Of a DNA stretch of 64,000 bases, positions 1 to 64,000 are shown piece by piece; position 1 is the stretch's first letter; each line of letters begins with the position of its first letter. Position numbers and translations under genes: made by a program. Below the pieces are notes generated by a model. The model was not told the DNA's origin. It did not search any database and saw nothing but the letters and a program-made list of their open reading frames with translations. The DNA comes from Paracoccaceae bacterium (GTDB taxonomy: Bacteria > Pseudomonadota > Alphaproteobacteria > Rhodobacterales > Rhodobacteraceae): positions 1-64,000 of the forward strand of contig JANZZL010000120.1 in NCBI GenBank assembly GCA_026419405.1, read 5' to 3'.

Positions 1-178
1 GCCGCTACCCTGACCTACGTCGACCGCGCGGCGAAGGGCCGTCAGCCGCATGCGTGCGCACGAGGTCCCGGTTCATCGTCAGGCAGCGGGTTCGGGGGAG
101 TGCTATCGCGCGGTCTTGGGTACACAGCGGGAGGGGATCAGGGGCGAGGGATGGCCTGCACCGGTCCGCCCCTCGTGC
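1..178. other. Left edge, no gene recognised
   Basis: One frame stays open from the first base to about 240 on the plus strand and could be the tail of a gene that begins outside the window. Its composition gives no family signal, and it would run antisense into the prfC end. I see no terminator or promoter here. Confidence 0.3.
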
Positions 179-1789
179 TCACCCTCCCAGCCGCTGCCCA
201 TGCTCGCGTGTGGCGTGGAAACCCACGCGCGGCCACTTCTCCATGGTGAGTTCCAGGTTGTAGCGGTTGCTGGCGAGATAGACCGGGTTGCCGTCCACGT
301 CGGTGGCCAGGCGGTGGCCATGTTCGCGCTCGAACTGGCGGCGCATGGCCTCGTCCGGGAAGCTGAGCCAGCGGGCGGTGTGGATGTCGGCGGGGGTATA
401 GACCGCCTCGGCCTTGTACTCGGTGCTGAGGCGATGGGCGACGATCTCGAACTGCAGCGCCCCCACCGCCCCCAGCAGCAGGGCACCGCCCGGCTGCTCG
501 AAGACCTGGATAGCCCCTTCCTCGCCCAGCTCCTTGAGCCCCTGTCGGAGCTGTTTCGACTTGAGCGGGTCGCGCGGCCGCACGTTGCGGAAGAGCTCCG
601 GGGCGAAATAGGGGATGCCCTTGAACTGCAGCCGCTCGCCTTCGGTGAGCGTATCGCCGATCTGCAGCTGCCCGTGGTTGTGGATGCCGATGATGTCGCC
701 GGCGACCGCCTCCTGCATATGCGTGCGTTCGTTGGCCATGAAGGTCAGCGCCTGCATGATCTTCATCTCGCGGTTCAGACGCAGGTGCTGCACCTTGAGC
801 CCCGGCGTGTAGCGGCCGGAGCACACGCGCAGGAAGGCGATGCGGTCGCGGTGCCGCAGGTCCATGTTGGCCTGGATCTTGAAGACAAAGCCGGTGAAGG
901 CGCCCTCCGTCGGCTCCACCCGGCGCACGCCGGCATCGCGCGGCTGCGGCGGCGGGGCCCACTCGACCAGGGCCTGCAGCACCTCGCGCACGCCGAAGTT
1001 GTTGATGGCCGAGCCGAAGAGCACGGGGGTCTGCCGGCCGGCGAGGAAGGCGGTGATGTCGAAGGGGTGGCTCGCCGCCCGGATCAGCTCCACCTCCGCG
1101 CGCAGGGGGCCCACCTCCATGGGGAAGCGGCGGTCGAGCTCCGGGTCGTGCAGGCCCGTGATCCGTTCCACCGCACCCTGGGCGTGCGCCTCACCGGGGG
1201 TGAACAGCAGGGTGTGGTCGTGCAGCAGGTGATACACCCCGCGGAAGGCCTTGCCGCTGCCGATCGGCCAGGTGACCGGCGCACAGTCGATCCTGAGCAC
1301 CGCCTCGATCTCCTCGATGATCTCGACGGGCGGACGCACCTCGCGGTCCAGTTTGTTGACGAAGGTGATGATGGGGGTGGCCCTGAGCCGGCAGACCTCC
1401 AGCAGTTTCACGGTCTGCGCCTCCACCCCTTTGGCCGCGTCGATCACCATCACCGCGCAGTCCACGGCGGTGAGCACGCGGTAAGTGTCCTCGGAGAAGT
1501 CCTGGTGGCCGGGGGTGTCGAGCAGGTTGATGACATGACCGGCGTACTCGAACTGCATCACCGAGCTGGTGACCGAGATACCGCGCTGCTTTTCCACCTC
1601 CATCCAGTCCGAGGTGGCGTGGCGCGCGCTCTTGCGCGCCTTGACCGTGCCGGCCAGCTGGATCGCGCCGCCGAACAGCAGCAGCTTCTCGGTGAGCGTG
1701 GTCTTGCCCGCGTCGGGGTGGGAGATGATGGCGAAGGTACGGCGGCGCTGCACGGCGCGCTGCAGGTCGGTCATGGCGGGGCTGGACAT
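179..1789 (-). CDS. prfC: Peptide chain release factor 3 (RF3)
   Basis: RF3 is a translational GTPase that recycles RF1/RF2 from the ribosome after peptide release and aids quality control. The 536-residue product (E. coli RF3 has 529) carries the P-loop SHPDAGKT at residues 23-30, the G3 motif DTPGHQDF near 95 and the G4 motif NKLD near 149. The RF3 C-terminal region follows. I chose the ATG at 1789; a second ATG at 1774 is equally family-like and neither has a strong ribosome-binding site. A strong terminator for katG lies just upstream, so prfC probably needs its own promoter. RF3 is patchy in alphaproteobacteria, and this protein reads closer to gammaproteobacterial RF3. That is an impression from memory, not an alignment. 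Confidence 0.93.
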
Positions 1790-1824
1790 CGGGTCGCGCT
1801 GCTCAAATGGTGCATGATACGACG

Positions 1825-1850
1825 AAAAAGGGCCGCCCATCGGGCGGCCC
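1825..1850 (-). terminator. Intrinsic terminator after katG
   Basis: On the minus strand a perfect 9-bp stem, GGGCCGCCC paired with GGGCGGCCC around a 3-base loop (1830-1850), is followed at once by five T residues (1829-1825). It lies 29 bases past the katG stop and 36 bases before the prfC start, so it should end katG transcription and separate the two genes. Confidence 0.85.
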
Positions 1851-1878
1851 GCTCAGCGCGCTGCGGTCAAGCCAGACC

Positions 1879-4184
<2,306 letters not shown>

Positions 4185-4314
4185 CAATGGTGGCAGCGGC
4201 GCAAGCGGGATGCGCGGCTCTGTCGCAGGCGGCCGGCGGCAAGGGCGGGGCAGGGCGGAAGGGCCTACCGGCCGGCGCGGTTTGCGTGTAGGAACCCGAC
4301 CGATGGAGTTGCCC

Positions 4315-5265
4315 ATGCGCGATCTGAAGATCCCCGGCGAGCGCCACCCCGAGAAGGCGCACCGCCCCGACAGCGCCCAGCCGAAGAAGCCCGCCTGGAT
4401 CCGGGTGAAGGCGCCGACGAGCGCGGGCTACCGGGCGACTCGCGACATCATCCGCGCGCACCGGCTGGTGACGGTTTGCGAGGAGGCCGGCTGCCCGAAC
4501 GTGGGCGAATGCTGGAGCCAGGGCCACGCAACGATGATGATCATGGGCGAGATCTGCACCCGCGGCTGCACCTTCTGCAACGTCGCCACGGGCCGGCCGC
4601 AGGGGCTCGACCCGTTCGAGCCGGGGCGCGTCGCCCATGCGGTGGAGAAGCTCGGGCTGTCGCACGTGGTCGTGACCTCGGTGGACCGCGACGACCTGCC
4701 CGACGGCGGGGCCGAGCACTTCGCCCAGACGATCCGCGCGATCCGCCACCGCAGCCCCGCGACCACCATCGAGGTCCTGACTCCGGATTTCCTGAAGTGC
4801 GGCCCAGAAGCCCTTGAAAAGGTGGTTGAAGCCAGGCCCGACGTGTTCAACCACAACCTCGAGACCGTGCCGGGCCTCTACCCCGAGGTGCGCCCCGGCG
4901 CGCGCTACTTCCACTCGCTCAGGCTGCTCCAGCGCGTCAAGGAGCTCGACCCCGCGATGTTCACCAAGTCGGGCATCATGGTCGGCCTCGGCGAGGACCG
5001 GCAGGCCGTCCTCCAGGTGATGGACGACATGCGCTCGGCCGACGTGGATTTCCTGACCATCGGCCAGTATCTCCAGCCCACACCCAAGCACCACCGGGTG
5101 GCGCGCTTCGTCACCCCCGAGGAATTCGCGGCCTACGCGCAGGCGGCCCGGGGCAAGGGATTCCTGATGGTCTCGGCGACGCCGCTCACGCGCTCGTCCT
5201 ACCACGCGGGGGAGGACTTCGCCCGGCTTCGCGCCGCGCGCCGGGCGCGGCTCGGGCAGGCCTGA
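4315..5265 (+). CDS. lipA: Lipoyl synthase
   Basis: LipA is a radical-SAM enzyme that inserts two sulfur atoms into octanoyl groups bound to lipoyl domains, the last step of protein lipoylation. The 316-residue product has the auxiliary-cluster cysteines Cys55, Cys60 and Cys66 (CX4CX5C). The SAM cluster cysteines are Cys81, Cys85 and Cys88 in CTRGCTFC. The LipA core follows, with [11 protein letters not shown] and VGLGE segments. I chose the ATG at 4315 because GGAG lies 6 bases upstream and relatives begin MRDLKIP. An in-frame ATG at 4303 would add four residues. The gene is divergent from katG and convergent with the beta-barrel genes. Confidence 0.97.
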
Positions 5266-5297
5266 GGCGCCGGGGCGCCCCGGCGCGCGGCGGTCGG

Positions 5298-6242
5298 TCA
5301 GAACGTCCAGCCGACCGAGAGGTTGTAGATCGCATCGCCGCCGTCGCCATCGGCCGCGCCCAGCTCGGCATAGGCGCCGCCGTGGAAGCGGTAGCGCATG
5401 TCGAGGCCGTAGAGCGCATCGCCGTCGATCGACATCAGGCTGCCGGTCAGGTCGATGCGGTCGGTGGGCATGTAGGTGACGTAGCCGCGCCAGCCCTCGC
5501 GGAGGCCCGTGAGGAAGGTGTTCCGGTCGAAGTAGGCCAGGCCCGCCCGGACCGGGGCCGATCCGCCGCTGAAGTCGGCCTCGGCCCCGACGATGTAGTC
5601 GGTCGCGCTGAAGCCGAAGCCGGTGTCGAGATGCTCGGCCGCGGCATAGACGCCAAAGGCCTCCACGCCGTAGCGCAGCACCAGGTCGGTGATGTCGGCC
5701 TCCGCGCCGACGTCCTCGTCGAAATGGTGCCAGGACAGGCCGATCGAGAGGTCGCCGAAGCGCCCGTCGTAGCGCAGCCCGACAGGGGCCGCGGTGTCGC
5801 CGGTCAGGTAGACGGTCTCGGCGAGGCTCTGCGTCATGTTGAAGGGGCTGGCCTCGAAGAACCGGATCCCGCCGATCGGCGGGAAGCGGATCATGTCGGT
5901 GAACACGGGCCGCGGGATGCCGACCGAGACCTTGCCGAAGCCGGTCGTCCAGGTCAGCGCCGCGTAGACCGCCATGTCGCGGTCATCCTCGGAGGCGGTT
6001 GCGCGCACCGCGGCGTCGAAGCCGAGCGAGGGTGCCGCGCCGAAGGCGCCCGTCCGCGTCGAGAAGGCGAGGTCGGCGTGCAGGAACGTCTCGTCGTCGT
6101 CACCCTCGAACAGGTATTCCAGTTCGGCATAACCCGTCAGGGTGCCGAAGCCGAGATCGGTCTGCGCCTCGGCCGCAGGCGGCAGGGCCGCCAGAAGGGT
6201 TGCGATCACCGGCATCGCGCAAGCCGGAAGCGGTCTGGGCAT
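5298..6242 (-). CDS. Outer-membrane beta-barrel protein, first of three
   Basis: The 314-residue product starts with a signal peptide (likely cut after AEA, residues 24-26). The rest alternates polar and hydrophobic residues in amphipathic strands with Gly/Asp turns and ends in a C-terminal Phe (VGWTF), the usual signature of a BAM-inserted barrel. Segments such as GYAELEYLFEGDDDETF, MIRFPPIGGIRFFE and VTYMPTDRIDLTGSL recur almost word for word in the next gene, so the two are tandem paralogues. GAGGA lies 7 bases before the ATG. It is porin-like, but I recognise no named family. The acidic loops (GDDDE) could suggest cation or metal preference; this is only inference. Confidence 0.8.
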   Translation of the reverse strand: MPRPLPACAMPVIATLLAALPPAAEAQTDLGFGTLTGYAELEYLFEGDDDETFLHADLAFSTRTGAFGAAPSLGFDAAVRATASEDDRDMAVYAALTWTTGFGKVSVGIPRPVFTDMIRFPPIGGIRFFEASPFNMTQSLAETVYLTGDTAAPVGLRYDGRFGDLSIGLSWHHFDEDVGAEADITDLVLRYGVEAFGVYAAAEHLDTGFGFSATDYIVGAEADFSGGSAPVRAGLAYFDRNTFLTGLREGWRGYVTYMPTDRIDLTGSLMSIDGDALYGLDMRYRFHGGAYAELGAADGDGGDAIYNLSVGWTF

Positions 6243-6317
6243 CGGTCATTCCTCGCGGGGCGGACGGTTTGCGGCGGCAGCATAGCGCGCGGCCGCGCCC
6301 GTGCCGAGCGGCGACCG

Positions 6318-6345
6318 GTCCGGCGGCCCGCGGGCACCGCCGGAC
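6318..6345. terminator. Perfect 9-bp hairpin between barrel genes
   Basis: GTCCGGCGG (6318-6326) pairs with CCGCCGGAC (6337-6345) around a 10-base loop. It lies about 50 bases past the stop of the second barrel gene on the minus strand. There is no T tract, so it may be a Rho-type end or an mRNA-stabilising hairpin rather than a classical terminator. Confidence 0.45.
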
Positions 6346-6394
6346 TGTTGCCGCCGGGTATCAGGGCTGTGCTGCGGCCGCCGGGGCGTCGGCC

Positions 6395-7327
6395 TCAGAA
6401 CTTCCAGCCGAGCGACACCTGGTAGGTCGTATCGAGATCGTCGCCGTCGGCGACGCCGAGGCCGGCGTAGGCGCCCCGGTAGAAGCGGTACGTCATGTCG
6501 ATGCCGTAGATCGCGTCACCCTCCGCGACCAACAGGCTGCCGGTCAGGTCGATTCGGTCCGTCGGCATGTAGGTCAGATAGCCGCGCGCGCCCTGAACGT
6601 CGGCAAAGATGAAGGCGTCCCGGTCGAACAGCGCGGCGCCGGCACGGATCGGGGCCGAGCCGCCGGAGAAGTCGCCCTCGAAGCCGAGCAGGTAGTCGGT
6701 GTCGCTGGCTCCGCCACTGACATCGAGATGCTCGGCGGCAGCGTAGACCGCGATGCTGTCGAAGTCATAGCGCAGCACCACATCGTACACGTCGGCTTCG
6801 GTTCCGCCTTCGTCGAAGTGGTTCCACGAAACGCCCACAGAAAGGTCGCCGAAGCGACCATCGTAGCGCAGGCCCAGCGGCGGGTCGGTGTCGTCCGTGA
6901 GGTAGACCCGTTCGGCGATGCTCTCGGTCAGGCCGAGTTCGAGCTCGAACGTGCGGATGCCCCCGATCGGGGGAAACCGGATCATGTCTGCTATCGCCGG
7001 GCGCGGCACGCCGATCGAGACCTTGCCGAAAGCTGTCGTGTAGGTCAGTGCGCCGTAGATCGCATGGAAGCTGTCGTCCTCGGTCGCAAAGGCGCGGAGC
7101 GCTGCGTCGAAGCCAAGGGCCGGGGCCGAGCCGAAGGCACCTGCGGCGGTGGAGAATGACAGGTCGGCGTTGAGGAAGGTCTGATCGAAGTCGTCGTCGA
7201 AGACGTACTCCAGTTCAGCGTAACCGGTTGCGGTCCCGAAGCCCAAACTGACTTCGGCCTTTGCGGCGGCCGGAACGGCTGCGAGTGCGGCTGCGGCGGC
7301 AACGCGCAGGGCTGTGAAACGGGTCAT
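6395..7327 (-). CDS. Outer-membrane beta-barrel protein, second of three
   Basis: This is a 310-residue tandem paralogue of the gene at 5298-6242. A signal peptide (cut after AKA near residue 24) is followed by the same strand and loop pattern. Shared landmarks are GYAELEY, NADLSFST, FGKVSIGVPRP, MIRFPPIGGIR, YMPTDRIDLTGSL and the terminal VSLGWKF ending in Phe. GGAGG lies 8 bases before the ATG. The 152-base gap to the neighbour on either side contains a strong inverted repeat, so each gene may be a separate transcript. Substrate and regulation are unknown. Confidence 0.8.
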   Translation of the reverse strand: MTRFTALRVAAAAALAAVPAAAKAEVSLGFGTATGYAELEYVFDDDFDQTFLNADLSFSTAAGAFGSAPALGFDAALRAFATEDDSFHAIYGALTYTTAFGKVSIGVPRPAIADMIRFPPIGGIRTFELELGLTESIAERVYLTDDTDPPLGLRYDGRFGDLSVGVSWNHFDEGGTEADVYDVVLRYDFDSIAVYAAAEHLDVSGGASDTDYLLGFEGDFSGGSAPIRAGAALFDRDAFIFADVQGARGYLTYMPTDRIDLTGSLLVAEGDAIYGIDMTYRFYRGAYAGLGVADGDDLDTTYQVSLGWKF

Positions 7328-7353
7328 CGGCGGATCCTCCAGAAGCCGCGTGT

Positions 7354-7381
7354 GTCCGCTTTCCTCGTAACGGAAGCGGAC
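7354..7381. promoter_or_regulatory. Inverted repeat upstream of second barrel gene
   Basis: GTCCGCTTTCC (7354-7364) pairs with GGAAGCGGAC (7372-7381), ten pairs with one bulge, ending 27 bases before the barrel gene start. It would lie in the 5' untranslated region or overlap the promoter, so it may be an operator or a leader hairpin. A second palindrome, TTGCGGC with GCCGCAA (7431-7447), lies just past the stop of the third barrel gene and may end its transcript. Confidence 0.4.
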
Positions 7382-7479
7382 GGTCGCGCCGAGATGTTGC
7401 GTGCCGGCACCTCAGGGTTGTGCGCGAATGTTGCGGCGGCGCCGCAAGCGCGCACCGACGCTGGGGGGCGGCCCGCCGC

Positions 7480-8385
7480 TCAGAACTCGTAGCCGAGGCC
7501 GATGCTGTAGGCGTTGCCGTCGCTCGAGAAGGTGGCCCCGGCCCGGGCGTAGGCATTGCGCGTGATGCTGTATCTCGCGGCCAGGCCGGTGACGCTGTTG
7601 GCGTCGCCCGAGAAGCTCTGGAACGTGCCCGTCAGGCGGAGACGGCCGGTCGGCTCCCAGAACAGATGCGATTCCCAGGAGCGTTCCGTGTCGGTGCCGT
7701 TGCCGAACACGCGGTACGCGGTGCCGAAGCCGAAGGTGCCGTAATCGGCCGCCACCCCGACCTTGAAGCGCTGGAAATCGACGCCGCCGCGGTTGGCGTC
7801 GGAATTCTCGTAGGCGGCCGAGAACAGATAGTCCTCCCAGCGGAAGCTGCCCCCGAGGGCGAGCGCGGTGATGTCGAAGCCGTCGAGCTCGTAGGCATGC
7901 AGGCTCGCCCCGTAGCGGAAGGGCCCGGCGCCGCCGAGGTAGCTCGCGCCGAACTGGGCGCCGCCGTCGAGGAATTCCTCGACCTGCATCTGGCTTCTGA
8001 GCACGAAGTTGCCGAGCACGCCCTGAGCGTCGTTGTGGACCGAGCGCTGGAACAGGTCGTAGACCGAGCGCGGATTGCCGACCGAGAGCTTGCCGCCGTT
8101 CGGCAGATACCAGGTGCCCGCCCAGTAGAGGATGCCGTTGCCGCCCTCGTCCGAGCGCGCGGCGAAGGCGCCCAGATCGAAGCCGAGCGCGCCGCCGCCC
8201 GGCCGGAAGGCGAGGTCGAAGTCGCCGTAGAGACCGCCCTCGTCCTCGGCATTCTCGAACGAGGCATAGTAGAGCTCGACGAAGCCGGTGCCCTGATGGC
8301 CGCCGAGGCCCTCGCCGGCGGTTGCGGGAAGGGCGGCAAAGCCGAGCAGGGCCGCGGCAACGAGCGGACAGGCAGACCGGTTCAT
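7480..8385 (-). CDS. Outer-membrane beta-barrel protein, third of three
   Basis: The 301-residue product has a signal peptide ending in PATAG near residue 23 and a barrel-type body closing with IGLGYEF. It has the same general plan as its two neighbours, for example a FVELYYASFENAEDE segment near the N terminus that matches the GYAELEY...DDD region. It is more diverged, and the MIRFPPIGG and PTDRIDLTG words are missing. The ATG at 8385 is chosen because the signal peptide begins there; the ribosome-binding site is weak. It is likely a porin or a small-molecule channel of unknown substrate. Confidence 0.75.
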   Translation of the reverse strand: MNRSACPLVAAALLGFAALPATAGEGLGGHQGTGFVELYYASFENAEDEGGLYGDFDLAFRPGGGALGFDLGAFAARSDEGGNGILYWAGTWYLPNGGKLSVGNPRSVYDLFQRSVHNDAQGVLGNFVLRSQMQVEEFLDGGAQFGASYLGGAGPFRYGASLHAYELDGFDITALALGGSFRWEDYLFSAAYENSDANRGGVDFQRFKVGVAADYGTFGFGTAYRVFGNGTDTERSWESHLFWEPTGRLRLTGTFQSFSGDANSVTGLAARYSITRNAYARAGATFSSDGNAYSIGLGYEF

Positions 8386-8506
8386 GAACTCAACCCAGTG
8401 GCAGACAGGCAGCATCCCGGGGGGCGAGCTTATCAGGGGCGGACCCGCGACGGGAACCCCCGCCACCCCCGCCCGCGGGGATCGGGCCCCGCCCGTGTCC
8501 TGAGGG

Positions 8507-9397
8507 TCACTCGGCCGGGGGCACGGCCTTGAGATAGGCCGCGATCGCGGCAAGATCGGCCTCGGGCAGGTTCGCGAGGTTGCGCACGACCTCGGCCATG
8601 TGCCCGCCGGCGGTGTCGAACTCGGGGGTGAAGCCGGTCCTGAGATAGGCGGCGATGTCGGCCTGCGACCAGGTGAGCCGGGCCGGCGTGATGTTCGGGA
8701 TCGTTCCCGGCCCCGCGGGATTGGGGGCGCCGGCCAGCCAGCGCGCGGTCTCGAGCCCGCCGAGGGCGTTGCGCGGCGTATGGCATTCCCCGCAGTGGCC
8801 CAGCGCCTCGGCCAGGTAGCGGCCGCGCTCGATCTCGGGCGTCGCCGCCTCGGCCAGCACGAAGCCGCCGTCGCCGGCGTAGAGCAGCTTCCACAGCCCC
8901 AGGGCCCGCCGGATCGAGAAGGGGAAGCCGATCTCGTGCGGCGCCGAGGGCGTGGCATCGGGCGGCAGGGTCTGGAGGAATGCCCAGAGGTCGGCGATGT
9001 CCTGCGGCGTGGCGCGGACGTAGGAGGTGTAGGGAAAGGCCGGGTAGTAGTGTTCGCCCTCGGGCGAGACGCCGAGGATCATCGCCGCCGCGAAGTCCTC
9101 GAGGCTCCAGCCGCCGATCCCCGCCTCGGGATGCGGCGAGATGTTGGGCGCGACGAAGGTGCCGAAGGCCGAGGGCAGGCGCCGGCCGCCCGAGAGCACG
9201 AGCCGCGCCGCGTCGCGCGCCCCCTCGGCGGCATGGCACGAGGCGCAGCCGCCGGCCCAGAACACCAGCTCGCCCCGCGCCGCATCGCCGGCGAGCCCCG
9301 CGAGGCTGCCCGCGGGCAGCCGGCCGGGCGCGGTCAGCGCCCAGAGGCCGGCGACGGCAAGCGCCAGGACTGCGGCGATGGCGACAGGAAGGCGCAT
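8507..9397 (-). CDS. Dihaem cytochrome c
   Basis: The 296-residue product has an N-terminal membrane anchor or signal (residues 3-22) and two c-type haem sites, CASCH at 51-55 and CGECH near residue 200. It is therefore a periplasmic two-domain electron carrier. The segment APNISPHPEAGIGGWS resembles cytochrome subunits of membrane-bound alcohol and gluconate dehydrogenases and related thiosulfate/sulfite systems, but no dehydrogenase lies nearby. GAGAGAGG precedes the ATG. The 66-base gap to the cytochrome c' gene upstream suggests one operon, cyt c' first. The electron donor is unknown. Confidence 0.88.
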   Translation of the reverse strand: MRLPVAIAAVLALAVAGLWALTAPGRLPAGSLAGLAGDAARGELVFWAGGCASCHAAEGARDAARLVLSGGRRLPSAFGTFVAPNISPHPEAGIGGWSLEDFAAAMILGVSPEGEHYYPAFPYTSYVRATPQDIADLWAFLQTLPPDATPSAPHEIGFPFSIRRALGLWKLLYAGDGGFVLAEAATPEIERGRYLAEALGHCGECHTPRNALGGLETARWLAGAPNPAGPGTIPNITPARLTWSQADIAAYLRTGFTPEFDTAGGHMAEVVRNLANLPEADLAAIAAYLKAVPPAE

Positions 9398-9463
9398 CGG
9401 CCCTCTCTCGGGCAGGGGCCGGCCGCGCGGGCGGTGCCTGCCGCCGCGCAGCCGGGCCGGGGC

Positions 9464-9931
9464 CTATTCCGGCGCGCGGTAGCTCTCGTGGCAGGCGCCG
9501 CAGGCCTGCCCGACCGGGCCGATCGCGCCCTGGAGCGCGGCGAGGTCGGTGCCCGCCGCCGCGGCGAGCGCGGTCACCGCCTCCTGGAAGGCCTTGGCCT
9601 TGGCCATCACGTCGTCGCCGTTCGTCCAGAGCGCCGGCAGCGCGCGCGAGCCCTCGACCTGGCCCTGCGCCGAGCCCTCGGGCCAGTAGCCCGCCTGGCT
9701 GAGCGAGGCGAGCGCGGCGATGTTGCCCGCCGCCTCGGCCGCGCGCCCGGCGTCGTACGCGATCTCGCCCTTGGCCATGCCGCCCAGCACGCCGAGGTTG
9801 AAGGCATAGAGCTGCATGTGCGCCTTGCGCGCCTTCACGGCGGCATCGACCGCGGATTGCGCGACCGCCGCACCGGCAAGGCCGAGCGCCCCGGCGGCGG
9901 CGGCGGCGAGGAGGCGGGAATTCCAGGTCAT
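9464..9931 (-). CDS. Cytochrome c'
   Basis: The 155-residue product has a signal peptide (cut after AVAQ near residue 25), a predicted four-helix body and a single C-terminal haem motif CGACH (144-148) followed by Tyr-Arg. This is the classical cytochrome c' layout. These periplasmic proteins bind NO at a five-coordinate haem and protect against nitrosative stress. AGGGAG precedes the ATG. It heads the two-gene cytochrome transcript and is divergent from a LysR regulator 134 bases away, which is a natural candidate for its control. Confidence 0.9.
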   Translation of the reverse strand: MTWNSRLLAAAAAGALGLAGAAVAQSAVDAAVKARKAHMQLYAFNLGVLGGMAKGEIAYDAGRAAEAAGNIAALASLSQAGYWPEGSAQGQVEGSRALPALWTNGDDVMAKAKAFQEAVTALAAAAGTDLAALQGAIGPVGQACGACHESYRAPE

Positions 9932-10065
9932 CGGCAGTCTCCCTGCTGGTCTGCGAGTTCCGTGGCGTCAGGATGCCGCGTGAGAAAAAACGTGACCATA
10001 GGCGAATTCTGCATGAAGCTGGCGAAAAGCTGCACACCCTCCCGCCATGTCGTGACGGCGAGCCG

Positions 10066-10941
10066 ATGCACCGCGAGAACTGGGATGACCTGCGCTTCGT
10101 GCTGGCGGTGGCCGAGACCGGGTCGGTCAGCGCGGCGGCCCGGGCGCTGGGCGTGAACCACGCCACGGTCCTGCGCCGCGTCTCGGCCTTCGAGGACCGC
10201 CACGGGATCCGGCTCTTCAACCGCACGGCGACGGGCTACGAGGTCCCGCGCGACCGCGCGCGGCTGATCGAGGCGGCGCGCGAGGCCGAGGCGGCGCATC
10301 TGGCGGTCGCGCGGATCGTGGCGGGCGCGCGGGCGCCGCTTGCCGGGGCGGTGCGCGTGACCTCGACCGACACCTTCTGCGTGGCGGTGCTGCCCGCGGT
10401 GCTGGCGCGGCTCAGGGTGGAGGCGCCCGACCTCCGGATCGACCTTCTCTGCTCGAACGAGCATGCCGACCTCGCGCGGATCGAGGCCGAGATCGCCGTG
10501 CGCCCGGCGCCGCGGCTTCCCGACGAGCTCGTGGGCGAGGCGGTCGCCCAGCTCGGCTTCGCCCCCTACGCCCCCGCGGACCGCCCCGAGACCACCCGCT
10601 GGCTCGGCCTCTCGGGGTCGCTGACCCGCTCGCCCGCGGCGGACTGGATGCGCGCGCAGGCGGCGGGCCAGGCGCTGGCGGGCGCGGCCGACAGCTTCGT
10701 CGTGCTGCGCGAGATGGTGGCGGCGGGGCAGGGGCGGGCGGTGATACCCTGCGTGCTCGGCGACGGCGACCCGCGGCTGGTGCGGCTCGACACGGGCGGC
10801 GAACGGGTCAGCGTTCCGGTCTGGGTGGCCTCGCACGCCGACCTCGCCGATGCGCCGCGGCTCTCGGCCGTGCGCCGCCGGCTTGGCGCGGCGCTCAGGG
10901 CCGACGCGGCGCGGCTTGCCGGCGGCGCCGGCCTCAGGTGA
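10066..10941 (+). CDS. LysR-family transcriptional regulator
   Basis: The product has about 291 residues. The N-terminal winged helix-turn-helix shows the LysR signature [29 protein letters not shown], given here in part as [18 protein letters not shown] LysR substrate-binding fold follows. I chose the ATG at 10066 because LysR proteins start about ten residues before this helix; an upstream in-frame ATG at 9973 would add an unlikely tail. The gene is divergent from the cytochrome c'-cytochrome c pair and overlaps the 3' end of hpt by 8 bases, convergently. The effector is unknown. Confidence 0.9.
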
Positions 10942-11470
10942 AGCGCACCCTGCCGATGTAGGGCAGGTTGCGGTTGCGCTGTGCGAAGTCGATGCCGTAG
11001 CCCACGACGAACTCGTCGGGGATCTCGAAGCCGGTCCAGGTCGCCTTCACCGGCACCTCCCGCCGCGCGGGCTTGTCGAGCAGCGCGCAGACCTCCAGCC
11101 GCTTCGGCCCGCGGCTCCGCAGCAGGGTGACGACATGCCGCAGCGTGAAGCCGGTATCGACGATGTCCTCCACCACCAGCACGTCGCGCCCGGCGATCTC
11201 GCCCCGCAGGTCCTTCAGGATGCGGACCTCGCGCGAGCTCTCCATCGCGTTGCCGTAGGAGGAGGCCTCGAGGAAGTCCACCTCGACCGGAAGGTCGATC
11301 TCGCGCACCAGGTCGGCGATGAACACGAAGGAGCCGCGCAGCAGCCCCACGACGACGAGCTTGTCGGTGCCGCGGAAGGCCTCGGTGATCTCGCGGGCCA
11401 GCGCCTCGACCCGCGCCGCGATCGCCTTGGCCGAGATCATCTCCTCGACGACATAGGGCCGGTCGGGCAT
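10934..11470 (-). CDS. hpt: Hypoxanthine phosphoribosyltransferase
   Basis: Hpt salvages hypoxanthine (and often guanine) to IMP/GMP with PRPP in the cytoplasm. The 178-residue product has the PRPP-binding loop in [14 protein letters not shown] near residues 98-111. It also has the family's [13 protein letters not shown] segment and the C-terminal [17 protein letters not shown] segment. GGGGA lies before the ATG at 11470. Its end overlaps the LysR gene and its start is divergent from the COQ10-type gene. Confidence 0.94.
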
Positions 11471-11539
11471 GGCGTCCCCTTGATTTCGCGGCCGCAGTCT
11501 ACGAAATGGCGGGCCATTGTCACGGGGAAGACAGACCGG

Positions 11540-12004
11540 ATGCCCAGCCACCGCGAGACGCGCGTCCTGCCCTGGACGGCGGCCGAGATGTACGATCTCG
11601 TCGCCGATGTCGCGCGCTATCCCGAGTTCCTGCCCTGGACGGCGGCCGCGCGGATCCGCAGCCGCACCGACCACGGCGACCACGAGGTGATGGAGGCCGA
11701 TCTGGTCATCTCGTTCAAGGTCTTCCGCGAGCGCTTCGGCAGCCGCGTGACGCTCTGGCCGGCGCGCCGGCGGATCGAGACCGAGTATCTCGACGGCCCG
11801 TTCCGGCACATGCGGTCGTTCTGGCAGTTCTCCGACCGGCCGGAGGGCTGCGAGGTGGAGTTCTTCGTCGATTTCGAGTTCCGCAACGCCCTGCTCCAGA
11901 AGATCATCGGCGCGGTGTTCAACGAGGCGATGCAGCGCGTGGTGCGGGCCTTCGAGGAGCGCGCCGCCGCGCTCTACGGCCGCCGGCCGGCGGCCAACGC
12001 CTGA
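11540..12004 (+). CDS. COQ10/RatA-type START-domain protein
   Basis: The 154-residue product has the polyketide-cyclase/START fold seen in COQ10 and RatA-like proteins. Typical words are [19 protein letters not shown] near the N terminus, [15 protein letters not shown] and a C-terminal helix [15 protein letters not shown]. In this group the protein binds ubiquinone and helps respiratory electron transfer; the RatA toxin role reported in E. coli is the alternative. GGGGAAG precedes the ATG. The gene is divergent from hpt and convergent with pncC. Confidence 0.88.
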
Positions 12005-12041
12005 CGCCGGCCCCGGCCTCGCGGGCGGCGTCGGGGGCGGG

Positions 12042-12515
12042 TCAGGGCGCCAGCGCCGCGAGCAGGAGGGCCAGCGCATGGTCGCGCGCGCGGGCGCGCA
12101 CAACCGCCCGCCCGGCGGCGCCGAATTCCACCGTCTCGCTCCGGGTCGGCCGGCCGGCGGCGGCCAGCGCGAAGCAGACCCGGCCCTCGGGCTTGACCTC
12201 CGAGCCGCCGGGGCCGGCGATGCCGGTCACCGCCACGGCGAGCGTCGCGGCAGAGCGCGACAGCGCGCCCTCGGCCATCTCGCGCGCGACCGGCTCGGAG
12301 ACCGCGCCATGCGCGGCGAGGGTCGCGCCCCGCACGCCCAGCATCGCCTGCTTGGCGGCGTTGGAATAGGTGACGAAGCCGCGGTCGAAGACATCCGAGG
12401 CCCCGGCGATGTCGGTGATCGCGGCGGCGACCATGCCGCCGGTGCAGCTCTCGGCCGTGGCGATGACGGCGCCGGCGGCGCGCGCCCGGGCCACGAGCTC
12501 GGCCGCCGCGCTCAT
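12042..12515 (-). CDS. pncC: Nicotinamide-nucleotide amidase (CinA C-terminal family)
   Basis: PncC deamidates nicotinamide mononucleotide in pyridine nucleotide recycling. The 157-residue protein is the stand-alone CinA C-terminal domain, with the signature TAESCTGGM at about 19-27 and [17 protein letters not shown] near 113-129. Its ATG at 12515 overlaps the pgpA stop codon (ATGA), so translation is coupled. It is the last gene of the ispDF-pgpA-pncC operon. Confidence 0.92.
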
Positions 12516-13003
12516 GCGGCCGGCACCCCGTGCGCGATCGCCGCGCCGGCGATCACCGCCAGAGCGGCGAGGAGCCCGGCGATCACGTCGTCGAGCATCA
12601 CCCCGAAGGCGCCGCCCCGGCGGTCGGCCCAGCCCACGGGCCCCGGCTTCCAGATGTCGAACAGGCGGAAGGCCAGGAAGGCCACGACCCAGCCGGGCCA
12701 GAGCGCCAGCACCGGCACGCCCGCGTGCGCCGCGCCGGCCGAGACCGGGAGGAGGGCGATCCACATCCCCGCGACCTCGTCGATCACGATCCAGGCCGGA
12801 TCGGGGTCGGGGTCGGTGCGCAGCACCTGCCCGGTTGCCCACCAGCCGAGCGCGAGGACGAGGCCGACCGCGGTCGCCAGCGCCGGGAAGCCGCCCAGGG
12901 TGTGCAGCGCCCAGGCGACGGGCAGCGCCGCGAGCGAGCCCCAGGTGCCCGGCCCCGGTTGCAGGAAACCCGCGCCGAGGAAGGAGGCGAGAAGGCGGAT
13001 CAC
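12512..13003 (-). CDS. pgpA: Phosphatidylglycerophosphatase A
   Basis: PgpA removes phosphate from phosphatidylglycerophosphate to make phosphatidylglycerol in the inner membrane. The 163-residue protein has several hydrophobic segments and the family motifs [23 protein letters not shown] and FRLFDIWKP...[10 protein letters not shown]. The start is a GTG at 13003 that overlaps the ispDF stop (GTGA). A longer reading would run back through ispDF and is rejected. It is coupled at both ends. Confidence 0.93.
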
Positions 13004-14130
13004 GGCGCCACCAGGGTCGCACTCGCCATCGCCGCGATCCCTTCCCCGCGCCCGGTGAAGCCGAGCCGCTCGGAGGTGGTGGCCTTGACGCTCACGCGGC
13101 CGGGCTCGATGCCGAGGATCGCCGCGAGGCGCGCCCGCATCGCCCCGGCATGGGGGCCGATCCTCGGCTGCTCGCAGACGAGCGTCACGTCGCAGTTGGC
13201 CAGCCGGAAGCCGCGGTCGCGGGCGCGCCCGGCGGCATGGGCGAGAAAGATCTCCGAGGCCGCGCCCTTCCACTGCGGGTCGGCGGGCGGGAAGTGGCGG
13301 CCGATGTCGCCGTCGGCCAGCGCGCCGTAGATCGCGTCGGCCAGCGCATGCATGCCCACGTCGGCGTCGGAATGGCCGACCAGGCCGCGCCCGTGCGGCA
13401 CGGCCACGCCGCAGAGCATGACATGGTCGCCGGGGCCGAAGGCGTGCACGTCGAACCCGGTTCCGGTGCGGATGTCCATCGGTCCTCCCAGGAGGCGTTC
13501 GGCCCGGGCGAAATCCTCGGGCAGGGTGATCTTGAGGTTCTCGGCCGCGCCGGGAACGATCGCCACCGCGATCCCGGCGGCGCGCGCCACCTCCACGTCG
13601 TCGGCCGCCCCGCCCGGATGGGCGCGGTGCGCGGCGAGGATCGCGTCGAAGCGGAAGCCCTGCGGCGTCTGCGCGGCCCAGAGGCCGCCGCGGTCCACCG
13701 CCGCCTCGACCAGGCCCTCGCGGCCGCGCCAGAGGGCATCGGTCACCGGCAGGCCGGGCGCGGCCGCCGCGTGGGTCTCGAGCGCGTCAAGGACACGGGC
13801 GATGAGGCCCGGCGGCACGAGCGGCCGGGCGGCGTCGTGGATCAGCACCCGCTCCACGCCCGAACCCGCCAGCGCCTCGAGCGCGGCGCGGACGCTTTCG
13901 GCGCGGGTCGCGCCGCCCGCGACCAGCAGCGCATCGCCGGCAGCGGCCTCGGCCTCGGCCCGGTCGTCGGGGTGGTGGACGAGAACCAGGCGGCCGAGCC
14001 CCGCCGCCCGGAAGGCCGCAAGCGCGCGGCCCGCCACCGGAACGCCGCCGAGCGGGCGCCACTGCTTCGGAACGCCGCCCCCGGCGCGGAGCCCGCGCCC
14101 TGCGGCAACGATGATGGCGGCGGTGGTCAT
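13000..14130 (-). CDS. ispDF: Bifunctional IspD/IspF (MEP isoprenoid pathway)
   Basis: This is a fusion of two enzymes of the non-mevalonate pathway. The N-terminal part (to about residue 216) is 2-C-methyl-D-erythritol 4-phosphate cytidylyltransferase, with the nucleotide-binding [16 protein letters not shown] and the [10 protein letters not shown] segment. The C-terminal part is 2-C-methyl-D-erythritol 2,4-cyclodiphosphate synthase, beginning [14 protein letters not shown], with [10 protein letters not shown] and [10 protein letters not shown] carrying metal- and substrate-binding residues. The 376-residue length matches the fused form common in alphaproteobacteria. It heads the ispDF-pgpA-pncC operon. 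Confidence 0.96.
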
Positions 14131-14186
14131 GGCCGATCTCTACGGCGCGCCGCCGGGGGTGACAACGGGGCAGGGGCCCCGGCCGG

Positions 14187-14549
14187 TCAGGCGCGGCGGT
14201 CCACCACCGGCGCGAAGCCGCCCCACATCATCCGCATCCCGTCGAACGGCGGCTTGCGGCCGTGCATCGCCTGCATGCGCGGGTCCTCCATCATGCTGCG
14301 GTGCGCCGCCTCGCAGGTCTCGCGGTCGGGCCACTCCATCCAGGCGAAGACGACGGTCTCGCCCGCGGCGAGCTTCACGGCCATCGGGAACGAGGTCACG
14401 GTGCCGTCGGGAACGTCCACGCCCCAGTTCTCGCGCAGGGCAAGGCAGCCGTGATCGCGGGCGACTTCCCACACCGCCTCGGCAAGCGCGATGTATTCGG
14501 CCTTCCGCGCCTCGGGCACGGCAAGAAGGAAACCCTGCACGTAGCTCAT
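14187..14549 (-). CDS. DUF1428 family protein
   Basis: The 120-residue product matches the small DUF1428/YbaA-type family of dimeric alpha-beta barrel fold. Landmarks are an N-terminal MSYVQGFLLAVPEARKAEY and the pattern FAWMEWPDRETCEAAHRSMM. The role of the family is unknown. GGAGGAGG precedes the ATG at 14549. The gene stands alone, divergent from dusB across 238 bases that include a small hairpin, GCCCG paired with CGGGC around AAAAA (14681-14695). Confidence 0.85.
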   Translation of the reverse strand: MSYVQGFLLAVPEARKAEYIALAEAVWEVARDHGCLALRENWGVDVPDGTVTSFPMAVKLAAGETVVFAWMEWPDRETCEAAHRSMMEDPRMQAMHGRKPPFDGMRMMWGGFAPVVDRRA

Positions 14550-14787
14550 GGCCGCGCCTCCTCCGCATGGCCCGGTCAGACTGCACCGGACGCGGCGTGG
14601 TCGCCAGCGGGAATCGCAGGCACACGGCCGGGCGGGCGCGGGCCGTGCTGCCCGGTGCGCGGCAGAATCCCGCCCGCGCTGCCCGAAAAACGGGCAACCG
14701 CCATGCGCCTCCGCGCCGCCGACGGCGTCGGCGTTGAAAGCGCCGGCCGGCCGGGTTAGGTCACGAAGGCGCACAAGGATTAGGCAA

Positions 14788-15768
14788 TTGTCCATTCGAG
14801 CAGCGGAACTCATCGCCGGCCCGCCCGTGGCCCTCGCCCCGATGGCGGGCATCACCGACCTGCCGTTCCGCCGGCTGGTCGCCCGGTTCGGCTGCGGCCT
14901 GGTGGTGTCGGAGATGGTGGCCAGCCGCGAGATCCTGCGCGACGGGGCCGAGGCGCGGGCGCGGGCCGGGCTCGGCCTCGGCGAGGGGGCGACGGCGGTG
15001 CAGCTCGCCGGGCGCGACCCGCACTGGATGGCCGAGGCCGCGCGGCTTGTCGAGGGGCTCGGCGCGCGGATCATCGACATCAACATGGGCTGCCCCGCCA
15101 AGCGGGTGACGAACGGCCTGGCCGGCTCGGCGCTGCTGCGCGACCTGCCGCTGGCGCTGCGGATCATCGAGGCGGTGGTCGGCGCGGTCAGGGTGCCGGT
15201 CACGCTGAAGACGCGGCTCGGCTGGGACGCGGGCTGCCTCAACGCGGCCGAACTCGCCCGCCGCGCCGAGGCGGCCGGCGTGCGGATGATCACCATCCAC
15301 GGGCGCACGCGGCAGCAGTTCTACAGCGGCCGCGCCGACTGGGAGGCGATCGCGGCGGTGAAGCGCGCGGTGCGCATCCCCGTGCTTGCCAACGGCGACA
15401 TCACCGGGCCCGCGGCGGCGCGCGCCGCGCTTGCCGCCTCGGGCGCGGACGGCGTGATGGTGGGGCGCGGGGCGCAGGGCCGCCCCTGGCTGCCTGCGCT
15501 GATCGCCCACCGGGTCTTCGGCGCGCCCGCGCCGCGCATCCCGCAGGGCGCCGCCCTCGCCGCCATGGTCGCCGGGCACTACGAGGACATGCTGTCGTTC
15601 CACGGCGCCGCGCTGGGGGCGCGTCTCGCGCGCAAGCATCTCGCCTGGTACATGGACGCGGCGGGCACGCCCGCGCCGCTGCGCGCCGGGATCCTCACGG
15701 CGGAGAGCCCCGCCGAGGTGCTGCGCCGGCTGCCGCAGGCGCTTGCCGGCGAGGCGCTCGCGGCATGA
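14788..15768 (+). CDS. dusB: tRNA-dihydrouridine synthase B (NifR3)
   Basis: This is a flavoenzyme that reduces uridine to dihydrouridine in tRNA. The 326-residue protein has LAPMAGITDLPFR near the N terminus, the catalytic cysteine in INMGCPAKRV near residue 99, the FMN-binding TLKTRLGW and LANGDI segments, and GADGVMVGRGAQGRPW. The start is a TTG at 14788 with AAGGA 8 bases upstream; no ATG fits the conserved N terminus. In Rhodobacter this gene is nifR3, first gene of nifR3-ntrB-ntrC. The same arrangement holds here, with the stop overlapping the ntrB start (ATGA). Confidence 0.94.
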   Translation: MSIRAAELIAGPPVALAPMAGITDLPFRRLVARFGCGLVVSEMVASREILRDGAEARARAGLGLGEGATAVQLAGRDPHWMAEAARLVEGLGARIIDINMGCPAKRVTNGLAGSALLRDLPLALRIIEAVVGAVRVPVTLKTRLGWDAGCLNAAELARRAEAAGVRMITIHGRTRQQFYSGRADWEAIAAVKRAVRIPVLANGDITGPAAARAALAASGADGVMVGRGAQGRPWLPALIAHRVFGAPAPRIPQGAALAAMVAGHYEDMLSFHGAALGARLARKHLAWYMDAAGTPAPLRAGILTAESPAEVLRRLPQALAGEALAA

Positions 15769-16850
15769 GCGTCGATGCCGAAGCCGTCTGGGCCTCGCTG
15801 CCGCTTCCGGCCTTCGTGATCGGCGGCGACGACCGGATCGAGGCCCTCAACCCCGCCGCCGAGCAGTTCCTGAACGCCTCCGCGCGCAGCGTCGCGGGCC
15901 AGCCGGTCTGGGACCGGCTGCATGTCGATGCCCCGCTTGACGGCGCCTTCCGCCGCGTGCGGGAGAACCGCGCGCTGATCTTCGTCAACGACGTCGACGT
16001 GACCGCGGGCGAGCGTCCACCCTTCCACTGCTCGCTGCAGATCGCGCCGCTCGGCGACGACCCCGGCCGGATCCTCCTGACGCTCTCCTCGCGCGAGATC
16101 GCCGAGCGGCTGGAGCGGTCGCATTCGGTCAAGTCGGCGGCGAAGTCGGCGATCGGCATGGCCGAGATGCTGGCGCACGAGATCAAGAACCCGCTGGCGG
16201 GCATCACCGGCGCGGCGCAGCTTCTGTCGATGTCGCTCAAGGGCGCCGACCTGGAGCTGACCGACCTGATCGTCGCCGAGACGCGGCGGATCATGAAGCT
16301 GCTCGAACAGGTCGAGCAGTTCGGCAACCTCAGGCCGCCCGAGCGGCGCGCGGTGAACATCCACGACGTGCTCGACCGCGCGCGCAAGTCGGCGCTGGTG
16401 GGCTTCGCCGCGCACATGACCATCGTCGAGGACTACGACCCCTCGCTGCCGCCGACCTGGGCCGATCCCGACCAGCTTCTGCAGGTGTTCCTGAACCTGC
16501 TGAAGAACGCCGCCGAGGCGTCGCCGGGCGGCGGCACGATCCGGCTGCGCACCTTCTACGACCTCTCGCTGCGCCTGCGGCGCGCGGATGGCGGCGGGCT
16601 CTCGCTGCCGCTCGTCGTCGAGGTGGCCGACGACGGGCCGGGGATCCCGCCCGAGATCGCGGCGGACGTGTTCGAGCCCTTCGTCTCGGGCCGCGAGAAT
16701 GGCACCGGGCTCGGGCTCGCGCTCGTGTCGAAGATCGTCTCGGAGCACGAGGGCTGGATCACGGTTGATTCGGTTCCAGGCCGCACAACCTTCCGAATAT
16801 CGCTGCCGGTGGCCCCCCGGGGCGCGGCCGAAGGAGAGGAGACCCGCTGA
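15765..16850 (+). CDS. ntrB: Nitrogen sensor kinase NtrB
   Basis: NtrB is a soluble histidine kinase/phosphatase that sets NtrC phosphorylation according to nitrogen status through PII. The 361-residue protein has an N-terminal PAS domain (about 8-100), the phospho-acceptor His138 in [13 protein letters not shown], an N box [11 protein letters not shown], a G1 box [11 protein letters not shown] and a G2 box [10 protein letters not shown]. It has no membrane segment. The ATG overlaps the dusB stop. ntrC begins one base after its stop. Confidence 0.96.
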
Positions 16851-16851
16851 C

Positions 16852-18222
16852 ATGGACGGCACCGTTCTCGTCGCCGACGACGACCGCACGATCCGCACCG
16901 TGCTGACCCAGGCCCTGACCCGCGCCGGCTGCAAGGTGCACGCCACCTCCTCGCTCGTCACGCTGATGCGCTGGGTCGAGGAGGGCAAGGGCGACCTCGT
17001 GATCTCGGACGTGGTCATGCCCGACGGCAACGGGCTCGAGACCCTGCCCAGGATCAGCGAGCGCCGGCCCGGCCTGCCGGTGATCGTGATCTCGGCGCAG
17101 AACACGATCATGACGGCGATCCAGGCCGCCGAGAAGGAGGCCTACGACTACCTGCCCAAGCCCTTCGACCTGCCCGACCTGATGAAGCGCGCGGCCCGCG
17201 CGCTCGAGGTCCGGCGCCGGGCGGCGGCGAAGCCGGCGGCGCGGGCCGAGACCGAGGCTGCGGGCAGCGACCTGCCGCTCGTCGGGCGCACGCCCGCCAT
17301 GCAGGCGCTCTACCGCCTGGTGGCGCGGGTGATGAACACCGAGATGCCGGTGCTGATCTCGGGCGAGTCGGGCACCGGCAAGTCGCTGATCGCGCGGGCG
17401 ATCCACGACTTCTCCGACCGCCGCACGCTGCCCTTCGTGGTCGCCCAGGCCGCCGACCTGCAGGGCATGGACGGCCCCTCGGCGGTTCTCGCCCGGGCGC
17501 GCGGCGGCACGCTTGTCTTCGACGAGGTGGGCGATTTCGACCCCGCGACCCAGGCCCGGATCGTGCGGATGCTCGACACGCTGTCCGACAGCGCGCCGCG
17601 CGTCATGGCGACCTCGCAGGCCGACCTGGTGCAGGCGATGGAGGCGGGCCGCTTCCGGCAGGACCTCTACTACCGCCTCGCCGGGGTGACGCTGACGGTG
17701 CCCTCGCTGCGCGAGCGGGTCGAGGACATCCCGCTCCTGGCCGAGCACTTCCTCGGCCGGACCGAACCGGGCGGCACCACCCGGCGGCTCCGGCCCGAGG
17801 CGCTCGAGCTGATCCGGGCCTATTCCTGGCCCGGCAACGTCCGCCAGCTCGAGAACACGATCCGCCGGCTGGCCGTCACCTCGGCCGACGAGGAGATCGG
17901 GCGCGCCGAGGTCGAGGCGGTGCTGTCGAACCAGCCGGCGATCGAGCCGCTGCGCGAGGGCGTCGAGGGCGAGAAGCTCTCGGCCTCGGTCGCCAAGCAT
18001 CTCAAGCGCTACTTCGACCTGCACGGCGGCGTGCTGCCGCCGCCGGGCCTCTACCAGCGCATCCTGCGCGAGATGGAGCTGCCGCTGATCGAGATCGCGC
18101 TCGATGCCACCGGCGGCAACCAGGCGAAATGCGCCGACCTGCTCGGCATCAACCGCAACACGCTGCGCAAGAAGATCACCGATCTCGATATCCGCGTGAC
18201 ACGCCGCCGCAAGTTGATGTAA
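16852..18222 (+). CDS. ntrC: Nitrogen response regulator NtrC, Rhodobacter type without GAFTGA
   Basis: The 456-residue protein has a receiver domain (Asp10, Asp11, phospho-acceptor Asp53, Lys103), an AAA+ domain with Walker A GESGTGKS (171-178) and Walker B LVFDEV (221-226), and a C-terminal Fis-type helix-turn-helix ending in [13 protein letters not shown]. The stretch between Walker A and B is shortened, and the GAFTGA loop that touches sigma-54 is absent. Rhodobacter NtrC has the same trait and activates the housekeeping sigma-70 holoenzyme instead. GGAGAGGAG precedes the ATG at 16852. It is co-transcribed with dusB and ntrB. Confidence 0.96.
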
Positions 18223-18323
18223 AACCGCAACAGAAGCGTGGCGCGGGAGACGCAGGCCCCGGCAGGAGCCACGCCAGGACGAGGCGGTTGCCGCGGCAGG
18301 CGGCACGAGATCGTGAGGCACAG

Positions 18324-20582
18324 GTGGCGAGCCCGGCGCGCAGCGCACCCTGGGAGCGTTTGAACCGTCTGCGCCGGCAGCGCCGGGTGCAGAACCTGGC
18401 GACGCTGGGGCTCGTGCTGCTCGGGCCGGTGCTGGCGGTGGCCACCTTCCTGCTGCTCGGCCCGCTCGACCAGGGGTCCGCCTCGGGCGCGCTGCGCTAC
18501 GTGCTGCTGGCCGATCTGGTCTACATCCTCGTCGTCGCCGCGCTGGTGGCGATGCGGGTCGCCAAGATGATCGCGGCGCGCCGCGCCCGCTCGGCCGGCT
18601 CACGGCTCCACCTGCGGCTGACGAGCATCTTCGCCGGCATCGCCCTCGGCCCGGCGATCCTGGTGGCGGTGTTCGCCGCGATCACCGTCAACTTCGGGCT
18701 CGAGGGCTGGTTCTCGGACCGGGTGCGGGCGGTGGTGGGCAACTCGCTCGCCGCGGCCGAGGCCTACGAGGACGAGCACCGGCGCGACCTGGCCGCCGAT
18801 GCCGAGGCGCTCGCCCGCTATCTCGAGGCCGCCCGCCGCCTGACGCCGCTGATCGGCGAGGGCGAGATCCGCCAGCTCCTGACCCAGGGGCAGGCGCAGA
18901 TCCAGCGTGGCCTCAAGGAGGCCTACGTGATCGACGGCGCCGGCCAGATCCGGGCGCGGGGCGAGCGGTCCTACCTGTTCGACTACGAGCAGCCCGCCGC
19001 CGAGGACCTCGCCCGCGCCGCCGCCGGCGAGACCGTGATCATCGAGGACTGGGACATCAACGAGTTCCGCGCGCTGGTCGCGCTCGACGGCTACGTGGAC
19101 CGCTTCCTCTACGTCTCGCGCGCGGTCGACGGCCAGATCCTGTCGCTGCTCGACGAGACCAAGGAGACGGTCAACCTCTACCAGCAGCTCGAGAGCGACC
19201 GCGGCCGGCTGCTCTTCGAGTTCGGGCTGCTCTACCTCGGGTTCGCCGTCATCCTGATCCTGGCCGCGATCTGGCTCGGCCTGTGGTTCGCCGAGCGGCT
19301 GTCGCGCCCGGTCGGCCGGCTGGCCGGCGCGGCGCAGCGGGTCGGCGGGGGCGACCTCGACGTGCAGGTGCCCGAGGAGGAGGGCGACGACGAGATCGCC
19401 ATGCTCGGCCGGGTGTTCAACCAGATGACCCGGCAGCTCAAGGGCCAGCGCGACGCGCTGATCGAGGGCCACCGCCAGACCGAGGCGCGACGGCGGCAGT
19501 TCGACTCGGTGCTGTCCTCGGTGACGGCGGGGGTGATGGGGCTCGACGCCGAGGGCCGGGTGGACTTCATGAACCGCTCGGCCGCGCGGCTGCTCGGGCT
19601 CGAGGAGGACAGGGCGCACGGGACGCCGATCGGACTGGCGGTGCCCGAGTTCGGGCCGCTGTTCCAGCGCCTGCGGGAAGGGCCGGGCGAGACCCAGCAG
19701 GAGGAGATCCGCCTCTCGCGCGGCGGCAAGGCCGAGAACCTTCTGGTGCGGATGGCGCTCCGGCGCAATGCCGAGGGCCGGCTCGAGGGCTACGTCGTGG
19801 CCTTCGACGACGTGACCGACCTCGTCAGCGCGCAGCGCATGGCGGCCTGGGGCGACGTGGCGCGGCGCATCGCGCACGAGATCAAGAACCCGCTCACCCC
19901 GATCCAGCTTTCGGCCGAACGGCTCCGGCGCAAGTTCCGCCCGCTGGTCGGGGCGGAGGGCGAGGCGCTGGAGCAGATGACCGAGGTCATCGTGCGGCAG
20001 ACCAACGACCTGCGGCGGATCGTGGACGAGTTCTCGAAGTTCGCCCGGATGCCCGAGCCCGAGCGCCGGGAGGAGGATCTGGCGCAGATCGTGCGCGACG
20101 CGGTGTTGCTGCAGGAGGGCGCGCTGGGCGGGGCGCGGCTGGTGGCGGACATCCCGCCCGGGCCGGTGCCGGCCGACCTCGACCGGACGATGATCTCCCA
20201 GGCGCTCACGAACCTCATCAAGAACGCCGGAGAGGCCATTGAATCCCTGAAGGAAAAGGGGGCGCCGCCCGACCATGTGCCGGAGGTCCGCGTGGCGCTG
20301 TCGGTCGAGGGCGGGCAGGCCGTGGTGCGGATCATGGACAACGGGATCGGCCTGCCCGAGGACCGCGCCCGGCTGTTCGAGCCCTATGTCACGACCCGCG
20401 AGAGGGGCACGGGCCTCGGCCTGCCCATTGTCAAGAAGATCATCGAGGAACACGGCGGCACGCTGGTGCTGACCGATGCTCCGCCGTTCGCCGAGGGCGC
20501 GCGGCCCGGCGCCATGGCCGAGATCCGGCTGGCGCTGCGGCCGGTGCGCGGCACGGCCGCGGTGGAGCGCGAGGCGGTATGA
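18324..20582 (+). CDS. ntrY: Membrane sensor kinase NtrY
   Basis: NtrY is the membrane-bound partner of NtrX in nitrogen and redox control. The 752-residue protein has about four transmembrane segments: two near residues 22-78, one near 95-120, and one at about 295-320 just before a HAMP region. A large extracytoplasmic loop lies between the third and fourth. A PAS domain, the phospho-acceptor His in [15 protein letters not shown] and ATPase boxes (LTNLIKNAGEA, DNGIGLPED, GTGLGLPIV) follow. The start is a GTG at 18324 with GAGG 5 bases upstream. It lies 101 bases after ntrC and 13 bases before ntrX. Confidence 0.94.
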   Translation: MASPARSAPWERLNRLRRQRRVQNLATLGLVLLGPVLAVATFLLLGPLDQGSASGALRYVLLADLVYILVVAALVAMRVAKMIAARRARSAGSRLHLRLTSIFAGIALGPAILVAVFAAITVNFGLEGWFSDRVRAVVGNSLAAAEAYEDEHRRDLAADAEALARYLEAARRLTPLIGEGEIRQLLTQGQAQIQRGLKEAYVIDGAGQIRARGERSYLFDYEQPAAEDLARAAAGETVIIEDWDINEFRALVALDGYVDRFLYVSRAVDGQILSLLDETKETVNLYQQLESDRGRLLFEFGLLYLGFAVILILAAIWLGLWFAERLSRPVGRLAGAAQRVGGGDLDVQVPEEEGDDEIAMLGRVFNQMTRQLKGQRDALIEGHRQTEARRRQFDSVLSSVTAGVMGLDAEGRVDFMNRSAARLLGLEEDRAHGTPIGLAVPEFGPLFQRLREGPGETQQEEIRLSRGGKAENLLVRMALRRNAEGRLEGYVVAFDDVTDLVSAQRMAAWGDVARRIAHEIKNPLTPIQLSAERLRRKFRPLVGAEGEALEQMTEVIVRQTNDLRRIVDEFSKFARMPEPERREEDLAQIVRDAVLLQEGALGGARLVADIPPGPVPADLDRTMISQALTNLIKNAGEAIESLKEKGAPPDHVPEVRVALSVEGGQAVVRIMDNGIGLPEDRARLFEPYVTTRERGTGLGLPIVKKIIEEHGGTLVLTDAPPFAEGARPGAMAEIRLALRPVRGTAAVEREAV

Positions 20583-20595
20583 GAGGGAGATTGCG

Positions 20596-22032
20596 ATGGC
20601 CGACATTCTGATCACCGACGACGAGCGCGACATCCGCGAGCTCATCTCGGACATCCTGCGCGACGAGGGCTACACCACGCGGCTCGCCGCGAACTCGCAG
20701 GAATGCATGGCGGCGATCAACGCCGAGCCCCCGGCGCTGATGATCCTCGACATCTGGCTGAAGGACAGCCAGATGGACGGCATCGACATCCTCAAGACGG
20801 TCAAGCGCGACAACCCCGACATCCCGGTGGTGATCATCTCGGGCCACGGCAACATCGAGATCGCCGTCGCGGCGATCAAGCAGGGGGCCTACGACTTCAT
20901 CGAGAAGCCGTTCAACATCGACCAGCTGCTCGTGGTGATCGGCCGGGCGATGGAGACCTCGCGGCTCCGGCGCGAGAACTCCGACCTCAGGCGCAAGGAG
21001 GTCGCGAGCGCCGAGATGATCGGCGCCTGCTCGGCCTTCCGCGCGATGAAGGCGCAGCTCGACAAGGTCACCAGGTCGAATGCCCGGGTGATGCTGACCG
21101 GCGCGCCGGGCGCGGGCAAGGAGGTGGCCGCGCGCTACATCCACGCCCATTCCAGCCGCGCCGGCGGGCGCTTCGTGACGGTGAGCTGCGCCACCATCGA
21201 GCCGGAGCGGATGGAGGAGCTGCTGTTCGGCCGCGAGAGCGCGGGCAGGGGGGTGGAGCCGGGGCTGCTCGAGCAGGCGCACGGCGGCATCCTCTACCTC
21301 GACGAGGTGGCCGACATGCCGCTCGGCACCCAGTCCAAGATGCTGCGGGTGCTGGTTGACCAGCAGTTCCAGCGCGCCGGCGGCGCCGACAAGGTGCGGG
21401 TGGACCTGCGCGTGATCTCCTCCACCACCCGCAACCTCGAGGCCGAGATCGCGGCGGGCCGCTTCCGGCAGGAGCTGTTCCACCGGCTGAACGTGGTGCC
21501 GATCGCCGTGCCCTCGCTCGAGGAACGCCGCGAGGACATCCCCGACCTCGCGCGGCACTTCATCCGCCATCTGCACAAGACCCAGGGCCTGCCTAACCGC
21601 GCGCTGTCGGACGAGGCGGCGGCCATGCTCCAGACGATGCCCTGGCCCGGCAACGTGCGGCAGCTGCGCAACGTCATCGAGCGGGTGCTGATCCTGGGCG
21701 ACGGAACGGGCCCGATCGCCGCGCGCGAACTGCCGACCGCCGGCCCCGCGCCCGAGGGCGAGGGCAGGATCGTCCTGACCGGGGCGCTCGCGACCCTGCC
21801 GCTGCGCGAGGCGCGCGAGCTGTTCGAGCGCGAGTATCTGCTGACCCAGATCAACCGCTTCGGCGGCAACATCAGCCGGACGGCGAGCTTCGTGGGGATG
21901 GAGCGCTCGGCGCTGCACCGCAAGCTGAAGTCGCTCGGCGTCGGCACGACCACGAAGGGCGGGACCAGGGTGGCCTACGTCGAGGACGGCGACGAGGACG
22001 AGGAGGCGGTGGCGGAGGCGACCGCGGATTGA
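20596..22032 (+). CDS. ntrX: Response regulator NtrX
   Basis: This is the response regulator paired with NtrY. The 478-residue protein has a receiver domain (Asp8, Asp9, Asp52, Lys104), an AAA+ domain with Walker A GAPGAGKE (169-176) and Walker B ILYLDEV (232-238), and a Fis-type HTH near 430-455. As in NtrC, the region between the Walker motifs (LLFGRESAGRGVEPGLLEQ) lacks GAFTGA, so sigma-54 activation is unlikely. The C-terminal tail is acidic. GAGAGGGAGA precedes the ATG at 20596. Confidence 0.95.
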   Translation: MADILITDDERDIRELISDILRDEGYTTRLAANSQECMAAINAEPPALMILDIWLKDSQMDGIDILKTVKRDNPDIPVVIISGHGNIEIAVAAIKQGAYDFIEKPFNIDQLLVVIGRAMETSRLRRENSDLRRKEVASAEMIGACSAFRAMKAQLDKVTRSNARVMLTGAPGAGKEVAARYIHAHSSRAGGRFVTVSCATIEPERMEELLFGRESAGRGVEPGLLEQAHGGILYLDEVADMPLGTQSKMLRVLVDQQFQRAGGADKVRVDLRVISSTTRNLEAEIAAGRFRQELFHRLNVVPIAVPSLEERREDIPDLARHFIRHLHKTQGLPNRALSDEAAAMLQTMPWPGNVRQLRNVIERVLILGDGTGPIAARELPTAGPAPEGEGRIVLTGALATLPLREARELFEREYLLTQINRFGGNISRTASFVGMERSALHRKLKSLGVGTTTKGGTRVAYVEDGDEDEEAVAEATAD

Positions 22033-22088
22033 CCCCTGCGCGCGGCTCTGCCAAGCATCAGCCCTGAGACCGGCCGGGAACGGAAAGC

Positions 22089-23465
22089 ATGAAGGTCATC
22101 ATCTGCGGGGCCGGCCAGGTGGGCTGGCAGATCGCGCGTCACCTCGCCGGCGAGAAGAACGACGTCACCGTCATCGACAACAACCCCGAGGCGGTGCGCC
22201 GGGCGACCGAGGCGCTCGACGTCCAGGGCGTGACCGGCTTCGCCTCCTATCCCGACATCCTCGAGCGGGCCGGCGCGCGCGACGCCGACATGGTGATCGC
22301 CGCGACCCATTCCGACGAGGTCAACATGGTGGTCTGCCAGGTCGCGCATTCGATCTTCAGCGTGCCGCGCAAGATCGCCCGGCTGCGCGCGCCGTCCTAC
22401 CAGAACGCGATCTACGCCGACCTCTACCGGCGCGAGCACCTGCCGATCGACGTGGTGATCTCGCCCGAGCGCGAGGTCGCCGAGGCGGCGCTCCAGCGCC
22501 TCGCCGCGCCGGCGGCCTTCGACACCGAGAGCTTCCTCGGCGGCAAGGCGCAGCTTCTCGGCCTCGCGCTCGAACCCGACTGCGCCGTGCTGAACACGCC
22601 GCTGCGGCAGCTCAACGACCTGTTCCACACGCTGCGGGCCATCGTCGTGGGCGTGCGCCGGGCCGGGCGGCTGTTCGCCCCCGAGCCCGAGGACCAGCTC
22701 TTCGCCGGCGACCAGATCTACGTGATGAGCCACACCGAGGACGTGAACCGCACGCTCGAGATCTTCGGCAAGACGATGCGCAAGCAGGAGCGCATCGTCA
22801 TCATCGGCGGGGGCAACATCGGGCTGATGGTCGCCCAGGCGCTGGAGCGGCGGACCGACCGGATCCGCGCGAAGATCATCGAGCGCAACCGCGCCCAGGC
22901 CGAGCGCGCGGCCGATGCGCTCGAGCGCACCATCGTGCTCAACGGCGACGGGCTCGACGCGGCGCTGCTCGCCGAGGCCAACGTCGAGAAGGCCGATGCG
23001 GTGCTCTGCGTGACCGACGACGACAAGGTGAACCTGCTGGCGGCGGTGCGGGCCAAGGCCGAGGGCAGCGCCATGGCGATCGCGCTCGTCAACGACCCGA
23101 CGCTGGTGCCGCTGATGGGGCCGCTCGACATCGACGCCTACATCAACCCGCGCGCGACCACGGTGAGCTCGATCCTGCGGCACGTCCGCCACGGGCGGGT
23201 GCGCAGCGTCTACTCCATCGGCGACGCCGAGGCCGAGGTGATCGAGGCGCAGGTGCTCTCCACCTCGCCGATCGCCGGCCGGACGATCCGCGAGATCGAG
23301 TTTCCCGAAGGCGTGCTGGTGGGCGCCGTGCTGAAGGGGCGCGAGGTGGTGAAGCCCTCGACCGAGACCCGCATCGACGAGGGCGACGTGATCGCGCTCT
23401 TCGCCATGGCGGCCGACGTGCCCGAGGTGGAGCGCCTGCTCCAGGTCTCGGTCGATTTCTTCTGA
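22089..23465 (+). CDS. trkA: Trk system potassium uptake regulator TrkA
   Basis: TrkA is the cytoplasmic NAD(H)-binding subunit that gates the TrkH channel. The 458-residue protein has two RCK units. Each starts with a Rossmann glycine motif (ICGAGQVGWQ at about 5-14 and IIGGGNIGLM at about 235-244) and is followed by a TrkA-C domain. The 3-base gap to trkH shows one operon. The order ntrX-trkA-trkH-hfq-hflX is a familiar alphaproteobacterial arrangement. Confidence 0.96.
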   Translation: MKVIICGAGQVGWQIARHLAGEKNDVTVIDNNPEAVRRATEALDVQGVTGFASYPDILERAGARDADMVIAATHSDEVNMVVCQVAHSIFSVPRKIARLRAPSYQNAIYADLYRREHLPIDVVISPEREVAEAALQRLAAPAAFDTESFLGGKAQLLGLALEPDCAVLNTPLRQLNDLFHTLRAIVVGVRRAGRLFAPEPEDQLFAGDQIYVMSHTEDVNRTLEIFGKTMRKQERIVIIGGGNIGLMVAQALERRTDRIRAKIIERNRAQAERAADALERTIVLNGDGLDAALLAEANVEKADAVLCVTDDDKVNLLAAVRAKAEGSAMAIALVNDPTLVPLMGPLDIDAYINPRATTVSSILRHVRHGRVRSVYSIGDAEAEVIEAQVLSTSPIAGRTIREIEFPEGVLVGAVLKGREVVKPSTETRIDEGDVIALFAMAADVPEVERLLQVSVDFF

Positions 23466-23468
23466 GCG

Positions 23469-24989
23469 ATGGGCCGGCTCGCCGAACTGCCGCTCATCGT
23501 CGTCCTGATCGGGATCGGCGCCCTGGCGATGCTGGTGCCGGTGCTGCATGGCGTGGCGACCGGCGCCGAGCGCATCGCGCGCGCCTTCTTCTACGCCGCG
23601 CTGCTGACCGGACTGCTGGCGATCCTGCTCGGGCTGGCGACGCGCTCGGCCAGCCAGCGGCGCCCGGCGCGGACCCAGCTCGCCTCGCTGCTCGCCTTCT
23701 ACGTGATCCTGCCCGCGATCTTCGCGGTGCCGTTCCGCGAGGCGCTCGGCGCGACCACGTTCCTCAATGCCTGGTTCGAGATGGTCTCCTGCCTGACCAC
23801 CACCGGCGCCACGGTCTACGACGACCCCGGCCGGCTCGCGCCCACGCTGCACCTGTGGCGCGCGACGGTCGGCTGGCTGGGCGGGCTCTTCGTCTGGGTC
23901 GTGGCGGTGGCGGTGCTCGCGCCGATGAACCTCGGCGGCTTCGAGGTGGGCTCGACCGGGGCGGCGGGGCAGGGGGCGGCGGCGGGCGGTGCGGTCGGCT
24001 TCCGGCCGCGCGAGACGAGCGAACGCCTGGCGCGCGCGTTGCGCAGCCTGGGGCCGGTGTATCTGGGGCTGACGGTCATGCTCTGGCTTCTGCTGATCGT
24101 CGCCGGGGGCAGCGCCACGCCGTCGCTGATCGTGGCCATGGCCACGCTCTCGACCTCGGGGATCACCGTGCACGGCGGCCTCGCGGCGGCGGGCGCGGGC
24201 ATCGCGGGTGAACTCGCGGTCGCCGCGTTCCTCGTCTTCGCCCTGTCGCGGGCCACCTTCAGCGCGATCGGCCAGCCGGGCGCGCTCTCCGCCCTGCGCA
24301 CCGACAGCGAGCTGAGGCTCGGGCTGCTGATCGTCGGGGCGGTGCCGGCCGTCCTGTTCCTGCGCCACTGGCTCGGGGCGGCGGGCGGCGGCGAGGAGGC
24401 CGACCTGGGGCTTGCGCTCAGGGCGCTCTGGGGCGCGCTGTTCACGGTGCTGTCGTTCCTGACCACGACCGGCTTCGTCTCGGTCGACTGGGCCGATGCG
24501 CGCGGCTGGTCGGGGCTGTCGACGCCGGGGATCCTGCTTGCGGGGCTTGCCGTGTTCGGCGGCGGGGTCGGCACGACCGCCGGCGGGGTCAAGCTGCTCC
24601 GGGTCTGGGCGCTCTACACCCAGGCCGCGCGCGAGATGGAGAAGCTCGTCCACCCGAGCTCGGTGGGCGGCTCGGGGCAGGCGGCGCGGCGGCTGCGCCG
24701 CCAGGGCGCCGAGATCGCCTGGATCTTCTTCATGCTGTTCGCGATCTCGATCGCGCTGGTCTCGGCGGCGCTCGGTCTCGCCGGGCTCGACTTCGAGGAG
24801 GCGATGATCCTCAGCGTCGCGGCCCTGTCCACGACCGGCCCGCTCGCCGCCGTTGGCCTGGAGGAGAGCCTTTCGCTGGCCACGCTCTGGCCCGAGGCCA
24901 AGGCGATCCTGATGGCGGCGATGGTCCTCGGCCGGCTCGAGACGCTGGCGCTGATCGCGCTGCTGAACCCCGACTTCTGGCGCGCCTGA
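23469..24989 (+). CDS. trkH: Trk system potassium channel TrkH
   Basis: TrkH is the inner-membrane K+ channel/transporter subunit. The 506-residue protein has about ten or more hydrophobic segments arranged as repeated helix-loop-helix units. Selectivity-filter-like turns include SCLTTTGATVYDD, TLSTSGITVHGG, FLTTTGFVSVDW and ALSTTGPLAAVG. A GGGVGTTAGGVK segment is typical of the family's third to fourth repeat. It lies 3 bases after trkA. The 159-base gap to hfq holds a small GC hairpin. Confidence 0.95.
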   Translation: MGRLAELPLIVVLIGIGALAMLVPVLHGVATGAERIARAFFYAALLTGLLAILLGLATRSASQRRPARTQLASLLAFYVILPAIFAVPFREALGATTFLNAWFEMVSCLTTTGATVYDDPGRLAPTLHLWRATVGWLGGLFVWVVAVAVLAPMNLGGFEVGSTGAAGQGAAAGGAVGFRPRETSERLARALRSLGPVYLGLTVMLWLLLIVAGGSATPSLIVAMATLSTSGITVHGGLAAAGAGIAGELAVAAFLVFALSRATFSAIGQPGALSALRTDSELRLGLLIVGAVPAVLFLRHWLGAAGGGEEADLGLALRALWGALFTVLSFLTTTGFVSVDWADARGWSGLSTPGILLAGLAVFGGGVGTTAGGVKLLRVWALYTQAAREMEKLVHPSSVGGSGQAARRLRRQGAEIAWIFFMLFAISIALVSAALGLAGLDFEEAMILSVAALSTTGPLAAVGLEESLSLATLWPEAKAILMAAMVLGRLETLALIALLNPDFWRA

Positions 24990-25148
24990 CGCCCGCGCCG
25001 CCGCAGCGCGGCGAGGCCACGCCGATGGGCGCGTAACGGACTGTTTTTCGGTCTGGAATCTCTGCGCGGGCCGGGACATACTCGGGACACTAGGCGTGTG
25101 TGTTTCCGCCGCGGGGGCGGACGAACCAGAAAACAAGGCGATCGTGGG

Positions 25149-25382
25149 ATGGCTGGAGACAAGCAGAACTTGCAGGACGCGTTCCTGAACCATGTCCGCA
25201 AGACGAAGGTTCCGGTGACGATCTTCCTGATCAACGGCGTGAAGCTCCAGGGCGTCATCACCTGGTTCGACAACTTCTGCGTGCTGCTGCGCCGCGACGG
25301 TCAGTCGCAGCTTGTCTACAAGCACGCGATCTCGACCATCATGCCGGGCCAGCCGATCAACCTCTACGAGGGCGAAGACTGA
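25149..25382 (+). CDS. hfq: RNA chaperone Hfq
   Basis: Hfq is a hexameric Sm-like protein that pairs small RNAs with mRNAs. The 77-residue product has the Sm1 segment ([20 protein letters not shown]), [12 protein letters not shown] and the Sm2 segment [11 protein letters not shown], with the short C-terminal tail usual in alphaproteobacteria. I chose the ATG at 25149 because [10 protein letters not shown] is the family start; in-frame upstream codons would add 17 unlikely residues. Its stop codon overlaps the proposed hflX start. A small RNA gene at 43.4 kb is a possible client. Confidence 0.97.
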
Positions 25383-26662
25383 CGGACGCAACCGACCGCC
25401 GCCCGCGTCCGACGCGGGCCTGGGTGCTTCATCCCGATCTGACCGCCGACCGCGACCGCCGGCCGGCCGCGGCGGCGCTGGAAGAGGCCGTGGCGCTCGC
25501 CGCCGCGCTGCCGGGGCTCGAGATCGCGGGGGCCGAGGTCGTGCCGCTGCCGAAGGTGCGGGCGAGCCACCTCTTCGGAACCGGCAAGACCGAGGAGCTG
25601 AAGGCCCGCCTTGCCGAGGCCGGCGTCGAGCTCGTGCTGGTGGATGGCCCCGTCTCGCCCGTCCAGCAGCGCAACCTCGAGAAGGCCTGGGGCGTGAAGC
25701 TGCTCGACCGCACGGGGCTGATCCTCGAGATCTTCGCCGACCGGGCCCGCACCCGCGAGGGCGTGCTCCAGGTGGAGCTGGCCGCGCTCTCCTACCAGCG
25801 CACCCGCCTCGTGCGCGCCTGGACCCACCTCGAACGCCAGCGCGGCGGCTTCGGTTTCGTCGGCGGCCCCGGCGAGACCCAGATCGAGGCCGACCGCCGC
25901 GCCATCGACGAGCAGATCCTGCGGCTCAGGCGCCAGCTCGACAAGGTCGTGCGCACGCGCGAACTGCACCGCGCGGCGCGGCGCAAGGTGCCCTATCCGG
26001 TCGTGGCGCTCGTCGGCTACACCAACGCCGGCAAGTCCACGCTGTTCAACCGGCTGACCGGGGCCGACGTGCTCGCGCGCGACATGCTCTTCGCCACGCT
26101 CGACCCGACGATGCGCGAACTGCGCCTGCCCTCGGGACTGAAGGTGATCCTCTCGGACACGGTGGGCTTCATCTCCGACCTGCCGACGCAGCTCGTCGCG
26201 GCCTTCCGCGCGACGCTGGAGGAGGTGCTGGAGGCCGACCTCATCCTGCACGTGCGGGACATCTCCCACCCCGACAGCGGGGCGCAGGCGGCCGAGGTGG
26301 CGCGGATCCTCGCCGAGCTCGGCGTCGATGCCGCAACGCCGCTGATCGAGGTCTGGAACAAGATCGACCGGCTGCCCGAGGCCGAGCGCGCCGCCCACGC
26401 GACGCAGGCCGGCCGCAAGCCCGAGGTCTTCGCCGTCTCGGCGCTGACCGGCGAGGGGACCGGCCCGCTGCTCGCGGCCGTCGCCCGCGCGCTCGACGGC
26501 GAGCGCACCGAGGAGGACGTCGCGGTGCCCTTCGCCGACGGCCGGCGCCGCGCCTGGCTTCATGCCCAGGGGATCGTCACCGCCGAGCGCGAGACCGACG
26601 AGGGGCACATCCTGCACGTCCACTGGACGCCGCGGCAGAAGGCCGGGTTCGCCGCCCTCTGA
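25379..26662 (+). CDS. hflX: Ribosome-associated GTPase HflX
   Basis: HflX is a GTPase that splits stalled or stress-damaged ribosomes. The 427-residue protein has the glycine-rich N-terminal HflX domain ([40 protein letters not shown]), the P-loop GYTNAGKST, the G3 motif [10 protein letters not shown] and the G4 motif NKID. The start codon is unusual. No ATG exists between the hfq stop and the first conserved residues. The best match to family N termini and spacing is a CTG at 25379 that overlaps the hfq stop and sits 6 bases after GAGGG. A GTG at 25424 is the alternative. Confidence 0.94.
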
Positions 26663-26663
26663 C

Positions 26664-26684
26664 GGCCGGCCGCGCGGCCGGGCC
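26664..26684. terminator. GC hairpin between convergent hflX and acylase genes
   Basis: The 34-base gap between the two convergent stops is mostly a self-complementary run (GGCCGGCCG with CGGCCGGGCC). There is no T tract on either side. It may act as a weak two-way terminator. Confidence 0.35.
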
Positions 26685-26696
26685 GAGGCCTGGCGA

Positions 26697-29162
26697 TCAT
26701 TCCTCGAGGGGCACGAGCTCGGTGATCCCCACGGCCCCCGCGCGCGCCAGCTCGGGGTCGAGCGTCATCGGGATGTATTCGCCCCGCCGCCAGAGCTCGC
26801 CCAGGTCGTCGTAGTGGCGCGAGAGCGGATGGCCCGACTGGCCGGTGGAGATGATGTAGACCGAGCTTTCGGGGTCGGCGAAGTCGTAGACCCCGCGGTA
26901 GCCCGCGCCATGGACGTTCAGGAAGGGCTGCTCGCCCGCCCCGGCGGTCAGCCCCCGCATCAGCGTGTGGTCGCCGCCCGAGGTGGACTGGCGGATGTTG
27001 ACGATCCAGCCCAGCCCCGGCACCTCGCCGAGCGTCGGGTGATCGTGCGTGGCCTGGTGGGCATCGCCCCAGCGCAGCGATTCGATGGTTCCGGGGTGGT
27101 GCTCGCCGATCCAGACCAGCGCGTCGTCGAGCGCCTGGCGGGCGATGTCGGTGCAGGTCTCGATCGCCGTGGACTGGATCACGTCGCACCAGGCCGAGGC
27201 GCCGCCCTCGTCGCGGAACACGCGCTCGATGAACACCGGCTCGACATGGGTCAGCGCCGAGGCAAGCGGCCCGAGGTCGTCGCGGATCAGCCGTTCCTGC
27301 AGCGCGCGCATCCAGGCCGCGTAGATCAGCGGCTCGGGCATGTGCTCGTTCATCTCGCCGTTCCAGTTCGCGAGCAGTTCCAGCGCCCGCTGGCGCCGCC
27401 GCTCGGGCGTGCCCTCGGGCGCGGCCTCGCCGGTGAACCACAGGTCGCGGGCGACCAGCGGCAAGAGCGCGCGCGCATCGGGCGCCACGGTGTCGAGCTG
27501 GGCCTCGATGAAGCTCTCGCGGGTGTGCACCTCGCGCGCCTGCATCAGCCGGCGCCAGCGCTGCACCCGCTGGGTATCGCCCCAGTCGAAGCTGACATGC
27601 GCCGGGAACGGGCGATCCACGATCTTGTTGTTGGTATTGCCGAGCAGCCCGCCCTCGGGGTTCACGAAGCGTGGATTGGAACTGGCCGGGAACATGCCCA
27701 GCCAGCGGTTCTCGGGCCGCCAGCCGGGCGCCGGGATGCGGCCCTGGCTCTGGTGGCGGGGGTCGCGCCGCGGGATCGCGCCGGCGGTGACGAGCGCGAT
27801 GTTCTCGGCATCGGCCAGGGTGACGTTCTGCGCCGGCGCGACGGCCAGCGGCAGGGCGGCGAGCGCCTCCTCCACGCCGCCCGCCCGCATCAGCGCCATG
27901 CTGAAGCCGAAGGACGTGTCCTGCCGTGACAGCGCCGTCCAGCCCATGGCCATGACGTGGCCGGGCGGCGTCACCGAGGCGAGGTCGTAGAAGTCGCCGG
28001 GGATCACCGGCCCGTTGCGGGTGTTCATCAGCGTGATCGTGATCGGGGGGGCGTCCTTGACCTCGATGATCGAGGCGCGGGTCTCGAACGGCTCCCAGCC
28101 CGATTCCGTCCGGTACTCGCGCGGATCGGCGGGATTGACCTCCTCCAGGAACAGGTCCTGATCGTCGACATAGGCCGTGGTGAGCCCCCAGGCGAGCCGC
28201 TCCGAGCGGCCGACGAGCACGAGCGGCATCCCCGGGATCGTGCCGCCGATCACCCCTCCGGTGGAGAGCTCCAGCCGCGCCAGATACCAGATCACCGGCG
28301 CAGTGAAGCCGAGGTGCGGGTCGTTGGCCAGCAGCGAGCCGCCGGCGGCCGAGCGCGAGGGCGCCGCCGCCCAGGCGTTCGAGGCGCCCGCGAAGCCGCG
28401 CGGCGGCAGCGGCCAGAGCGGATCGCGGCGCTCCTCGAGCGCAGCGAAGGAGGGGGCGACGCCGGGCGCCAGATCGGCATAGCGGGGCAGCACGGCGATG
28501 CCCTGGCCCGGCACGTCGGGCAGGATGTCGCGCAGCCGCTCGGGCGGCAGCACCAGCGACAGCCGGGCGCGCAGCACCTCGGCGTCGGCCTGGCTCGCCA
28601 GCTCCAGCGCCATCAGCTTGCCGATGGCGAGCGAATCCGCCGGCGTCCAGGCCGCGATCTCGCGCGAGAACAGGAAGAACTCCGGCGCGCCGCGGCCCAG
28701 CGCCTCGCGGTTCACCGTCTCGATCCAGGCGTTGACGCCGCGCGCATAGGCCTCGAGCGCGGCGAGCGTGTCGGCATCCTGCACGGCCAGCGAGTCGGCC
28801 GCCGCGCCGGCGAGGTCGAGACGCCGCAGCAGCTCGTCGATCTTCACCGTCCGTTCGCCGAACACCTCCGAAAGCCGGCCCTGCGCGGTGCGGCGCAGCA
28901 GGGTCATCTGCCAGAGCCTGTCCTGCGCGTGGGCGAAGCCGAGCCCGAAGAAGACGTCGGCGTCGGTCCGTCCGAAGATGTGCGGCACGCTCGCCGTGTC
29001 GCGCACGATCTCGACCGGGCCGGAGATTCCCGCCACCTGCCAGCGGGCCCCGTAGTCGGGCAGCGAGCGGGAGGCGAAGTAGTAGACCGCAACCACCGCC
29101 AGCACCGCCAGCGCGAGCGCGGCGGTCACAAGGCGCAGAAGCCAGCGGAACAGCGTGAACAT
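26697..29162 (-). CDS. Penicillin-acylase family Ntn hydrolase
   Basis: The 821-residue precursor has an N-terminal membrane anchor or signal (about residues 8-28), a spacer region and the autocatalytic cleavage site with nucleophile Ser261 in [12 protein letters not shown]. The beta-subunit words [24 protein letters not shown] and [13 protein letters not shown] follow. The family hydrolyses amide bonds of penicillins, cephalosporins or N-acyl homoserine lactones in the periplasm. Which of these applies cannot be read from the sequence. The gene is convergent with hflX and divergent from the dehydrogenase at 29259. An orphan LuxR lies 22 kb away. Confidence 0.9.
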
Positions 29163-29258
29163 GGACCTCGGGAGGTTCGGCGCTACGGTTGACGGTGCGG
29201 GCAGGTCGGGTAGTTACAACCGATCGCGGCGACATGCAAAGACGGGGAGGGAGGGCCG

Positions 29259-30140
29259 ATGGCACGGGTGGCGTTTCTGGGGCTCGGCGTCATGGGCTTC
29301 CCGATGGCGGGGCATCTCGCCGCGAAAGGCCACGAGGGCACGGTCTACAACCGCACGCTGGCCAAGGCCGAGGCCTGGGCCGCCAGGCACGGTGGCCGGG
29401 TGGCCACCACCCCGGCCGCTGCGGCCGAGGGGGCGGAGTTCGTGATGGCCTGCGTCGGCAACGACGACGACCTCAGGCAGGTCTGCAAGGGCGCCGAGGG
29501 TGCCTTCGGCGGCATGCGCAAGGGGGCGGTTTTCGTCGACCACACGACCGTGTCTGCCGCCGTGACCCGCGAGCTCTCGGCCGAGGCGCGCCGGCTCGGC
29601 CTGGGCTTCGTCGATGCGCCGGTGTCCGGCGGGCAGGCGGGGGCCGAGAACGGCCAGCTCTCGATCATGTGCGGCGGCGCGGAGGCCGACTATGCCCGTG
29701 CCGAGCCGGTGCTGGCCGCCTATGCCCGGATCTGCCGGCGCCTGGGCGAGAGCGGGGCGGGCCAGCTCGCCAAGATGATGAACCAGATCTGCATCGCGGG
29801 CCTTCTCCAGGGCCTGGCCGAGGCGCTGCGCTTCGGCGAGAAGGCGGGGATGGACGGGAAGGCGGTGGTCGAGGTGATCAGCCAGGGTGCCGCAGGCTCC
29901 TGGCAGATGGTCAACCGCCATGCGACGATGCTGGAGGGAAGGTTCGACTTCGGCTTCGCCGTGGACTGGATGCGCAAGGATCTCGGCATCTGCCTCAGGA
30001 CCGCCGACGAGATCGGCGCGCCGCTGCCGGTGACGGCGCTGGTCGACCAGTTCTACAAGGACGTGCAGGCCATGGGCGGCGGGCGCTGGGATACCTCGAG
30101 CCTCATCGCGCGGCTGCGCGCGCTCGACCCCGCGGGCTGA
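29259..30140 (+). CDS. NAD(P)-dependent beta-hydroxyacid dehydrogenase
   Basis: The 293-residue product belongs to the 3-hydroxyisobutyrate/tartronate-semialdehyde/GLYR dehydrogenase family. It has the Rossmann motif FLGLGVMGFPMAGHL (5-19), the substrate loop FVDAPVSGGQAGAENG near 117-132 and the catalytic Lys in AGQLAKMMNQ near residue 171. GGGAGGGAGGG precedes the ATG. The substrate is not certain; no valine-degradation or glyoxylate genes are adjacent. Confidence 0.9.
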   Translation: MARVAFLGLGVMGFPMAGHLAAKGHEGTVYNRTLAKAEAWAARHGGRVATTPAAAAEGAEFVMACVGNDDDLRQVCKGAEGAFGGMRKGAVFVDHTTVSAAVTRELSAEARRLGLGFVDAPVSGGQAGAENGQLSIMCGGAEADYARAEPVLAAYARICRRLGESGAGQLAKMMNQICIAGLLQGLAEALRFGEKAGMDGKAVVEVISQGAAGSWQMVNRHATMLEGRFDFGFAVDWMRKDLGICLRTADEIGAPLPVTALVDQFYKDVQAMGGGRWDTSSLIARLRALDPAG

Positions 30141-30177
30141 GCGGCGGGCCGGACAGGCTGCGTGCCGGGGTGGAAGT

Positions 30178-30498
30178 GCAGGCTTCTGTTGCCAGGTGCC
30201 TGCGGACCCCGCCGGAACGCTGCTGGGCGCCCGGACTTTGGTTTCGGTCACCCGAGCTGCTTACGCAGCCAGAGCCACCGGAGCATGGTTGTCGTTGGCA
30301 ACTATGCGATCTGCACCGATAACGGTGGTAGCTCACCGGGCGAAAGCCATCCCCTTTACACGTTCGTCGATCCTGTTTCGGCCCCCTGGTCCTCCAACGA
30401 AGGATCTGGTGGAGCCGCCGGGTACCGCCCCCGGGTCCGATCCGCTTATTACGGGCGCGTTTATCGCCATAGTCCCGGCTTGCGCCGGAACACTTCCA
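30178..30498 (-). ncRNA. ssrA: tmRNA, circularly permuted two-piece form
   Basis: tmRNA rescues stalled ribosomes and adds a degradation tag. On the minus strand the acceptor piece comes first and ends in GGCGGCTCCACCA with its CCA at 30407. A 21-base spacer (30406-30386) follows, then the coding piece starting GGGGCCGAAACAGGATCGAC at 30385. GGGGCCG (30385-30379) pairs with CGGCTCC (30417-30411), seven pairs including the G3-U70 wobble that marks alanyl-tRNA synthetase substrates. The tag frame follows the resume codon GCC. The order is that of alphaproteobacterial permuted ssrA. The outer ends are estimates: a GCAGGC/GCCTGC hairpin closes the 3' side at 30178-30203, and the 5' end is near 30498. 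Confidence 0.92.
30261..30299 (-). other. tmRNA tag reading frame
   Basis: Thirteen codons from the resume codon GCC (30299-30297) to TAA encode ANDNHAPVALAA. The ending VALAA and the AND start fit the proteolysis tags of this bacterial group. The stop codon lies in the loop of a GCTGC/GCAGC stem, as in other tmRNAs. Confidence 0.93.
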
Positions 30499-30534
30499 AG
30501 ATAGGAAGCGCCGCGCCCGGCTGCAAGCGGATTG

Positions 30535-30782
30535 AGGGGGGCCTTCCGCCCCCCTCTGCCCCGGACGGGCGTCCGGGGCATTCACCCCCCGAGAGTATTT
30601 CCGGGCCGAAAGTGCAACGCTTTCTTAACCCTTCGCGGGCACTCTCCTGACTGCGGTACAGGCAGGAGTGCCGATGACCGCGGCCGGAAGTGGCGGCCCG
30701 TCCCGTGGCGGGGCGGGTCGCTCTCCCTCACTTTCGGTCTGCAAATACTCCCGGGGGGTGCGGGGGGCAGGCGGCCCCCCGC
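30535..30782. repeat. Paired intergenic repeat A/B, large imperfect palindrome
   Basis: Two copies of a GC-rich element face each other. The left arm runs from a GGGGGGC hairpin through GAGTATTTCCGGGCCGAAAGTG (30591-30614, written here in parts: GAGTATTT, GGGCCGAAAGTG). The right arm has CACTTTCGGTCT (30729-30740) then GCAAATACTC (30741-30750) and a CGGGGGG/CCCCCC hairpin. In the middle is a third inverted repeat, GGCACTCTCCTG (30638-30649) with CAGGAGTGCC (30663-30672). No protein is evident inside. A second pair of the same element lies at 39857-40004. Confidence 0.8.
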
Positions 30783-30795
30783 GCCTGCGCCGGGA

Positions 30796-31839
30796 TCAGA
30801 ACCCCGCCTTGATCTTCTCGAACTCCTCGAGCATCCGGTCGCGCAGCGTGTTGTCCATCGGCACCTGGGCGAGGACCGGCGCCGTGACCGGCCCGAGGCC
30901 GACCCGTTCCACCATCGCGGGGTCGAGGGCCGCGACCGCTCCGGTGTTGGAATGCCCGTAGCCCCAGTTCTCGACGATGTAGGCGGCGGTGCGCGGCTCG
31001 AGCCAGGCGTTGATGAAGTCGTAGGCCTTGTCCTCGCTGCCGGGGCCGTCCTTGAGGTTCACATAGCCGCAGAACCACGAGGTCGAGCCCTCGGCCGGCT
31101 CGCGTTCGAAGGCGATCGGGTAGCCTTCGGCCGAAAGGGTCGTCGGCGTCTCGTTCCAGGCCCAGGCGATCACCACTTCGCCGGTCGACATCAGCTGGGC
31201 AAGCTCCGCCCCGTCGGCCCAGTAGGCGCGCACGTTCTCGTGCGCACGCCGCAGCCATTCGCCGGCGGCCCGGAACTGATCCTCGGTGACCTCGGTCCAG
31301 TCGGTCACGCCGGTGGCCAGGTAGGCGAGCGCCCAGACGTCGTCGTTGTTGTCGGGCAGCGAGATGCGCCCGGCATACTTCGGATCGACGAAGACCTGGA
31401 GCGTCTGGACATCCGCCTCGGGCACCTGTTCGGTGTTGTAGGCGATCGCGGTCGAGCCCCACTCGGCGGGGACGAACCAGACGCCCTCGTCGTCCTTCAG
31501 GATCTCGGAATCCATGAACGCCGGGTTGAGCTCGCCAAAGGCGGCGATGCGCGAGGTGTCCCAGGGTTCGAGCAGGCCGGCATCGCGGAACTTCGACACC
31601 ATCTGGCTGCAGGGGTGCGAGACATCGGCGCGGAAGCCCGAGACGAGTTTCTGGAAGGCGTCGTCGTCGTCGCCGTAGAAGGCGAAGGTCGGGTTCGTTC
31701 CGTGCTTCTCGACGTAGCCCTGGAAGAAGTTCGGATCCTCGTAACCCGACCAGTCGAAGACCAGGAACTCCGGGTCGGCGGCCGCCGCGGGCAGTGCGGC
31801 CAATGCCAGAGCACCCGCGACCAGCGCAGATCGCGTCAT
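30796..31839 (-). CDS. PotD-like ABC transporter substrate-binding protein (copy 1)
   Basis: The 347-residue product has a signal peptide (cut after PAAAAD near residue 21) and the two-lobed periplasmic binding fold of the spermidine/putrescine (PotD/PotF) family. Landmarks are FDWSGYEDPNFFQGY, SHPCSQMVSKFRDAGLLEPWD, WGSTAIAYNTE and GSEDKAYDFINAWLEP. GGAGGAG precedes the ATG. It is a close tandem paralogue of the next gene upstream; both end FEKIKAGF. No permease or ATPase gene is nearby, so the partner transporter must be encoded elsewhere. Polyamine is the likely ligand by family only. Confidence 0.88.
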   Translation of the reverse strand: MTRSALVAGALALAALPAAAADPEFLVFDWSGYEDPNFFQGYVEKHGTNPTFAFYGDDDDAFQKLVSGFRADVSHPCSQMVSKFRDAGLLEPWDTSRIAAFGELNPAFMDSEILKDDEGVWFVPAEWGSTAIAYNTEQVPEADVQTLQVFVDPKYAGRISLPDNNDDVWALAYLATGVTDWTEVTEDQFRAAGEWLRRAHENVRAYWADGAELAQLMSTGEVVIAWAWNETPTTLSAEGYPIAFEREPAEGSTSWFCGYVNLKDGPGSEDKAYDFINAWLEPRTAAYIVENWGYGHSNTGAVAALDPAMVERVGLGPVTAPVLAQVPMDNTLRDRMLEEFEKIKAGF

Positions 31840-31993
31840 TCTACTCCTCCCTGTCGTTCTCTGCCGCAGCCGGCAGGACGATGCTAGGAGCGGGAGCGCA
31901 GCGGCTCAAGGATTTCATGAGCCGGGCGGCCGAAGCCGCGGCGCCGCCCCCGGCAGGGAGCGGCACCCAAGGCCCGACGCGAGGGCCCGTGGG

Positions 31994-33040
31994 TCAGAAC
32001 CCGGCCTTGATCTTCTCGAACTCGGCCAGCATCCGCTCGCGCATCGCGAGATCCATCGGCACCTGCGTGAGCAGGGTCGTGTCGATCGGGTTCACGAAGG
32101 CGGCCTCGAGCTGGTCGTCGGAGATCATCTCCATTCCCAGCACGTTGGTGTGGACGTAGCCGAAGCCGTCGAGCAGGCCCTGGGCCGACTGCGGGTCGAG
32201 CCAGGCGTTGATGAAGTCGTAGGCCTTGTCCTCGGAGCCCGGGGCGTCCTTCATGTTCACGTAGCCGCAGACCCAGTTCGAGGCGCCTTCGGCCGCCTGG
32301 CGCTGGAAGCCGACGGGGAAGTTCTGCTCCTGCATCAGGGCGACGGCGTCGTTCCAGGACCAGGCCACCGAGACCTCGCCCGACACCATGAGCTGGGCAA
32401 GCTCCGAGGGGTCGGCCCAGTAGGTGCGGACGTTCTCGTGCGCCACGCGCAGCCAGTCGGCGGCGGCCTGGAACTGCTCCTCGGTCATCGACGTCCAGTC
32501 GGACACGCCGGTCGCGAGCAGCGCCAGCGCGAAGACGTCGTCCACGTTGTCGGGCAGCGAGATCCGGCCCGCGTAGGCCGGGTTGTGGAACACCTGGAGC
32601 GAGGCCACGTCCTCGGCCGGCACGGTCTCGGTGTTGTAGGCGATCGCGGTATAGGCGTAGTCGGTCGGGATGAACCACACGCCGGTGTCGTCGGCCCAGA
32701 CGGTGGACTGCTTGAAGCGCGGGTCGATGTTCTCGTACTGCGGGATGCGGCTCACGTCCCAGGGCTCGATCAGGCCCGCGTCGCGGTAGCGCTGGATCAT
32801 CTGGCTGCAGGGGTGCGCCACATCGACCTTGAAGCCCGAGGCGAGCTTCTGGAACGCCTCGTCGTCATCCGCGAAGAAGGCGTAGGTCGGGCCCGTGCCA
32901 TGCGCCTCGTGATAGGCCTTGATCAGGTTGGGATCCTCGAACCCGGCCCAGTCGAAGACGATCAGCTCGGGGTCGGCCGCAAGGGCGGGCAGGGCGGTCG
33001 CGACGGCGGCGGCGGTCACAAGAAGCCGGGAATGGCGCAT
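31994..33040 (-). CDS. PotD-like ABC transporter substrate-binding protein (copy 2)
   Basis: The 348-residue product has a signal peptide (cut after ALAAD near residue 22) and the same words as copy 1, among them FDWAGFEDPNLIKAY, HPCSQMIQRYRDAGLIEPWD, DYAYTAIAYNTE, GSEDKAYDFINAWLDP and the terminal FEKIKAGF. GGAAGGATCC precedes the ATG. The gap to copy 1 (154 bases) holds two small hairpins (31861-31876 and 31903-31923), and copy 2 has its own promoter-like region with an operator-like inverted repeat. The ligand is unknown, polyamine by family. Confidence 0.88.
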   Translation of the reverse strand: MRHSRLLVTAAAVATALPALAADPELIVFDWAGFEDPNLIKAYHEAHGTGPTYAFFADDDEAFQKLASGFKVDVAHPCSQMIQRYRDAGLIEPWDVSRIPQYENIDPRFKQSTVWADDTGVWFIPTDYAYTAIAYNTETVPAEDVASLQVFHNPAYAGRISLPDNVDDVFALALLATGVSDWTSMTEEQFQAAADWLRVAHENVRTYWADPSELAQLMVSGEVSVAWSWNDAVALMQEQNFPVGFQRQAAEGASNWVCGYVNMKDAPGSEDKAYDFINAWLDPQSAQGLLDGFGYVHTNVLGMEMISDDQLEAAFVNPIDTTLLTQVPMDLAMRERMLAEFEKIKAGF

Positions 33041-33073
33041 GATGGATCCTTCCGGTTTTCGGGCACGGACGAT

Positions 33074-33105
33074 CCAGAGTTAGATTAGCTCTGGAAAGCC
33101 AACAA
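33074..33105 (-). promoter_or_regulatory. Promoter with overlapping operator upstream of PotD-like copy 2
   Basis: On the minus strand TTGTTG (33105-33100) and TAACTC (33082-33077) are 17 bases apart, a plausible sigma-70 promoter. A perfect 6-bp inverted repeat, CCAGAG and CTCTGG spaced by 9 bases (33074-33094), covers the -10 element, so a repressor bound there would block RNA polymerase. Confidence 0.45.
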
Positions 33106-33159
33106 GGCCCTGTTGCAGGATGCGCGCGAAAGTGACCGCGCTCTGCCGGGGAGGAGGGC

Positions 33160-33945
33160 ATGTCGGGAGGAGGACTGCATTACGACCGGCCGGTGATCAC
33201 CTTCCTCGAGGCCGTCTGGGGCGAGGGGTTCCTCTCGCCCGGCGGCCCCGACGAGGTGGCGCGCGTGCTCCAGGGGCTCGACCTGCGCGGCAAGCGCGTG
33301 CTCGACATCGGCTGCGGCGCCGGCGGGATCACGGCGCTCCTCGCCTACGGCTACGGCGCCTCCGAGGTGGTGGGCATCGACGTCGAGGCGCCGGTCTGCG
33401 CCGCGGCCGAGGCCTTCGCCCGGCGCAAGGGCGTGAGCGAGCGGGTGGTGATCCGGCAGGTGGAGCCCGGCCCGCTGCCGTTCCCCGACCGGTCGTTCGA
33501 CATCGTGTTCTCGAAGGATTCGATCGTCCACATCGCCGACAAGGAGGCGCTGGCGGCCGAGGTGTTCCGGGTGCTGAGGCCCGGCGGCTGGTTCGCCGCC
33601 TCGGACTGGCTGACCTCGCACGACGGCGAGCCCTCGGCCGAGATGCGCCACTACCTCGCCTGCGAGGATCTCGACTTCGGCATGGCGAGCCCGGCGCGCT
33701 ATGCCCGCGCGCTCGCGGCCGCCGGCTTCGTCGATGTGGTGCTGACCGACCGCAACCCCTGGTATCGCGAGGAGGCCGCGCGCGAACTCGCGCGGCTGAC
33801 CGGCCCCGAGCGGGCCGAGTTCGAGCGGCTGACCTCGGCCGAGGACATCGCCCGCCAGATCCGCACCTGGGAGGCGATGCAGCCCGTGCTGGCCTCGGGC
33901 GAGCACTGCCCGCACCACCTGCGCGCGAGGCGGCCCCGCCCATGA
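33160..33945 (+). CDS. Class I SAM-dependent methyltransferase
   Basis: The 261-residue product has methyltransferase motif I VLDIGCGAGG (47-56), an acidic residue ending strand beta-2 in VVGIDVEAP, motif post-I, and FDIVFSKDSIVHIADK. The last is a pattern shared with phosphoethanolamine N-methyltransferases and ubiquinone/glycine-type methyltransferases. GGGGAGGAGG precedes the ATG. It is divergent from the PotD-like genes and 73 bases upstream of the DUF2182 gene. A small-amine or phospholipid head-group substrate is possible but not shown. Confidence 0.85.
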   Translation: MSGGGLHYDRPVITFLEAVWGEGFLSPGGPDEVARVLQGLDLRGKRVLDIGCGAGGITALLAYGYGASEVVGIDVEAPVCAAAEAFARRKGVSERVVIRQVEPGPLPFPDRSFDIVFSKDSIVHIADKEALAAEVFRVLRPGGWFAASDWLTSHDGEPSAEMRHYLACEDLDFGMASPARYARALAAAGFVDVVLTDRNPWYREEAARELARLTGPERAEFERLTSAEDIARQIRTWEAMQPVLASGEHCPHHLRARRPRP

Positions 33946-34018
33946 GATGCCCCCGGCAGGGACCGCAGCTTGCGCCGGGGTCTCCGGCCCGCTCCGTCCG
34001 GCTGCGGGGCGCGGCGGC

Positions 34019-34777
34019 ATGAGCGCGCGCGCCATCCTGTGGCCGGCCTTCTTCGGCCTGGTCGCCGTGGCCTGGGTGCTGCTGTGGATCATGGGGCAGC
34101 AGATGCGCGGCCTGGCCGCCTACGGCCCGGAATTCTGGCGCGCCCTCTGCCGGGCGGGCGCGGCCGACCTCGCGCCGGGGGCGCTCTTCGGGATGTGGGC
34201 GGTGATGGCGGCGGCGATGATGCTGCCGACCTTCGCCCCGGCGCTGCGCGCCTTCCTCGCCCTGCCGGCCCCGGCGGGACGCCCGGCCGAGGCGGCGGGG
34301 CTGGTCGCGGGCTATCTCGCGGTCTGGCTCGCGGCGGCGGCGGGGCTCGCCGCGCTGCAGGGGGCGCTGGCGCGGCGGGGGATCCTCGCGCCCGACGGGC
34401 AGAGCCTCTCGGCCGCGCTGACGGCGGGGCTGTTCCTCCTGGCCGGGCTCTACCAGCTCACGCCGGCGAAGGCGGCCTGCCTGTCGCACTGCCGCTCGCC
34501 CGTCGCGACCTTCCTCGCGGCCTGGCGGCCCGGGGTGGCGGCCGCGCTCGCCCTCGGCCTGCGCATGGGGCGCGACTGCCTGGGCTGCTGCTGGGCGCTG
34601 ATGCTGCTTGCGCTCGCGGGCGGCATGTCGAACCTGCTCTGGATGGGCCTCGGCACGCTGCTGATGACGCTCGAGAAGCTGCCGCAGGTCGGCCGGCCAT
34701 TGACCCGGCCGCTCGGCTGGGCTCTGCTCGGGGCAGGGGCCGCCGTCGTGGCGCGCGCCGCCGGAGGAGCGCCATGA
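34019..34777 (+). CDS. DUF2182 integral membrane protein
   Basis: The 252-residue product has about six transmembrane segments and two cysteine clusters close to the membrane, KAACLSHCR and GRDCLGCCW. These are the hallmark of the DUF2182 family, annotated as predicted metal-binding membrane proteins. I chose the ATG at 34019 because the first membrane segment starts right after it; an ATG at 33947 would add a Pro/Gly-rich tail. The stop overlaps the DUF1326 start (ATGA), so the two proteins are translated together and probably act together. The function is unknown. Confidence 0.85.
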   Translation: MSARAILWPAFFGLVAVAWVLLWIMGQQMRGLAAYGPEFWRALCRAGAADLAPGALFGMWAVMAAAMMLPTFAPALRAFLALPAPAGRPAEAAGLVAGYLAVWLAAAAGLAALQGALARRGILAPDGQSLSAALTAGLFLLAGLYQLTPAKAACLSHCRSPVATFLAAWRPGVAAALALGLRMGRDCLGCCWALMLLALAGGMSNLLWMGLGTLLMTLEKLPQVGRPLTRPLGWALLGAGAAVVARAAGGAP

Positions 34778-35451
34778 GCACGCGGCTGGAAGCGCCGAGG
34801 ATCGACAGCCGCCACCCCGCCGCCGAGCGGTCCGATCACGGCCTGGTGCCCTGGGCGATCCGGGGCGAGCTGATCCTGAACTGCAACTGCACGGTGTTCT
34901 GCCCCTGCGTGATCTCGCTGGGCAGGCACCCGCCGACCGAAGGCATCTGCCAGGCCTGGGCGGGGGTGCGGATCGACAAGGGGCACTACGGCGGCGAGGA
35001 TCTCTCGGGGCTGAACGTCGGGCTGATGCTCGAGATCCCCGGCATGATGGCGCGCGGCAACTGGAAGGCGGCCGCCTTCATCGACGATCGCGCAAGCCAC
35101 CGCGCCCACCACGGGCTGGTGCAGATCTTCTCGGGCCGCGCGAAGGGCACGACCGGGCTCTTCCGCATCCTCGTCAGCGAGTTCCTCGGCGCCGAGCGGG
35201 CGCCCGTGGTCTTCGAGACCGAGGGCAGGGCGCGCCGGCTGACCGTTGGCCGCAAGATCCAGGGCGAGGTCGTGCCGGTGCCGGGCCGGGACCCCGCGCG
35301 CGACATCGTGGCGGTCAACACCGGCTACTGGATGGGCCCCGACATCACCGTGGCGACGGCCACGCGCGGCCGGGTGCGCGCCTTCGGCCGGGTCTGGGAC
35401 TTCGAGGGGCGCTCGGCCGAGATCTGCCAGATCGACTGGTCGGGGCCGTGA
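34774..35451 (+). CDS. DUF1326 family protein
   Basis: The 225-residue product is soluble, without a signal peptide. It has a cysteine-rich motif near its N terminus, NCNCTVFCPC (Cys37, Cys39, Cys43, Cys45), which suggests metal or redox chemistry. GLMLEIPGMMARGNWKAAAF and a beta-rich domain follow. The start overlaps the DUF2182 stop. DUF1326 and DUF2182 are often neighbours, so the pair is likely one functional unit of unknown role. The DinB-type gene starts 10 bases after it. Confidence 0.85.
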   Translation: MSTRLEAPRIDSRHPAAERSDHGLVPWAIRGELILNCNCTVFCPCVISLGRHPPTEGICQAWAGVRIDKGHYGGEDLSGLNVGLMLEIPGMMARGNWKAAAFIDDRASHRAHHGLVQIFSGRAKGTTGLFRILVSEFLGAERAPVVFETEGRARRLTVGRKIQGEVVPVPGRDPARDIVAVNTGYWMGPDITVATATRGRVRAFGRVWDFEGRSAEICQIDWSGP

Positions 35452-35461
35452 GGGCGCGAGG

Positions 35462-35968
35462 ATGATCACCCCCGGCTGGTGCCACACCATGGCGCGCTAC
35501 AATGCCTGGCAGAACGAGAACATCGTCTCGGCCGCGGATACGCTGGACGACTCCGCCCGCCGGGCCGACCGCGGCGCCTTCTTCGGCTCGATCGCGGGCA
35601 CGCTCTCGCACCTGCTCTGGGGCGACCTGACGTGGATGAGCCGCCTCGACGGCGGCGCCCCGCCGGGGGGCGGCATCAAGGACAGCCCGGCGCTGTTCCC
35701 CGACTGGCAGCCGTATCTGGAGCGCCGCCGCGCCACCGACCGGCGCATCCTCGACTGGGCCGCCCGCCTCGAGGAGCACGACCTCGAGGGCGACCTCCGC
35801 TGGTTCTCGGGCGCGCTGGGGCGCGAGGTGACGCGGCCAAGGGCGATCTGCGTGATGCAGATGTTCAACCACCAGACCCACCACCGCGGCCAGGTCCATG
35901 CCATGCTGACGGCCGCCGGCGCCCGGCCGGGCGATACCGACATCTTCATCATGCCGGAGTCGATCTGA
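35462..35968 (+). CDS. DinB-family putative metal-dependent protein
   Basis: The 168-residue product has the DinB/YfiT four-helix fold, with a probable metal triad His50 (TLSHLLWGD), His137 and His141 (FNHQTHHRGQVHAM). Members include bacillithiol/mycothiol-dependent transferases and many proteins of unknown role. This is unrelated to DNA polymerase IV. GAGGGCGAGG precedes the ATG. It lies between the DUF1326 gene (10-base gap) and acuI (10-base gap), so all four genes probably form one operon. Confidence 0.88.
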   Translation: MITPGWCHTMARYNAWQNENIVSAADTLDDSARRADRGAFFGSIAGTLSHLLWGDLTWMSRLDGGAPPGGGIKDSPALFPDWQPYLERRRATDRRILDWAARLEEHDLEGDLRWFSGALGREVTRPRAICVMQMFNHQTHHRGQVHAMLTAAGARPGDTDIFIMPESI

Positions 35969-35978
35969 GGAGGAAGCG

Positions 35979-36968
35979 ATGCGCGCGCTCGTCGTCGAGA
36001 AGGCCGAGGACGGCAGCACCTCGGCCTCGGTGCAGGAGCTGGCCGAGGACCGGCTGCCCGAGGGCGAGGTCACGGTCGCGGTCGAGTATTCCACGCTCAA
36101 CTACAAGGACGGGCTCTGCCTCGGCTCGGGCGGCGGCCTGGTCCGGACCTGGCCGCACGTGCCGGGGATCGATCTTGCCGGCACGGTCGAGGCCTCGGAC
36201 GACCCGCGCTACCGGCCCGGCGACCGCGTGGTGCTGACCGGCTGGCGGGTGGGCGAGACGCACTGGGGCGGCTATGCGCAGAAGGCGCGGGTGAAGGCCG
36301 ACTGGCTCGTGCCGCTGCCCGAGGGCCTGACGACGCGCTCGGCGATGGCGGTCGGCACCGCCGGGTTCACCGCGATGCTGGCGGTCATGGCGCTCGAGGA
36401 GCACGGCCTGCGCCCCGAGAACGGCGAAGTTCTCGTCACCGGCGCCGCCGGCGGCGTGGGCTCGGTCGCCACCGCCGTGCTCGCGCATCTGGGCTACCGG
36501 GTCGCCGCCGTCACCGGCCGGCCCGAGACGGCCGACTACCTGCGCGGCCTCGGGGCGGCGCGCATCGTGCCGCGCGAGGACCTGGCCGAGGCGAGCCGCA
36601 AGCCGCTCGAATCCGAGACCTGGGCGGGCTGCATCGACTCGGTGGCCGGCGCGATGCTCGGCCGCGTGCTGAAGCAGATGAAGTACCGCGCCTCGGTCGC
36701 CGCCGTCGGGCTCGCCGGCGGAGCGGCGATCGAGGGGGCGCTGATCACGCCCTTCATCCTGCGCGGCGTGAACCTGCTCGGCATCGACAGCGTGATGCGG
36801 CCCTACGAGGACCGCGTCCGCGCCTGGGGACGGATCGCGCGCGACCTGCCGATGGACCGGCTCGAGGCGATGATCCAGCCCGCCACGCTGGCGGATCTGC
36901 CGCGGCTCGGGGCGGCGATCCTGAAGGGGCAGGTGCGGGGCAGGGTGGTGGTGGACGTCAACGCCTGA
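35979..36968 (+). CDS. acuI: Acrylyl-CoA reductase AcuI/YhdH family
   Basis: This is a medium-chain NADPH-dependent reductase that turns acrylyl-CoA into propionyl-CoA. In Rhodobacteraceae it serves DMSP and 3-hydroxypropionate metabolism and protects from toxic acrylate. The 329-residue protein has STLNYKDGLCL, the domain junction FTAMLAVMALEEHG, the nucleotide motif VTGAAGGVGSVA and GRVLKQMKYRASVAAVGLA, all typical of the YhdH/AcuI branch. GAGGAGGAAG precedes the ATG. No acuR or DMSP lyase gene is adjacent. Confidence 0.9.
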   Translation: MRALVVEKAEDGSTSASVQELAEDRLPEGEVTVAVEYSTLNYKDGLCLGSGGGLVRTWPHVPGIDLAGTVEASDDPRYRPGDRVVLTGWRVGETHWGGYAQKARVKADWLVPLPEGLTTRSAMAVGTAGFTAMLAVMALEEHGLRPENGEVLVTGAAGGVGSVATAVLAHLGYRVAAVTGRPETADYLRGLGAARIVPREDLAEASRKPLESETWAGCIDSVAGAMLGRVLKQMKYRASVAAVGLAGGAAIEGALITPFILRGVNLLGIDSVMRPYEDRVRAWGRIARDLPMDRLEAMIQPATLADLPRLGAAILKGQVRGRVVVDVNA

Positions 36969-37948
36969 GGCCCCGCGCCTCCGCCGGGGCGGACGCGGCG
37001 CAGCAGCAGCGCCAGCGCAGGCGGGCGCGCGCCCGCGATCCGGCCGCCCCGGGCGGCCGGCGCCCGTCGGGCTGCGGCGGCGCCGGGGTGCCCGGTCGCG
37101 ATCAGGAAGGGCCGGCCGCCGGTCTCGCCCGTGGTGCGGTCCGGCCGGCCCCTCTCGGCCGCCACGACCGCATCCGGCGCCGGCGCGGGGCCGCACCGCC
37201 CGGCGACTGGTCCGGCGGGAGCGGCCGTGTCGGCACCCAGCGGGTCCCCGGCGGCGTCGGAGGCGTCTTCCGGGCCGGGCGCGCGACGTCCGCGCCCGGC
37301 GGGTGCCACCGCCCCCGGAGCGACGATCGGTGCGGCGGTGCAGCCGAACCGCGCGACGCGGCGGGAGCGCACAGGGCTGCCCCGGCCGCCGGGCCGCGCG
37401 CCCCGCGCCGGAGCCCGAGCGCGCGGGGTCCCGGGGTCGCGGGCGGCAGGTCGGTCCCGCGCCGGTCGGACCAGCCCGAGGGGATCGCGGCAGCCGGCCC
37501 CGCGGCCGGGCCGCGACCATCGCCCGGCCGTCGCCGAGGCGGAGCGGCCGGTCCGATCCTCCGCGCGCGAACGCGCGCCGGATCCGGCGATGCCCGCCGC
37601 CCGTCCCCCGTCGCGCGGCCGTTCCCGGACGCGCCTCCGCCGCCCGGCGCAGGCGCGGCGGGTGGGCGGCGCGCGAAGATCCGGGTCGAGCGCGCGGGGC
37701 CCGGCCGAGCCGGTCGCCGTCCGGGGGGGCGGAGACATCGGCCGGCGTCGGCGCCGCGACGACCCTCGTCGTCCGGCCTGCCCGCCGCGCCGCCCGCGGC
37801 GAACCCTCGGCGAGACGCCCGAGCGTCCTCCATCCGGCCCCGGCCGCGCCCGAGAGGAGTTTGCGCAGCCCGTCCGGCCCGCTGCACCGTCCTCGGCCCC
37901 CCGGGCCGGCGCCCGGCGCCGCGGCCCGGCCTTCCGCGCCGGGCCCGG
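36969..37948. other. GC-extreme 980-base stretch, no recognisable gene
   Basis: The stretch lies between the acuI stop and the typA stop. Several frames on both strands stay open through most of it, but only because stops are rare at this GC content. Each translation is a low-complexity Arg/Pro/Ala/Gly mixture with no domain. No frame shows a clear start with a ribosome-binding site. It may hold a decayed or frameshifted minus-strand gene downstream of typA, or unusually long spacer. Confidence 0.4.
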
Positions 37949-39766
37949 TCAGCCCGCCCGGGCCTGGCGCTTGCGCTCGTGCGGGTCGAGGTGGCGCTTC
38001 CTGAGCCGGATCGCCTTGGGGGTGACCTCGACGAGTTCGTCGTCCTCGATGTAGGCGATCGCCTCCTCGAGGCTCATGCGGACGGGCGGGGTCAGCACCA
38101 CCGCCTCGTCCTTGCCGGCGGCGCGGATGTTGGTGAGCTTCTTGCCCCTGAGCGGGTTGACCTCGAGATCGCCGGCGCGACTGTGTTCGCCGATGATCAT
38201 GCCCTCGTAGACCTGTTCCTGCGGGCCGATGAAGAGCCGGCCGCGCTCCTCGAGGTTCCAGAGCGCATAGGCGACGGAGACGCCGTTCTCCATCGACACC
38301 AGAACCCCCTGGCGGCGGCCCTGGATCGGTCCCTTCCAGGGCGCCCAGCCGTGGAAGATGCGGTTGAGCACACCCGTGCCGCGCGTGTCGGTCAGGAACT
38401 GGCCGTGGTAGCCGATCAGCCCGCGCGAGGGCACATGGGCGATGATCCGGGTCTTGCCCGCGCCCGAGGGCCGCATCTCGACGAGCTCGCCCTTCCGCTC
38501 GCCCGTCAGCCTGTCGATGACCACGCCGGTGAACTCGTCGTCGACATCGACGATCACCTCCTCGATGGGTTCGAGCCGCTCGCCGCCCTCCTCGCGCAGG
38601 ATCACCCTGGGCCGGGAGATCGACAGCTCGAACCCCTCGCGGCGCATGTTCTCGATCAGCACGCCCATCTGCAGCTCGCCCCGGCCCGAGACCTCGAAGG
38701 CCTCGCCCCCCGGCGTGTCCGCAACCCGGATCGCCACGTTCGATTCCGCCTCGCGCAGAAGCCGCTCGCGGATCACGCGGGACTGGACCCTGGTTCCGTC
38801 CCGCCCCGCCAGAGGGGAATCGTTGATGCCGAAGGTGACGGTGATCGTCGGCGGGTCGATCGGCTGGGCGGGCAGGGCGGTCTCCACCTCGGGCGCGCAG
38901 AGCGTGTCGGCCACGGTGGCCTTGCTCATTCCCGCCAGCGTCACGATGTCGCCCGCCACGGCCTCGTCGATCGGCTGCTGGGCAAGGCCGCGGAAGGCGA
39001 GGATCCGGGTGACGCGGAACTGCTCCAGCCGCTCGCCGGTGCGCGCCAGCGCCTTGAGCGTCGCGCCGGTCCTGACGCGGCCCGACTCCACCCGCCCGGT
39101 CAGGATGCGCCCCAGATAGGGGTCGGCGGAGAGGGTGGTCGCCAGCATCGAGAAGGGTTCGTCCTGCCGCGCGATCTGCCGCGGCGGGGGCACGTGGCGC
39201 AGGATCAGCTCGAAGAGCGCCGAGAGGTCCCGGCGCGGCCCGTCGAGTCCGGGATCTGCCCAGCCTGCCCGGCCCGAGGCATAGAGATGGGGAAAGTCGA
39301 GCTGCGCGTCGCTCGCCCCGAGATTGGCGAAGAGGTCGAACACCTCGTTCAGCGCGCGGTCGGGCTCGGCATCGGGCTTGTCCACCTTGTTCAGCACCAC
39401 GATCGGCCTGAGGCCGAGGGCGAGGGCCTTCGAGGTGACGAACTTCGTCTGCGGCATCGGCCCCTCGGCGGCATCGACGAGCAGGACCACGCCGTCGACC
39501 ATGGTCAGGATCCGCTCCACCTCGCCGCCGAAGTCGGCATGGCCCGGCGTGTCGACGATGTTGAGCCGTGCACCACGCCACTCGACGCTGGTGCACTTGG
39601 CCAGGATCGTGATGCCGCGCTCGCGCTCGATGTCGTTGGAATCGAGCGCGCGCTCGACCACCGGCTGGCCCTCGCGGAAGGCGCCGGACTGCTTCAGGAG
39701 CTGGTCGACGAGCGCGGTCTTGCCGTGGTCGACATGCGCGATGATGGCGATGTTGCGAAGCTCCAT
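37949..39766 (-). CDS. typA: Translational GTPase TypA/BipA
   Basis: This ribosome-associated GTPase is needed for growth at low temperature and under stress and helps 50S assembly. The 605-residue protein has the EF-G-like order: P-loop AHVDHGKT (10-17), switch [12 protein letters not shown] near 73, NKVDKPDA near 127, a beta-barrel domain, EF-G III/V-like domains ([21 protein letters not shown]) and the BipA-specific C-terminal domain. GGAAGG lies before the ATG. The gene is followed by the GC-extreme stretch and preceded by the palindromic repeat C/D. Confidence 0.96.
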
Positions 39767-39856
39767 CGGGATGCCTTCCAGGATCAGGCTGGACAGGCCG
39801 CGGCCTTACAGGAGCGCCGCGCCGAAGGCCAGACCGCATCGCGCGCATCCGGCGGA

Positions 39857-40004
39857 GTCCGGGGGTTTTGCACCCCCGGACCCCCGCAGAGTATTTGCCA
39901 CAGGGTGAAGGAGGGGACGCTGCCTCGAAAGAGGGCCCGGGCGCCCGTTCCCCCTTCATCCTGTCGCAAATACTCCGGGGGGTCCGGGGGGCAGCGCCCC
40001 CCGG
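39857..40004. repeat. Paired intergenic repeat C/D, large imperfect palindrome
   Basis: This is a second inverted pair of the same element as 30535-30782. The left arm has a CCGGGGG/CCCCCGG hairpin then GAGTATTTGC (39857-39898). The right arm has GCAAATACTCC then a CCGGGGGG/CCCCCCGG hairpin (39966-40004). The inner flanks also match in inverted order (ACAGGGTGAAGGAGG against CCCCTTCATCCTGT). Thus nearly all of the 148 bases between the typA promoter side and the icd stop can fold on itself. Confidence 0.82.
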
Positions 40005-40032
40005 CCCGGTCGCCTGTCGCGGTCGGCCGTGG

Positions 40033-41247
40033 TCAGCCGGCGAGCGCCCTGTTGAGATACTCGTCGACCTTTTCGAGGAACCCCATCGTGGTCAGCCACT
40101 TCTGGTCGGGCCCGACGAGGAGCGCGAGATCCTTCGTCATGTGGCCGTCCTCGACCGCCTGGACCGTGACCCGCTCCAGCGTCTCGGCGAAACGCAGGAG
40201 TTCGGCGTTGCCGTCGAGCTTGGCGCGGTGCTTCAGGCCCCCGGTCCAGGCGAAGATCGAGGCGATGGAGTTGGTCGAGGTCTCGCGGCCCTTCTGGTGC
40301 TCGCGGTAGTGGCGGGTCACCGTGCCGTGGGCGGCCTCGGCCTCGACCGTCCTGCCGTCGGGCGTCATCAGCACCGAGGTCATCAGCCCGAGCGAGCCGA
40401 AGCCCTGCGCCACGGTGTCGGACTGAACGTCGCCGTCATAGTTCTTGCAGGCCCAGACATAGCCGCCCGACCATTTCAGGCTGGAGGCGACCATGTCGTC
40501 GATCAGCCGGTGTTCGTAGGTCAGGCCGCGCTTCCTGAACTCCTCGGCGAATTCCTCGTCGAAGACCTTCTGGAACAGATCCTTGAAGCGGCCGTCATAG
40601 GCCTTGAGGATCGTGTTCTTGGTCGAGAGGTAGACGGGGAAGTTGCGCGCCAGCCCGTAGTTGAACGAGGCCCGCGCGAAGTCGATGATCGACTGGTCGA
40701 GGTTGTACATCGCCATGGCCACCCCGGACCCGGGGGCCTGGAAGACCTCTTTCTCGATGACCTCGCCGTCCTCGCCGACGAAGCGGATCGTCAGGCGGCC
40801 CTTGCCGGGGAAGCGGAAGTCGGTGGCGCGATACTGGTCGCCGAAGGCGTGGCGGCCGACGACGATGGGCTTCGTCCAGTGCGGCACGAGGCGCGGCACG
40901 TTGCGGCAGATGATCGGTTCGCGGAAGATGACGCCGCCCAGGATGTTGCGGATCGTGCCGTTCGGCGACTTCCACATCTGCTTCAGGCCGAACTCCTCGA
41001 CCCGCGCCTCGTCGGGGGTGATGGTGGCGCACTTGACGCCGACGCCGTGCCGCAGGATCGCATGCGCCGCGTCCACCGTGACCTGGTCGTTGGTCCGGTC
41101 GCGCTCCTCGATGCCCAGGTCGTAGTATTCGAGCTTGATGTCGAGGTAGGGCAGGATCAGCTTCTTCTTGATGAAGTCCCAGATGATCCGGGTCATCTCG
41201 TCGCCGTCGAGCTCGACGACGGGGTTGTCTACCTTGATCTTCGACAT
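40033..41247 (-). CDS. icd: NADP-dependent isocitrate dehydrogenase
   Basis: Icd is the TCA-cycle enzyme that oxidises isocitrate to 2-oxoglutarate with NADP. The 404-residue length and sequence ([14 protein letters not shown] at the N terminus, [20 protein letters not shown] for the substrate loop, [20 protein letters not shown] for the metal aspartates, [14 protein letters not shown]) fit the dimeric, eukaryotic-like IDH class common in alphaproteobacteria. GGAGAG precedes the ATG. The terminator of the entericidin gene lies 66 bases upstream, so icd has its own promoter in that gap. Confidence 0.97.
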
Positions 41248-41308
41248 GTGGCTCTCCGCCCTGGGGTGACTCGCTCGCGGCGGGTCATAGCGGAATTCGG
41301 ACAGGCCG

Positions 41309-41336
41309 AAAAGACGGTATGCGATTGCATACCGTC
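41309..41336 (-). terminator. Intrinsic terminator after the entericidin-like gene
   Basis: On the minus strand a perfect 10-bp stem, GACGGTATGC with GCATACCGTC around a 4-base loop (41336-41313), is followed by TTTT (41312-41309). It lies 20 bases past the stop of the small lipoprotein gene. Confidence 0.8.
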
Positions 41337-41355
41337 GCCGTCCGGCACGGTCGCG

Positions 41356-41487
41356 TCAGAAGGTATCCTGCACCGTCCGGGCGCCGGCCGAGATGTCCTC
41401 GCCGATGCCGGCCACGGTATTGCAGCTCGCGAGCGCAAGGCCGGCGCACAGCAGGAAGGCAGCTTTCAGCATCATGTTCAGCGTCAT
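41356..41487 (-). CDS. Entericidin A/B-like small lipoprotein
   Basis: The 43-residue product starts MTLNMMLKAAFLL and has a lipobox ALASC with the modified Cys22. The mature part is CNTVAGIGEDISAGARTVQD plus TF. This is the entericidin pattern: a tiny lipoprotein with a short amphipathic tail, linked to cell-envelope stress in enterobacteria. GAGGAG lies about 11 bases upstream, inside the last codons of the YejA-like gene whose stop is 8 bases before this ATG, so translation is probably coupled. A strong terminator follows. The gene is too short for most gene callers. Confidence 0.85.
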   Translation of the reverse strand: MTLNMMLKAAFLLCAGLALASCNTVAGIGEDISAGARTVQDTF

Positions 41488-41495
41488 GTTCGGTG

Positions 41496-43307
41496 TCACT
41501 CCTCATACCACCAGACGTCGGGCAGGAAGCCCGGCCAGTCGCCGTAGAGCGGCAGGCGTTCGGGGTATTTCAGCCGGGCGTCGTGGGCAAGCCTCGAGAC
41601 CTTCGCATACCAGATCGGGATGATGTAGCGCCCCGAGGTCAGCACGCGATCGAGCGCCTGCACGGTGGCGGTGAACTCCTCCTGCGAGGGCGCGGCGAGC
41701 ATGGCGTCGATGAGCCCGTCGATCGCCGGCGAGTTCGCGCCCATCCAGTTGCGCGTGCCGGGCTCGGTCACGCCGTTCGAGCCGAAGTAGAGCCTCATCT
41801 CGTTGCCGGGCGACAGCGAGACCACGCGCGAGAGCCAGGTCATCCCGAAGTCGTAGGCGTTGATGCGCTCGGTATACTGCGCGCTGTCGATCGTGGTCAC
41901 GGTGGGGCGGATGCCCAGCCGCGCGAGCGCCTCGAGATAGGTATCGACGATCGCCGCCTGCTCGGACGAGCCCTGCTGGAGGACGATCTCGAAGGTGAAG
42001 GGCTGGCCCGCGGCATCCTTCATCACCCCGTCCTGCACCGTCCAGCCGGCCTCCGCCATCAGCCGCATGGCCTCGCGGATGCCCGCGCGGTTGGCCTCGC
42101 CGCGCTCGCCGGCGGGGAAGGTGTAGCCCTCGAGCGCGCCGGGCAGGAGGTGGTCGGCATAGGCCGCGAGGATCTCGCGCACCCGGCCCTCGGCGGGGCC
42201 CTGGCCCATCGCGAAGGGCGAGTTGTCGAAGTAGGACATCGACCGCGGATCGGCCCCGGCGTTGAGCTGGGCCGAGATGAACTCGTAGTTGAACGCCTGG
42301 ATCATCGCCTCGCGCACGCGCCAGTCGGCGAACTGCGGCAGGCGGGTGTTCATCACCAGCCCGGTCAGGCCCGAGGGGCGGGAATGCGGGATCTCGGCCT
42401 TGAGCACCGCGCCCGACCGCACGCGGGGGAAGTCGTAGGCCGAGGCCCACTTCGCCGCGTTCGGTTCGCGGAAGACATCGACGGCGCCGGCCTTGAAGGC
42501 CTCGAAGGCAACGCCGGTGTCGCCGTAGTAGTCGTAGCGGATCTCCTCGAAGTTGTGCTGGCCGCGGTTGAAGGGCAGCGCGTTGCCCCAGTAGTCGGGG
42601 TTGCGGCGGAAGGTGATGTAGCGGCCCGGCTCGAAGGCCTCGATGACATAGGGGCCCGAGCCGATCGGAACCTCGAGCGAGCTTTCGTCGAAGGCCTTGC
42701 CCTCCCACTGCGCCTTCTTGAGCACCGGGCGCAGCCCCATGATCAGCGGCAGCTCGCGGTCCTTCGTGCTGAAGGTGATGCGCACCCCGCGTTCGCCCAC
42801 CGGCTCGATCGAGGCGACCTTCTCCCAGGCGGTCAGGAACCGCGGGTGCCCCTTGGTGCCGACCGTCTCGTAGGACCAGATCACGTCCTCCACCGTCACC
42901 GGCGTGCCGTCGGAGAAGCGCGCCTCGGGGCGGAGGGTGAATTCCACCCAGGAACGGTCCTCGGGCGCCTCGACCGATTCGCAGAGCAGGCAGTAGAGCG
43001 TGAAGGGCTCGTCGTAGCTGCGGCCCATCATCGTCTCGACGGTGTGGATGCGCACGCCGTAGGGCGCGTTGCCCTTCAGGATGAACGGGTTGAGCGAATC
43101 GAAGCTGCCGCCCTCGCCGAACACGATCCGGCCGCCCCGCGGGGCGTCGGGATTGGCGTGCGGCAGCGACACAAAATCAGGTGGAAGCGCGGGTTCGCCA
43201 TACATAGCTATGCCGTGCCGAGGCTCTGCCCGGGCCGAGGTCCACGACCCGGCCACAAGCGCCGCGCCCAGCACCGCAAGGGCCCCGCGCAGGATCCATC
43301 TCCGCAT
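41496..43307 (-). CDS. YejA-like peptide ABC transporter substrate-binding protein
   Basis: The 603-residue product has a signal peptide (cut after ARAEP near residue 27) and the SBP_bac_5 (OppA/DppA) fold. The segment HANPDAPRGGRIVFGEGGSF followed by DSLNPFILKG is typical of the YejA branch, which serves microcin C/oligopeptide transporters. WVEFTLRPEARFSDGTPVT and a C-terminal WYAKVSRLAHDARLKY match the family. GGAGG precedes the ATG by 10 bases. No yejBEF genes follow; the next gene is the small entericidin-like lipoprotein, so the permease must be elsewhere. Confidence 0.88.
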   Translation of the reverse strand: MRRWILRGALAVLGAALVAGSWTSARAEPRHGIAMYGEPALPPDFVSLPHANPDAPRGGRIVFGEGGSFDSLNPFILKGNAPYGVRIHTVETMMGRSYDEPFTLYCLLCESVEAPEDRSWVEFTLRPEARFSDGTPVTVEDVIWSYETVGTKGHPRFLTAWEKVASIEPVGERGVRITFSTKDRELPLIMGLRPVLKKAQWEGKAFDESSLEVPIGSGPYVIEAFEPGRYITFRRNPDYWGNALPFNRGQHNFEEIRYDYYGDTGVAFEAFKAGAVDVFREPNAAKWASAYDFPRVRSGAVLKAEIPHSRPSGLTGLVMNTRLPQFADWRVREAMIQAFNYEFISAQLNAGADPRSMSYFDNSPFAMGQGPAEGRVREILAAYADHLLPGALEGYTFPAGERGEANRAGIREAMRLMAEAGWTVQDGVMKDAAGQPFTFEIVLQQGSSEQAAIVDTYLEALARLGIRPTVTTIDSAQYTERINAYDFGMTWLSRVVSLSPGNEMRLYFGSNGVTEPGTRNWMGANSPAIDGLIDAMLAAPSQEEFTATVQALDRVLTSGRYIIPIWYAKVSRLAHDARLKYPERLPLYGDWPGFLPDVWWYEE

Positions 43308-43345
43308 TGCCGCTCTGCCTCCTGCCCTGTCGTTCCTTTCCGGGA

Positions 43346-43374
43346 AGGCTATCCGGGAGCCTCTGCCTTTTCAA
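43346..43374 (-). promoter_or_regulatory. Candidate promoter of the YejA-like gene
   Basis: TTGAAA (43374-43369) and TAGCCT (43351-43346) on the minus strand are 17 bases apart, 39 bases before the start codon. The -10 is weak. The element is back to back with the small RNA promoter on the plus strand. Confidence 0.4.
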
Positions 43375-43383
43375 ACTTTTAGC

Positions 43384-43412
43384 TTGGCCGTCGGCGGAGG
43401 ACGGCGTATATA
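43384..43412 (+). promoter_or_regulatory. Promoter of the small RNA gene
   Basis: TTGGCC (43384-43389) and TATATA (43407-43412) are exactly 17 bases apart in an otherwise very GC-rich context. A purine at 43419 is a likely transcription start. Confidence 0.65.
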
Positions 43413-43418
43413 GAGAGC

Positions 43419-43494
43419 ACTGCTCGATAGGTTTCTTGCCTGTATGAAACCTGCCTCAATAACTCAACGCCCGCCTCGCGCGGGCGTTTTTTTT
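43419..43494 (+). ncRNA. Small RNA, about 75 nt, possible suhB/mmgR (alpha-r8) class
   Basis: A well-placed promoter (43384-43412) and an intrinsic terminator (ACGCCCGC with GCGGGCGT around 5 bases, 43467-43487, then eight T) frame about 75 bases with no reading frame. The body has lower GC than its surroundings and contains GAAACCTGCCTCAATAACTC, a single-stranded-looking stretch. The layout recalls the Hfq-bound mmgR/suhB family of alphaproteobacteria (GC-rich CGCCCGC terminator after a CCTGCCTC segment), which is a PHB-linked regulator in rhizobia. That assignment is from memory and is tentative; that it is an sRNA gene is firmer. Confidence 0.72.
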
Positions 43495-43816
43495 CGGGCG
43501 CCCGCGGCGGCGGGCGGGGCGCGGGCGCGCGCGGCCTGATCCGAGGAGAATCGGGCGCTTCGGGCCGACCGTTCCGATGATGGCGCAAGGCGTCGCTTCG
43601 CGGCCCGTGCCGACCTGAACCCGTGCCGCCGCGGGCGCGCCGCGGGATCCGCCGGGCGGTGCCACCGGCCCCTGGCCGCGCACCCCCGGCCCGGAATCGC
43701 CGCCCTTGCGGTCGAAGGGCCCGGGCCCGGCCGGGGAACCTGCCGGCTGCCCTGTCGTTCTGCATCCGCAGCATCTATGCTGCCGCCGCAGCAGGAGCAG
43801 AAGGAACCGCAGGACC
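43495..43816. other. Spacer between sRNA gene and bdhA
   Basis: This is GC-rich DNA without a credible reading frame. The only clear structure is a 16-base palindrome, GCAGCAT-CT-ATGCTGC (43768-43783), 34 bases before the bdhA start, which is listed separately. Confidence 0.5.
43768..43783. promoter_or_regulatory. Operator-like palindrome upstream of bdhA
   Basis: GCAGCAT and ATGCTGC form perfect 7-base arms around CT. The TGC/GCA-rich sequence recalls sites bound by PhaR-type regulators of polyhydroxyalkanoate genes. The position fits control of bdhA. The link to PhaR is inference. Confidence 0.45.
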
Positions 43817-44590
43817 ATGAGCCTCAGGGGCAAGACCGCCGTCATCACCGGATCGACCTCGGGAATCGGACTCGGCATCGCCGAGGAACTCGCCCGCGCC
43901 GGGGTGGACGTGGTGCTGAACTCGTTCACCGACAGGCCGGAGGACCACGCGCTCGCCGAGGAGATCGCGCGCCGGCACGGGGTGAGGGCCCGCTACATCC
44001 GGGCCGACATGTCGCAGGGCGAGGACTGCCGCCGGCTGATCGCCGAGGCCGGCGCCTGCGACATCCTCGTCAACAACGCCGGCATCCAGCATGTCGCGCC
44101 GATCGAGGACTTCCCGCCGGAGAAGTGGGACGCGATCCTGGCCATCAACCTCGGCTCGGCCTTCCACACCATCGCCGCGGCGCTGCCGATGATGCGCCGG
44201 GCGGGCTGGGGCCGGGTGGTCAACATCGCCTCGGCGCACGGGCTGACCGCCTCGCCCTACAAGTCGGCCTATGTCGCCGCCAAGCACGGCCTCGTGGGTC
44301 TGACGAAGACCGTCGCGCTCGAGGCGGCGGGGCAGGGGATCACCTGCAACGCGATCTGCCCCGGCTACGTGCTCACCCCGCTGGTCGAGGCGCAGATCCC
44401 CGACCAGATGAAGGCGCACGGGATGGACCGCGAGACGGTGATCCGCGAGGTGATGCTGGCGCGCCAGCCCTCGAAGCAGTTCGCCACGACCGAGCAGATC
44501 GGGGGAACGGTGGCCTTCCTCTGCTCGCCCGCGGCCGACCAGATCACCGGCACCACGATCAGCGTGGACGGCGGCTGGACGGCGCTCTGA
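43817..44590 (+). CDS. bdhA: 3-hydroxybutyrate dehydrogenase
   Basis: BdhA oxidises 3-hydroxybutyrate, the product of PHB breakdown, to acetoacetate with NAD. The 257-residue short-chain dehydrogenase has TGSTSGIG (11-18), NNAG near 86-89 and the catalytic Ser139, Tyr152 and Lys156 (YVAAK). The HBDH-typical GITCNAICPGYVLTPLVEAQ segment and the QMKAHG lid follow. I chose the ATG at 43817, with AGGA close upstream. The patatin gene follows by 63 bases, and the pair is often found together. Confidence 0.94.
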   Translation: MSLRGKTAVITGSTSGIGLGIAEELARAGVDVVLNSFTDRPEDHALAEEIARRHGVRARYIRADMSQGEDCRRLIAEAGACDILVNNAGIQHVAPIEDFPPEKWDAILAINLGSAFHTIAAALPMMRRAGWGRVVNIASAHGLTASPYKSAYVAAKHGLVGLTKTVALEAAGQGITCNAICPGYVLTPLVEAQIPDQMKAHGMDRETVIREVMLARQPSKQFATTEQIGGTVAFLCSPAADQITGTTISVDGGWTAL

Positions 44591-44653
44591 GAGCGGGCGG
44601 CGCGGCCGCAGGCGGCGCGGGGGAGGCGGCGCGGGGGAGACGGAAGGGAAGCG

Positions 44654-45694
44654 ATGGCCGGGCCCGTCAGGATCAATCTCGCCCTCCAGGGCGGCGGGGC
44701 GCACGGCGCCTTTACCTGGGGCGTGCTCGACCGGCTGCTCGAGGAGACCTCGATCGAGATCGCCGGCGTCTCGGGCACCTCGGCCGGGGCGCTGAACGGC
44801 GCGGCGCTGAAGGCCGGAATGGTCCGCGGCGGGCGCGCGGCCGCGCGCGAGACGCTCGACTGGCTCTGGGCCCAGGTCGGCGCGGTGCAGGACATGCGCC
44901 TGGCCGCCTGGATGGCCTCGCTCGGGCCGGCGCCCGGCCTCGCGGCGCGGCTCATCGAGACCTTCGCGCCGCTCTCGGTGCTCGACGCGCTGATGCGGCT
45001 CTTCAGCCCCTACGACAGCGGGCCCTTCTACGTGAACCCGCTCGAGCGGATCGTGCGGCGCTTCCGCTACGACCTCGTCTGCGACCGCCGGGGTCCGGCG
45101 CTCTTCGTCTCGGCGACGAACGTCCGCACGGGCAAGATCCGCGTCTTCAAGGGCGAGGAGGTGACGCCCGAGGCGCTGCTCGCCTCGGCCTGCCTGCCGA
45201 CGCTGTTCCGCGCCGTGGAGGTCGAGGACCCCAGGACGGGTGCCGTCGAGGCCTACTGGGACGGCGGCTACACCGGCAACCCCGCGCTGTTCCCGCTGTT
45301 CGACCCCGCGCTTCCCGACGACATCGTGATCGTGGCCATCAACCCGCTGCGGCGCGAGGCGGTGCCGCGCACGGCGCGCGAGATCCAGAACCGGATCAAC
45401 GAGATCGGCTTCAACTCGTCGCTCCTGCGCGAACTCAGGGCGATCAACTTCGTCAAGGAGCTGATCGCCGGGGGCAAGGTGGCGCGAGGCGCGATGAAGG
45501 ACGTGCTGATCCACGTGATCGCCGACGACGCGCTGATGAACCAGCTGTCGGTGGCCACCAAGCTGCTGCCCTCGCCGATCCTGCTCGGCCAGCTCAAGGC
45601 GGCGGGGCGGGCGGCGGCCGAGCGGTTCCTCGCCACGGACGCCGGATCGCTCGGCCGGCAGGCCACGGTGGACCTCCCGGCGCTGTTCGGCTGA
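44654..45694 (+). CDS. Patatin-like phospholipase family protein
   Basis: The 346-residue protein has the patatin oxyanion loop GGGAHG (13-18), the nucleophile Ser43 in GTSAG, and the catalytic aspartate in YWDGGYTGNP near residue 205. It is a Ser-Asp dyad hydrolase without a signal peptide, so it acts in the cytoplasm on lipid or polyester. Its placement after bdhA suggests a role in polyhydroxybutyrate granule turnover. A plain phospholipase role is the alternative. GGAAGGGAAGCG precedes the ATG. Confidence 0.9.
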   Translation: MAGPVRINLALQGGGAHGAFTWGVLDRLLEETSIEIAGVSGTSAGALNGAALKAGMVRGGRAAARETLDWLWAQVGAVQDMRLAAWMASLGPAPGLAARLIETFAPLSVLDALMRLFSPYDSGPFYVNPLERIVRRFRYDLVCDRRGPALFVSATNVRTGKIRVFKGEEVTPEALLASACLPTLFRAVEVEDPRTGAVEAYWDGGYTGNPALFPLFDPALPDDIVIVAINPLRREAVPRTAREIQNRINEIGFNSSLLRELRAINFVKELIAGGKVARGAMKDVLIHVIADDALMNQLSVATKLLPSPILLGQLKAAGRAAAERFLATDAGSLGRQATVDLPALFG

Positions 45695-45752
45695 GGTCTG
45701 CTGTGCCGCCGGTCGGCCCGGGCCGGGCCGCTCCGGGGCACCCGGCCCGGAC

Positions 45753-45980
45753 CTAGTCTCCGGTGATGATCTCGCCGCCGCCACCTCCGGTGTCGTCGTC
45801 GCCGTTCGACATGGCCAGGCCGATCAGGATCAGCGCCAGGATCGGCACGAGGATCCCGGCGCGCGAACCCGCGGCGGTCTGGGTTTCGATCTCTTCTTCC
45901 ATGACGGGCTCGGCCATGCCCCCCGCGAAGGCGGGGTTGATCAGCACGGCGGAGAGCACGAGCGCGGCAAGGGTACGCAT
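45753..45980 (-). CDS. Small secreted or membrane protein, 75 residues
   Basis: The product has a signal peptide (MRTLAALVLSAVLINPAFA), an acidic stretch (EPVMEEEIETQ), one hydrophobic segment (ILVPILALILIGLAM) and a Gly/Asp-rich tail ending EIITGD. GGAGAC precedes the ATG. Small proteins of this layout (Ala-Phe-Ala signal, acidic linker, single membrane helix) are common in Rhodobacteraceae and are sometimes labelled ferrochelatase-associated. I know no proven function. It stands alone between the patatin and DUF502 genes. Confidence 0.72.
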   Translation of the reverse strand: MRTLAALVLSAVLINPAFAGGMAEPVMEEEIETQTAAGSRAGILVPILALILIGLAMSNGDDDTGGGGGEIITGD

Positions 45981-46096
45981 CGATCGGTCTCCGACTGGGC
46001 GTCCGGTGTCCCTCCGGACCGGGACCACGTTACCCCGCGCGCAGCGCGAAGCAACGCCGCGGCCGCATACTCGGCGCCTGGCGTGCCCGTGGCGCC

Positions 46097-46858
46097 TCAC
46101 TCGGCGGCGTGTCGGGCCATCGCCTCGGCGGCGGCCTTGGCCTCCTTCGCGGTCGGGTAGACGAGGCCGGCGGAGGTGATGAGCTTGGCCGCGTCCTCCA
46201 CGCTCATGTCGAGCTCCACGATCTCCGACTTCGGCACGTAGAGCAGGAAGCCCGAGGTCGGGTTCGGGGTCGTCGGGACGAAGACGCTGTAGAGCGGATC
46301 GTCCGGCGGGCCGCGGCGCGCGATCTCGCCCTTCGCCGCGGTCGAGATGAAGCCGATGCCCCAGATGCCGCGGCGCGGATACTCGATCAGGCAGGCCTTC
46401 TCGAACGAGCTTTCCGACTTGGCGAAGACCGTCTCGGCGATCTGCTTGAGCCCGTTGTAGATCGAGCGCACGACCGGCATCCGGTCCACGATGTGCTCGG
46501 TCCAGCGGATGAACGACCGCCCGATCAGGCCCTTGGCGATCCATCCGGCAAGCACCGTGAACACGAGGAACACCAGCACGCCCATGCCGCGGATGTTGAG
46601 GTGCACCCAGTCGGGATCGGCGGGGTTCTCGTTGCCGAGCAGCCGGTTCAGCAGGACCTGCGGCTGGTAGGCGGCGGGCACGAGCGGCAGGACCCAGCCG
46701 TCGATCCAGCCGACGACGGTCCAGATCAGCCAGATGGTGAGCCCGATGGGCAGGACGACGACGAGACCGGTGAGGAAGTTGCCGCGCAGCCGCGCCAGCG
46801 GCCGCGCCCGGCGTTTCTCAGGCTGGCCCGGCTCCTGGCCGGGGAGGTGTTCGGTCAT
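46097..46858 (-). CDS. DUF502 family membrane protein
   Basis: The 253-residue product has two strong transmembrane segments (about 34-56 and 102-124). A conserved cytoplasmic domain follows with RMPVVRSIYNGLKQIAETVF and FVPTTPNPTSGFLLYVPKSE, the signature of DUF502. The role is unknown; plant relatives are membrane proteins of trafficking. I chose the ATG at 46858; an earlier one at 46885 is not conserved-looking. It lies downstream of psuG in the same direction. Confidence 0.88.
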   Translation of the reverse strand: MTEHLPGQEPGQPEKRRARPLARLRGNFLTGLVVVLPIGLTIWLIWTVVGWIDGWVLPLVPAAYQPQVLLNRLLGNENPADPDWVHLNIRGMGVLVFLVFTVLAGWIAKGLIGRSFIRWTEHIVDRMPVVRSIYNGLKQIAETVFAKSESSFEKACLIEYPRRGIWGIGFISTAAKGEIARRGPPDDPLYSVFVPTTPNPTSGFLLYVPKSEIVELDMSVEDAAKLITSAGLVYPTAKEAKAAAEAMARHAAE

Positions 46859-46925
46859 GGCCCGTGATCCGCACTGACTGTGCACATCTAGGCAGAGCCG
46901 CGCCGTCGCACAATCCGCCCCGGCC

Positions 46926-47840
46926 TCAGGCGCGCGAGATTTCCCGCGCGATCGCCGCCGCGAGGCGGGCGTTGTTCAGCACGAGGGCGGTGTTGGCCTC
47001 GACCGAGCGCCCCCCGGTCAGCTCGGCGATGCGGGAGAGCAGGAACGGCGTGACGCGCTTGGCCGCGATGCCCTGCGCCTCGGCCTCGGCCTGGGCCCGG
47101 GCGATCACCGGGGCGAGGTCGGCCGCCGGGATCTCGTCCGCCGCGGGGATCGGGTTGGCGACGAGCTGGCCGCCGGGCAGGCCGAGACGCGCCCGCATGA
47201 CGTGGGCGGCGGCGATGCCCTCGGGGCTGTCCATGCGCAGCGGCGCGGGCAGGCCCGAGTCGCGCGACCAGAAGGCGGGGAAGGCGTCCTGCCCCACGGC
47301 GATCACCGGAACGCCGAGCGTCTCGAGCACCTCGAGCGTCTTCGGCAGGTCGAGGATCGCCTTGGCGCCGGCCGAGACGACGGTGACCGGCGTCTGCGCG
47401 AGCTCCTGCAGGTCGGCCGAGATGTCGAAGCTGGTCTCGGCGCCGCGGTGCACGCCGCCGATCCCGCCGGTGGCGAAGACGGCGATCCCGGCGAGACGGG
47501 CGCAGATCATCGTCGCGGCAACCGTGGTGGCGCCGGTCCGGCCGGTGACGAGGCACTGGGCCAGGTCGGCGCGGCTGAGCTTGGCCACGTCGGGTGTCTC
47601 GGCCAGGGCGCGGGTCTCCGCCTCGGTCAGCCCGATGCGGATGCGCCCGCCGATCACGGCGACGGTGGCCGGCACGGCGCCGGCCGCGCGCACCTCGGCC
47701 TCGACCGCGCGGGCGAGCGCGAGATTCCGCGGGTAGGGGAAGCCGTGGCTGATGATGGTGGATTCGAGGGCCACCAGCGGCCGGCCCGCCGCGCGCGCCG
47801 CGGCGACCTCGGGCGAGAAGGCGAGGGGGGCGTCGATCAT
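46926..47840 (-). CDS. psuG: Pseudouridine-5'-phosphate glycosidase
   Basis: PsuG splits pseudouridine 5'-phosphate reversibly into uracil and ribose 5-phosphate. The 304-residue product has VALESTIISHGFPYPRN near the N terminus, GATTVAATMICA, FATGGIGGVHRGAETSFDIS and the catalytic Lys in VVSAGAKAILDLPKTLE. The ATG at 47840 overlaps the psuK stop (ATGA). With psuK it forms a complete pathway for nucleoside pseudouridine breakdown. Confidence 0.95.
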   Translation of the reverse strand: MIDAPLAFSPEVAAARAAGRPLVALESTIISHGFPYPRNLALARAVEAEVRAAGAVPATVAVIGGRIRIGLTEAETRALAETPDVAKLSRADLAQCLVTGRTGATTVAATMICARLAGIAVFATGGIGGVHRGAETSFDISADLQELAQTPVTVVSAGAKAILDLPKTLEVLETLGVPVIAVGQDAFPAFWSRDSGLPAPLRMDSPEGIAAAHVMRARLGLPGGQLVANPIPAADEIPAADLAPVIARAQAEAEAQGIAAKRVTPFLLSRIAELTGGRSVEANTALVLNNARLAAAIAREISRA

Positions 47841-48727
47841 GCGCTCACTCCCGAGACGTGGTCGGCGGCGGCCGCAAGCGCGGCGGCGAGCGCCTCGGCC
47901 CGGCCCGCGCCGCGCCGCTCGGCCGCGATGTGGGCCGCCAGGAAGGCATCGCCCGCCCCGGTGACGCGGGCGACCGCCACCTCGGGGGGAAGTGCCGCCA
48001 GCACCCCCTCGCCATCCGCAAGCGCCGCGGCGCGGCCGCCGTCGGTGACGAGCACGCGCGCCACGCCGCGGGCGCGCAGGGCCGCCGCCGCCTCGGGCGC
48101 CGCCGGAGGCCTGTCGCCGAGGAGCAGGCCGGCCTCCTCGAGGTTGACGTAGAGCGTCGCGCGCGGGTGTCCGAGGAGCGGCCGCAGCCGCTCGGCCTTG
48201 CCGGGCGAGGCGGGGGCCAGGCGCAGGTCGGCCGCGGCGAAGAGGGGCGAGGCGGCGATCTCCGCCAGGAGCGCGGCGGTCAGGTTGCCGTCGAGCGCGA
48301 CCGGGCCGGCCCAGGGCGCCTCGGCCGAGGCGAGCGTGCCGTCCTCGAGCGGGGCGAGGATCCGGGCCCCGGCCGCCTCGAGGGTGCGGGCGTCGGCGAT
48401 CGCCGCGACCAGCCCGTTCGCGCCCTCGACGGCGAGGTAGCGGTCGGTCGGCATCTCGGGGGGCCGGTGGACATGCGCGGTGACCAGGCCGAGCCGGTCG
48501 CAGGCGGCGACGAGCTCGTCGCCCTCCGCGTCGCGGCCGATCGCGGTCAGCAGGGCCGGCGTGAAGCCGAGCCGGCGCAGCGTCGCGGCGATGTTCATCG
48601 CCACGCCGCCGGGCTGGCGGGTGATGCGGCCCGGAACGTCGGCGCCGAGGCGCATGCGGTCCGGGCTGCGGCCTATGAGGTCCCACAGGACGGAGCCGAT
48701 GCAGAGGATGTCGGGGCGCGCGGCCAT
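47837..48727 (-). CDS. psuK: Pseudouridine kinase (PfkB family)
   Basis: PsuK phosphorylates pseudouridine for PsuG. The 296-residue PfkB-type sugar/nucleoside kinase has CIGSVLWDLIGR at the N terminus, the substrate GGVAMNIAATLRRLG segment and the catalytic/anion-hole motif VTGAGDAFLA near the C terminus. The family name rests mainly on the coupling with psuG; by sequence alone it is a PfkB kinase. I chose the ATG at 48727; its ribosome-binding site (AAGAAG) is modest. Confidence 0.9.
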   Translation of the reverse strand: MAARPDILCIGSVLWDLIGRSPDRMRLGADVPGRITRQPGGVAMNIAATLRRLGFTPALLTAIGRDAEGDELVAACDRLGLVTAHVHRPPEMPTDRYLAVEGANGLVAAIADARTLEAAGARILAPLEDGTLASAEAPWAGPVALDGNLTAALLAEIAASPLFAAADLRLAPASPGKAERLRPLLGHPRATLYVNLEEAGLLLGDRPPAAPEAAAALRARGVARVLVTDGGRAAALADGEGVLAALPPEVAVARVTGAGDAFLAAHIAAERRGAGRAEALAAALAAAADHVSGVSA

Positions 48728-48991
48728 GGCGCTTCTTGGCGTCTCGGCGCGGGCGCCGCAAGGGCCGCAAGGGGGCCGCGCGGTCGCCTCGGACCGTCGG
48801 CGCCCGCAGCCCCGCTCAGCCCGCGCTTCCGCCCGGCCCGGGATGTTCCGGGGCACGGCCACCGGTGACGCCGGGAAATTGGACCCGCAGGCAATTCTGG
48901 GTTGAACCCTGCCGAGAATGGTGCACCCATGGTCGAGCCGGGGTGCCGGGTCCGGCGGCCACCGGAACATCGCTCATGGAGACGGCAAGCC
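48728..48991. other. Intergenic region with long-range inverted repeat
   Basis: No gene is seen here. GATGTTCCGG (48842-48851) and CCGGAACATC (48962-48971) are perfect inverted copies about 110 bases apart; the right copy is 20 bases before the DUF1330 gene start. They may be paired operator half-sites or the base of a large stem. Confidence 0.4.
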
Positions 48992-49348
48992 ATGCCCAAG
49001 GGCTACTGGGTCGTGCTTTCGGAGGTGATCGACGGCGTCCGGTTCATGCAGCGCGTCGAGGCGGGTCTCGATGCGCTCGAGCGCACGGGCGGACGGCTTC
49101 TCGTGCGGACCGAGGCCGAGGTGAGGGCAGGGGCCCCGAAGCGGCGCGTGGCGATCGTGGAGTTCGAGAGCCTGGCCGAGGCCCGGCAGCGGTTCGAGGA
49201 TCCGGCCTACCAGGCGGCGCTGCGGATCTTCGACGGCATCGTCGACTACGATTTCCTGATCGCCGAGGGCGCCCCCGAGGAGCCGCTCGCGGCCGGGCGC
49301 ACGGTGTCCCCCTCCTGGGGGGTTGCGCGGCCCCCCGAAACCGGCTAG
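48992..49348 (+). CDS. DUF1330 family protein
   Basis: The 118-residue product matches the small ferredoxin-like DUF1330 family. It has an N-terminal KGYWVVLSEV, a middle segment RVAIVEFESLAEARQRFEDP and YQAALRIF. The members are usually about 95 residues, so the C-terminal 20 residues (Pro/Ala-rich) are extra. The role of the family is unknown. GGAG precedes the ATG. The stop codon lies inside the -10 region of the rpsB promoter. Confidence 0.82.
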   Translation: MPKGYWVVLSEVIDGVRFMQRVEAGLDALERTGGRLLVRTEAEVRAGAPKRRVAIVEFESLAEARQRFEDPAYQAALRIFDGIVDYDFLIAEGAPEEPLAAGRTVSPSWGVARPPETG

Positions 49349-49351
49349 ACG
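49323..49351 (+). promoter_or_regulatory. Candidate rpsB promoter
   Basis: TTGCGC (49323-49328) and TAGACG (49346-49351) are 17 bases apart and overlap the end of the DUF1330 gene. A start near 49358 would begin the folded leader at 49366. The match to consensus is moderate. Confidence 0.45.
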
Positions 49352-49365
49352 CGCGCCACTTCACA

Positions 49366-49447
49366 GGCGGATGCGGGCCGAGCGGGGGAGAAATCCCCGC
49401 CGGTCCGCCGGTTGTCCCGGAGCCGATCCGGGGTAAGGGCATCCGCC
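49366..49447 (+). promoter_or_regulatory. Folded leader RNA of rpsB-tsf
   Basis: A 9-bp helix, GGCGGATGC (49366-49374) with GCATCCGCC (49439-49447), encloses three hairpins: GCGGGG/CCCCGC (49382-49400), CCGG/CCGG (49400-49411) and CCCGGA/TCCGGG (49416-49432). A multi-branch junction of this kind is typical of r-protein leaders and riboswitches. The probable role is feedback control by ribosomal protein S2. I cannot assign it to a named RNA family. Confidence 0.6.
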
Positions 49448-49475
49448 GAGGCGCGAAACCGGAAAGGACAAAGGC

Positions 49476-50243
49476 ATGGCGCTCCCCGAGTTCACCCTGC
49501 GCCAGCTCCTCGAAGCTGGCGTGCACTTCGGCCACCAGACCCAGCGTTGGAACCCGCGCATGGCGCCGTACATCTACGGCGAGCGCAACGGCATCCACAT
49601 CATCGACCTGACCCAGACGGTCCCGATGCTCGATGCCGCGCTGCACGTGATCCGCGAGACCGTGGCCAAGGGCGGCCGCATCCTCTTCGTCGGCACCAAG
49701 CGGCAGGCCCAGAAGCCGATCGCCGAGGCCGCCGAGAAGTGCGCGCAGTACTACATGAACCACCGCTGGCTGGGCGGCACGCTGACCAACTGGAAGACGG
49801 TGAGCCAGTCGATCCAGCGCCTGAAGCAGATCGACGAGACGCTGGCGCACGGCGCCGAGGGCCTCACCAAGAAGGAGCGCCTCGGGATGGAGCGCGAGCA
49901 GCAGAAGCTGCAGGCCTCGCTCGGCGGCATCCGCGAGATGGGCGGGCTGCCGGATCTGCTGTTCGTCATCGACGTCAACAAGGAGGATCTGGCGATCCTC
50001 GAGGCGAAGAAGCTCGGCATCCCGGTCGTGGCGGTGGTCGATACCAACTGCTCGCCCGAGGGGGTGGACTACGTGATCCCCGGCAACGACGACGCGGCGC
50101 GCGCCATCGCCCTCTACTGCGACCTCGCGGCCCGCGCCGCGCTCGACGGCATGTCGGCGCAGCTCGGCGCTGCCGGCGTGGACATCGGCGCGCTCGAGGA
50201 GGCGCCGGTCGAGGAGGGCGTCGGCGAGGACGCCGAGGCCTGA
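49476..50243 (+). CDS. rpsB: 30S ribosomal protein S2
   Basis: S2 is a structural protein of the small subunit. The 255-residue product has [19 protein letters not shown] at the N terminus, the conserved [12 protein letters not shown] segment, and [18 protein letters not shown] with [25 protein letters not shown] short acidic tail follows. GGAAAGGA lies upstream of the ATG. It is followed by tsf, the usual bacterial pair, and preceded by a folded leader. Confidence 0.98.
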
Positions 50244-50269
50244 CCGGCCGCCGTCATCCCACCGATTCC

Positions 50270-50289
50270 GGGCGGGGCTATCCCCGCCC
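50270..50289 (+). promoter_or_regulatory. Hairpin between rpsB and tsf
   Basis: GGGCGGGG and CCCCGCCC form a perfect 8-bp stem with a 4-base loop in the 75-base gap. No T tract follows. It may lower read-through, act as a processing site or stabilise one part of the message, allowing different S2 and EF-Ts levels. Confidence 0.6.
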
Positions 50290-50318
50290 GCAACCGATCT
50301 TCCGCAAGGAGAGAGTTC

Positions 50319-51188
50319 ATGACGATCACCGCGAGCATGGTGAAGGAGCTGCGCGAGATGACCGGCGCCGGCATGATGGATGCCAAGAAGGCGCTGACCG
50401 AGACCGGGGGCGACATGCAGGCCGCGGTCGACTGGCTGCGGACCAAGGGGCTCGCCAAGGCCGCCAAGAAGTCGGGCCGCACGGCCGCCGAGGGGCTCGT
50501 CGGCGTCGCCGTCCGGGGCGGCACGGGGGTTGCCGTCGAGGTGAACTCCGAGACCGACTTCGTCGCCCGCAACCCGGACTTCCAGGCCATGGTGCGCGCC
50601 ATCGCCGAGGCCGCGCTTGGCGTGCACGACCTCGAGGCGCTGAAGGCCGCCCGGATCGGCGACAAGACGGTCGAGGAGACGCTGACCGAGGCGATCGCCC
50701 GGATCGGCGAGAACATGACCCTGCGCCGCATGGCCCGCATCGAGGGCGAGACGGTCGTTGCCTACGTGCACAACGCCGCGGCCGAGGGCATGGGCAAGAT
50801 CGGGGTGCTGGTGGCGCTGAAGGGCGGCGAGGCGATCGGCAGGCAGGTGGCGATGCATGTCGCCGCCGCGAGCCCGGCTGCGCTCTCGGCCGCCGACCTC
50901 GATCCCGCCGTGGTCGAGAAGGAGCGGCAGATCCAGATCGAGATCGCGCGCGAATCCGGCAAGCCGGAGGCGGTCATCGAGAAGATGATCGAAGGCCGCA
51001 TGAAGAAGTTCGCCGCCGAGGTCACGCTGCTCGGCCAGGCCTTCGTGGTGAACCCCGATCTGACGGTCGCCGAGGCGGCCCGGCAGGCGGGCGCCGAGAT
51101 CACCGGCTTCGTCCGCCTCGCGGTCGGCGAGGGGATCGAGAAGAAGCAGGAGGACTTCGCCGCCGAGGTGGCCAAGCTCGCCACCTGA
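50319..51188 (+). CDS. tsf: Elongation factor Ts
   Basis: EF-Ts is the nucleotide exchange factor for EF-Tu. The 289-residue product has the N-terminal UBA-like region [20 protein letters not shown], the EF-Tu-contacting core [15 protein letters not shown] with the TDF motif, and a C-terminal [26 protein letters not shown] precedes the ATG. A 10-bp hairpin 20 bases after the stop probably ends the operon. Confidence 0.97.
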
Positions 51189-51208
51189 GCGCCGCGCGAG
51201 ACGGCAGC

Positions 51209-51234
51209 GGAGCGGCCCGGGGAAGGGCCGCTCC
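51209..51234 (+). terminator. Hairpin after tsf
   Basis: GGAGCGGCCC pairs perfectly with GGGCCGCTCC around a 6-base loop, 20 bases past the tsf stop. A U tract is missing, so it is probably a stabilising or Rho-assisted 3' end. Confidence 0.55.
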
Positions 51235-51496
51235 GGCCCCGAAAGCGCCGCCTCCGGGGATGAACAGGGACGCTTCGGGGTGCCGGCCGGGGCGGTGAGA
51301 ATGCGCCGCTCCGGCCAGCGTCCGGTTTCCCGGAATCGGCCCGTCTTGCCTGAAATTGCAAGCCGTTGCGGGCCGCTGTTCCATGGCCAATGCCACCACT
51401 CACGGAACGCGGCCAGTCTCGCACTTTACCCTGCGTAAGGGAAGTCAGGTTCTCCCGACCCGCCCTGGTGGTAAGGGTTCCGGACCGCTTTCGGCC
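51235..51496. other. Spacer between tsf and luxR genes
   Basis: The two genes are convergent. Apart from the tsf hairpin I see only short inverted repeats (for example ACCCT and AAGGG around 51428-51442) and no reading frame with a credible start. Confidence 0.4.
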
Positions 51497-52249
51497 TCAT
51501 TGCGGGACGACGAAGATCTGGTTCTGGAACGAGGCCTTGAGCACGGCCTGCGCGGTGGTCTCCACGTCGAGCGCCTCGCGCGCAAGCCGCAGGTGCTTCT
51601 CGACCGTGGCCGGCGTCAGCCCCATGATCGTCGCGATGTCCTGCGTGGTCTTGCCGTCGCCGACCCATTCCAGCGCCTCGCGCTGGCGCTCGGTGAGCGG
51701 TCGGCGCAACCCGCGATAGGGAAGGGTGGTGATCTTCAGGTGGGCGACGTTGGCCATCTGGAGGAGGAGGCGGCCGTGGCGTTCCCAGATCGCATCGGCC
51801 GCATCCTGGTCGATGTCGGCGCGCGCGGTGAGCGCCAGCCCGCCCTTGGCCCGCGGCGAGGTCGCGGGGAAGCTGATGGCGATGCCGGCCGTCACGCCCA
51901 TGCGCTGGTTGAACTCGGCCACCATCCTTTCCCGCGGCGTCAGATGCTCGCTGTTCTCGCGGATCCGGCGCCAGGAGCAGGCGCCGACGTTCTCGGCTGC
52001 CCAGCGCACCATCGGCGCATCGGCATAGAGCCGGTCGCCGATGAACCGGTCGGTATAGGCGCGGTCGTGGTTCGTCAGGATCAGCAGGTCCTCGGGGTCG
52101 CCGAAGGAATTGGCCGTGCGGAACCGGGTGAACCCGTAGAGCAGCCGGTCGAAGCCGTAGTCGCCCATGACGCGGGTCAGCTCGCCCCAGACAACCTCGA
52201 TCGTTCCGGCGCTGGTGACTCGTTCGAGAAAGTCGACGATGTCGGTCAT
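51497..52249 (-). CDS. LuxR-family regulator with autoinducer-binding domain
   Basis: The 250-residue product has an N-terminal autoinducer-binding domain, with DRFIGDRLYADAPMVRWA in the place of the conserved Tyr/Asp/Trp pocket. A C-terminal LuxR HTH (LTERQREALEWVGDGKTTQDIA... and ATVEKHLRLAREAL) follows. CTGGAG precedes the ATG. No luxI-type synthase lies in the window, so it is an orphan or solo receptor here. The ligand may be an N-acyl homoserine lactone made by the cell or by neighbours. Upstream are two direct repeats that could be binding sites. Confidence 0.9.
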   Translation of the reverse strand: MTDIVDFLERVTSAGTIEVVWGELTRVMGDYGFDRLLYGFTRFRTANSFGDPEDLLILTNHDRAYTDRFIGDRLYADAPMVRWAAENVGACSWRRIRENSEHLTPRERMVAEFNQRMGVTAGIAISFPATSPRAKGGLALTARADIDQDAADAIWERHGRLLLQMANVAHLKITTLPYRGLRRPLTERQREALEWVGDGKTTQDIATIMGLTPATVEKHLRLAREALDVETTAQAVLKASFQNQIFVVPQ

Positions 52250-52373
52250 CGCAGTCGCTCCAGGTCAGAGCGGCGCCGGCTTCGCCCGCCGGACGCCCTC
52301 GGTGCTGTTCGCACCACAGCCGGAGCGGGCCGGTTCGGCATGCTCTGGTAGGCCTCAATGGCGCAAGGATACC

Positions 52374-52414
52374 GCTAACGTCAAGTGGACCGATGGCGCT
52401 GACGTCAAGCGGAC
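52374..52414. repeat. 17-base direct repeat upstream of luxR
   Basis: GCTAACGTCAAGTGGAC and GCTGACGTCAAGCGGAC differ at two positions and are spaced 24 bases apart. Each contains ACGTCAAG. The second includes the palindrome TGACGTCA. They lie 125-165 bases before the luxR start. Confidence 0.6.
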
Positions 52415-52588
52415 GCGCCGGCGATGGCGCGGCGGCGACAGGCGAGACCGGCTGCGCCTTGCCGGTCCGCGCCCGCACGCCGATCCGGATTCTGAAGAGG
52501 TTCGCGCAACGCTCTGGAAACGCGAGAGGATCCTGACGTGCTCCTCGAGGTCTCCGGCCGGCGGAAACGCCCTCCCGGGTCAGTCCAG

Positions 52589-52616
52589 GATTTACATAAT
52601 ATGTCTTATCCGCGTT
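52589..52616 (-). other. dif-like XerC/XerD recombination site (candidate)
   Basis: On the minus strand the 28-mer is AACGCGGATAA-GACATA-TTATGTAAATC. It has the 11-6-11 layout of dif, with an XerC-like left arm (xxCGCGxATAA) and an XerD-like right arm (TTATGTAAA, against TTATGTTAA in E. coli). It is the most AT-rich spot of its region and lies between genes. A promoter element is the alternative. Confidence 0.4.
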
Positions 52617-52648
52617 TGACGTGCGGTGCCGCGGGGTCGCCCCGGATC

Positions 52649-53344
52649 CTACCCCAGCGCGTAGCCGGCGCCGCGCACGGTGCGGATCGGGTCCTCGCCG
52701 CCATGCCGGCCGAGGGCCTTGCGCAGACGGCCGACGTGAACATCGACCGTCCGCGTGTCGAGGAAGGCCTCGCGGCCCCAGACCCGGTCGAGAAGCTGCT
52801 CGCGCGTCCAGACGCGCCCCGGCTTCTCCATCAGCGTGGCGAGCAGCCGGAACTCGGTCGGGCCGAGCTTCAGCTCGCGGTCGCCGCGGGTGACGCGGTG
52901 GGTCTCGGCGTCGAGCCGGATGTCCTCGAAGACGAGCACCTCGCCCACGCTCGCCGGGCGCGACCGGCGCAGCTGCGCGCGGACCCGCGCCATCAGCTCG
53001 ACGATGGAATAGGGCTTGACCACGTAGTCATCCGCCCCGGTCTCGAGCCCCCGCACCCGATCGACCTCCTCGGAGCGCGCCGAGAGCATGATGATCGGCA
53101 CGCCCCGGGTCTCGGGCTTGAGCTTCAGCCGGCGGCAGACCTCGATGCCCGAGACATGCGGCAGCATCCAGTCGAGCACGATCACGTCGGGCGGCATCTC
53201 GGCCACGCGGTCGAGCGCCTCCTCGCCGTCGGCCGCGCGCGAGACGTCGAAGCCCTCGGCCTCGAGATTGTAGGCCAGGACCTCGCGCTGCGCCTCCTCG
53301 TCCTCGACGACGAGCACCAGGGGTGCGCGGGACGGAGCCATCAT
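52649..53344 (-). CDS. phoB: Phosphate response regulator PhoB
   Basis: PhoB is an OmpR-type regulator that binds PHO boxes when phosphate is scarce. The 231-residue protein has a receiver domain (Glu14, Asp15, phospho-acceptor Asp58, Lys109 region in YVVKPYS) and a winged-helix DNA-binding domain (LKLGPTEFRLLATLMEKPG, RTVDVHVGRLRKALG). The ATG at 53344 overlaps the phoU stop. It is the last gene of the phoR-pst-phoU-phoB cluster and can feed back on the PHO boxes upstream of pstS. Confidence 0.96.
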   Translation of the reverse strand: MMAPSRAPLVLVVEDEEAQREVLAYNLEAEGFDVSRAADGEEALDRVAEMPPDVIVLDWMLPHVSGIEVCRRLKLKPETRGVPIIMLSARSEEVDRVRGLETGADDYVVKPYSIVELMARVRAQLRRSRPASVGEVLVFEDIRLDAETHRVTRGDRELKLGPTEFRLLATLMEKPGRVWTREQLLDRVWGREAFLDTRTVDVHVGRLRKALGRHGGEDPIRTVRGAGYALG

Positions 53345-54078
53345 TCGTCCTCCTCGCCGTCGGTGACAAGGGAGGTCCGGTCGCCCTTCGGCCGGCTCTC
53401 CTCGGGCAGATGCCCGGTGACCACGTAGATCACCTGCTCGGCGATCGAGGTCACGTGGTCGCCCATGCGCTCCAGGTTCTTGGCGATGAAGTGCAGGTGC
53501 ATGCAGGCGGTGATGTTCCGCGGGTCCTCCATCATGTGGGTGAGGAACTCGCGGAACAGCGCGTTGTACATCTGGTCGACGTCCCGGTCGCGGATGCGCA
53601 CGTCCATTGCCAGCTCCGCATCGCGGGTGGCGTAGCTGTCGAGCGCATCCTTCAGCATCTCGGCCACGGCCTTCGCCATCCGCCGGAGCGCGCCGCCCGA
53701 GTCGCCCACGGGCGCCATCTGCACCAGCACCGAGGTCCGCTTGGCGAGGTTCTTGGCGTAGTCGCCGATCCGCTCGAGGTTGGTGCTGATCTTGAGCACG
53801 CTGAGCAGCACGCGCAGGTCCGAGGCCGTCGGCGCGCGCAGCGCGATCACCCGCGCGGCCTCCTCGTTCACCAGTTCCTCGAGCTCGTCGATCTGGCGGT
53901 CCTCCTTGCGGACGCGCTCGGCCAGTTCCTCGTCGCGCATCTCGAGCGAGGTGGCCGCGTCGATGATCGCCGCCTCGACCAGGCCACCCATCTTCATGAT
54001 GAGGGCCTGGACGGCCTCCAGATCCCGGTCGAAGGCCGAGAGGATATGCTGTTCGCTCGGCACCTTGCCCTCCATCAT
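53341..54078 (-). CDS. phoU: Phosphate signalling protein PhoU
   Basis: PhoU couples the PstSCAB transporter to PhoR and shuts off signalling when phosphate is sufficient. The 245-residue helical protein shows the two PhoU repeats with metal-binding motifs ([18 protein letters not shown] and [18 protein letters not shown]). The ATG at 54078 overlaps the pstB stop. An acidic tail (DGEEDE) ends it. Confidence 0.96.
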
Positions 54079-54872
54079 CCGATCCTCCCCGTGATGTAGC
54101 TCTCGGTCCTGGGATCCCTGGGATTGGTGAAAACCTGTCCGGTCTCGCCGTATTCGACGAGGTTGCCGAGGTGGAAGAAGGCGGTGCGCTGGCTGACGCG
54201 CGCGGCCTGCTGCATCGAGTGGGTGACGATCACCACCGAGAAGTTGGCGCGCAGCTCGTCGATCAGCTCCTCGACCTGGGCGGTCGCGATCGGGTCGAGC
54301 GCCGAGCAGGGTTCGTCCATCAGCAGCACCTCGGGCGAGGTGGCGATGGCCCGCGCGATGCACAGCCGCTGCTGCTGGCCGCCCGACAGCCCCGTGCCGG
54401 GCTGGTCGAGCCGGTCCTTGGCCTCGTTCCACAGCGCCGCGCGGCGCAGCGACTTCTCGACGATCTCGTCGAGATCGGCCTTGCTGCGCGCCAGCCCGTG
54501 GATCCTGGGGCCGTAGGCGACGTTGTCGTAGATCGATTTCGGGAACGGGTTCGGCTTCTGGAACACCATCCCCACCTGGGCGCGGAGCTGCACCGGGTCG
54601 ACGCTGCGGTCGTAGATGTCCTGCCCGTCGAGCCGGATCGACCCGGTGACCCGGCAGTTGTCGATCGTGTCGTTCATCCGGTTGAGGCAGCGCAGGAAGG
54701 TGGACTTGCCGCAGCCCGAGGGGCCGATGAAGGCCGTCACCGTCTTGTCGAGGATGTCGACGTCCACGTCCTTGATGGCGTGGGACTCGCCATAGTAGAC
54801 GTTCACGCCCCTTGCCTGGATCTTGACCTCGTCGGTTCCCACAAGCCTCTCCGTCAGTCGAAGGTCTTCCAT
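54075..54872 (-). CDS. pstB: Phosphate ABC transporter ATP-binding protein
   Basis: PstB is the ATPase of the high-affinity phosphate importer. The 265-residue protein has Walker [10 protein letters not shown], the Q loop [10 protein letters not shown], the signature [14 protein letters not shown] and Walker [15 protein letters not shown] chose the ATG at 54872, which has AGGGA 8 bases upstream. A GTG at 54893 overlapping the pstA stop would add seven residues and cannot be excluded. Confidence 0.96.
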
Positions 54873-54886
54873 CGTTTCCGTCCCTT

Positions 54887-56149
54887 CTACCACCGGCGCT
54901 CGAACCGGTTGCGCAGATAGATTGCGAGCGCGTTCATCAGCACCAGGAACCCGAGCAGCACCAGGATCGCCGCCGAAGTCCGGCTGACGAAGCCGCGTTC
55001 CGGGCTGTCGGCCCAGATGAAGATCTGCGTCGGCAGGGCCGTCGCGCTGTCGAACGGGGTCGAGGGCGCGGCGGTGATGAAGGCGTTCATGCCGATCAGC
55101 AGCAGCGGCGCGGTCTCGCCGAGCGCCTGGGCAAGGCCGATGATCGTGCCGGTCAGGATCCCCGGCATGGCGAGCGGCAGGACATGGTGGAACACCACCT
55201 GCTGCTTCGAGGCCCCTACCCCGAGCGCGGCCTCGCGGATCGAGGGCGGCACCGCCTTAAGGGCCGCGCGCGTGGCGATGATGATCGTCGGCAGCGTCAT
55301 CAGCGCCAGCGTCAGGCCGCCGACGAAGGGCGCGCCCCGCGGCAGGCCGAACCAGTTGAGGAAGACCGCGAGCGCGAGCAGCCCGAACACCACCGAGGGC
55401 ACCGCCGCGAGGTTGTTGATGTTGATCTCGATGAAGTCGCTGAGCCGGTTCTTCCTGGCGAATTCCTCGAGGTAGATCGCCGCCCCGATGCCGATCGGGA
55501 ACGAGATCAGGAAGCAGGTGAGCAGCGCGTAGAACGACCCGATGATCGCCCCCTTCAGCCCCGCGAGCTCGGGGAACCGCGAGTCGGCATTGACGAACAG
55601 GGCGGTGTTGAAGGGCCGCGAGATCAGCCCCGCCTCGCTGAGCCGGTCGAAGGCCGCGATCCCGGCATCGCTCACCCGCCGGAGCGCCTCGGGCGTCTCG
55701 CGGTCGATCAGGCCCTTGGCGAGCTGGTCGTAGGGATCCGAGACCGGCACGCGGATGCTGAAGGTCTGCCCGATCAGGTCGGGATTGGCGGCCACATGGC
55801 TTTCGATGATGTACTGCGCGCCGCTGGAGAGGATGCGCGAGGCTTCGCGCTTCTGCGCCTCGTCGGCGCCCTCGAACAGCGCCTCGATCGCGCCGCGGGT
55901 GGCGGCCCGGAAGCTCGGCGTCTCGTCGCCCGGCGGCAGCGTGACCTGCAGCGTCACATGCGTCTGGGTGAAGGCCCGGAAGCCCGTGATCACCAGCGAG
56001 GCGAGCAGCGTCAGCAGCATCGCGAAGGCGATGGTGATGGCGACCAGCCCGGCCGCCTTCAGCCAGAGTTCCCCGCGGCGGCGGCGCCGCACGTTCTCGC
56101 GGCTGGCCTCCGAGGTCCAGCCCCCTGCGGCGATGTCGATGTCGGCCAT
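54887..56149 (-). CDS. pstA: Phosphate ABC transporter permease PstA
   Basis: PstA is one of two inner-membrane channel subunits. The 420-residue protein is longer than E. coli PstA (about 296). A first membrane segment (about 30-55) is followed by an N-terminal periplasmic extension of about 150 residues (DUF3333-type). The six-helix permease core then follows, with the EAA-like loop [23 protein letters not shown]. It starts 10 bases after the pstC stop. Confidence 0.95.
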
Positions 56150-56159
56150 GGCTGCGTCC

Positions 56160-57536
56160 TCAGTCGTAGAGCTCGCGGTACTTCCGCACGATGCGGAGCG
56201 CGAGGATGTTGATCCCGAGCGTGACGATGAACAGCATCATGCCCAGCGCGAAGGCGGCCAGCGTCTTGGGGTTGTCGAACGACGTGTCGCCGATCAGCAG
56301 CGTCACGATCTGCACCGTCACCGTGGTCACGCTGTCGAGCGGGTTGATCGTCATCGTCGCGATGAGGCCCGCCGCCATGACGACGATCATCGTCTCGCCG
56401 ATGGCGCGGCTGACGGCGAGCAGGATGCCCCCGACGATGCCAGGGATCGCGGCCGGGAACAGCACCTTGAGCATGGTCTCGCCCCGTGTCGCCCCGAGCG
56501 CGAGCGAGCCGTCGCGCAGCGCGCGCGGCACGGCGGCCAGCGCGTCGTCGGTGAAGGACGAGATGAAGGGGATCAGCATGATCGCCATCACGCTGCCCGC
56601 CGCCAGCGCGGTGTTCGGCGAGATCGGAATGCCGAACTCGGCGCCCGCCGCACGCAGGGCCGGCGCCACGGTCAGCACGGCGAAGAAGCCGTAGACCACG
56701 GTCGGCACGCCGGCGAGGATCTCGAGCACCGGCTTGACCACGGCGCGCATGCGCCGCGAGGCGAACTCGTTGAGGTAGATCGCCGAGAACAGCCCGATCG
56801 GCACCGAGACGGCCAGGGCGATGACGGTGATCACCACCGTGCCGAGGATGACCGGAAGCCAGCCGAAGGCCCCTGCCCCGGCGATCTGGTCGGCCCGGAT
56901 CGGGATCTGCGGCTCCCAGTTCGTGCCGAACAGGAACTCGGTGATCGGAACCAGCCGGAAGAACTGCCAGCTTTCGTAGATCAGCGACAGCACGATCCCC
57001 ACGGTGGTGAAGATCGCGACCGTCGAGCAGAAGACGAGGATGCCGAGCACCATCCGCTCCACGCCGTGGCGGGCGCGGAACTCGGGCGCCACGGTGCGCC
57101 GGGCGAGGAACAGCAGGACCACCGACAGCGCCGCCACCGTCACCACGAGCAGCGTGCCCGAGGTCGCGCGCAGCCGGACAAGGCGTTCGGCCGCCTCGAG
57201 CTTCCAGGGTTCGGGCGTGCCGAAGACCTGACCGGCCGCGATCGACTGGATCTCGGCGGCGATCAGGCTGACCTCGCCCTTGCCCAGGCCGTCGAGCACG
57301 CCCTCGGGCAGGCCGCCCATGACGAGGGCCGAGATCACCGGCCCCTGGAACAGCAGCCACAGCAGGATGACGAGGAACACCGGCAGGAGGACGACGAGCG
57401 CCGCGAAGCCGCCGTGGAAGGTGGCGAGCGAGTGCAGGCGTTCGCCCCGTCGGGCGAGGCTCGCGGCAGCGGCCCGGTTCAGCATGTAGGCGGCGACCGT
57501 GGCCGCGAAGAGAAGCGCGAAGGCGAAGAGGGTCAT
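56160..57536 (-). CDS. pstC: Phosphate ABC transporter permease PstC
   Basis: PstC is the second channel subunit. The 458-residue protein has two extra N-terminal membrane segments and a periplasmic stretch before the permease core. The core includes FLFGTNWEPQIP, AIYLNEFASRRMR and the coupling loop SLALGATRGETMLKVLFPAAIPG. The ATG at 57536 has no obvious ribosome-binding site. The 82-base gap from pstS contains a 12-bp perfect hairpin. Confidence 0.95.
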   Translation of the reverse strand: MTLFAFALLFAATVAAYMLNRAAAASLARRGERLHSLATFHGGFAALVVLLPVFLVILLWLLFQGPVISALVMGGLPEGVLDGLGKGEVSLIAAEIQSIAAGQVFGTPEPWKLEAAERLVRLRATSGTLLVVTVAALSVVLLFLARRTVAPEFRARHGVERMVLGILVFCSTVAIFTTVGIVLSLIYESWQFFRLVPITEFLFGTNWEPQIPIRADQIAGAGAFGWLPVILGTVVITVIALAVSVPIGLFSAIYLNEFASRRMRAVVKPVLEILAGVPTVVYGFFAVLTVAPALRAAGAEFGIPISPNTALAAGSVMAIMLIPFISSFTDDALAAVPRALRDGSLALGATRGETMLKVLFPAAIPGIVGGILLAVSRAIGETMIVVMAAGLIATMTINPLDSVTTVTVQIVTLLIGDTSFDNPKTLAAFALGMMLFIVTLGINILALRIVRKYRELYD

Positions 57537-57581
57537 GACGGTGGCAGCCGCGATGCGCGCGGGGCGCGCGCTGGGGTGGGA

Positions 57582-57610
57582 ACGGCGCCGGGGTCGGCCC
57601 CCGGCGCCGT
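57582..57610 (-). promoter_or_regulatory. Strong hairpin in the pstS-pstC gap
   Basis: ACGGCGCCGGGG and CCCCGGCGCCGT form a perfect 12-bp stem around 5 bases, right after the pstS stop (57619). There is no T tract. Such a hairpin would protect the pstS message end and reduce read-through, giving much more PstS than PstCAB. Confidence 0.65.
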
Positions 57611-57618
57611 CCGGAGGA

Positions 57619-58662
57619 TCAGCTCTCGGGGGCAGCCATGCCGGCGCCCGAGGTCACCGCCTGCTGGACCTCGGCGCGCTTGTCGTCGGGCAGGACGACG
57701 AGGCCGCGCTCCTGCAGGTAGCCGCCCGGACCCATCGCATCCTCGGACATGTATTCGGCGATGAACTCGTTCAGGCCGGGGATCACGCCGCGATGGGCGT
57801 TCTTGATGTAGATGTAGAGCGGCCGGGAGATCGGGTAGTCGAAGCTGCCGATCGTCTCCTGGTTGGCCTCGACGCCGTTGATCTTCACGTCCTTCAGCTT
57901 GTCGAGGTTCTCGTAGAGGAACGAGTAGCCGAAGATGCCGAGCGCGTTCGGATCGGCCTCAAGCCGCTGCACGATCAGGTTGTCGTTCTCGCCGGCCTCG
58001 ACGAAGGGGCCGTCCTGGCGCATCCGCGAGCAGTTCTCCTTGACCCAGTCGCCGTCGAAGCCGCCGTTCTTGACGTAGTCGAGCTCCTCGCAGCCGGCGT
58101 GCATCGCCAGCTCCACGAAGGCGTCGCGCGTGCCCGAGGTCGGGGGCGGGCCGTAGACCAGGATCGGCGTCGCCGGCAGGTCGGGGTTGATCTCGTTCCA
58201 GGACTTGTAGGGGTTGTCCACCCACTCGCCGTTGACCGGCACCTGCGCCGCGAGCGCCAGGTAGACCTCGGAGAGCGTGAGATCCCAGTCCACCTCGCTC
58301 GCGCGCGAGACGGCGATCGAGAGCCCGTCGTAGCCGATCAGCGCCTCGGAGATGTCGGTCACGCCGTTCTGCTGGCAGAGCTCGTATTCCGACTTCTTCA
58401 TCGCGCGCGAGGCGCCGGTGATGTCGGGATGCTCGGCGCCGACGCCGGCGCAGAAGACCTGCATGCCGCCGCCCGTTCCGGTCGATTCGACGACGGGCGC
58501 CACGCCGCCCTGGTTGGCGAACTCCTCCGCCACGGCCTGCGTGTAGGGGAACACGGTCGAGGAACCGACGATGCGGATCTGCTCGCGCGACTGGGCGTTG
58601 GCCAGGCCGGCCGACGCCGCCGCGAGCGCAAGCGCCGAGACGGTGATCGTGGTCAGTTTCAT
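57619..58662 (-). CDS. pstS: Phosphate-binding periplasmic protein PstS
   Basis: PstS is the high-affinity phosphate receptor of the importer. The 347-residue protein has a signal peptide (cut after ANAQS near residue 22), IRIVGSSTVFPYTQAVAEEF near the mature start, the phosphate-contact TGTGGGMQVFC and ITGASRAMK segments, and PPTSGTRDAFVE. I chose the ATG at 58662 with AGGAG 7 bases upstream; upstream in-frame starts would precede the signal peptide. Three PHO-box repeats lie 86-114 bases upstream. Confidence 0.96.
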   Translation of the reverse strand: MKLTTITVSALALAAASAGLANAQSREQIRIVGSSTVFPYTQAVAEEFANQGGVAPVVESTGTGGGMQVFCAGVGAEHPDITGASRAMKKSEYELCQQNGVTDISEALIGYDGLSIAVSRASEVDWDLTLSEVYLALAAQVPVNGEWVDNPYKSWNEINPDLPATPILVYGPPPTSGTRDAFVELAMHAGCEELDYVKNGGFDGDWVKENCSRMRQDGPFVEAGENDNLIVQRLEADPNALGIFGYSFLYENLDKLKDVKINGVEANQETIGSFDYPISRPLYIYIKNAHRGVIPGLNEFIAEYMSEDAMGPGGYLQERGLVVLPDDKRAEVQQAVTSGAGMAAPES

Positions 58663-58747
58663 GAGGGCAGCTCCTGCGTTGTGCAATGACGGACCGCGAC
58701 GCGGCCGCGGTCTCGGCGCCGGTGTAGTGGCCTCGGGCAATGGTTTT

Positions 58748-58776
58748 GTGACAGTCATGTAACAGTTCGATGACAG
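58748..58776 (-). promoter_or_regulatory. PHO box with three 11-base repeats
   Basis: On the minus strand CTGTCAT (from 58776), CTGTTAC (from 58765) and CTGTCAC (from 58754) recur at exact 11-base steps with AT-rich spacers. This is the binding pattern of PhoB dimers (consensus CTGTCAT). It lies upstream of pstS and should drive pstSCAB-phoU-phoB under phosphate limitation. Confidence 0.9.
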
Positions 58777-58847
58777 CAGGCCCGGGCGTCGCACAGGATC
58801 TGCCGGCGCCCGCCCCGCATCCGCCGGGGCGGCGACGGGCCGCCCGC

Positions 58848-59909
58848 TCAGCCGGCGGCCGGGCCCGAGGGCGGCCCCGCCTGCGGCAGGATCACCGAGA
58901 ACACCGCCCCCTGCCCCTTCTCGCTCCAGATCGCCAGCCGCCCGCGATGCCGGCTGACGATGTGCTTGACGATCGCCAGGCCGAGCCCGGTGCCGCCTTC
59001 GGAGCGCGAGCGGTGATTGTCGATGCGGTAGAACCGCTCGGTCAGGCGCGGGATGTGGATCGGGTCGAATCCCTCGCCCTGATCCGCCACGTCGATCCGC
59101 ACCGCGTCGGTCCTGAGCGCCGGATCGCGCCCGATCTCGGTGACCGTCAGCGCGACGACCTTGCCCGAGGCGCCGTACTTCAGCGCGTTCTCGATCAGGT
59201 TGGCGAAGACCTGCGTGAGCTGGTCGGCATCACCGATCACCGCCAGGCCGGGCTCGGCGCCCGCCACCGTGATCTCGACCCCGCGCTCCTCGGCCTGCGG
59301 CCGCAGCGGCGCGACCACTCCGGCGAGCAGCGGCGCGATCTCGACCCGGCCGGTGGGCCGCACGCGCTCCTCGCCCTCGACGCGGGTGAGCGACAGCAGG
59401 TCGTCCACCAGACGGCTCATCCGCCCCGCCTCGCGCTCCATGATCGCGAGGAAGCGGTCGCGCACCGCCGCGTCGTCGCGCGCCGCGCCCCGCAGCGTCT
59501 CGATGAAGCCGATCAGCGCGGTCAGCGGCGTCTTGAGCTCGTGGCTGACGTTCGCCACGAAGTCGCGCCGCATCCGTTCCGCCGCCTCGGTCGCGGTCTC
59601 GTCGGTGAAGCTGATCAGCGCCCCCTGCCCCGCCGGCAGCGGCGCGGCGTGCACGCGCCAGCGTGATTCCCGCCCGCGATCGGTCGCAAGGTGCATCGCC
59701 TCCGCGGCGGTGCCGCGGCGCAGCGCCGTGTCGATGCAGTCGACGAGCCCCGGCGCCCGCAGCGCCAGCATGTAGTGCCGGCCCTCGCCGTCGGTGCCGA
59801 AGAGCTGGCGCGCCGCAGGGTTCGCGGCGCGGATGCGCGCATCGGCGCCGATCAGGATCGCCGGCAGGGGCAGCGCGTCGAGAAGGACTCGGGCTTCCGC
59901 GAGGATCAT
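58848..59909 (-). CDS. phoR: Phosphate regulon sensor kinase PhoR, no membrane segment
   Basis: The 353-residue kinase has a PAS domain (about 8-110), the phospho-acceptor His123 in NVSHELKTPLTALIGF, the N box VFANLIENALKYG, the G1 box VADQGEGFDP and the G2 box GGTGLGLAIVKHIVSRHRG, which identify the PhoR branch. Unlike E. coli PhoR there is no N-terminal membrane helix, so contact with the Pst complex must go through PhoU or the PAS domain. The 185-base gap to pstS contains the PHO boxes, so phoR is probably transcribed separately. Confidence 0.93.
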   Translation of the reverse strand: MILAEARVLLDALPLPAILIGADARIRAANPAARQLFGTDGEGRHYMLALRAPGLVDCIDTALRRGTAAEAMHLATDRGRESRWRVHAAPLPAGQGALISFTDETATEAAERMRRDFVANVSHELKTPLTALIGFIETLRGAARDDAAVRDRFLAIMEREAGRMSRLVDDLLSLTRVEGEERVRPTGRVEIAPLLAGVVAPLRPQAEERGVEITVAGAEPGLAVIGDADQLTQVFANLIENALKYGASGKVVALTVTEIGRDPALRTDAVRIDVADQGEGFDPIHIPRLTERFYRIDNHRSRSEGGTGLGLAIVKHIVSRHRGRLAIWSEKGQGAVFSVILPQAGPPSGPAAG

Positions 59910-59930
59910 CGGACAAATCCCCACAAACAG

Positions 59931-59980
59931 TTGAAAATTCCGGAACGCGAAATAGAGTGTGCTGCGGCCCTGAAATGCAA
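59931..59980. promoter_or_regulatory. Overlapping divergent promoters for phoR and the 60092 gene
   Basis: On the minus strand TTGCAT (59980-59975) and CTCTAT (59957-59952) are 17 bases apart, leading to phoR. On the plus strand TTGAAA (59931-59936) and TAGAGT (59953-59958) are 16 bases apart, leading to the 60092 gene. The two -10 elements share almost the same bases, so the promoters should exclude each other. Confidence 0.45.
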
Positions 59981-60091
59981 GCTTAAGTGGAATCTCGGGT
60001 ACGGGTCCGGTTCGTCGGGTGCGCCTTCCGAGCGCATTGCGGGAGAGTCGGACCGCACGCGCCCGACTGGAAGGAGACGAGCGGAGCCCCG

Positions 60092-60484
60092 ATGCCAGCC
60101 GGCACCACGCCCCAAGAACAGACCGGCCCGAGGGCACCGGAAACCCGCATTCTCTTCGTCAGCCACCTGCCGGGCTGGCGCGGCCCTGACCCCGACGTCA
60201 GCCGCGGACGATTCGGGCAGGACATCGGGGTGGTGGACTTCTCCGCGGTCGACGCCGTCCTGCTCAGCACCTTCGATCCGCACTTCGTCGTCTCCCCCAT
60301 CCTCACGCCGGGCTTCGACATCATCGACCTCGCGCTCCGGCTCTGGCAGCTCCGCTACCGCGGCGCCTACCGCATCCTCACCGACAAGCCCCTGCCCGAC
60401 CCCGGCCTCGTCCTGCGCGAGGTGCGCGCCCAGTGCCCCGGCCTCGACGTCGATCTCATCCCGCGCGACGCCCTGCTCGGCTGA
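60092..60484 (+). CDS. Hypothetical protein, 130 residues
   Basis: I do not recognise a family. The product is soluble with no signal peptide. It has a Pro/Thr-rich start, then an alternating strand/helix body (TRILFVSHLPGWRG, VVDFSAVDAVLLSTFDPHFV, FDIIDLALRLWQLRYRGAY, LVLREVRAQCPGLDVDLIPR) that looks like a small alpha/beta fold, perhaps receiver-like without the phospho-acceptor pattern. I chose the ATG at 60092 with GGAG upstream. It is divergent from phoR with overlapping promoters, which hints at a link to phosphate signalling but does not prove it. Confidence 0.65.
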   Translation: MPAGTTPQEQTGPRAPETRILFVSHLPGWRGPDPDVSRGRFGQDIGVVDFSAVDAVLLSTFDPHFVVSPILTPGFDIIDLALRLWQLRYRGAYRILTDKPLPDPGLVLREVRAQCPGLDVDLIPRDALLG

Positions 60485-60491
60485 GGCGGTC

Positions 60492-61013
60492 TCAGAGGCG
60501 GCTCAGCGTGGCGGCGAACCGGCGGGCGCGTTCCCGGTAGTGCCGCGCCGAGTCCCGCAGGCGCGCGATCTCGTCCGGGGTCAGCGCGCGACGCACCATG
60601 CCGGGTGCGCCGATCACCAGGCTGCCATCGGGGATCTCCTTGCCTTCGGTCACCAGCGCCCCGGCGCCAATCAGGCAGTTGCGGCCGATGCGCGCGCCGT
60701 TCAGCACCGTCGCCCCCATGCCGATCAGGCTCTCGTCGCCGACCGTGCAGCCGTGCAGCATGGCCTTGTGGCCGATCGTGCAGTCGCGCCCGAGGCTCAG
60801 GGGGTAGCCCATGTCGGTGTGCAGGACGCAGTTCTCCTGCAGGTTCGTCCCCTCGCCCACCGTGATCGGCTCGTTGTCGCCCCTGAGCGTCGCGCCGAAC
60901 CAGACCGAGGCGCCGGCGCCGAGGATCACCCGCCCGATCACGTTGGCGTCCGGCGCCACCCAGGCATCGGGGGCAAGTTCGGGGACCAGGTCCCCCAGGG
61001 CATAGACGGTCAT
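60492..61013 (-). CDS. Gamma-carbonic-anhydrase-like hexapeptide protein
   Basis: The 173-residue product is a left-handed beta-helix with many hexapeptide repeats ([22 protein letters not shown] onward). Three His residues (His65 in CVLHTDMG, His81 and His86 in [11 protein letters not shown]) sit as the zinc ligands of the gamma-carbonic anhydrase/YrdA family. Enzyme activity in this branch is often weak or absent. The ATG at 61013 overlaps the gmk stop, so it is coupled to gmk and yicC. Confidence 0.9.
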
Positions 61014-61678
61014 CGGCGTCCCTCGAATTCGGCGTTGAGCTGGCGGACGAAGTCGGCCAGCCCCGGCCGGCGGATCCGGCGCAGGCGCTCGGCGGTGAGG
61101 ATCGTGCGCAGGTCGGCCTCGCAGGCGTCGAGATCGCGGTTGACCAGCACGTAGTCGTATTCCGCCCAGTGGCTGATCTCGGCCTCGGACTTCGCCATCC
61201 TGCCACGGATCACCGCGTCGCTGTCCTGCCCGCGGCTGCGCAGGCGGCGTTCGAGCTCGGCGATCGAGGGCGGCAGCAGGAAGATCGAGACGACGTCGTC
61301 GCGCATCGCCTGCCTGATCTGCTGTCCGCCCTGCCAGTCGATGTCGAACAGCGTGTCCTGGCCCCGCGCCATCGCCTCCTCGACCGGCGCGCGGGGGCTG
61401 CCATAGAGGTTGCCGAAGACCTCGGCGTGCTCGAGCATCTCGCCCGCCGCGACCATGGCCTCGAACTGCTCGCGGGTGCGGAAATGGTATTCGCGGCCGT
61501 CCTGCTCTCCCGGCCGCGGCGGGCGCGTGGTGGCCGAGACCGAGAACCTGATCGAGGGATCCCAGGCCATCAGCCGGCGGGCGAGCGTGGATTTCCCCGC
61601 GCCGGAGGGCGAGGAGAGGATGATCAGGAGGCCCCTGCGCGCCTCGGGCGCCGGGGCGGTGCTGGCGGATGCGGTCAT
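61010..61678 (-). CDS. gmk: Guanylate kinase
   Basis: Gmk converts GMP to GDP with ATP. The 222-residue protein has the P-loop [10 protein letters not shown] (23-32), the GMP-binding [21 protein letters not shown] and [14 protein letters not shown] segments, and [11 protein letters not shown]. The ATG at 61678 overlaps the yicC stop. The yicC-gmk order is common in bacteria. Confidence 0.96.
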
Positions 61679-62568
61679 TGGACGTTCTGCACCTGCTCGC
61701 GCATCTGGTCGATCACCGCCTTCAGCTCCAGCGCGACGCGGGTGAGCCCGGCGTGGTTGGCCTTGGCGGCGAGGGTATTGGCCTCGCGGTTGAACTCCTG
61801 CGCGAGGAAGTCGAGCCGGCGGCCCACCGGCTCGCCCTCGCACAGCAGGGCGCGCGCCGCGGCGACATGCGCCTTCAGCCGGTCGATCTCCTCGGTCACG
61901 TCGGTCCTGACGGCGAGCAGCGCGAGCTCCTGCGCCACGCGCGCCGCGTCGGCCCCCTCGGCCCCCTCCATCACCCGGGCAAGCGCGGCACGGAAGGCCT
62001 CGGCCTGCTGCGGCGCCCGGGCGCGCGCCGCGTCGGCCGCCTCGGCCGCCAGCGCCTCGATCCGGGCGACCTGTCCCGTCAGGATCTCGTGCAGGGCGCG
62101 CCCCTCGGCCTGGCGCATCGACTTCAGCGCGTCGAGCACATGCCCGAGATCGGCGATCAGCGCGGCCCGCAGCGCGTCGCCGTCGGCGGCGGCCGGTGCC
62201 GCGCTGTCGAGCACCCCGCGCAGGCCCAGGATCTCGGCGGCCGAGCTGTCGCGGAGCGCGACGCCCCGCGCCGCGGCGGCCGCCGTGACCTCGGCCAGCG
62301 CGGCGAGCGCGCGGGCGAGCCCCTCGGGGTCGATCGCCGGCGACGCGGCGCCCGGCGCGCGGTCGAGCCGCAGCGAGACGGTGAGATTGCCGCGCGCGAA
62401 GCGGGCCGCCACCTCGGCGCGGACGGCCGCCTCGAGCCCCTCGATGCCTTCGGGCAGCCTGAGCCGCAGGTCCAGCCCCTTGCCGTTGACGCTGCGCGCC
62501 TCCCACGTCCAGGACTGCCCCTCGCCCTCGCCCGTGCGGGTGGCAAAGCCGGTCATCGACTCGAGCAC
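61675..62568 (-). CDS. yicC: YicC family endoribonuclease-like protein
   Basis: YicC-type proteins are stress-linked and are reported to be endoribonucleases in E. coli and Bacillus. The 297-residue product has the N-terminal [26 protein letters not shown] and the C-terminal DUF1732 region with [22 protein letters not shown] chose the GTG at 62568, which has GAAGGG 6 bases upstream and gives the usual few residues before SMTGFA. The ATG at 62556 is the alternative. Confidence 0.92.
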
Positions 62569-62569
62569 G

Positions 62570-62585
62570 GTTAACCCTTCGTGAA
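62570..62585. promoter_or_regulatory. CtrA-like motif upstream of yicC
   Basis: TTAA-CCCTTCG-TGAA (62571-62585, plus strand) differs by one base from the CtrA pattern TTAA-N7-TTAA. It lies next to the yicC ribosome-binding site and partly overlaps it. The same 11-base word TTAACCCTTCG occurs at 30626-30636 beside the A/B palindrome. Confidence 0.3.
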
Positions 62586-62718
62586 GAAACGCCGCGAGAT
62601 CCGCCCCGTCTATGGCATGGTAACAGACAGCTAAGCAATCGGGGCGGCGCAGGCGCAGCGGCGATGCCTCGCCCCGCCGGTTGCGGCCGAGGCAACTGCG
62701 GGGGGGAGGGCTCTGTCG

Positions 62719-63384
62719 ATGCGCGTCGCGGGCGGTCGGGGAAGCGGCGGGGAAGTCGTGAACCTTGCGGATCGTGCCGATGCCGGCCCGGCCGGACATC
62801 CGGCCCTGGCGCGGCTCTGGCGCTACTGGCAGGCGCTGCGCCGGCCGGGCGTGCTGCCCGACCGGGCGGCGGTCGATCCGCGCCGGATCGAGGACGTGCT
62901 CGAATTCGCCTTCGTCGCCGAGCGCATCGCGCCGGGAGAGGTGCGCCTGCGGGTCGCGGGCTCGCATCTGGCGGCGCTGTTCGGCTGCGAGGTCAGGGGG
63001 ATGCCGCTTTCCGCCTTCATCCTGCCCCAGGCGCGGGCCGACGTGGCCGCTGCGGTCGAGGCCGCGGTCGCGCATCCGGCCATGGTCGCCCTCTCGCTCG
63101 AGTCGCCGGCCGCCTTCGGCTGCCCGCAGCTTCGCGCCGGCCTTCTCGTCCTGCCGCTGTCCGACGAGCGGGGCCAGGTGTCGCGCGTGCTCGGCGGCCT
63201 CGCGGCCGAAGGGTCCGTCGGCCGCGCGCCCCGGCGCTTCCGCCTTCTCGGCGCGCGCGTCACGCCCTGCGCCCGGGACGGGGCGGGCAGCCCCCTGCCC
63301 CCCTCCGCCGGTGCCGCCGGCCGCGCCCCTGCGGCGCCGGCGCGGCGCGCGCCGGTCCTCCGGCTCGTCCACTCGCGCCCCTGA
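62719..63384 (+). CDS. PAS-domain protein (PAS_5/DUF1457-type)
   Basis: The 221-residue product has a single PAS-like domain (about 28-160). Its words [38 protein letters not shown] and [14 protein letters not shown] are typical of the PAS_5 family of alphaproteobacteria. No output domain follows; the tail is Pro/Ala-rich and probably disordered. GGGGGAGGG precedes the ATG. It is divergent from yicC and convergent with the DAHP synthase gene. The ligand and role are unknown. Confidence 0.82.
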
Positions 63385-63425
63385 TCGCGGGCGGCGGCCG
63401 GCGGGCCGGCCGGCCCGTCCGCCGG

Positions 63426-64000
63426 TCAGCCCTGGGCGGCGGCGGCGCGGGCCAGCTCCCGGCGCTCGGAGATCTCCTCGGCGATCAGGAAGGCGAGCTC
63501 CAGCGCCTGGCTGGCGTTGAGCCGCGGGTCGCAGGCGGTGTGGTAGCGGTCGGAGAGGTCCTCCTCGCTCCCCGCGCGGCCCCCGCCGGTGCACTCGGTC
63601 ACGTCCTTGCCGGTCATCTCGAAATGCACGCCGCCGGGCACGGTGCCTTCGGCGTTGTGGATGTCGAAGAACTCGCGCACCTCGCGCAGCACGCTCTCGA
63701 AGGGCCGGGTCTTGTAGCCGGTCGCCGACTTGATCGTGTTGCCGTGCATCGGGTCGCAGGACCAGAGCACCTTCGCCCCCTCCTCCTGCACGGCGCGGAT
63801 CAGCCGCGGCAGGTGGTCGCCGACCTTGCCCGCGCCGAACCGGGCGATCAGCGTCAGCCGGCCCGGCTCGTTCTCGGGGTTGAGCTTGCGCATCAGCACC
63901 TTGAGGTCATCGGTGGTGAGCGAGGGCCCGCACTTCAGCCCGATGGGGTTCTGCACGCCGCGGCAGAATTCCACATGCGCGCCGTCGGGCTGGCGGGTGC
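63426..64000 (-). CDS. Class II DAHP synthase (3' part, runs off the window)
   Basis: This enzyme makes 3-deoxy-D-arabino-heptulosonate 7-phosphate, the first step of the shikimate pathway. The visible C-terminal 190 or so residues have [69 protein letters not shown] and [21 protein letters not shown], which are signature segments of the plant-like type II class. The reading frame continues past base 64000, so the start is not in the window. Confidence 0.95.

Follow-up and report, generated by a model that had tools for sequence, protein, structure and literature searches.

The window, a 64,000-nucleotide stretch from a Paracoccaceae bacterium, contains rpsB, the gene for ribosomal protein uS2, followed by tsf, the gene for elongation factor Ts, which is probably cotranscribed with it. 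A predicted promoter and a structured leader precede rpsB, and the features of the region are as follows:

49323-49351, plus strand: predicted promoter recognized by a conserved pattern, with -35 TTGCGC at 49323-49328, a 17-nt spacer, and -10 TAGACG at 49346-49351
49362-49365, plus strand: conserved CACA 5' of P1 (no variation at columns 1, 3, and 4 among 30 relatives)
49366-49374, plus strand: 5' strand of the closing helix P1, 9 bp here and 7 bp common to relatives (inverted repeat; covariation)
49375-49406, plus strand: P2 hairpin, with outer helix 49375-49379/49402-49406 and inner helix 49383-49388/49394-49399 (comparative evidence)
Within 49375-49406, plus strand: P2 cap GGGGGAGAAATCCCC, with a conserved tip (leader alignment)
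49408-49413, plus strand: J2-3 segment CCGGTT, 5' strand of a pseudoknot (complementarity; pairing in the family and class-wide)
49414-49434, plus strand: P3 hairpin, with core 49416-49421/49427-49432 (inverted repeat; 92% of cells paired) and a length that varies among relatives
49439-49447, plus strand: 3' strand of P1 (inverted repeat; covariation)
49448-49451, plus strand: conserved GAGG after P1 (GGAGG/GGCGG in other Alphaproteobacteria and GGAGG in Escherichia coli)
49457-49462, plus strand: AACCGG, 3' strand of the pseudoknot (complementarity; pairing in the family and class-wide)
49463-49468, plus strand: Shine-Dalgarno sequence AAAGGA, with core AGGA at 49465-49468, separated from the ATG by 7 nt and conserved in the alignment
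49476-50243, plus strand: rpsB (uS2), 255 aa (Pfam PF00318, E 4e-97)
50319-51188, plus strand: tsf, elongation factor Ts (Pfam PF00889, E 6e-69)

The predicted -10 of rpsB overlaps the TAG stop of an upstream DUF1330 open reading frame. The gap between rpsB and tsf holds a G+C-rich hairpin, GGGCGGGGCTATCCCCGCCC, at 50265-50292, and similar short-loop hairpins appear to be present in this gap in several relatives (L006, L011, L019, and L026); such a hairpin could tune the ratio of S2 to EF-Ts. Elsewhere in the window, a permuted two-piece alphaproteobacterial tmRNA gene lies on the minus strand at 30175-30530 (RF01849, 272 bits).

The leader is organized around P1, a perfect 9-nt inverted repeat (GGCGGATGC/GCATCCGCC) at 49366-49374 and 49439-49447. 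The 82 nt spanned by the repeat are predicted to form a multibranch fold of -55.4 kcal/mol (z = -3.81), and none of 200 dinucleotide shuffles was as stable. P1 ends 28 nt before the ATG at 49476, and both this distance and the 9-bp closing helix agree with the sequence-only reading of the locus. That reading had also counted three internal hairpins. Only two, P2 and P3, appear in the fold of minimum energy, and the comparison of relatives gives the same two; the supposed third, CCGGTT, lies between them and is complementary to AACCGG, which is located past P1 and beyond the 82 bases, and the two form a pseudoknot. The whole element therefore extends from ∼49358 to ∼49468. The AACCGG strand is separated from the AGGA core by 2 nt and from the ATG by 13 nt. 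Over a longer leader of 146 nt, folding was no better than that of shuffled sequences (z = -0.96). Because the stability of the longer leader is unremarkable, energy alone is insufficient and comparison across relatives settles the case.

Leaders upstream of rpsB were compared among genomes of the same family, each from another genus. We aligned 30 of them with MAFFT, in an alignment that was not fitted to structure, and scored P1, P2, P3, and the pseudoknot on top of it. Four leaders (L017, L036, L064, and L135) were left out of the counts on account of contig ends, their orientation, or a shifted start codon. Across the 30 leaders, standard pairs occur in 96.4% of cells, relative to 86.7% after shuffling and at most 62.1% when slid by one column. 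Double-sided changes are present in 75 cells versus 15 in shuffled alignments, and 14 of 28 pairs have at least one such change versus 7.5. None of 500 shuffles reached the observed pairing, number of double-sided cells, or number of covarying pairs. All seven aligned pairs of P1 have double-sided changes and 99% of its cells are paired; the absence of covariation in this helix had been named as the outcome that would count against the sequence-only reading, and the opposite was found. The three stems of the junction are each well paired (99% of cells in P1, 92–98% in the helices of P2, and 92% in P3). It is hardly credible, then, that the structure arose because G+C-rich intergenic DNA happened to fold. 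The G+C content of 72% in this region and the unexceptional folding energy of the 146-nt leader are as chance folding would have it, but the double-sided changes at every P1 pair, unmatched by shuffled or slid controls, and the presence of the element in nearly all genomes of the family argue strongly against it.

Within the family, pseudoknot columns are 99.4% paired and the sequence is invariant except for one cell. Pairs that do not vary are, within the family, explained just as well by conservation of the sequence for some other reason, so the comparison was widened to other genera of the class. The class set has ∼60 leaders, nearly all from other families, plus that of E. coli. In four leaders (L058, L077, L091, and L112), automatic extraction misplaced the pseudoknot strand, and these were read by eye. 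Class-wide, 96.0% of cells in the pseudoknot columns are paired, compared with 8.8–64.3% when slid by one to three columns. Compensatory forms include CTGGT/ACCAG (L077, L092, L101, and L105), CCAGT/ACTGG (L136), and TTCGT/ACGAG (L112), and the form in E. coli is GGGGT/ACCCC. The distance from the 3' strand of the pseudoknot to the ATG is 13 nt here, with a median of 14 nt in the family and 17 nt in the class, and is 24 nt in E. coli.

A covariance model built from the 30 leaders gives one match per genome, located beside rpsB, in 144 of 149 genomes of the same family, and the copy in the window is the sole match in its genome. The same model also matches 51 leaders from sequenced genomes of Rhodobacterales or their close relatives and, in a sample of 153 genomes of the class, 21 genomes, three of which belong to the same family. 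The matches with E ≤ 0.001 in the genome surveys are in front of rpsB.

Judged by these sequence comparisons, the control element in the leader is genuine and conserved, and it represents the Rhodobacterales form of the rpsB motif that Meyer et al. (2009) described. The motif was reported in most Alphaproteobacteria, in front of rpsB, and consists of P1, a three-stem junction with a variable P2 of up to eleven base pairs and a variable P3, and a J2-3 segment that pairs with a 3' extension after P1 (PMC2704228). The element in the window has the location of the motif, at 49362-49469 right before rpsB as in relatives, and its J2-3 pseudoknot, CCGGTT/AACCGG. It differs from the motif as described in 2009 in that P2 is a two-part, G+C-rich hairpin with the cap GGGGAGAMAUCCCC and in having CACAGG rather than CACACG at the foot of P1; throughout the class, as in E. 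coli, P1 is preceded by CACA, CTCA, or CGCA. The E. coli rpsB leader, known as t44, shares the position upstream of rpsB, the pseudoknot, and the layout CACACG...P1...CGTGGAGG...AACCCC, and differs in the greater spacing of its pseudoknot from the ATG. The t44 RNA model (RF00127) was nevertheless rejected as a description of the element, being above threshold in none of 21 genomes (the genome of the window and 20 related ones) with a positive E. coli control.

The rpsB motif is represented in Rfam by RF01815, which has a curated gathering threshold of 40 bits. In the window, RF01815 gives no rpsB match at that threshold or at E ≤ 10, and it exceeds the cut-off in 0 of 149 genomes of the same family. 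Several family leaders nonetheless score 20–40 bits at the right place, and 7 of 19 leader loci of other Alphaproteobacteria are above threshold. The lack of a matching Rfam family is thus explained by poor sensitivity of RF01815 in this clade and not by absence of the family. Since the 40-bit threshold serves annotation and does not describe anatomy, the element is assigned to the motif and is not counted as a hit of RF01815. The initial statement that the structure matches no RNA family holds for Rfam models but not for the literature, as the leader is a copy of a published motif. The element itself is essentially known, its motif having been described in 2009. The new details are modest: Rfam has a blind spot in this family, P2 carries a conserved cap, and a pseudoknot lies beside the Shine-Dalgarno sequence.

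The P2 cap is found in 64 of 69 family leaders versus 6 of 63 leaders of other Alphaproteobacteria. Reuse of the cap as a motif elsewhere was ruled out: across 61 genomes, most matches to GGGGAGAMATCCC are in the rpsB leader, and by our own estimate the few outside it are near chance level. The cap is absent from five divergent family leaders (L053, L055, L057, L060, and L063), four of which (all except L057) keep the CCGGT/ACCGG pseudoknot. This retention of the pseudoknot in capless leaders suggests that the cap is dispensable or recently acquired.

Among 68 family leaders, 66 carry the pattern TTG[C/A/T]-N17-TA upstream of the element at constant spacing, against a mean of 0.25 and a maximum of 2 in shuffled sequences. 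Like the helices, the pseudoknot, and the single rpsB-leader copy per genome, this promoter pattern is read directly from the genomes compared. Its position predicts that transcription begins around 49358, shortly before P1. Start sites have been mapped in Magnetospirillum, and there the start precedes the Rfam rpsB match by 6–7 nt (PMC9549626). Together, the predicted and mapped starts indicate that the leader is most likely the entire 5' UTR.

Control of the motif by S2 is known only from E. coli, where the rpsB leader has been linked experimentally to repression by S2 (PMC2704228, PMC10931766): excess uS2, aided by bS1, represses translation of rpsB-tsf through it (PMC10931766). By analogy, the 5' leader of the rpsB-tsf operon in the window, as a copy of the rpsB motif, very probably allows uS2 to repress its own translation, and of the earlier proposals that of an S2-associated autoregulatory leader has the best support. 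In the proposed mechanism, uS2 in excess of available 30S subunits would bind the leader and stabilize its fold, with bS1 taking part in the case of E. coli. The stabilized pseudoknot, 2 nt from the AGGA core, would prevent the 30S subunit from reaching the ribosome-binding site, and less S2 and EF-Ts would be made. As the pseudoknot adjoins the Shine-Dalgarno sequence, stabilization by uS2 could directly hinder 30S binding; in this lineage the binding of uS2 is expected from homology of the leader with that of E. coli, and the occlusion from the position of the pseudoknot. The E. coli operator reportedly does not include the ribosome-binding site (PMC10931766), so the step of direct occlusion may not be general. 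A more tentative idea, possible but doubtful, is that the Rhodobacterales leader is mechanistically distinct from that of E. coli, with the cap offering uS2, bS1, or another factor one more site of recognition and the pseudoknot directly masking the ribosome-binding site. The cap may also resemble the helices of 16S rRNA to which uS2 binds.

Other roles for the leader are less probable. The fold might act without any regulator, as a stabilizer of the 5' end or a standby platform for ribosomes that raises mRNA lifetime or translation for an operon with high expression. A transcript predicted to begin with a stable structure and a pseudoknot that adjoins the Shine-Dalgarno sequence would both suit such a role, but we consider it unlikely because compensatory changes in the pseudoknot across the class and repression by S2 in E. 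coli point to a fold that is recognized in trans. It is very unlikely that rpsB is controlled through the leader by a factor other than uS2, whether a small-molecule ligand acting on a riboswitch or another protein. A three-way junction with a pseudoknot does resemble riboswitch layouts, and a conserved cap that is rare in other Alphaproteobacteria could bind something lineage-specific. A riboswitch, however, typically governs multiple genes of a single pathway. The genome-survey matches with E ≤ 0.001 lie only in front of rpsB and not of metabolic genes, as expected for a ribosomal protein leader, and the E. coli member of the motif responds to S2. Rfam riboswitch models likewise have no match in the window at threshold and none near the element at E ≤ 10, so that the suggestion of a ligand-sensing RNA, also made from the sequence alone, is left unsupported. 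Translational self-repression by uS2 is the reading that these observations favor.

What appeared to be an orphan RNA is thus explained as a ribosomal protein leader that almost all genomes of the family carry and that has gone unannotated because RF01815 misses the clade. Rebuilding RF01815, or building a separate model for the clade, would allow the element to be annotated and close this gap in sensitivity. Because its pseudoknot is adjacent to the Shine-Dalgarno sequence, the leader offers a way to test how translation is blocked by S2 binding, in a lineage where that step should be simplest.
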